Source of the DNA: a virus
Strand: one strand, 5' to 3'
DNA: 20,374 nucleotides
Virus record (IMG/VR): IMGVR_UViG_3300043786_000366
Coordinates: 1-20,374 of that record
The notes under the pieces are model-generated. The model was not told where the DNA came from. It saw nothing but the letters and a program-made list of their open reading frames with translations, and did not search any database. The position numbers and the translations under genes were made by a program. Every line of letters begins with the position of its first letter. Position 1 is the first letter of the stretch. Below are positions 1-20,374 of the stretch, piece after piece.

Positions 1-183
1 ATGCTGCTTAGCCATCTTGCTTGTCTTTGCCATCGCACGCTTCTTAGTGGCAGTTCGTGCCAATTGTGACTCAACACGCTTAGCAACAGCAGGAGCCAAC
101 TTGGATGTCGCCTTAGCCGCATCATCCCAAAATCCTGCTGGACGGGCAAGCCCACTAATTGCTGGTTTACGACCCTTAGCCAT
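1..183 (-). CDS. Small basic phage protein, C-terminus cut by window edge
   Basis: The reading frame starts at the ATG complementary to 181-183 (MAKGRKPAISGLARPAGFWDD...) and stays open through 61 codons to the edge, so the C-terminus is missing. The visible part is rich in Lys, Ala and Arg and has no recognisable enzyme motif. Its ATG overlaps the stop of the preceding gene as TAATG, which implies translational coupling. It is the last visible gene of the leftward head operon, downstream of the capsid gene. By position it could be a minor virion or DNA-binding head component, but that is inference only. Confidence 0.65.
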   Translation of the reverse strand, partial: MAKGRKPAISGLARPAGFWDDAAKATSKLAPAVAKRVESQLARTATKKRAMAKTSKMAKQH

Positions 184-602
184 TATTTACCTTTCTTTCC
201 ACGCTTCCAAGAATCCCCAGAAGCAGCCTTAGAGGAATATTTACCATACGGAGTCGGTTTACGGCTAGCAACCCTAGTTGAGGTTACAGTCTTGGGTTTC
301 TTGGATGCAGCATACGCTGCACGACCCTCGGCACGCAAACGCTTTTCACGCTTACCACGCTCACCAGCAGGCGACAACTTGCCGCCCTTGGCGGCAACAT
401 ATTCACGCACCGCTTTGCGTTGCGCAAACAATTCACGACCAGCAGCCCGAGCAGCCTTTTCTTCAGCGCTACGAGAACCAGCCCTAGAAGGAGTAATGCC
501 TTGCTTCGCCAAATAGGCGGAGACAGCAGCACGCTTCTTGGCTCCACGCTTGGGTGAATCACCCATAAACCCGTTATCCAAAACATCATAATACTGTGGC
601 AT
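183..602 (-). CDS. Basic Lys/Ala/Arg-rich protein downstream of the capsid gene
   Basis: This 139-residue protein begins MPQYYDVLDNGFMGDSPKRG. A good ribosome-binding site (AAGGAG) lies just upstream of its ATG on the minus strand. After a short acidic start, almost the whole chain is alternating Ala, Lys, Arg and Glu, probably helical, ending in a Ser/Gly/Lys-rich tail (GDSWKRGKKGK). I do not recognise a family. The gene directly follows the major capsid gene, separated by a strong hairpin, and its stop overlaps the next start (TAATG). Strong positive charge and position suggest a virion-associated or nucleic-acid-binding structural protein. No function can be assigned from sequence. Confidence 0.65.
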   Translation of the reverse strand: MPQYYDVLDNGFMGDSPKRGAKKRAAVSAYLAKQGITPSRAGSRSAEEKAARAAGRELFAQRKAVREYVAAKGGKLSPAGERGKREKRLRAEGRAAYAASKKPKTVTSTRVASRKPTPYGKYSSKAASGDSWKRGKKGK

Positions 603-623
603 AATTACTCCTTAAATAACTTC

Positions 624-653
624 GGGTGACGGGGGCTAACGCCCCCGCCACCC
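624..653 (-). terminator. Strong hairpin after the capsid gene (terminator or mRNA 3' stabiliser)
   Basis: On the minus-strand RNA a 13-bp stem (arms 641-653 and 624-636, one G-U pair) closes a 4-nt loop (positions 637-640). It lies 17 nt after the capsid stop. The G-U pair becomes an A-C mismatch on the plus strand, which supports function in the minus-strand transcript. The following sequence (GAAGTTATTT) is only moderately U-rich, so it may be a leaky terminator or a 3' stabilising hairpin that raises capsid mRNA over the two distal genes. Confidence 0.55.
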
Positions 654-669
654 AAATGCAACTACCTAA

Positions 670-1608
670 TTAGGCAGTCTTGGCAGTCAGTTTGCCCTGC
701 TTCTTGGCGTTACGGCAGGTAAGGTTGCCGTAGCACATGATGAGCGCATAGCGTGCATCAAGGTTCTCAGGACGGACGAATTCCGTCTGTGCGAACCACT
801 TGCCGCTGTGACCCACGAGAGTCAGGTACTTGCTGTTCAGGAAATACACCACGCCTGCGGTGCAGTGCGTGTCGTAAACCACTGGGGCTGCCTTGTAAAG
901 CAGGTTCTGGAACCCAGCATCAGCCGTCTTGGTGTCGGTGAAGCGGAGTTGTGGAACCAGCAACGACTCATACTTCTCAAACAGAGTCTGAGTCGTCAGC
1001 ACCATGTCTGGGTGGTCATTGCCCACCGACACGGTGTTGTAAGCAGTCGCCATCTGAGCGAGAGTCAACGCACCAGCGGTGTTCTCCTCGTATGAGCGCC
1101 AGTATTCGTTGCCTGCGGTTGCACGGTTGATTCCACCGACAGTTCCCGAAGCCTCAACGATGTTGCCCAGACCGTTCCAGTCCTTGCCGCTGTTGCCCGT
1201 TCCGTCTGCGAAGAACATTTGGTTGAAACCTTCACGCATGGACTCTTCAGCCTGCATGATTTTGGCTTCCAACAGGTTGATGATTTCCTGTTCGCCGTTG
1301 TTCTTGGCTTCTTCAATACCGCTGATTGCGATGGATGCAGCGTACTGCTTCCAGTCGTACTCGGCAGCGGTGATACCAGTCTGCGCCGTCAGCGAGATGG
1401 TGTCGTAGCCGCTGTACGAAGCAACGGTGCTGTTCTGACCGTAAATCAACGGTTCAACAATCTTGGTTCCGCCGTTGAGCATACGGATGCGACCCTTGTC
1501 CTGAAGGAAATAGGTCAACGGGCGAGCCGTGAAGATGTTGTCCGTGAGTTGGTCACGGTAGTTTGCGAGCGTTGTTGAAAGCAACGCATCAAAGTTTGGG
1601 TTAGACAT
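670..1608 (-). CDS. Major capsid protein (HK97-fold type)
   Basis: This 312-residue protein begins MSNPNFDALLSTTLANYRDQLTDNIFTARPLTYFLQDKGR and should form the icosahedral head shell. The features fit the phage major capsid family: an N-terminal helix without a long cleavable delta domain, an E-loop-like stretch (MLNGGTKIVEPLIYGQNSTVASYSGYDTI), a helix containing NNGEQEIINLLEAKIMQAEESMREGFNQMFF, then a P-domain/A-domain pattern ending ENLDARYALIMCYGNLTCRNAKKQGKL. Position gives strong support, because portal and scaffold lie directly upstream in transcription order. A Shine-Dalgarno sequence (AGGAGG) is present at 1619-1624. The lack of a protease gene nearby fits a separate scaffold protein. 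Confidence 0.88.
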   Translation of the reverse strand: MSNPNFDALLSTTLANYRDQLTDNIFTARPLTYFLQDKGRIRMLNGGTKIVEPLIYGQNSTVASYSGYDTISLTAQTGITAAEYDWKQYAASIAISGIEEAKNNGEQEIINLLEAKIMQAEESMREGFNQMFFADGTGNSGKDWNGLGNIVEASGTVGGINRATAGNEYWRSYEENTAGALTLAQMATAYNTVSVGNDHPDMVLTTQTLFEKYESLLVPQLRFTDTKTADAGFQNLLYKAAPVVYDTHCTAGVVYFLNSKYLTLVGHSGKWFAQTEFVRPENLDARYALIMCYGNLTCRNAKKQGKLTAKTA

Positions 1609-1643
1609 TTCTGTTTATCCTCCTAGGATAATTTGATTATGGG

Positions 1644-2441
1644 TTAATTTGCACCAAGTTGACGCTTAGCGGCAGCCCACGCATCTCTGATGCTTGTGAT
1701 GGCTTCAACGGATTCAGTAGTAGCCGACGCACTAGGATTAGAGCCGCCAGAAACCACTGCCGCTTGTCGCTTTGCGGCGACAACCGCAGCCTCAGTTTCC
1801 TGCTGCTTTTTCTTAGCCTCGGATTCCAACTGTTGCCGTGACATCATCTTGTCAAACATCAACTGCTTATAGGTTCCCTCAAGGTCTGTTGAGCCTAACC
1901 GTAGGGCGGTGTTTACCACTTCGGCTACATTGAAATCAGAATATTGTGACTGCAAACGGGAAATTTCACGCTCAATCTCCTGCTGGGACCGATACTCCTC
2001 AAACGCAGAAACCTTAGATTCCATCTCACGCAACTTGCGTTCGGTGGGGTCCAACGATTCCAATTCCTGCTGGGACTCATCTGCCATCTGCTGTGCTTGC
2101 GCACGACTGATGCCATAATGGCGTGCCAGCAAGTCAATCGTCGCCTCAGGATTACGCTCCAAAGCCGACTGAATCGCTGCAGCAAATTCAATTTCTTGTC
2201 TCTGCTGACTTAGTTCTTGTGTTTTGCGAGTATAATCAGCCTGCCGTTGATAGCCGCTAATTGCCTCCGAAAGCGGAACACTAAGTTCCTCCCCATCAAC
2301 CTTAACAGGGACCATATAATTCGCATAGTCCTGTACGGGTAGTACGGGTGCTTCCGTTGCTTCACCCCCCGACGCTACTTCAGTGGTTGCACCAGCATCG
2401 CTGGTGTCCGATACGGACGGGGTTACAATTTCATTGCTCAT
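1644..2441 (-). CDS. Capsid scaffold/assembly protein
   Basis: This 265-residue acidic protein has a Ser/Thr/Glu-rich disordered N-terminus (about residues 1-35), a short ordered segment (YMVPVKVDGEELSVPLSEAISGYQRQADYTRKTQELSQQ), then a long Gln/Glu/Arg-rich predicted coiled coil (about 60-215) and a C-terminal helix (ITSIRDAWAAAKRQLG). The motif VPLSEAISGYQRQADYT is typical of phage scaffold proteins located immediately before the capsid gene. It would template procapsid assembly with the capsid protein and then be lost. It sits between portal and major capsid. Confidence 0.82.
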   Translation of the reverse strand: MSNEIVTPSVSDTSDAGATTEVASGGEATEAPVLPVQDYANYMVPVKVDGEELSVPLSEAISGYQRQADYTRKTQELSQQRQEIEFAAAIQSALERNPEATIDLLARHYGISRAQAQQMADESQQELESLDPTERKLREMESKVSAFEEYRSQQEIEREISRLQSQYSDFNVAEVVNTALRLGSTDLEGTYKQLMFDKMMSRQQLESEAKKKQQETEAAVVAAKRQAAVVSGGSNPSASATTESVEAITSIRDAWAAAKRQLGAN

Positions 2442-2471
2442 TTTCTCTCCAGAGTCCTAGGTGGTTGCTCT

Positions 2472-2486
2472 ACCCCTAATAGGGGT
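2472..2486 (-). other. Small inverted repeat between portal and scaffold genes
   Basis: ACCCC/GGGGT arms close a 5-nt loop in the short gap between the portal stop and the scaffold start. No U tract follows on the minus strand. It may modulate mRNA stability or coupling. Weak evidence. Confidence 0.3.
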
Positions 2487-2492
2487 TGTTCC

Positions 2493-4238
2493 CTAGCCTT
2501 GTAGAGATTGGTCAAACCCCGCCATCCCCGCTTCCGCTTGCTGCGGAACCGTAGGATTTGTTGGCGGAATAGGAACCCCGCCCTCAGATGGCATAGACAA
2601 AGCAGCCTGCCCCGCAGGTGGTTGTGGGGGCGGAGCAGACTGCAAAAACTGCTCAGGAGACTTCACACCGAAACCAAACTGCAGCACATACGCTGCAAGT
2701 TTGCCCATGTCAACAACCCCAGCACCAGCAAACGGTGCCATAGCATCCACAATCTGAAGCGCCTGTTGACGGCGGAACGACTCGTTAATTGGTTGCGTGG
2801 AACCACCCACCACATCAAAGTCAAAGTCGCCAGCCAAATAGTCACGGTCATACTTCACCCACACAGGGTCACCGCTGCGGGAGGTAATGCGGGCTACCTG
2901 CTCGCCAGTCATAAACTGTTGAGCCAAAATTACCAGACGGCGACCCACCTCAGAAATACCACGCTCAACCGTAGCCAACTTGTCGGCAGTACGGGCATTT
3001 GCAGCATCCTGCAGCAAGGCGGATTCGGTTGCGGTGCGACGAATTTCGGTGACACCACCACGCATAAACTCTGAGACACCCGACACACGGTCAATGTCAG
3101 CCGAAATCACATTGGACTGATTATAGAAATCTGGCGGGTTAATTACGGCTGGCATTGGGGCAATCACATTGCCCAATGCGTCATCCCCAACCACAGGTAC
3201 CATCACATTGTCCTCATCGGACTCAAGGGCGGTACGACCCAACTGGTCAAACGCCGACTCCTTATAGAGCCACTTACGAGCGAACCGTTTACGGTGGTTC
3301 ATCATCTGGGTGCGAGTCTCATTAAGTTCTTTCTGTAGCGGCTCAATCGCCTCAAGTTCACCAATCGGATAAAACTGGTCGGGCACATCATAATCCCGCA
3401 ACATAACAAACGGCTGACCAAACGCATACGGCATCTTCATCGGCTTCACAAGGAACCCGTCCCCAGCCTCCGAGAACACGCACATCATACGATTCTTCAC
3501 ATCGTAGAATTCCCAAATCTCAGCGTAACCCTCATCCTTGTCACGCACCTTACGCACTGACGGGTCGTCACCATAACGGCTAATTGCCATAGCGCCAACG
3601 GCTTCACGAGCCGACTTGTTGTAACGCTTGTCTGTGCGCACCTCACGCAACGGGCGACGAATACGCTGAGCAATCCAAGCAATATCCTTCATAGAGGTTG
3701 CATCTGGGTCAACAAACACATCCGAAGGGGACACACGCTCCGCAAACGGAGCGTCCTCAACTACAACCGTCCGAGGGGTGGCTTCGCCACCCTCAACATC
3801 ATCCGACACATCATCGCCCTCAATACTAAAGGATTCTTCTTCTACATACCTGTAGCCGACCTTAATCCAACCATGACCAAAAATGACCATGTCCTTAACG
3901 GCGTTCTTGAACTCGTCCTTGATGCTGTTGTGCTTCCACCAGTAGTTCACTACGGCTTCAGCAATAACCGCCTGAGCAGCAGACTCAGGCTTCGTGGCGT
4001 TGACAGTAATCTTCGGATAGTTAACAGCCACAGTCGGCACAATAACATTCACCGTTGAAAAACAAATATTTACCAGCAAACGGTCAGACTCACTATAGTA
4101 GTCATAATGTCTACCTCGGTATAGGTCGGACATACGCTTCCAAATCTGGTCGTAACCTTCTTCTTTGCGCCAACGCTTGGAGGTGTCAATCTTTTTGCGA
4201 TATGTCGCCAAATAGTCGCTCAATGGTTTCCTAGCCAT
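2493..4238 (-). CDS. Portal protein (P22-like portal family)
   Basis: This 581-residue protein should form the dodecameric portal ring at the head vertex through which the terminase packages DNA. The N-terminus (KRWRKEEGYDQIWKRMSDLYRGRHYD...DRLLVNICFSTVNVIVPTVAVNYPKITVNA) and the following helices (VVNYWWKHNSIKDEFKNAVKDMVIFGHGWIKVGY) match the pattern of P22-type portals. Also portal-like are ERVSPSDVFVDPDATSMKDIAWIAQR, the helical ELEAIEPLQKELNETRTQMMNHRKRFARKW and the clip/stem region GVSEFMRGG. The last 60 residues are Pro/Gln-rich and likely disordered. Its start overlaps the stop of the preceding small membrane-protein gene (TAATG). Length and position between TerL and scaffold agree. 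Confidence 0.9.
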   Translation of the reverse strand: MARKPLSDYLATYRKKIDTSKRWRKEEGYDQIWKRMSDLYRGRHYDYYSESDRLLVNICFSTVNVIVPTVAVNYPKITVNATKPESAAQAVIAEAVVNYWWKHNSIKDEFKNAVKDMVIFGHGWIKVGYRYVEEESFSIEGDDVSDDVEGGEATPRTVVVEDAPFAERVSPSDVFVDPDATSMKDIAWIAQRIRRPLREVRTDKRYNKSAREAVGAMAISRYGDDPSVRKVRDKDEGYAEIWEFYDVKNRMMCVFSEAGDGFLVKPMKMPYAFGQPFVMLRDYDVPDQFYPIGELEAIEPLQKELNETRTQMMNHRKRFARKWLYKESAFDQLGRTALESDEDNVMVPVVGDDALGNVIAPMPAVINPPDFYNQSNVISADIDRVSGVSEFMRGGVTEIRRTATESALLQDAANARTADKLATVERGISEVGRRLVILAQQFMTGEQVARITSRSGDPVWVKYDRDYLAGDFDFDVVGGSTQPINESFRRQQALQIVDAMAPFAGAGVVDMGKLAAYVLQFGFGVKSPEQFLQSAPPPQPPAGQAALSMPSEGGVPIPPTNPTVPQQAEAGMAGFDQSLQG

Positions 4239-4435
4239 TACTTGTCCTTGCCTTTATGCCAACCAATATGTTCGTCCAGTTTCGTTGCCACAGAATCCAC
4301 TTTGTCGGCAACCTTATTCAACAGGGCACGCCCTTCGGCGTGCTGGTCGCTGTTTTCTTTCCGTAACCTTTGTAGAACCACAACAGTGGGACCCGTAATC
4401 ACAGCAACGACAATCGGGACCCAGACCGCTTCCAT
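4238..4435 (-). CDS. Small single-pass membrane protein with C-terminal coiled coil
   Basis: This 65-residue protein has a hydrophobic N-terminus (MEAVWVPIVVAVITGPTVVVLQRLRK, about residues 3-22) serving as one membrane segment. A charged helix follows (RALLNKVADKVDSVATKLDEHIGWHKGKDK). Similar small proteins with this N-terminal span and a heptad-like tail are common in phages and are sometimes annotated as holin-like or head-associated; the role is unknown. The stop overlaps the portal start. Start at 4435 lies 3 nt after the stop of the zinc-ribbon gene. Confidence 0.65.
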   Translation of the reverse strand: MEAVWVPIVVAVITGPTVVVLQRLRKENSDQHAEGRALLNKVADKVDSVATKLDEHIGWHKGKDK

Positions 4436-4438
4436 ACA

Positions 4439-4663
4439 TTAAACCCAACGGCTGCCCACAGGCTCAGGGTTATAACCGTTAATCTTCGCTTCCTTGATGG
4501 CTTGGTCAGCCCGTTCACGAATCGTGGGTCCGTGAAACTCCTCTTTGCCCTGTGTGAAACCCAAACGGACGCTGCGAACATGGCAACCGAAGCAAACATT
4601 GCCACGCCGAGGCATTTCTTCCACCTCAAACTGCTTTTTGCACTGCTGGCAATCAAGAATCAT
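4439..4663 (-). CDS. Small zinc-ribbon protein
   Basis: This 74-residue protein has two CxxC knuckles: CQQC at residues 5-8 and CFGC at about 24-27, the spacing of a rubredoxin-like or treble-clef zinc ribbon. The C-terminal part is a charged helix (TIRERADQAIKEAKINGYNPEPVGSRWV). It sits between TerL and the small membrane protein in the packaging operon. Zinc ribbons here may help terminase or head assembly, but no specific function can be read from sequence. Confidence 0.65.
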   Translation of the reverse strand: MILDCQQCKKQFEVEEMPRRGNVCFGCHVRSVRLGFTQGKEEFHGPTIRERADQAIKEAKINGYNPEPVGSRWV

Positions 4664-4691
4664 ACATTTATGACAGTTTCGTTCCTTAAAA

Positions 4692-6290
4692 TCAGAATCT
4701 GGTAGCGGAACGAATATTATGCGCCCCCAAAGGCACCCTTTCTATGGTTGGACGACCAATAATATGCCCCTCCCACCACGCCAAACTGTTTTTGGGCACC
4801 TGATTCGGATTCTGATATTCGGGCAACCACACATACTTCAACATCTGATTGGCAATCGCCAAACTAACAGTTCGGTCATCATACGGACTACCCGCCATAC
4901 GCCCATTAGCCTTACGCACAAAAGTGCGCAACTCGGCAATAGTCTTATCGCACAAAATAGTAATATCCTGATTACGAACAGCAGCAGACAACTCGTCAAT
5001 CATCAACGGCTTAGAGGTGGTCGTGGTACGCCAACCCAACTGCTCAGTAGCCTCAGAACGAATATTGCCCAACTTGCGAGTCCGATACAAATTCTTGTAA
5101 CCAACACGCTGCGCAGCCTTCAGGGTGGTCAAACCGTGGTTGTTATTCTCAACACCCATCAGGGCGTTGTTATACCACCAACCCAAATCCGCTAATGCTT
5201 CCCCAAACAGGTCTGGTTCAATATGTCCATGCCAATGCGCAACAATCAAACCATCCTGAGCGTTTATAATATGTGCCGAACTATAGTCACCGTACGATAA
5301 ACCTTCGGCGACATCCGCTCCAATCACATAAACACCCTCAGGGTGTGGGAACTCCCAAATAGTCAACTCCCCCTCATCAGAGTTTATAAACGAAACCGAC
5401 CCATCCGCATAATGGTGAAAGAACCCCCGCTGCGGTTCATCAGGCTGCAAAGAATCCAACAAATCAATATCAAATACAGGGTTACCTGATTTGATAAACG
5501 CCTCGGACGGGTTGCGTGGATATTCTTGGTGCAACTGCCATTGTGCCATGTTGCGAGACTTGTCGTCATACCAGTCGTTGCCACGCTCACCGTCAGCGTT
5601 CCACGGATAGAAAATGCCAACGAATTTGTTGGCTCCTGTTTGGGAGCCAACCCACAACTGATGAAAAAAGTTACCCGAACCATTAGCCGTACTCAGACCC
5701 ATTACCCGCCCACCAATATCCGCAATAGGCTCAATACTCGCCCACGCCTCCTCGGGGTTCGGCAAGAACGCCCACTCGTCAACAAACACAGCGTAGACAG
5801 ATTCGCCACGAGCAGGGTCCGAACCAGACGGCAACGACTCAATAGCCGACTCGTTATCAAAAGTCATCTTCAACTGGTGGTCCGTAGTTTGCTTAGGACC
5901 TTTCTCACGCATCCAAAACGGCAAAAACTTGTAACCATACTTAGACTTGGACAACAGTTTCATCGCTTCACGCTCAGTGCGTGACAACATAATTACAAAA
6001 CGGTCAGCAAAAAAATATGTCATCCAAAACGCATACGCAGCAGCCAAAGTAGAAAACCCAATCTGACGGGCTTTCAGAACAACCGTATACCGTTCCGACA
6101 TCCACACCTTAACTGTTTCCAATTGCGCTTCACGCAAAGCAAACTTTATACGCCCCTTGGACGGGTGTTTAATATACCAATGATTTTCACAGAAATGGGC
6201 AAACGCAGCAAGTTGCTGCTCAATCGTCCCATTCTCTGGACCTCTACAAGCACGCCACTCTTTCTCGTGCAACAATTCATTAATATTCAT
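4692..6290 (-). CDS. terL: Terminase large subunit (ATPase and nuclease)
   Basis: This packaging motor and headful/cos nuclease is 532 residues long from the start at 6290 (MNINELLHEK). That start overlaps the upstream lysozyme stop as TAATG; the frame is open 7 codons further upstream, but that lies inside the previous gene. The N-terminal ATPase has a Walker A-like motif KARQIGFST (about 73-81), Walker B VYAVFVDEW with D171/E172, and the coupling motif GLSTANG (198-204). The C-terminal RNase H-like nuclease shows the expected acidic residues at GADVAEG (D326), VENNNHG (E381) and PYDDRTVSLAIA (D471/D472). All catalytic motifs look intact. The small subunit lies far away at 12368, with the fibre and lysis genes between them. 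Confidence 0.95.
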   Translation of the reverse strand: MNINELLHEKEWRACRGPENGTIEQQLAAFAHFCENHWYIKHPSKGRIKFALREAQLETVKVWMSERYTVVLKARQIGFSTLAAAYAFWMTYFFADRFVIMLSRTEREAMKLLSKSKYGYKFLPFWMREKGPKQTTDHQLKMTFDNESAIESLPSGSDPARGESVYAVFVDEWAFLPNPEEAWASIEPIADIGGRVMGLSTANGSGNFFHQLWVGSQTGANKFVGIFYPWNADGERGNDWYDDKSRNMAQWQLHQEYPRNPSEAFIKSGNPVFDIDLLDSLQPDEPQRGFFHHYADGSVSFINSDEGELTIWEFPHPEGVYVIGADVAEGLSYGDYSSAHIINAQDGLIVAHWHGHIEPDLFGEALADLGWWYNNALMGVENNNHGLTTLKAAQRVGYKNLYRTRKLGNIRSEATEQLGWRTTTTSKPLMIDELSAAVRNQDITILCDKTIAELRTFVRKANGRMAGSPYDDRTVSLAIANQMLKYVWLPEYQNPNQVPKNSLAWWEGHIIGRPTIERVPLGAHNIRSATRF

Positions 6291-6691
6291 TATGGCAGCC
6301 ACGGCTGCCAACCATAATCATTACGGTCAGCACTATAGTCATAAATAGCCTTGGCGGCACGAACATTCGTCAACGGATTATACAAATCATCACACTCTTT
6401 CAAGATGCCCTGATGCTGCAACCAACCTTCAGAAAAATAGCGGGACGGTTTGCACCAAAACATATTAATCTGAAACAAACCAATACTGCCACCATTAGGG
6501 TCCTTGTCATTAAACACATGATGCAAGCAGCGTGATTCACGATGCATAATGCGGTGTGCTTCACGCCTTTGGTCAATAGGGAACCCCACATAGGTGACCA
6601 GCGAGGCGTATTCGGGGCAATGTTGGGGTCGCCGCACCTCAGGGTTGCCCATCGGTGTCACCGCCAAAATAGCAGCAAGCAGCAGTTTCAT
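6290..6691 (-). CDS. Lysozyme-like / lytic transglycosylase with signal peptide
   Basis: This 133-residue protein starts with a short hydrophobic leader (MKLLLAAILAVTPMG), which would send it to the periplasm or cell surface. The core resembles an SLT/lysozyme-like fold: HRESRC with the candidate catalytic Glu at residue 52, then GSIGLFQIN (68-76) and NPLTNVRAAKAIYDYS (105-120), ending GWQPW. Cys residues at 25, 55, 80 and 100 could form disulfides, consistent with export. It probably cleaves peptidoglycan during lysis or entry. It follows the holin-like gene and overlaps the TerL start. Confidence 0.85.
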   Translation of the reverse strand: MKLLLAAILAVTPMGNPEVRRPQHCPEYASLVTYVGFPIDQRREAHRIMHRESRCLHHVFNDKDPNGGSIGLFQINMFWCKPSRYFSEGWLQHQGILKECDDLYNPLTNVRAAKAIYDYSADRNDYGWQPWLP

Positions 6692-6707
6692 TATTCCTCC
6701 AGTCTAG

Positions 6708-6727
6708 CACACGCCGAATGGCGTGTG
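6708..6727 (-). other. 8-bp hairpin ahead of the lysozyme ribosome-binding site
   Basis: A perfect 8-bp stem (arms 6708-6715 and 6720-6727) with a 4-nt loop lies between the holin-like stop and the lysozyme RBS (GGAGGAATAATG on the minus strand). No U tract follows, so it is more likely an RNA-stability or processing element than a terminator. Confidence 0.45.
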
Positions 6728-6734
6728 AACAATA

Positions 6735-6935
6735 CTATCGGGACTTTTTGATTCTACCAAACGCCTTATCGTTAGGGTTGACCCACCGCAAAACAGGAGG
6801 CAACACAGCAATCACAACAGCCTTAAGAATATCCTCAGGATTCCAATTGCCCGTAGCGACGACAGCAGCCACTGCAGCGAGAACGCTGCGTGCATACGAT
6901 TGAAGTGCCGCTTTATGTTTCTTAGACAGTTTCAA
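6735..6935 (-). CDS. Holin-like small membrane protein, TTG start
   Basis: The proposed start is TTG at 6935, giving a 66-residue protein, MKLSKKHKAALQSYARSVLAAVAAVVATGNWNPEDILKAVVIAVLPPVLRWVNPNDKAFGRIKKSR. The frame is open further upstream, but that part is out of frame inside the real 6922-7191 gene. A GAGG sits 6 nt before the TTG. Two hydrophobic stretches (about 17-28 and 36-51) and a basic C-terminal tail suit a small class II-type holin. The ending PPVLRWVNPNDKAFGR is a pattern I associate with a phage holin-like family. It lies directly upstream of the lysozyme-like gene, the usual lysis-cassette order. Confidence 0.7.
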   Translation of the reverse strand: MKLSKKHKAALQSYARSVLAAVAAVVATGNWNPEDILKAVVIAVLPPVLRWVNPNDKAFGRIKKSR

Positions 6936-7191
6936 CTGGAACCTCAGCAACTGGTGAAACGAATACATCAGCAACAGCATCATAGGTGTCGCCCACGCCA
7001 GCATATTTGGCACGGAAGTTTCCGTTGTATGATGTTTGCTTCCAAGTTTTTCCAGCGCCATGAACCTGCGTCAAATAGGCAACGCCCACTGCTTCTGATT
7101 CAGGAAATGGCAAGTCTTGGATGTCGCTGTTGTTTACGACGCTGACTTGGTATACCTTATTTTCGTTATCTAGCCACGCAAAGTGTGCCAT
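6922..7191 (-). CDS. Small tail-fibre-associated protein (WKQTS family), copy 1
   Basis: This 89-residue protein begins MAHFAWLDNENKVYQVSVVNNSDI at the ATG 7189-7191, preceded by GGAGAAATAAC. It ends TWKQTSYNGNFRAKYAGVGDTYDAVADVFVSPVAEVPVETV. The core GKTWKQTSYN.NFR.KYAG.GDTYD is shared with the protein at 8881-9171, so the two are paralogues. Small proteins of this pattern are common in cyanophage and other environmental phage genomes, next to fibre genes. They are presumed virion components of unknown role. The gene overlaps the holin-like gene by 14 nt. The longer open frame upstream (to 7452) is antisense-like noise within the Gly-rich gene. Confidence 0.75.
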   Translation of the reverse strand: MAHFAWLDNENKVYQVSVVNNSDIQDLPFPESEAVGVAYLTQVHGAGKTWKQTSYNGNFRAKYAGVGDTYDAVADVFVSPVAEVPVETV

Positions 7192-7207
7192 TGTTATTTC
7201 TCCTATC

Positions 7208-8881
7208 CTAACTTGTTCGGAACCTAATGTATACAGCGCCTGAGCCTCCAGCAGCAGCAAAATATGCGGGACCAGCACTATCTCGTGATGCTCCGCCTCC
7301 ACCACCACCAGAGTTTGCTGTTCCTGCAACAGAACCCCCTGATGTGCCGCTGGCTCCACGACCACCACCACCAGAACCACCTGCACCAAAGTTTGCGCTA
7401 CCTTGTCCAGCGCCACCGCCTCCTCCGCCACTGCGGAGTAACGATGAACCACCGATGAAAGTATTTATTTCTCGTCCAGCACCACCAGCGCCTCCAGTAG
7501 TTCCAGAAGCATTAGCGCCAGCAGCACCAGCACCTCCTCCACCTCCTCCACCATTGGTATTGCCTGCACCATTGCCACCGTTGTTTCCCTGATTAAGAAC
7601 AACAGAAACTCCACCTGCAGTAGTTCCGTTTAGACATCCACCACCACCGCCAGAAGCACCGTTACCCCCTGGTCGTCCAACAATTGCTGCACCTCCACCT
7701 ACACCAACCGCAATGGAAACGCTACTGGAGCCTCCACTTGTTTGTGTTGCTCCACCTGCACCAACTTTTACAGATGTATTTGCGGCGAGATAAATAGTTC
7801 CACTATCAATTCCACCGCCGCCACCACCGCCGCCACCACCGTCACCAGCGTCTGGACCTCCACCTCCACCGCCTCCACCGATTGCCAACACATCAAACAA
7901 GCCAGCCTTAGAGACAGTCAAAGTAGCGTCACCCGTAAAAGTAAGTAACCTATAGTTTACGCCACTGACAGTGATGTCGGATTCGGTGCCGCCCGAGGCG
8001 ACACCATAGTTCTGTACGGCGTTAACAGCGTAGCCTGTGCGACGACGAACATACACAATACCCGAACCACCAGCAGCACCAGCACCACCCAAAGTCGTGC
8101 TTCCGCCTCCACCACCACCAGTGTTAGCAGTTCCTGCACTACCACGGTTACCGCCACCCCCAGTACCACCAGTACCACCAGCAGCACCTCCGCCACCTCC
8201 ACCACCCGAACGAAGCGTCGTGTTTGCGGATTGTCCTAGGAATGAAGAAGCATCATATCCAGCACCGCCGTTACCAGCAGTGGTTCCAGAACCAGCAGAA
8301 CCTGCTGCTCCTCCTCCGCCACCACTTCCACTTGCTTGGTTATCGTTTTCAATAGCGGCACCACCATTAAAACCTTGATGACCAATACCCCCAGGGGTAA
8401 AGTTTGAGTTACCAGTTCCAAAACCTCCGCCACCACAACCACCTGAGCCAGCACGGAAACGGTCACCACCAGATGCACCTGTTCCGCCACCAAAAGCAGT
8501 AAGCGCATTACGAGAATTGTTTATTCGTGACGGACTACCACCACCAATTGCTCCAATGCTACCACCAGCACCAACAACAATACTTGTATTTGCCGACAAA
8601 TAAACAGTTTCAGTTACAATACCGCCACCACCGCCAGCGCCAGAATATCCACCTCTGTCCGCTCCACCACCAGCGCCACCACCAACCAACAAAACTTCCA
8701 CAAATCCTGCGGTAGTAACCGTCAAAGTACCATCACCAGTAAAAGTATGCAAACGGTAATTAACATTACCAACCGTAATATCCGACTCCGTACCACCACT
8801 GCACACAGCAGGAGTTGTCTCCGCCTGAATAGCGACATCAGTTTCCTGCGCTGAAACATAACCCAAAACATTTCTACTCAT
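7208..8881 (-). CDS. Large glycine-rich tail fibre protein with two tandem modules
   Basis: This 557-residue protein is dominated by poly-Gly, Gly-Ala and Gly-Ser runs. Two homologous modules are visible, each opening with GGTESDITV..VNYRL.TFTGD.TLTV...G and then a long Gly-rich block; the first starts near residue 29, the second near 296. Each module ends with a variant of GGSG.VY.R.R. Gly-rich domains of this type occur in phage adhesins and tail fibres, where polyglycine-II bundles present receptor-binding loops. The N-terminus (MSRNVLGYVSAQETDVAIQAE) resembles that of the 9171-10073 protein (LGYVSSLTNSA...), suggesting a common attachment segment. Its start overlaps the stop of the preceding small gene. 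Confidence 0.85.
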   Translation of the reverse strand: MSRNVLGYVSAQETDVAIQAETTPAVCSGGTESDITVGNVNYRLHTFTGDGTLTVTTAGFVEVLLVGGGAGGGADRGGYSGAGGGGGIVTETVYLSANTSIVVGAGGSIGAIGGGSPSRINNSRNALTAFGGGTGASGGDRFRAGSGGCGGGGFGTGNSNFTPGGIGHQGFNGGAAIENDNQASGSGGGGGAAGSAGSGTTAGNGGAGYDASSFLGQSANTTLRSGGGGGGGAAGGTGGTGGGGNRGSAGTANTGGGGGGSTTLGGAGAAGGSGIVYVRRRTGYAVNAVQNYGVASGGTESDITVSGVNYRLLTFTGDATLTVSKAGLFDVLAIGGGGGGGGPDAGDGGGGGGGGGGIDSGTIYLAANTSVKVGAGGATQTSGGSSSVSIAVGVGGGAAIVGRPGGNGASGGGGGCLNGTTAGGVSVVLNQGNNGGNGAGNTNGGGGGGGAGAAGANASGTTGGAGGAGREINTFIGGSSLLRSGGGGGGAGQGSANFGAGGSGGGGRGASGTSGGSVAGTANSGGGGGGASRDSAGPAYFAAAGGSGAVYIRFRTS

Positions 8882-9171
8882 TACGCCACCTCATCAACGG
8901 GTTCATCTACTTGAATTATTGGTTCCTCAACGACTGGTGCAACAAACACATCCAATTCCGCATCATAAGTATCGCCAATACCAGCATACTTACCACGAAA
9001 ATTAGCGTTAAAACTTGTTTGTTTCCAAGTTCCGCCAATGTTTAGAACATTGGCAATAAAATCTATTCCACTCTGCTCATTATCTGGCGCAGGGTTAGGG
9101 ACAACTTCATTGCTAATACTAATAACACGCAAAACTTTATTGTTTGCATCCAGTTCCGCAAAGTATGCCAT
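8881..9171 (-). CDS. Small tail-fibre-associated protein (WKQTS family), copy 2
   Basis: This 96-residue protein starts at 9171 with MAYFAELDANNKVLRVISISNEV. An in-frame ATG three codons upstream lies in the preceding gene and is not preferred, because 9171 gives the TAATG overlap seen throughout the operon. The conserved part GGTWKQTSFNANFRGKYAGIGDTYDAELDVFVAPVVEEP aligns with the protein at 6922-7191. It sits between the two Gly-rich fibre genes. The order (Gly-rich gene, small gene) occurs twice, indicating duplication of a fibre plus small-protein unit. Confidence 0.75.
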   Translation of the reverse strand: MAYFAELDANNKVLRVISISNEVVPNPAPDNEQSGIDFIANVLNIGGTWKQTSFNANFRGKYAGIGDTYDAELDVFVAPVVEEPIIQVDEPVDEVA

Positions 9172-10073
9172 TATGACCACCCAATAGTTCCAGAAGCATT
9201 GAATGTGTAAACAAAATATCCACCAGAGTTTACAACTGTTCCAACGGTCAATGTTGTTGCTTGAGAATGTGTGTTCGGATGCCGTATAATAACCACACCA
9301 CTACCACCAGCAGCACCAGTTCCCAAGTCGGTGGTATTTCCACCGCCGCCACCACCACGATTTGCTGTTCCAGCAGTCGGTTGTGTTCCAGTACCGCTAA
9401 CCCAACCGCCACCATTACCGCCACCACCAGAACCGCCCGTGGCTACTGCTCCTTGAACACCACCAGCGGAAATAGAACTGCCGCCACCGCCACCAGCGTA
9501 TGAAACAGATGAACCGCTAATGCTGGTTGCACGACCTGCACCACCCGCACCACCTGCACGACCACCGTCACCATTACTGCCAGCATTGGTTTTACCGCCT
9601 CCACCGCCACCGACACCCCAAGTGCCACCGCCACCGTTGCCACCTGCTTGACCCAAAACAACAAAGTTATTGTCGGACCTTCCACCACCAGTTCCAGTAT
9701 TGGAACCTCCGCCACCAGAACCGCCCGAACTACCAGAAGCACCAGCCGAACCTCCAGCGCCTCCACCAGTTGCAGTGCGAGTACCTAGGGAAGTTGAAAC
9801 AAATGTTGTGCTAGTTCCATTTGTGGCTGTAGCGCCACCTCCACCAATGGTAATTGTAATTGTTTCACCAGCAGTCACAGGATAAAACGCCTCAATCATT
9901 CCACCTGCTCCACCGCCACCACCAGCAGATGTGCCACCACCAGCACCGTTTCCTCCGCCACCGCCGCCACCAACGATAAGTGCTTCAATACCCAATGGTG
10001 TTCCAGCAGCACCAACAATTGCACTATTCGTCAATGACGAAACATAGCCAAGTTGACGGCGAGCCGTGCCCAT
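9171..10073 (-). CDS. Glycine-rich tail fibre protein
   Basis: This 300-residue protein begins MGTARRQLGYVSSLTNSAIVGAAGTPLGIEALIVGGGGGG, an attachment-like N-terminus followed by about 200 residues of Gly-rich sequence. It closes with GVVIIRHPNTHSQATTLTVGTVVNSGGYFVYTFNASGTIGWS, a beta-rich C-terminal tip typical of the Gly-rich fibre family. It is shorter and single-module compared with the 557-residue paralogue. The likely role is host adhesion. An AAGGGG sequence upstream of the ATG on the minus strand serves as RBS. Confidence 0.82.
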   Translation of the reverse strand: MGTARRQLGYVSSLTNSAIVGAAGTPLGIEALIVGGGGGGGNGAGGGTSAGGGGGAGGMIEAFYPVTAGETITITIGGGGATATNGTSTTFVSTSLGTRTATGGGAGGSAGASGSSGGSGGGGSNTGTGGGRSDNNFVVLGQAGGNGGGGTWGVGGGGGGKTNAGSNGDGGRAGGAGGAGRATSISGSSVSYAGGGGGSSISAGGVQGAVATGGSGGGGNGGGWVSGTGTQPTAGTANRGGGGGGNTTDLGTGAAGGSGVVIIRHPNTHSQATTLTVGTVVNSGGYFVYTFNASGTIGWS

Positions 10074-10083
10074 CCGCTACCCC

Positions 10084-10452
10084 TTAGGCGATACGGTTCA
10101 CGAAACCGTGAATCATAATAACATTCGCCGTACCAGCGAACGCACGAACAACCCTAGCAGTTGCATTACCCTGAAGCAGCAATCCCGGAATTACCGTCAC
10201 CAAACCAGCCTCAGGCAACACAGTAACCTCAATTTGACCATCAGGGTCAGTTGTCTCACCCCACTGAATCGTCAACTTCACCGACGCTGCACTGCTATTG
10301 ACTGCATACAACCAAATTTCGTCAATGGTAGTGCTAGTGGTTGAGGCAGTGTGAATTGCTGTACCAGTTCCACTGGTCGCAGCAACCTTGATAGCCAAAC
10401 CAGTGCCAGTAGTACCAGCAGGCTGAAGGGCAAGTTTTGTGAAGGTAGCCAT
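10084..10452 (-). CDS. Small virion structural protein
   Basis: This 122-residue protein begins MATFTKLALQPAGTTGTGLAIKVAATSGTGTAIHTAS. It has beta-strand-like patterning (TTIDEIWLYAVNSSAASVKLTIQWGETTDPDGQIEVTVLPEAGLVTVIPGLLLQGN) and ends FAGTANVIMIHGFVNRIA. Similar small beta proteins lie beside fibre genes in many environmental phages and are presumed neck, fibre-joining or decoration proteins. I cannot name the role. RBS AGGA is present upstream of the start. It lies between glycosyltransferase and Gly-rich fibre genes. Confidence 0.65.
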   Translation of the reverse strand: MATFTKLALQPAGTTGTGLAIKVAATSGTGTAIHTASTTSTTIDEIWLYAVNSSAASVKLTIQWGETTDPDGQIEVTVLPEAGLVTVIPGLLLQGNATARVVRAFAGTANVIMIHGFVNRIA

Positions 10453-10467
10453 ATTAGTTCCTAACTA

Positions 10468-11235
10468 CTAGTGTCCTGTTCCCCACTCGGCGATAAGTGG
10501 ACGATATTTCTCCGATAATTGCGCAACCCGTTCCTGAATCTCAGCATTTCGTTGTCTTTGCGCAGTATGACCCCCAATATGTTGAACATACAACATTTTA
10601 GGAATATGCACCGCTTTACTAGCAAGAATTGTTCTCACACAAATATCATAATCGTCAGCGACCCCCAAATGGGGGTCGTGACCCCCCACAGCCCTGTAGG
10701 TAGAAGCACGCCAAGCCCGAACATGGTTCGGGGCGGAGACAATGTGCCCAAGGGTCGTAACATTCAGTGGTGGTGCGCCCATCACCCAAATACCGTTCTC
10801 CCAATAATGTCGCCCATACCCAAACGCCCAACCGTCAGGGTATTTGCCTGATTGACCGTTCGGTAAAATTTCGCACCAATCAGAATACGCAAACCCAACC
10901 TGCGGGTCACGAAACGCATCATAAATCTCCTGTAGACAATTCGGTGTCAGTTCGTCATCATGGTCCAACTCAACCAAGATGTCACCTTCGGCAACCATAA
11001 ACGCACGACGCTTTACGGCACCAATTGAACCACAATGAATATGGCTACGGTGAGCCATAATCCTATAGCGTTCGTCTGACGCAAAACCATATAACTGATT
11101 CCAGACATCAGTTTTGGTTGAGTCATCCCACACAACCCATTCCCAATCCGCATAAGTTTGCGCCTTGAGACTTGCCCATGTTCTGGCAAGAACATAAGGT
11201 GGCGTGTTGTATGTCGTTGTTACGACACTAATCAT
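10468..11235 (-). CDS. Family 2 (GT-A) glycosyltransferase
   Basis: This 255-residue protein has the GT2 N-terminal signature SVVTTTYNTPPYVLARTWASLKAQTYADWEWVVWDD. The nucleotide-sugar/metal motif follows as DHDD (91-94) in GDILVELDHDDELTP, then the acceptor-side motif GGHDPHLGVADDYDICVR. The C-terminus carries YVQHIGGHTAQRQR. All expected GT-A features are intact, so it is probably an active cytoplasmic sugar transferase. It begins one base after the collagen-like gene stop and shows no clear RBS of its own, which suggests translational coupling. The obvious candidate substrate is that collagen-like fibre or another virion protein; this is inferred from adjacency. Sugar donor and acceptor are unknown. 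Confidence 0.88.
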   Translation of the reverse strand: MISVVTTTYNTPPYVLARTWASLKAQTYADWEWVVWDDSTKTDVWNQLYGFASDERYRIMAHRSHIHCGSIGAVKRRAFMVAEGDILVELDHDDELTPNCLQEIYDAFRDPQVGFAYSDWCEILPNGQSGKYPDGWAFGYGRHYWENGIWVMGAPPLNVTTLGHIVSAPNHVRAWRASTYRAVGGHDPHLGVADDYDICVRTILASKAVHIPKMLYVQHIGGHTAQRQRNAEIQERVAQLSEKYRPLIAEWGTGH

Positions 11236-12018
11236 TTAGGAGAATACTTGCAGAGCAATAATGGCACCATCATCTTCATACAAGATTGTACCAGTTGCTC
11301 CTTGAGGACCAGTCGCCCCCTGCGGACCCGTCGCACCCTGTGGTCCAGTTGCGCCCTGTGGTCCTTGGGGACCGATGTCACCTTGTGGTCCTTGTGGTCC
11401 TTGCGCACCATTGGAACCAATCGTGCCATTTACACCCTGTGGACCTTGCGGACCTTGAGCGCCTTGAGGTCCCTGTGGACCAACCATGTTCGCATCAGAA
11501 CCCTGAGGACCTTGAGCGCCCTGTGCGCCTTGTGCGCCCTGCGGACCAGTAGAACCTTGCGGTCCTTGAGAACCAACAGCACCCTGAGGTCCTTGCGGAC
11601 CAACCGCACCTTGCGGACCAGTTGCACCTTGTGGTCCAGTTGCGCCTTGTGCGCCAGTATCACCCTGAGCGCCCTGAGGACCTTGAGGACCTTGAGAACC
11701 AGTTACACCCTGAGGACCTGTTGCGCCCTGAGGTCCAGTGCTTCCTTGTGGACCAACAATACCTTGGGGTCCTTGTGGACCAGTAGCGCCTTGAGCGCCA
11801 GTCGCACCCTGAGAACCAGTAGGTCCTTGGGGACCAGTAACACCTTGCGCACCTTGTGGACCCGTAGACCCAGTTGGACCTTGGGAACCTGTGGCTCCCT
11901 GTGGTCCCGTTGAACCTTGAGGTCCAGTTGCACCAACCGCACCTTGCGGTCCGATGTTCCCTGCTTGAACAACAGTTAAAGTATCATCCGAACGAACGGT
12001 AACATTATAAATTGCCAT
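11236..12018 (-). CDS. Collagen-like (Gly-X-Y) tail fibre protein
   Basis: This 260-residue protein has 22 N-terminal residues ([22 protein letters not shown]) and then 50 uninterrupted G-X-Y triplets, mainly GPQ, GAT, GAQ and GST. One interruption (GSDANMV) follows, then 22 more triplets and a 15-residue end ([15 protein letters not shown]). It should form a trimeric collagen-like shaft, with the interruption acting as a kink or hinge. The repeats contain no Lys or Arg; Gln and Thr dominate the Y position. Thr and Ser residues could be glycosylated by the adjacent GT2 enzyme (inference). The start overlaps the stop of its upstream neighbour. Confidence 0.95.
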
Positions 12019-12356
12019 TATCGGGTCACATCAGCCAACACATTGACTGTCCCCGCCAAAATTGTAGTCACAACAGAACCATTCGTTTCCTCAAAATCCC
12101 AAAAGTTAGTTCCAGCAGTCAACGCACTAGAAGAAGCAGCCGACAACACACAAGTAATCTGACCAGCAGCAGCGTTCGTCACATTGCAATCCCAAGTAGC
12201 CGCAATAGTAGAAGCATCCTTAGTTGTGCGAATCTGCGCCCTGTAGGTGCGCCCAGTGACATCAACAGGAATTGTTCCGTTGGTCGTCATATTGACGACA
12301 ACGGTTTCCGTGTCGCCACGAACCACCGTCAAATTTTGTGTAGCAGGCTTAGCCAT
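12018..12356 (-). CDS. Ig-like fibre/baseplate-associated protein
   Basis: This 112-residue protein begins [50 protein letters not shown] and ends [20 protein letters not shown]. The pattern 'RGDT..V.V......[14 protein letters not shown]' resembles the N-terminal Ig-like domain of the phage baseplate upper protein (BppU) family. It precedes the collagen-like gene and overlaps its start (TAATG), so it may attach or accompany the fibre. RBS AGGAG lies just upstream. Confidence 0.7.
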
Positions 12357-12367
12357 AATACTCCTAC

Positions 12368-12787
12368 CTATAGGGCGGAGCGTTCTTGCCGCATAATTTG
12401 CGCCTGCTGCGCAATCAACGCATCCAACTCGGCATCCGACAACTCGGAAACAGTCTGAGTGTGTTCAACCTTGATTTGGGTTGGAGCCAACCTGTTGGTT
12501 GCCTGCAGGTATAGTTGGGCTGCTTTGTTGTCTCCGTTCAGTCCAGCCTCATACAATGAGTCCAACAGTCGTTGGGTTCGCTCAGGCGAACCTTGCAGTT
12601 CCGAAACACGCCGTTCCCACTCTGCCTTAAAAGCGGGTTTCTTTTCCCAGCGACGGAGCGTAGACGAATCTAGGTTATTTTGGTCTGCGAACGCTTGTTT
12701 GGTGGCTGGCTCTCTGAGTGGCGCAGGCAGCGTTAGCCAGTGTAAATATTTTTCTTGGCGGGTATCTAGGGTGTTGTCGTCGTTCAT
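12368..12787 (-). CDS. terS: Terminase small subunit-like protein
   Basis: From the ATG at 12787 (MNDDNTLDTRQEKYLHWLTLPAPLREPATKQAFADQNN) this gives 139 residues. The frame runs 40 codons further up, but that extension is low-complexity (YNPPPPFPF) and overlaps likely promoter sequence. The N-terminal part has a helix-turn-helix pattern typical of small terminases (EPATKQAFADQNNLDSSTLRRWEKKPAFKAEWERRV). A helical oligomerisation-like region follows (RTQRLLDSLYEAGLNGDNKAAQLYLQATNRLAPTQIKVEHTQ), and the C-terminus is acidic or amphipathic. It should recognise phage DNA and load TerL. It is the first gene of the leftward operon. Confidence 0.75.
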   Translation of the reverse strand: MNDDNTLDTRQEKYLHWLTLPAPLREPATKQAFADQNNLDSSTLRRWEKKPAFKAEWERRVSELQGSPERTQRLLDSLYEAGLNGDNKAAQLYLQATNRLAPTQIKVEHTQTVSELSDAELDALIAQQAQIMRQERSAL

Positions 12788-12927
12788 CGTTGTTAGTATA
12801 GTTGTTCCGTTTCCAATAAAAGGGAACGGGGGAGGGGGATTATAGGGGGAGGGGGTAAGGTGGAAACTTATGGTTTCCGCCGAGGCGTTAGCCGTAGGCG
12901 GAGACAAGCCATTAGGATGGGGTTAAG
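12788..12927. promoter_or_regulatory. Divergent intergenic region, probable promoters for both operons
   Basis: This is the gap between leftward terS and the rightward operon. On the minus strand a perfect TATAAT lies at 12844-12839, about 50 nt before the terS ATG, and a TATACT at about 12800-12795; neither has a convincing -35. C/G homopolymer-like tracts flank the TATAAT. On the plus strand are two hairpins: GGAAAC/GTTTCC at 12862-12878 and TCCGCC/GGCGGA at about 12876-12901 with an inner GGC-GTTA-GCC. They may regulate the rightward genes. No coding sequence is supported. Confidence 0.4.
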
Positions 12928-13059
12928 GTGATTACTGGATTCTTTAAGGTGCTAGCGGGTCTGGTTGTTGGGACCATTGGTGCGGGTGTTTTGTTATCGT
13001 TAGCGTTGTGGCATCTGGTTCGTGAGATTGACCGTGTAGACTCTGCTAATGATGAGTAA
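12928..13059 (+). CDS. Tiny single-pass membrane protein
   Basis: This 43-residue ORF from GTG (MITGFFKVLAGLVVGTIGAGVLLSLALWHLVREIDRVDSANDE) has one long hydrophobic segment (about 5-28) and an acidic cytoplasmic-type tail. AGG/GGGG sequence lies 6-12 nt upstream. It overlaps the next start (ATGATGAGTAA), indicating coupling. Similar tiny membrane proteins start many phage operons; the function is unknown. Confidence 0.6.
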   Translation: MITGFFKVLAGLVVGTIGAGVLLSLALWHLVREIDRVDSANDE

Positions 13060-13330
13060 GCCGACTAGCGGACTTAGGAATTGGGATTTGGTTTTGGTGG
13101 AGTGGCAGGACGCTTTTGATGCGGCTGCTGGTTGGCATGACCAAGAGAACTATAAAGAAAAAGAAGTCCTAATTAAGAGTGTTGGCTATTATTGGGCTAC
13201 GCCCAATATGGATGGCTATATTGTGTTGGCGGCTACCCGTGGCATCGGTCAAGTCTCACAGGTGACTCATATTCCATTGGGTATGATAAAATCGGTAACC
13301 AAACTACACGCAAGGAGCAAACCGAAATGA
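13049..13330 (+). CDS. Small phage protein of unknown function
   Basis: This 93-residue protein begins MMSKPTSGLRNWDLVLVEWQDAFDAAAGWHDQENYKEKEVLIKSVGYYWATPNMDGYIVLAATRG. The second Met (13052) is an equally good start. The pattern V.WQDA...AGWHD...., a Tyr/Trp-rich centre and IPLGMIKSVTKL near the end look like a small beta-barrel protein often seen in phages next to basic head-associated genes. No catalytic motif is visible. It overlaps both neighbours, consistent with a tightly coupled operon. Confidence 0.65.
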   Translation: MMSKPTSGLRNWDLVLVEWQDAFDAAAGWHDQENYKEKEVLIKSVGYYWATPNMDGYIVLAATRGIGQVSQVTHIPLGMIKSVTKLHARSKPK

Positions 13331-13557
13331 AAAAACCAGCCAAAGTCCGCAAAGTCATGGGCGAATACAAACGAGGCACCCTAAAGAGTTCGTCTGGCTC
13401 CAAAGTGAAGTCTCGTAAGCAGGCGGTTGCTATTGCGATGTCTGAGGCGGGTATGTCCAAGAAGTCCAAGAAGCATTCTTCGGGTAAGCGTCACGAAAAG
13501 ACTGAGTCACGCAAAGAACAGATGCGTGAATATGGTCGCATTAAGCGTAGCCGATAA
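13327..13557 (+). CDS. Basic DUF6496-like protein
   Basis: This 76-residue protein starts at ATG 13327 (MKKPAKVRKVMGEYKRGTLKSSSGSKVKSRKQAVAIAMSEAGMSKKSKKHSSG). That ATG overlaps the upstream stop (ATGA); the frame upstream is not coding. The segment VMGEYKRGTLKSSSGSKVKSRKQAVAIAMSEAG fits the DUF6496 pattern (family name from memory). The C-terminus is highly Lys/Arg/Ser-rich. Such proteins recur in phages next to DUF5872-like genes and may bind DNA or sit in the virion. Function unknown. Confidence 0.75.
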   Translation: MKKPAKVRKVMGEYKRGTLKSSSGSKVKSRKQAVAIAMSEAGMSKKSKKHSSGKRHEKTESRKEQMREYGRIKRSR

Positions 13558-13958
13558 TGGCTTACAGCAACAAAGGGATGCGTGAACGCATCAAAAACCG
13601 TATCATGTCAGGAACAAAAGGCGGTAAAGCGGGACAATGGTCAGCCCGAAAAGCCCAACTACTAGCGTTAGAATACAAAAAGGCTGGTGGACGCTACACG
13701 GGACCCAAGACCAGTAAACAGAAGTCGCTATCAAAGTGGACTTCAGAGAAGTGGACGACATCAGATGGAAAACCTGCTATTAGAAACACAGGTACGACAC
13801 GCTATTTGCCTAAGAAGGCGTGGGATAAACTGTCGCCAGCAGAGAAGTCGGCTACAAATCGCAAGAAACTACAAGGCAGCCGAAAAGGTCGCCAGTTTGT
13901 TGCGAACACTAAAGCAGCAAAGACAGCAGGACGACAAGTCCGCAGGAGCAAACCATGA
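13557..13958 (+). CDS. Basic DUF5872-like protein
   Basis: This 133-residue protein begins MAYSNKGMRERIKNRIMSGTKGGKAGQWSARKAQLLALEYKKAGG. It contains KSLSKWTSEKWTTSDGKPAIRNTGTTRYLPKKAWDKLSPAEKSATNRKKLQGSRKGRQF, matching the DUF5872 pattern as I recall it. The N-terminal 50 residues look like an extra helical, basic module. Start overlaps the previous stop (TAATG) and stop overlaps the next start (ATGA). Probably a nucleic-acid-binding or virion protein; function not established. Confidence 0.78.
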   Translation: MAYSNKGMRERIKNRIMSGTKGGKAGQWSARKAQLLALEYKKAGGRYTGPKTSKQKSLSKWTSEKWTTSDGKPAIRNTGTTRYLPKKAWDKLSPAEKSATNRKKLQGSRKGRQFVANTKAAKTAGRQVRRSKP

Positions 13959-14266
13959 ACAAGCGTGACCCACGACTACAACGGGCAGGAGTTAGCGGCT
14001 ACAATAAGCCGAAGCGAACTCCGTCACACCCAACCAAGTCTCATATTGTCGTCGCCCGTAGTGGCGGACAAGTAAAAACTATTCGGTTCGGACAACAAGG
14101 TGTCCGAACCAACCAAACCGCTGGGCAAAGACAAGCCTTCAAGAGTCGGCATCGCAAAAACATTGCCCGAGGACCATTGTCGGCAGCGTATTGGGCAGAC
14201 AAAGTAAAATGGTCGCCATCAAAAACGGCACAACCCAAAAACAAGAAATGGGTCAAAGGCTCCTAG
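13955..14266 (+). CDS. Conserved small basic phage protein
   Basis: This 103-residue protein begins MNKRDPRLQRAGVSGYNKPKRTPSHPTKSHIVVARSGGQVKTIRFGQQGVRTNQTAGQRQAFKSRHRKNIARG. Its ending is PLSAAYWADKVKWSPSK. The stretch KTIRFGQQGV.TNQTAGQR.AFKSRH.KNI is a pattern I recognise from many marine phage genomes, although no role is assigned. Strongly basic with no transmembrane segment. Last gene of the rightward basic-protein operon, followed by tandem hairpins. Confidence 0.75.
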   Translation: MNKRDPRLQRAGVSGYNKPKRTPSHPTKSHIVVARSGGQVKTIRFGQQGVRTNQTAGQRQAFKSRHRKNIARGPLSAAYWADKVKWSPSKTAQPKNKKWVKGS

Positions 14267-14267
14267 T

Positions 14268-14328
14268 TCACCCCACTGACAAGAACCCACACTAGGTTCT
14301 GCAGACCCCCATCCGCTAGGTGGGGTGA
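14268..14328 (+). terminator. Composite stem-loop after the basic-protein operon
   Basis: A 9-bp stem pairs 14268-14276 with 14320-14328, starting 2 nt after the last stop codon. It encloses a 6-bp hairpin (AGAACC 14282-14287 / GGTTCT 14295-14300). An alternative inner stem pairs CCCCA with TGGGG around 14307-14325. No U tract follows, so factor-independent termination is uncertain. It may instead stabilise the operon 3' end. Confidence 0.5.
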
Positions 14329-14338
14329 CACCACAAAC

Positions 14339-14375
14339 GGGTATCCAAAATGTGACCCCAGTCACACCGATACCC
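14339..14375 (+). other. Two-tier hairpin
   Basis: GGGTATC (14339-14345) pairs with GATACCC (14369-14375) around an inner TGTGAC/GTCACA stem (14351-14356 / 14361-14366) with loop CCCA. The long perfect pairing in a gene-free stretch suggests an RNA terminator or stability element, or a binding site. No U tract. Confidence 0.45.
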
Positions 14376-14409
14376 ACAGTTTCACAATTCGGCTATGGAG
14401 CCTCATACA

Positions 14410-14460
14410 TACACACGCAGGCACGGGCGTGCCCCCTCATGCCCCCCCTAGGCGTGTGTG
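14410..14460 (+). other. GC-rich hairpin with inner stem
   Basis: ACACACGC (14411-14418) pairs with GCGTGTGT (14452-14459). Inside, GGCAC (14420-14424) pairs with GTGCC (14429-14433). It lies just before the AT-rich stretch at 14483-14498 and could close off transcription arriving from the left. Confidence 0.4.
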
Positions 14461-14482
14461 GCAGGTGTGCCGTTCATGCCCC

Positions 14483-14498
14483 GATTATAGTATAAATC
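14483..14498 (+). promoter_or_regulatory. AT-rich candidate promoter before the structured RNA
   Basis: GATTATAGTATAAAT holds two overlapping -10-like hexamers (TATAGT, TATAAA) in a GC-rich setting, just upstream of the structured region. No good -35 box is present at the normal spacing, so a phage-specific or extended promoter, or none, is possible. A second isolated TATAAT is at 14722-14727. Confidence 0.25.
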
Positions 14499-14499
14499 C

Positions 14500-15400
14500 G
14501 CCCATAATCCACCCCACCAAACATTTGTTCGCTTGACAGCCATGGTAACACGCAAGGGCGCGCAAGCGTGTAGGGCGACGGCTCCGAAACAGATTGTGTG
14601 CGCTTGTGAAAGTGGTGTTTTGCTGACTGTGCGCCCGCATAAAGTACTGTGCGTGCATTATGCTCGTGTGGTACTGCGTCATGTGTGCGGATTCCCGTAG
14701 GGAATCTTGGAAATTATTTTGTATAATGTTTCGGTGGCTAATTCCTGTGCATTATGCGTGGGATTAGCCCTAGGTGTGTGTATGGTCAGAAACTTGCAAT
14801 CGGTTTGGCGGTGTGCTTATTGTGTTTGGCATCGTCAATCGGATGGCGAGGTAGCCTCACGGCACTCACCGATTCACGGGACTCACCCAAATAGCGGTGG
14901 GGCTGAACGGACGGTGGCGATTACGCCCCGATTCGTCAGTGCCCCAAAGCAATCACGAGACATGACGCTCGGTGAAGGGGTAGCGTTGCCAAGGTGCTTA
15001 GGTACCGATACGGTCATACCGTGGCAACGAACGAGTACCGTGGGTTACCTGAATCGGTCACGGCTCGTAATGGGAGCGGTCACAATTGCGTTGCATTGTG
15101 CCGTATCGGGAGTATGGTCTACTAGCCCACATTGTGGGTGGTCTGAGTGTGACAACGATGCGGAGACAATGCAAGTGCAGTGTGGTCGTTGGGTGTATCC
15201 ATCGCAACACGGTTGCAGATGGCACGCTGCTAGGTTGCATGGGCACGATTTCGGCGTGTCTGTGCACCATCGGGTGGGGAGGATTAGACTGCCCACACCT
15301 GAGAGGGTTGGTATGTGCGTCCCATAATCTACGATTATGGGCATAGGCACGCTTGTCGGTGCGAGTCCGACACCATCCGCTATGCTACCGTTGGTAGCAG
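14500..15400 (+). ncRNA. Candidate large structured noncoding RNA with pseudoknot
   Basis: About 900 nt with no credible gene but many consecutive stems: 14548-14553/14666-independent local pair 14566-14571, 14643-14647/14671-14675, 14690-14706 (7 bp), 14736-14745/14760-14769 (10 bp, one G-U), 14837-14842/14869-14874 with an inner hairpin, 14899-14903/14925-14929, 14984-14991/15022-15029 (8 bp), 15032-15042/15059-15067 (9 bp with bulge), 15081-15086/15095-15100, 15126-15138, 15153-15158/15186-15191, 15199-15222 (10 bp, bulged A), 15242-15247/15255-15260, 15321-15341 (9 bp). A 9-bp pairing of 15005-15013 with 15101-15109 crosses the 14984/15029 stem, making a pseudoknot. Size, phage setting and density recall the GOLLD/ROOL class of ornate phage RNAs; that assignment is inference. 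Boundaries are approximate. Confidence 0.55.
15341..15398 (+). ncRNA. Three-stem element with tRNA-like T-loop, leader of the next operon
   Basis: GCATAG (15341-15346) pairs with CTATGC (15380-15385) around a 6-bp hairpin TGTCGG/CCGACA (15354-15359 / 15367-15372). The hairpin's 7-nt loop TGCGAGT follows the T-loop pattern of tRNA TpsiC arms and twister loop 4. A third hairpin GCTACC-GTT-GGTAGC (15384-15398) overlaps the outer stem by two bases, so the two could be mutually exclusive. It ends 18 nt before the SD hairpin of the 15433 gene. No complete tRNA or known ribozyme core can be drawn. It may be the 3' domain of the larger RNA or a separate leader element. Confidence 0.5.
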
Positions 15401-15416
15401 AAACACAACACAACAC

Positions 15417-15429
15417 AACCTAGGAGGTT
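15417..15429 (+). promoter_or_regulatory. Shine-Dalgarno hairpin of the 15433 gene
   Basis: AACCT-AGG-AGGTT folds into a 5-bp hairpin that contains the AGGAGG ribosome-binding site, 3 nt before the ATG. The same palindrome recurs at 17083-17095 and 18053-18065, with near variants at 15698-15711, 18326-18339 and 18970-18983. Confidence 0.65.
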
Positions 15430-15432
15430 GAG

Positions 15433-15612
15433 ATGACACGAAAAGATTATGTGGCGATAGCCAATGCCGTTGCGGATGTGCTGAAAACTTGCGAGGTGGA
15501 TTCGGCAGAATCCACGGCGGTTGAGTTTTTGGCAACGAAGTTGGCGGATGTCTGCCAATCCGACAATGCCCGTTTTGACCGTGAGAAGTTTCTCACGGCT
15601 TGCGGTCTCTAA
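15433..15612 (+). CDS. Small 59-residue phage protein
   Basis: The ORF MTRKDYVAIANAVADVLKTCEVDSAESTAVEFLATKLADVCQSDNARFDREKFLTACGL has a perfect AGGAGG upstream. It looks like a helical protein whose ending (DNARFDREKFLTACG) is a pattern I associate with small conserved phage proteins of unknown function. It heads the accessory operon, between the structured RNA and hammerhead ribozyme 1. Its stop codon lies inside a 7-bp hairpin (15609-15625) that abuts the ribozyme. Confidence 0.75.
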   Translation: MTRKDYVAIANAVADVLKTCEVDSAESTAVEFLATKLADVCQSDNARFDREKFLTACGL

Positions 15613-15625
15613 TCGGTACGATTAG
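15609..15625 (+). other. Hairpin abutting hammerhead 1
   Basis: CTAATCG-GTA-CGATTAG forms a 7-bp stem that includes the stop codon of the 15433 gene. It shares one base with stem II of the ribozyme. It could influence ribozyme folding or protect the mRNA end. Confidence 0.45.
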
Positions 15626-15684
15626 GACGAAACATCGGGACTAGTGTCCCGATGTCACACCGTGTAACGGTGTCTGATGAGTCC
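15625..15684 (+). ncRNA. Type II hammerhead ribozyme 1
   Basis: All core elements are present in type II order. Stem II 3' strand is GGAC (15625-15628), then GAAA (15629-15632). Stem III is a 10-bp hairpin (15632-15641 / 15646-15655, loop TAGT) ending GTC. Stem I is a 6-bp hairpin (15657-15662 / 15668-15673, loop TGTAA). CTGATGA follows (15674-15680), then stem II 5' strand GTCC (15681-15684). Predicted self-cleavage is between C15656 and A15657. It lies between the 15433 and 15718 genes, 44 nt after the former's stop and leaving a 61-nt leader on the latter. A longer reading frame starting at 15652 runs through it and is not the real gene start. Confidence 0.93.
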
Positions 15685-15697
15685 AGTCCGACTACAC

Positions 15698-15711
15698 AAC
15701 CTCAGGAGGTT
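15698..15711 (+). promoter_or_regulatory. Shine-Dalgarno hairpin of the ATPase gene
   Basis: AACCT-CAGG-AGGTT holds the AGGAGG in loop and 3' arm. It begins 13 nt after the end of hammerhead 1 and ends 6 nt before the ATG at 15718. Confidence 0.62.
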
Positions 15712-15717
15712 GAGATT

Positions 15718-17025
15718 ATGCCAGCACAGAAAGCCCGTCGTATCTTAGGATACGACAAGTCAACACAAATGGTGACCTTACAAGGTCACTTCGGTGGTAC
15801 GACCCAACTACCGTTGGGTTCGTTGCCGAAGTCCGAAGTCATCGCCGTTGCCAAGTTCATTGGCATTCGGTTCGTCGGTAAGAATCCGATGGCGATGGAA
15901 TTGGCGACCATTCACAATGCTATTGTGAATGGTGTCCGAACTGTCCACTATGTGGAGAAGTCAACACCTAAGCCGTCAGTGACTCCGTCACCGACACCAG
16001 TCCCCACAACTCCTAAGGAGGAGACACCAATGCCCCAACCCAAGCCACAATCCAAGCCCCAATCCCCTATGGGATTGGAGGAGATGGTTCGCCACATCGC
16101 TAGCGATGTCGTGAACACTGCCCTAGATGGCTACGAGGGTGGCGTGAATTCGGACGAAGTCCGAACAATCGTCAATCCGATTATGGATGGGTTCCGTCAC
16201 GAAGTGACTGAACTTGTGAAGTCCGTCAAGCCGATTGTGAATACAATCGTCGTCAAGGACAAGCCTGCCAAGCCGATGACTGGTGTGCAACACTTCGTGT
16301 TCCCCAAGGTTCTCGGGGCAATCTCCCAAGGTGTCCACTTGTGGCTAGTCGGGCCAGCGGGCACTGGCAAGTCCACCATTGGTGAGCAAGTCGCCGAGGC
16401 GTTGTCGTTGCCATTCAGTGCAGTAAACTGCACCTCAACGATGACCGAAACTGCCCTGAAAGGGTACAACGATGCCAACGGCAACTATGTTGGTACGGAG
16501 TTTCGCCGAATCTTTGAGGGTGGCGGTGTGTTCGTCTTTGACGAAATTGACAACGCCAATCCCAATGTTCTCGGGGCACTGAACAGTGCCCTTGCGAACG
16601 GGTTCATGGCATTCGCCGATAAACGGGTTGCCAAGCATCCCGACTTCGTCGGAATTGCCACTGGCAACACTTTTGGTAGCGGTGCTACCATGGAGTATGT
16701 CGGCAGGAATCCGATTGACGGTGCCACGATTGACCGTTTCGCTCAATTGGAAGTTCCAATTGACGAAAAGGTGGAGGATGCCATGTTGGCATCGGTTGGC
16801 TTGGATGCCATAATCGCCACGAAGTGGGTCACCGCTGTTCGCAAGGCGAGACAGAATGTCTCGGAGTCTGGACTCAAAGTGATTGTGTCACCTCGGGCTA
16901 CTCTGAATGGTGCGAAACTACTTCGTAGTGGTGCATTCACCATGGACGAAGTGTTCACCGCTACCGTCACCAAAGGTGCCAAGCCTGACCAAGTGGCGAA
17001 AATCAGTCAGGGTGTCACTCTCTGA
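15718..17025 (+). CDS. CobS/MoxR-like AAA+ ATPase
   Basis: This protein is 435 residues from ATG 15718, chosen because of the AGGAGG at 15704-15709; the frame extends to 15652 but through the ribozyme. The N-terminal about 80 residues are a separate small domain (MPAQKARRILGYDKSTQMVTLQGHFGG...). A Pro-rich linker (about 83-117) and a helical segment follow. The AAA+ core has Walker A GPAGTGKST (212-220), Walker B VFVFDEID (271-278), sensor-1 ATGN (314-317) and arginine-finger DRF (339-341). The closest recognisable class is the CobS/MoxR (AAA_5) group, which remodels partners with VWA-type proteins. The next gene is the likely partner. The phage role is unknown. Confidence 0.88.
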   Translation: MPAQKARRILGYDKSTQMVTLQGHFGGTTQLPLGSLPKSEVIAVAKFIGIRFVGKNPMAMELATIHNAIVNGVRTVHYVEKSTPKPSVTPSPTPVPTTPKEETPMPQPKPQSKPQSPMGLEEMVRHIASDVVNTALDGYEGGVNSDEVRTIVNPIMDGFRHEVTELVKSVKPIVNTIVVKDKPAKPMTGVQHFVFPKVLGAISQGVHLWLVGPAGTGKSTIGEQVAEALSLPFSAVNCTSTMTETALKGYNDANGNYVGTEFRRIFEGGGVFVFDEIDNANPNVLGALNSALANGFMAFADKRVAKHPDFVGIATGNTFGSGATMEYVGRNPIDGATIDRFAQLEVPIDEKVEDAMLASVGLDAIIATKWVTAVRKARQNVSESGLKVIVSPRATLNGAKLLRSGAFTMDEVFTATVTKGAKPDQVAKISQGVTL

Positions 17026-17042
17026 GTGACGGATTACGAATA

Positions 17043-17070
17043 CCCATCGGGGCAATCCTGCCCCGATGGG
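17043..17070 (+). other. Perfect 12-bp hairpin between ATPase and partner genes
   Basis: Arms 17043-17054 and 17059-17070 pair perfectly around loop ATCC. It ends exactly 12 nt before the next SD hairpin, the spacing seen between each hammerhead and its SD hairpin. It contains no CTGATGA or GAAAC, so it is not a ribozyme. It may be a nuclease processing site, an attenuator or a stability element. Confidence 0.6.
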
Positions 17071-17082
17071 ACACAACGACTC

Positions 17083-17095
17083 AACCTAGGAGGTT
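17083..17095 (+). promoter_or_regulatory. Shine-Dalgarno hairpin of the 17100 gene
   Basis: AACCT-AGG-AGGTT, identical to the hairpins at 15417-15429 and 18053-18065, ends 4 nt before the ATG. Confidence 0.62.
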
Positions 17096-17099
17096 GATT

Positions 17100-17963
17100 A
17101 TGCGAGTCACCAAGAAAGCGAAAGCGTCATGCGGTACCAGCCTTTGGCTGGAGGAATACGATTCACTGGCGGAATGCTTGGATTATGCGGGCAGTAACGC
17201 TAGTCCGAAGTCATCGGACAAGTTCCGTGGTAGCGATTGGGCAGGTAAGACTGAGACACTTCGTGAGGCGGTGACATTGGGACACCAAGGGTACGATGAG
17301 ATTCGTCCCCAAGTGGAGGAGATGTTCACCCAATTGGAGTCCCAATTGGCGAGCCGAATTGAGTCCGCATTTCAGACCCGTTACGACTTCACTGGTAGCG
17401 TGGTGGACATCGGCAAGTTCCTGACTGGTGAGCCTGAGTGCATGATTGACTTCGTGCCCGAACCATCCTCTAGGATGGGGCGTGTAGTCAAAATCATCGT
17501 CAACGGTTCGGCATCGTCACGAATTAGCCCCGACGACATAATTCGTCGTGGTGTCACGGTGTGTGCGTTGGTGGACGCTGTTCACAAGTTGGGTATGGGC
17601 GTTGAGGTTTATGCCGAATTCCCAACCAATGACACTGGCGTGAATGACAGCAAGGGCAAGGTTCACACTTCACTTGTGAAGTTGCATGATTCGCAACAGA
17701 TGTTGGACATCAACAATCTGATGTTCGCATTATGCCATCCGTCAATGCTACGGCGTATCCAGTTCTCCTGCTTGGAGATGACTGAGTGGGAGCCTGCTAA
17801 GCGTCTGGTGCAGGGCGGTTACGGGTATCCTGCAGCGTTGGAGTGCGCTGACCGTGTCGGTGCCGATGTGCGTTGCGAACTGTTGCAGTCTGGCAACGGT
17901 GACATCGTCAAGAATCCAGTGGAGTTCGTGATGTCCACACTGTCAGGATTGGGGGTTCTATAA
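17100..17963 (+). CDS. Putative VWA-like partner of the AAA+ ATPase
   Basis: This protein is 287 residues from ATG 17100 (MRVTKKAKASCGTSLWLEEYDSLAECLDYAGSN). A TTG two codons upstream is less likely. Visible pattern: DKFRGSDWAGKTETLREAVTLGHQGYDEI near the N-terminus, then a beta-alpha core (VVKIIVNGSASSRISPDDIIRRGVTVCALVDAVHKLGMGVEVYAEFPT) and a C-terminal LFALCHPSMLRRIQF-like segment. IVNGSASS in place of a MIDAS DxSxS suggests a degenerate VWA-like fold. Proteins of this type often sit beside phage MoxR-like ATPases, so a functional pair is likely. The exact function is unknown. Hammerhead 2 follows 13 nt after its stop. Confidence 0.72.
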   Translation: MRVTKKAKASCGTSLWLEEYDSLAECLDYAGSNASPKSSDKFRGSDWAGKTETLREAVTLGHQGYDEIRPQVEEMFTQLESQLASRIESAFQTRYDFTGSVVDIGKFLTGEPECMIDFVPEPSSRMGRVVKIIVNGSASSRISPDDIIRRGVTVCALVDAVHKLGMGVEVYAEFPTNDTGVNDSKGKVHTSLVKLHDSQQMLDINNLMFALCHPSMLRRIQFSCLEMTEWEPAKRLVQGGYGYPAALECADRVGADVRCELLQSGNGDIVKNPVEFVMSTLSGLGVL

Positions 17964-17966
17964 TCC

Positions 17967-17981
17967 CGTCCCTTCAGGACG
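17967..17981 (+). other. Alternative hairpin competing with hammerhead 2 stem II
   Basis: CGTCC (17967-17971) can pair with GGACG (17977-17981), which includes the stem II strand of hammerhead 2. This 5-bp hairpin, loop CTTCA, forms before the rest of the ribozyme is transcribed and would delay or switch its folding. Confidence 0.4.
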
Positions 17982-18040
17982 AAACTCAGGTACCGTGCTG
18001 GCTACCTGAGTCACACCGTGAGGCGGTGTCTGATGAGTCC
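17977..18040 (+). ncRNA. Type II hammerhead ribozyme 2
   Basis: GGAC (17977-17980) and GAAA (17981-17984) are followed by stem III of 9 bp (17984-17992 / 18003-18011), with a 10-nt loop that may add two pairs, and C18012. Stem I is 6 bp (18013-18018 / 18024-18029, loop TGAGG). CTGATGA is at 18030-18036 and GTCC at 18037-18040. Beyond an A-A mismatch, stem II can extend by GAA/TTC, the longest stem II of the four. Predicted cleavage is C18012/A18013, 49 nt after the upstream stop, leaving a 58-nt leader for the 18071 gene. Stem I has the same ACACCG/CGGTGT pairs as hammerhead 1 but a different loop. Confidence 0.93.
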
Positions 18041-18052
18041 AGAATGATTCGC

Positions 18053-18065
18053 AACCTAGGAGGTT
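18053..18065 (+). promoter_or_regulatory. Shine-Dalgarno hairpin of the 18071 gene
   Basis: AACCT-AGG-AGGTT again, 12 nt after hammerhead 2 and 5 nt before the ATG. Confidence 0.62.
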
Positions 18066-18070
18066 GGATT

Positions 18071-18238
18071 ATGAATGTTGGTGATGTTGTTCGGTACCGT
18101 GAAGGTACCGTTTTGGCTGGCGAATGCTATTGGGTGATTGGCACACTTCGTGACAGTGACCGAGTGATTCTCGCCGAGTCTGCTCGTGGCGACTCCTATA
18201 AGATTGAGCATCCTCAATTTTTGGAGGTTGTCGCCTAG
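18071..18238 (+). CDS. Small 55-residue protein, hammerhead-flanked
   Basis: MNVGDVVRYREGTVLAGECYWVIGTLRDSDRVILAESARGDSYKIEHPQFLEVVA starts at ATG 18071, with AGGAGG 7 nt upstream. A longer frame from 18026 would run through hammerhead 2 and is rejected. The pattern (GDVVRY, CYWVIG, VILAE, EVV) suggests a small SH3-like beta barrel, a guess from strand pattern only. It is the only gene with a ribozyme on each side, so cleavage would release a 271-nt monocistronic RNA (18013-18283). Confidence 0.68.
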   Translation: MNVGDVVRYREGTVLAGECYWVIGTLRDSDRVILAESARGDSYKIEHPQFLEVVA

Positions 18239-18247
18239 TTGTCCCTA

Positions 18248-18312
18248 GGACGAAACACGGGGTGTGTCGTTGCGCTCCGTGTCGTACCATAAATGTGGTA
18301 CCTGATGAGTCC
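18248..18312 (+). ncRNA. Type II hammerhead ribozyme 3
   Basis: GGAC (18248-18251) and GAAA (18252-18255) are followed by stem III, whose first six pairs (18255-18260 / 18277-18282) extend to about 11 with G-U pairs, and C18283. Stem I is GTACCA/TGGTAC (18284-18289 / 18296-18301) with loop TAAATG. CTGATGA is at 18302-18308 and GTCC at 18309-18312. Predicted cleavage is C18283/G18284, 45 nt after the 18238 stop and 57 nt before the next ATG. Upstream GTCC (18241-18244) could pair with the GGAC as an alternative hairpin with loop CTA. Confidence 0.93.
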
Positions 18313-18325
18313 AGTTTGACCAGTG

Positions 18326-18339
18326 AACACGGAGGTGTT
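18326..18339 (+). promoter_or_regulatory. Shine-Dalgarno hairpin of the 18341 gene
   Basis: AACAC-GGAG-GTGTT displays the GGAG in its loop. It starts 13 nt after hammerhead 3. The arms differ in sequence from the AACCT/AGGTT type but the shape is kept, which suggests the structure matters. Confidence 0.62.
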
Positions 18340-18340
18340 T

Positions 18341-18619
18341 ATGAAAGCGAAAGATTGGGTAGTGTTGTTTCAGGGTTTTGACCCTGAGGAGGAAGTCATC
18401 GCAATTGTGTATGACCGCAGTTTGTTTGGGGATGAAAATTTGGTTCATCCCATTACTGGTGTGGAATACTCCGAGTGCCCGAAGGAAATTTGGCGTGCTA
18501 CGGCAAGTGATTACGAGATTCGTGATTATGCAGCCGAGCAAATTTGGGACGACATCGTACATGACCTGCAAGATGCGATGAAATCATCGTATGAGAATGC
18601 AAATAAGGAGGTGAAATAA
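18341..18619 (+). CDS. Unknown 92-residue acidic protein
   Basis: It starts at ATG 18341 (MKAKDWVVLFQGFDPEEEVIAIVYDRSLFGDENLVHPITGVEYSECPKEIWRATASDYEIRDYAAEQIWDDIVHDLQDAMKSSYENANKEVK), preceded by GGAGG. No family is recognised. The N-terminal half looks beta-rich and the C-terminal 45 residues form an acidic helix. It lies directly after hammerhead 3 and 2 nt before the membrane-protein start, so it shares a ribozyme-bounded segment (18284-18927) with that gene. Confidence 0.68.
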   Translation: MKAKDWVVLFQGFDPEEEVIAIVYDRSLFGDENLVHPITGVEYSECPKEIWRATASDYEIRDYAAEQIWDDIVHDLQDAMKSSYENANKEVK

Positions 18620-18621
18620 TT

Positions 18622-18870
18622 ATGAAGTATGTTACCGTTTCAGGGCTGTTGACTGCGATGGCACTTTGGTGTGCAGGGTCAGTCACTTGGCTAGTTGTAG
18701 CCAACATTGACAAGACAACGAACTATGCAGTTGCGTTGTTTGCGATGATGTTGATTCCGTTGATGTGGATTCCCTTTGGGATTTCGTTGGCGGAGACAAT
18801 GAATGAGTATCGGGCGTACAAGCGTCGCCGTAATGCGAAGCGTCGTCACCCGACACGCCGAGTCCACTAA
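18622..18870 (+). CDS. Small two-pass membrane protein
   Basis: This 82-residue protein begins MKYVTVSGLLTAMALWCAGSVTWLVVANIDKTTNYAVALFAMMLIPLMWIPFGISLAE. It has two hydrophobic segments (about 6-27 and 36-55) and a strongly basic tail (RAYKRRRNAKRRHPTRRVH). The RBS AAGGAGGTG lies about 11 nt upstream, without the hairpin seen at ribozyme-linked genes. It might be an inner-membrane accessory or superinfection-related protein; nothing in the sequence decides this. Confidence 0.7.
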   Translation: MKYVTVSGLLTAMALWCAGSVTWLVVANIDKTTNYAVALFAMMLIPLMWIPFGISLAETMNEYRAYKRRRNAKRRHPTRRVH

Positions 18871-18901
18871 TTCGGGATACCCTCCCGTTATAGTGTACCT
18901 A

Positions 18902-18956
18902 GGACGAAACACCGCTTAGGCGGTGTCCACCAGTAAATGCTGGTGCTGACGAGTCC
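18902..18956 (+). ncRNA. Type II hammerhead ribozyme 4 (CUGACGA variant)
   Basis: GGAC (18902-18905) and GAAA (18906-18909) are followed by stem III, 7 bp with loop TTAG (18909-18926), and C18927. Stem I is CACCAG/CTGGTG (18928-18933 / 18940-18945) with loop TAAATG, the same loop as hammerhead 3. The core is CTGACGA (18946-18952), with C at the variable position 7, then GTCC (18953-18956). Predicted cleavage is C18927/C18928, 57 nt after the 18870 stop and 57 nt before the ATG at 18985. It is the most compact of the four. Confidence 0.92.
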
Positions 18957-18969
18957 AGAACGACTTATA

Positions 18970-18983
18970 GACACGGAGGTGTT
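18970..18983 (+). promoter_or_regulatory. Shine-Dalgarno hairpin of the 18985 gene
   Basis: GACAC-GGAG-GTGTT (first pair G-U) again places GGAG in the loop. It is 13 nt after hammerhead 4. Confidence 0.58.
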
Positions 18984-18984
18984 T

Positions 18985-19602
18985 ATGTTTGGAATGACCA
19001 GTGCGGTACTGCTGAAAGCAGACCCGAATCAAGAACCCGAGCCAATCCTGTTGGGTGGAGGTGACACCGACAAGGTGTCAGAAATCCAAGCCAAAGTAGG
19101 CGGTCACTTTGATGTGGTGCGCCGAGGTGCGGTAGACACTAGCGGTAAGAATGCGTCGTTTGAGATTGTGGGCTATGTCCACGATGAGGGCAAGATTCTG
19201 AATCTGCCCATCAACCCGATGGCAACTATGTTGTTTGAGCAAAACATCCACGGCGATGTGGTGCTTGTCTCCGCTACGAATCCTGAGACTCGTGAAACGG
19301 ATGGCGAGGATTATGATTTGCCATCGGAGTTCACACAGTATCTGATTCTCGGTATGTATGAGGAGATGCGTGAATCGTTGGCATTCAGCAAGTTCGTGAG
19401 TTCTGCTATTGCTAGGGCGGTTCGTGACGGTGCGGTATCCGCTGATGATGCTAGTGAGTTCCTGCAGTTTCTCGCCAAGATGGATGAGAAGGGCGTAGCC
19501 ATGGGCACTGTTGGCGATTTGCCAGAGAAGTTCATGGGCATAATCAAGAAGTCCATCGCTCACGCTATGGACATCGTCACCAAGGAGGATGACAGTGAGT
19601 AA
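18985..19602 (+). CDS. DUF3846-like protein with C-terminal helical extension
   Basis: This protein is 205 residues from ATG 18985 (MFGMTSAVLLKADPNQEPEPILLGGGD). The frame is open up to 18937, but that part lies inside hammerhead 4. Residues about 40-110 (GGHFDVVRRGAVD...IVGYVHDEGKILNLPINPMATMLFEQNIHGDVVLVS) have the pattern of DUF3846 proteins common in phages and plasmids (assignment from memory, moderate). The C-terminal 85 residues are helical (MYEEMRESLAFSKFVSSAIARAVRDGAVSADDASEFLQFLAKMDEKG). Function unknown. Its end overlaps the next start by 8 nt. Confidence 0.7.
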   Translation: MFGMTSAVLLKADPNQEPEPILLGGGDTDKVSEIQAKVGGHFDVVRRGAVDTSGKNASFEIVGYVHDEGKILNLPINPMATMLFEQNIHGDVVLVSATNPETRETDGEDYDLPSEFTQYLILGMYEEMRESLAFSKFVSSAIARAVRDGAVSADDASEFLQFLAKMDEKGVAMGTVGDLPEKFMGIIKKSIAHAMDIVTKEDDSE

Positions 19603-19768
19603 ACACAAAATCAGACTGAATGTCTCGTTTTTTATGGACGAGATGGATGGAGAACCCGAGGATTCCGCTGGAATTGCCGTAGAAATTTTGGAATGGCTAC
19701 TGCGTGAAAACACGGCGTGGGAAATTGCCGATGTGGGAGTGAGTATGTGTTATGAAGTCCAGTCCTAG
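19595..19768 (+). CDS. Small 57-residue protein, GTG start
   Basis: GTG at 19595 follows AAGGAGG by 6 nt and gives MSKHKIRLNVSFFMDEMDGEPEDSAGIAVEILEWLLRENTAWEIADVGVSMCYEVQS. It is an acidic alpha-beta protein of unknown family. It overlaps both the previous gene (8 nt) and the next (17 nt), consistent with tight coupling. Confidence 0.6.
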   Translation: MSKHKIRLNVSFFMDEMDGEPEDSAGIAVEILEWLLRENTAWEIADVGVSMCYEVQS

Positions 19769-19943
19769 TCAGGCAATCGGTGGGGGACGAAAGTCCCCCA
19801 CCACTAAACCGTTTCCGAAGGGGACGAAGTTCACTTGCCCCAAGTGTGATACTTGGGTACAGGTTCACATACCAATCAAGTTCCAACCTGAATGCACAAA
19901 GCATACGGGTGGTGTAATCAAGATGCAGGAGGCATCCAAATGA
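19752..19943 (+). CDS. Small zinc-finger-like protein
   Basis: This 63-residue protein is MKSSPSQAIGGGRKSPTTKPFPKGTKFTCPKCDTWVQVHIPIKFQPECTKHTGGVIKMQEASK. It contains one CPKC knuckle plus a downstream C and H (ECTKH) that could complete a zinc site, a short zinc-ribbon pattern. The Ser/Lys/Thr-rich N-terminus is probably disordered. The SD (GGGAG) is rather far (12 nt), so coupling with the upstream gene is likely. The coding sequence contains a strong GNRA hairpin at 19779-19802. It overlaps the next gene as ATGA. Confidence 0.6.
   Translation: MKSSPSQAIGGGRKSPTTKPFPKGTKFTCPKCDTWVQVHIPIKFQPECTKHTGGVIKMQEASK
19779..19802 (+). other. 10-bp GNRA hairpin inside a coding region
   Basis: Arms 19779-19788 and 19793-19802 pair perfectly and close a GAAA tetraloop, 27 nt after the start codon at 19752. 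Such a stable stem in a coding region may control translation or mRNA stability. It is not a hammerhead, although it contains the string GGACGAAA. Confidence 0.5.
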
Positions 19944-20107
19944 AACATAAAGAATCAGTCCAATGCTTAGCCGAAGGCTGCTCCAAGCAGTATCAGGTCA
20001 TAGTTGCCGAGTTCCCGTGGCTGCTATGCAAACGCTGTAGCACGACACGAAAATCAAGAATCATGTGCAAACGCCCAAAGGAGGCTGATTATGCAACAGC
20101 AAGATGA
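19940..20107 (+). CDS. Small zinc-ribbon protein
   Basis: ATG 19940 overlaps the previous stop (ATGA), with AGGAGG 7 nt upstream; the frame to 19892 is not preferred. The product is 55 residues, MKHKESVQCLAEGCSKQYQVIVAEFPWLLCKRCSTTRKSRIMCKRPKEADYATAR. CLAEGC (C-x4-C) and CKRC (C-x2-C) are separated by a beta-hairpin-like VIVAEFPWLL, a zinc-ribbon pattern. Tail is basic. Possibly a nucleic-acid-binding regulator. Function unknown. Confidence 0.62.
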   Translation: MKHKESVQCLAEGCSKQYQVIVAEFPWLLCKRCSTTRKSRIMCKRPKEADYATAR

Positions 20108-20374
20108 TTTGTCCGATGTCATCCCACTAGGTATCACCATCGGTATAACCGATGGCGTACAAGAAATGTGGATGGGTCGCCGTATCTGCCAAATCCAAGG
20201 CTACGGCGAGGAAGGATGGACAACGGAAATGATGTTGGACTATTTCACCGACTTGTGCCGAGTTTATGATGCTTGGGCAGACTCCAAGGCACCGTGGGTT
20301 ATCCCCGAGAATTGGGATGATGTTGCGTTGCCAGCCGATGTCAACAACTCCAAGCATCCCGACCTCAGAGATTA
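20091..20374 (+). CDS. Unknown acidic protein, cut by the window edge
   Basis: ATG 20091 follows AGGAGG (8-nt spacing). The frame stays open for 94 codons to the edge: MQQQDDLSDVIPLGITIGITDGVQEMWMGRRICQIQGYGEEGWTTEMMLDYFTDLCRVYDAWADSKAPWVIPENWDDVALPADVNN. It is rich in Trp and acidic residues. No family recognised. It overlaps the previous gene by 17 nt. Confidence 0.6.
   Translation, partial: MQQQDDLSDVIPLGITIGITDGVQEMWMGRRICQIQGYGEEGWTTEMMLDYFTDLCRVYDAWADSKAPWVIPENWDDVALPADVNNSKHPDLRD

Follow-up and report, generated by a model that had tools for sequence, protein, structure and literature searches.

The IMG/VR virus record IMGVR_UViG_3300043786_000366 was analysed over its entire length of 20,374 bases, referred to below as the window. 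On the left, the minus strand encodes a module of structural genes (major head protein, scaffold, portal and terminase), and the right part is a plus-strand operon. The operon begins with a 59-aa ORF of unknown function (orf59, PHROG 19432; 15433-15612), followed by genes for a 435-aa AAA_5 (MoxR/dynein-like) ATPase (15718-17025) and its partner, a 287-aa DUF7192 protein (17100-17963). Three small ORFs come next, one of 55 aa (18071-18238) and a block of two, encoding 92 aa and 82 aa (18341-18870), and then the gene of a 205-aa DUF3846 protein (18985-19602), for which a scan for relatives confirmed none. The corresponding operon of the closest relative goes on with a PD-(D/E)XK nuclease, DnaB-like helicase, primase and RusA, so the operon of the window looks like an early or replication operon. 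The best match of the window terminase among annotated phages is 52% identical and comes from a podovirus-like spring-water genome; a distant blastn search of the phages collection found no relative of the whole region. A Guanidine-II riboswitch candidate at 19779-19842 scored 22.3 bits where the threshold demands 32 and was taken as a chance match.

Hammerheads in the intergenic gaps

Four gaps of this operon carry a type II hammerhead motif on the plus strand. Hammerhead 1 (15625-15684) is located between orf59 and the ATPase gene, hammerhead 2 (17977-18040) 3' of the DUF7192 gene, hammerhead 3 (18248-18312) between the 55-aa ORF and the two-gene block, and hammerhead 4 (18902-18956) 5' of the DUF3846 gene. 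Cleavage is expected at 15656/15657, 18012/18013, 18283/18284 and 18927/18928, respectively, directly after the GUC, and the cut points named in the initial annotation are the same ones. The spacing of one ribozyme per gene or gene pair, also claimed there, holds as well, the successive units being orf59, ATPase with DUF7192, the 55-aa ORF, the 92-aa and 82-aa pair, and DUF3846 onwards.

Each copy follows the order GGAC-GAAA-stem III-GUC-stem I-CUGANGA-GUCC. The invariant core was tested as CUGANGA, GAAA and GUH, and all four copies have CUGAU/CGA, GAAA and the cleavage triplet GUC. Stems I and III are closed by loops and stem II is open in 4/4, which defines type II; stem I has 7 bp, stem III 6-11 bp and stem II 4 bp (GGAC/GUCC). 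The arms had been described as perfectly paired, which is slightly too strong because stem III of hammerhead 3 includes G-U wobbles. The upstream stop codon lies 9-31 nt 5' of the ribozyme. Searched exactly, the pattern GGACGAAAC-N(26-56)-CTGANGAGTCC matches the window four times, always on the plus strand and in an intergenic gap, and according to 100 dinucleotide shuffles of the window none would be expected by chance. Together with the covariance-model matches given below, these hits bear out the claim of four full hammerhead cores in intergenic gaps.

Covariance models, related phages and wider occurrence

A scan with a covariance model of type II hammerheads, proposed in the initial annotation as a check, gave a result that depended on the model. 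Rfam release 15 RF02276 (Hammerhead_II) detected site 4 only, with 32.4 bits, below its gathering score of 37; a plain Rfam scan would thus have missed most of the array, and we therefore built our own covariance model. This model, R1, was constructed from 25 hammerheads of other phages with the window and its relatives excluded; the underlying alignment A1 had been selected for paired stems, which makes a pair count on it circular, and it was used for model building only. R1 found all four sites significantly, with 50.8 bits (E 2e-11), 55.6 bits (E 9.6e-13), 46.6 bits (E 2.9e-10) and 56.8 bits (E 4.4e-13) for hammerheads 1 to 4. No further match in the window rose above noise, the best other one having 12.7 bits and E 0.65. 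The copies in the window share with RF02276 the type II permutation, the catalytic core, closed stems I and III and open stem II, but their stem II has 4 bp in 4/4, whereas the RF02276 alignment has two paired positions there. Of about 63 hammerheads in 14 loci, only three reached the gathering threshold of RF02276, and the wider set suggests that hammerheads whose stem II has 4 bp mostly escape the Rfam thresholds.

Four related viruses, 68-89% identical, were found through the DUF7192 protein. In gaps matching those of the window, L125 has four hammerheads, L126 and L127 two each and the virus of L128 three, one of the last lying elsewhere in its record, 5' of an additional gene that precedes the ATPase. 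The homologous gaps of hammerheads 2 and 4 are each occupied in all four relatives. Over 14 of the hammerheads of these five phages, window included, 99.3% of stem cells are paired, as compared with 28-49% when the partners are slid. The descriptor finding these copies demands paired stems, but their places are fixed by protein homology. Two-sided compensatory change was seen at 14/20 pairs, and in one relative even stem II is altered on both sides, to AGAC/GUCT instead of GGAC/GUCC. The stems turn over in a compensatory manner and the core is invariant, a pattern that selection on the ribozyme would produce. The earlier assignment to type II with compensatory stem variation is hence well founded, being backed by the open stem II, the model matches and the two-sided pair changes in relatives. 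We regard it as nearly certain that the sites in the window are real hammerheads, and they are probably active. The one relative scanned whole (G001) showed no additional hammerheads further down the operon; the ribozymes cluster at the operon start, and the operon would be segmented only in part, which counts against the segmentation reading given below.

The bare pattern occurs in at least 120 stretches of IMG/VR. Among the matches listed, the structural descriptor recognised 214 hammerheads in 119 loci, with a maximum of seven per locus and all copies within a locus lying on one strand; on reversed or complemented controls it recognised none. In 84,980 bacterial and archaeal genomes the pattern gave 54 matches, only 28 of them positive with the descriptor; the others have no paired stems, which makes chance the likely origin of most bare-pattern matches in bacteria. 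For the same 214 hammerheads (among the matches listed) the commonest distance from the upstream stop codon to the ribozyme is 0-5 nt, and the median distance to the next start that has a Shine-Dalgarno sequence is 26 nt. Such a start falls within 60 nt of 180/214 hammerheads among the matches listed, against 504/2959 random positions. The ribozymes thus sit between a stop and the next start, so that a cut falls between ORFs and spares both.

Arrays of this kind are not new. Natural type II hammerheads were described by Perreault et al. 2011 (PMC3088659), who reported clusters in prophages around single genes or small groups of genes, found three such arrays to cleave in vitro and the A. tumefaciens array to cleave in E. 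coli as well, and suggested a role in processing of long phage RNAs. The statement in the initial annotation that these ribozymes usually occur singly is therefore mistaken; clusters have been on record since 2011 (PMC3088659), arrays are common in IMG/VR, and the array in the window is a further example. Like the prophage clusters, among them the A. tumefaciens triple array, it has several coding-strand hammerheads that flank single phage genes or short gene blocks. It differs in that all four copies are type II with a 4-bp stem II, and in its gene set, an AAA ATPase/DUF7192/DUF3846 early operon of an uncultured podovirus-like phage. The review of de la Pena et al. 2017 (PMC6155905) notes the link of hammerheads to phages and treats their role there as an open question. 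Our literature search, which covered sources other than subscription journals, found no later papers on phage hammerhead arrays. We consider the array ordinary in kind, a good test case, and possibly the source of one new structural detail.

Possible pairing between the tail and the catalytic core

This possible new detail is a potential pairing between the tail behind the ribozyme and the catalytic strand, which in one subset of phages covaries with the variable base of the core. In the window, minimum-energy folds of the 3' product and pairing counts predict a candidate refolding hairpin behind each hammerhead: AGUC (catalytic strand)/GACU (tail) at 15680-15693, excluding stem II; GAGUC/GAUUC at 18035-18050; a weak one of 3 bp, GUC/GAC, at 18309-18320; and GAGUC/GACUU at 18951-18966. 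The minimum-energy fold of the 3' product consists of stem I, the core-tail hairpin and a Shine-Dalgarno hairpin in 14/14 family copies, and for the full-length RNA the folding prediction favours the hammerhead in 12/14. GAGUC of the catalytic strand is taken up in the core-tail hairpin, which therefore excludes stem II, the sole helix that would join the products after the cut. No two-sided covariation of this helix was found among the 14 copies, because the core is invariant.

In a separate subset of phages the tail carries N'UCAG, matching the variable base of CUGAN. Among the matches listed there are 20 T/A and 6 C/G combinations versus 3 crossed ones (Fisher p = 0.0004, kinship ignored), and the C-type cases come from at least five separate loci (L007, L041, L055, L057 and L093). 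The longest core-tail helices, with the first 12 tail bases used, exceed those of permuted tails (p <= 0.005, among the matches listed). Measured by minimum-energy pairing over all loci listed, there is no excess, with 112 core-tail pairings against a mean of 106 and a maximum of 120 for dinucleotide-shuffled tails. The energy test being null, the idea draws on the N-base covariation and the folds of the window family, and the helix should be taken as a lead and not as a result. With these reservations, it is conceivable, though we would sooner doubt it, that in many phage type II hammerheads the tail (N'UCAG to CUGAN, or GAYUY to GAGUC) refolds after the cut to expel the upstream product and stop it from being religated, or gates the ribozyme before the cut.

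A different tail interaction belongs to the consensus that Perreault et al. 2011 (PMC3088659) gave for type II, in which loop I forms a pseudoknot with the tail behind stem II in the majority of representatives, not in all. Its signal is absent from our wider set, where loop I-tail complementarity in 173 distinct hammerheads pooled among the matches listed was not above that of permuted tails, with or without G-U pairs.

Probable processing of the early transcript

Judging from placement, processing of polycistronic phage mRNA by ribozymes is the best-supported reading of the array. In full, function included, the statement that four self-cleaving type II hammerheads cut a long early phage transcript between cistrons seems to us somewhat better than an even proposition. 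Motifs, compensatory evolution and placement are directly visible in the sequences, whereas self-cleavage and the end groups are what we infer from known hammerhead chemistry. Each hammerhead would fold once its GUCC strand is transcribed and then cut after GUC. This would leave the stem III hairpin and a 2',3'-cyclic phosphate at the end of the upstream message. On the downstream message a 5'-OH would come first, then the stem I hairpin, a Shine-Dalgarno hairpin and the start codon. The Shine-Dalgarno hairpins are CAACC-TCAGGA-GGTTG (15697-15712) 5' of the ATPase gene, CAACC-TAGGA-GGTTG (18052-18066), AACAC-GGAG-GTGTT (18326-18339) and GACAC-GGAG-GTGTT (18970-18983), all on the plus strand. 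The products would be orf59, ATPase + DUF7192, 55 aa, 92 + 82 aa and DUF3846 onwards, with every ORF intact, and since their ends would be structured, stability and translation could be set separately for each gene or gene pair. Once cut, the two products would be held together only by the 4-bp stem II, and re-pairing of the tail with GAGUC of the catalytic strand may free the upstream product and keep it from being religated. That segmentation is the benefit under selection is, like this refolding step, something we only infer.

The ends left by cleavage, a 5'-OH and a 2',3'-cyclic phosphate, are of the kind that suits RtcB-type ligation. Paired hammerheads might therefore excise gene-length RNAs whose ends a host or phage ligase joins into circular or spliced mRNAs. 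The arrangement on one strand around single genes and gene pairs would fit, and the phage whose terminase is 52% identical to that of the window has a gene annotated as RNA ligase. We nevertheless hold it improbable: a Pfam scan of 10 early-region proteins from the closest relative turned up no ligase, and Perreault et al. searched for circular and spliced RNAs with a negative outcome (PMC3088659). The hammerheads could also be selfish or near-neutral spacers spread by recombination between gaps, and tolerated because cuts between cistrons do little harm. The gene content near arrays differs between phages (Perreault et al., PMC3088659) and some stem I sequences reappear in other gaps and phages, in line with such spreading; compensatory stem turnover around an invariant core, in matching gaps of phages with a neighbouring protein 68-89% identical, indicates instead selection for activity and leaves the spacer explanation with equally little probability.

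Somewhat less improbable, but still unlikely, is a translation- or ligand-gated switch, in which a ribosome hides the GGACGAAAC strand during termination, or a tail hairpin traps the catalytic strand, so that cutting takes place only when translation or folding permits. The stop position in the wider set, most often 0-5 nt 5' of the ribozyme, would suit such gating, as would the complementarity of the tail to the catalytic strand (Fisher p 0.0004, kinship ignored; both among the matches listed). In the window, however, the stops are 9-31 nt upstream, mostly beyond the footprint of a terminating ribosome, and the full-length RNAs are predicted to fold mostly as the active hammerhead.

Self-cleavage just 5' of a start codon is a feature shared with the glmS ribozyme and other bacterial self-cleaving mRNA elements. 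Those have a different fold, are ligand-dependent, occur in single copy and serve to destroy the message. For segmentation of phage mRNA the operon offers a compact test case, its four copies being close together and retained in close relatives, and the wider set supplies numbers on placement between stop and next start. Ribozyme-bearing and ribozyme-free gaps also stand side by side here, which is useful for such a test. According to the initial annotation, the ribozymes may stand in for RNase III/RNase E sites. The gap between the ATPase and DUF7192 genes (17026-17099) has no hammerhead and contains instead a distinct conserved hairpin of 12 bp (17043-17070, plus strand) with a covarying outer stem. 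This hairpin could be a site for a protein nuclease, and ribozyme and protein-nuclease processing may thus coexist in one operon.

Conserved RNA in the operon leader

The 5' leader of the operon (14956-15400) contains a conserved, structured RNA of about 450 nt, which shares 82% identity over approximately 200 nt with one related virus locus (L127) and 75% with another (L125). Several of its helices carry compensatory changes, and its 3' part resembles a T-arm (GGTGCGAGTCC). No match to this RNA was found in Rfam, and it is possibly an undescribed phage noncoding RNA.

Hairpins and a weak riboswitch match

The sole gap devoid of a hammerhead, located between the ATPase and DUF7192 genes, holds a 12-bp hairpin (17043-17070), in which the inner part is constant (GGGGCAATYCTGCCCC) and the outer stem covaries among five phages (CCCATC/GATGGG, CACCGT/ACGGTG, CGCCGT/ACGGCG, CCGTT/AACGG). 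There is no U run 3' of this hairpin.

At the start of many genes in these phages the Shine-Dalgarno sequence is enclosed in a small hairpin (15416-15430, 15697-15712, 17083-17097, 18052-18066, 18326-18339 and 18970-18983 in the window). The arms vary in sequence from gene to gene with pairing retained (CAACC/GGTTG, AACAC/GTGTT, CACC/GGTG), and such hairpins occur both with and without a hammerhead.

A weak hit to the Guanidine-II riboswitch at 19779-19842 scores 22.3 bits (E 1), where the threshold is 32, and is probably due to chance.

Bacterial contigs and a related phage

Contigs of Phycicoccus jejuensis and Streptomyces iakyrus (L140 and L144) carry three hammerheads each. Their identical scores and mirrored spacing suggest one shared prophage or cross-contamination. 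In a phage with a related terminase (L196), the gene at 20387-21487 is annotated as RNA ligase.
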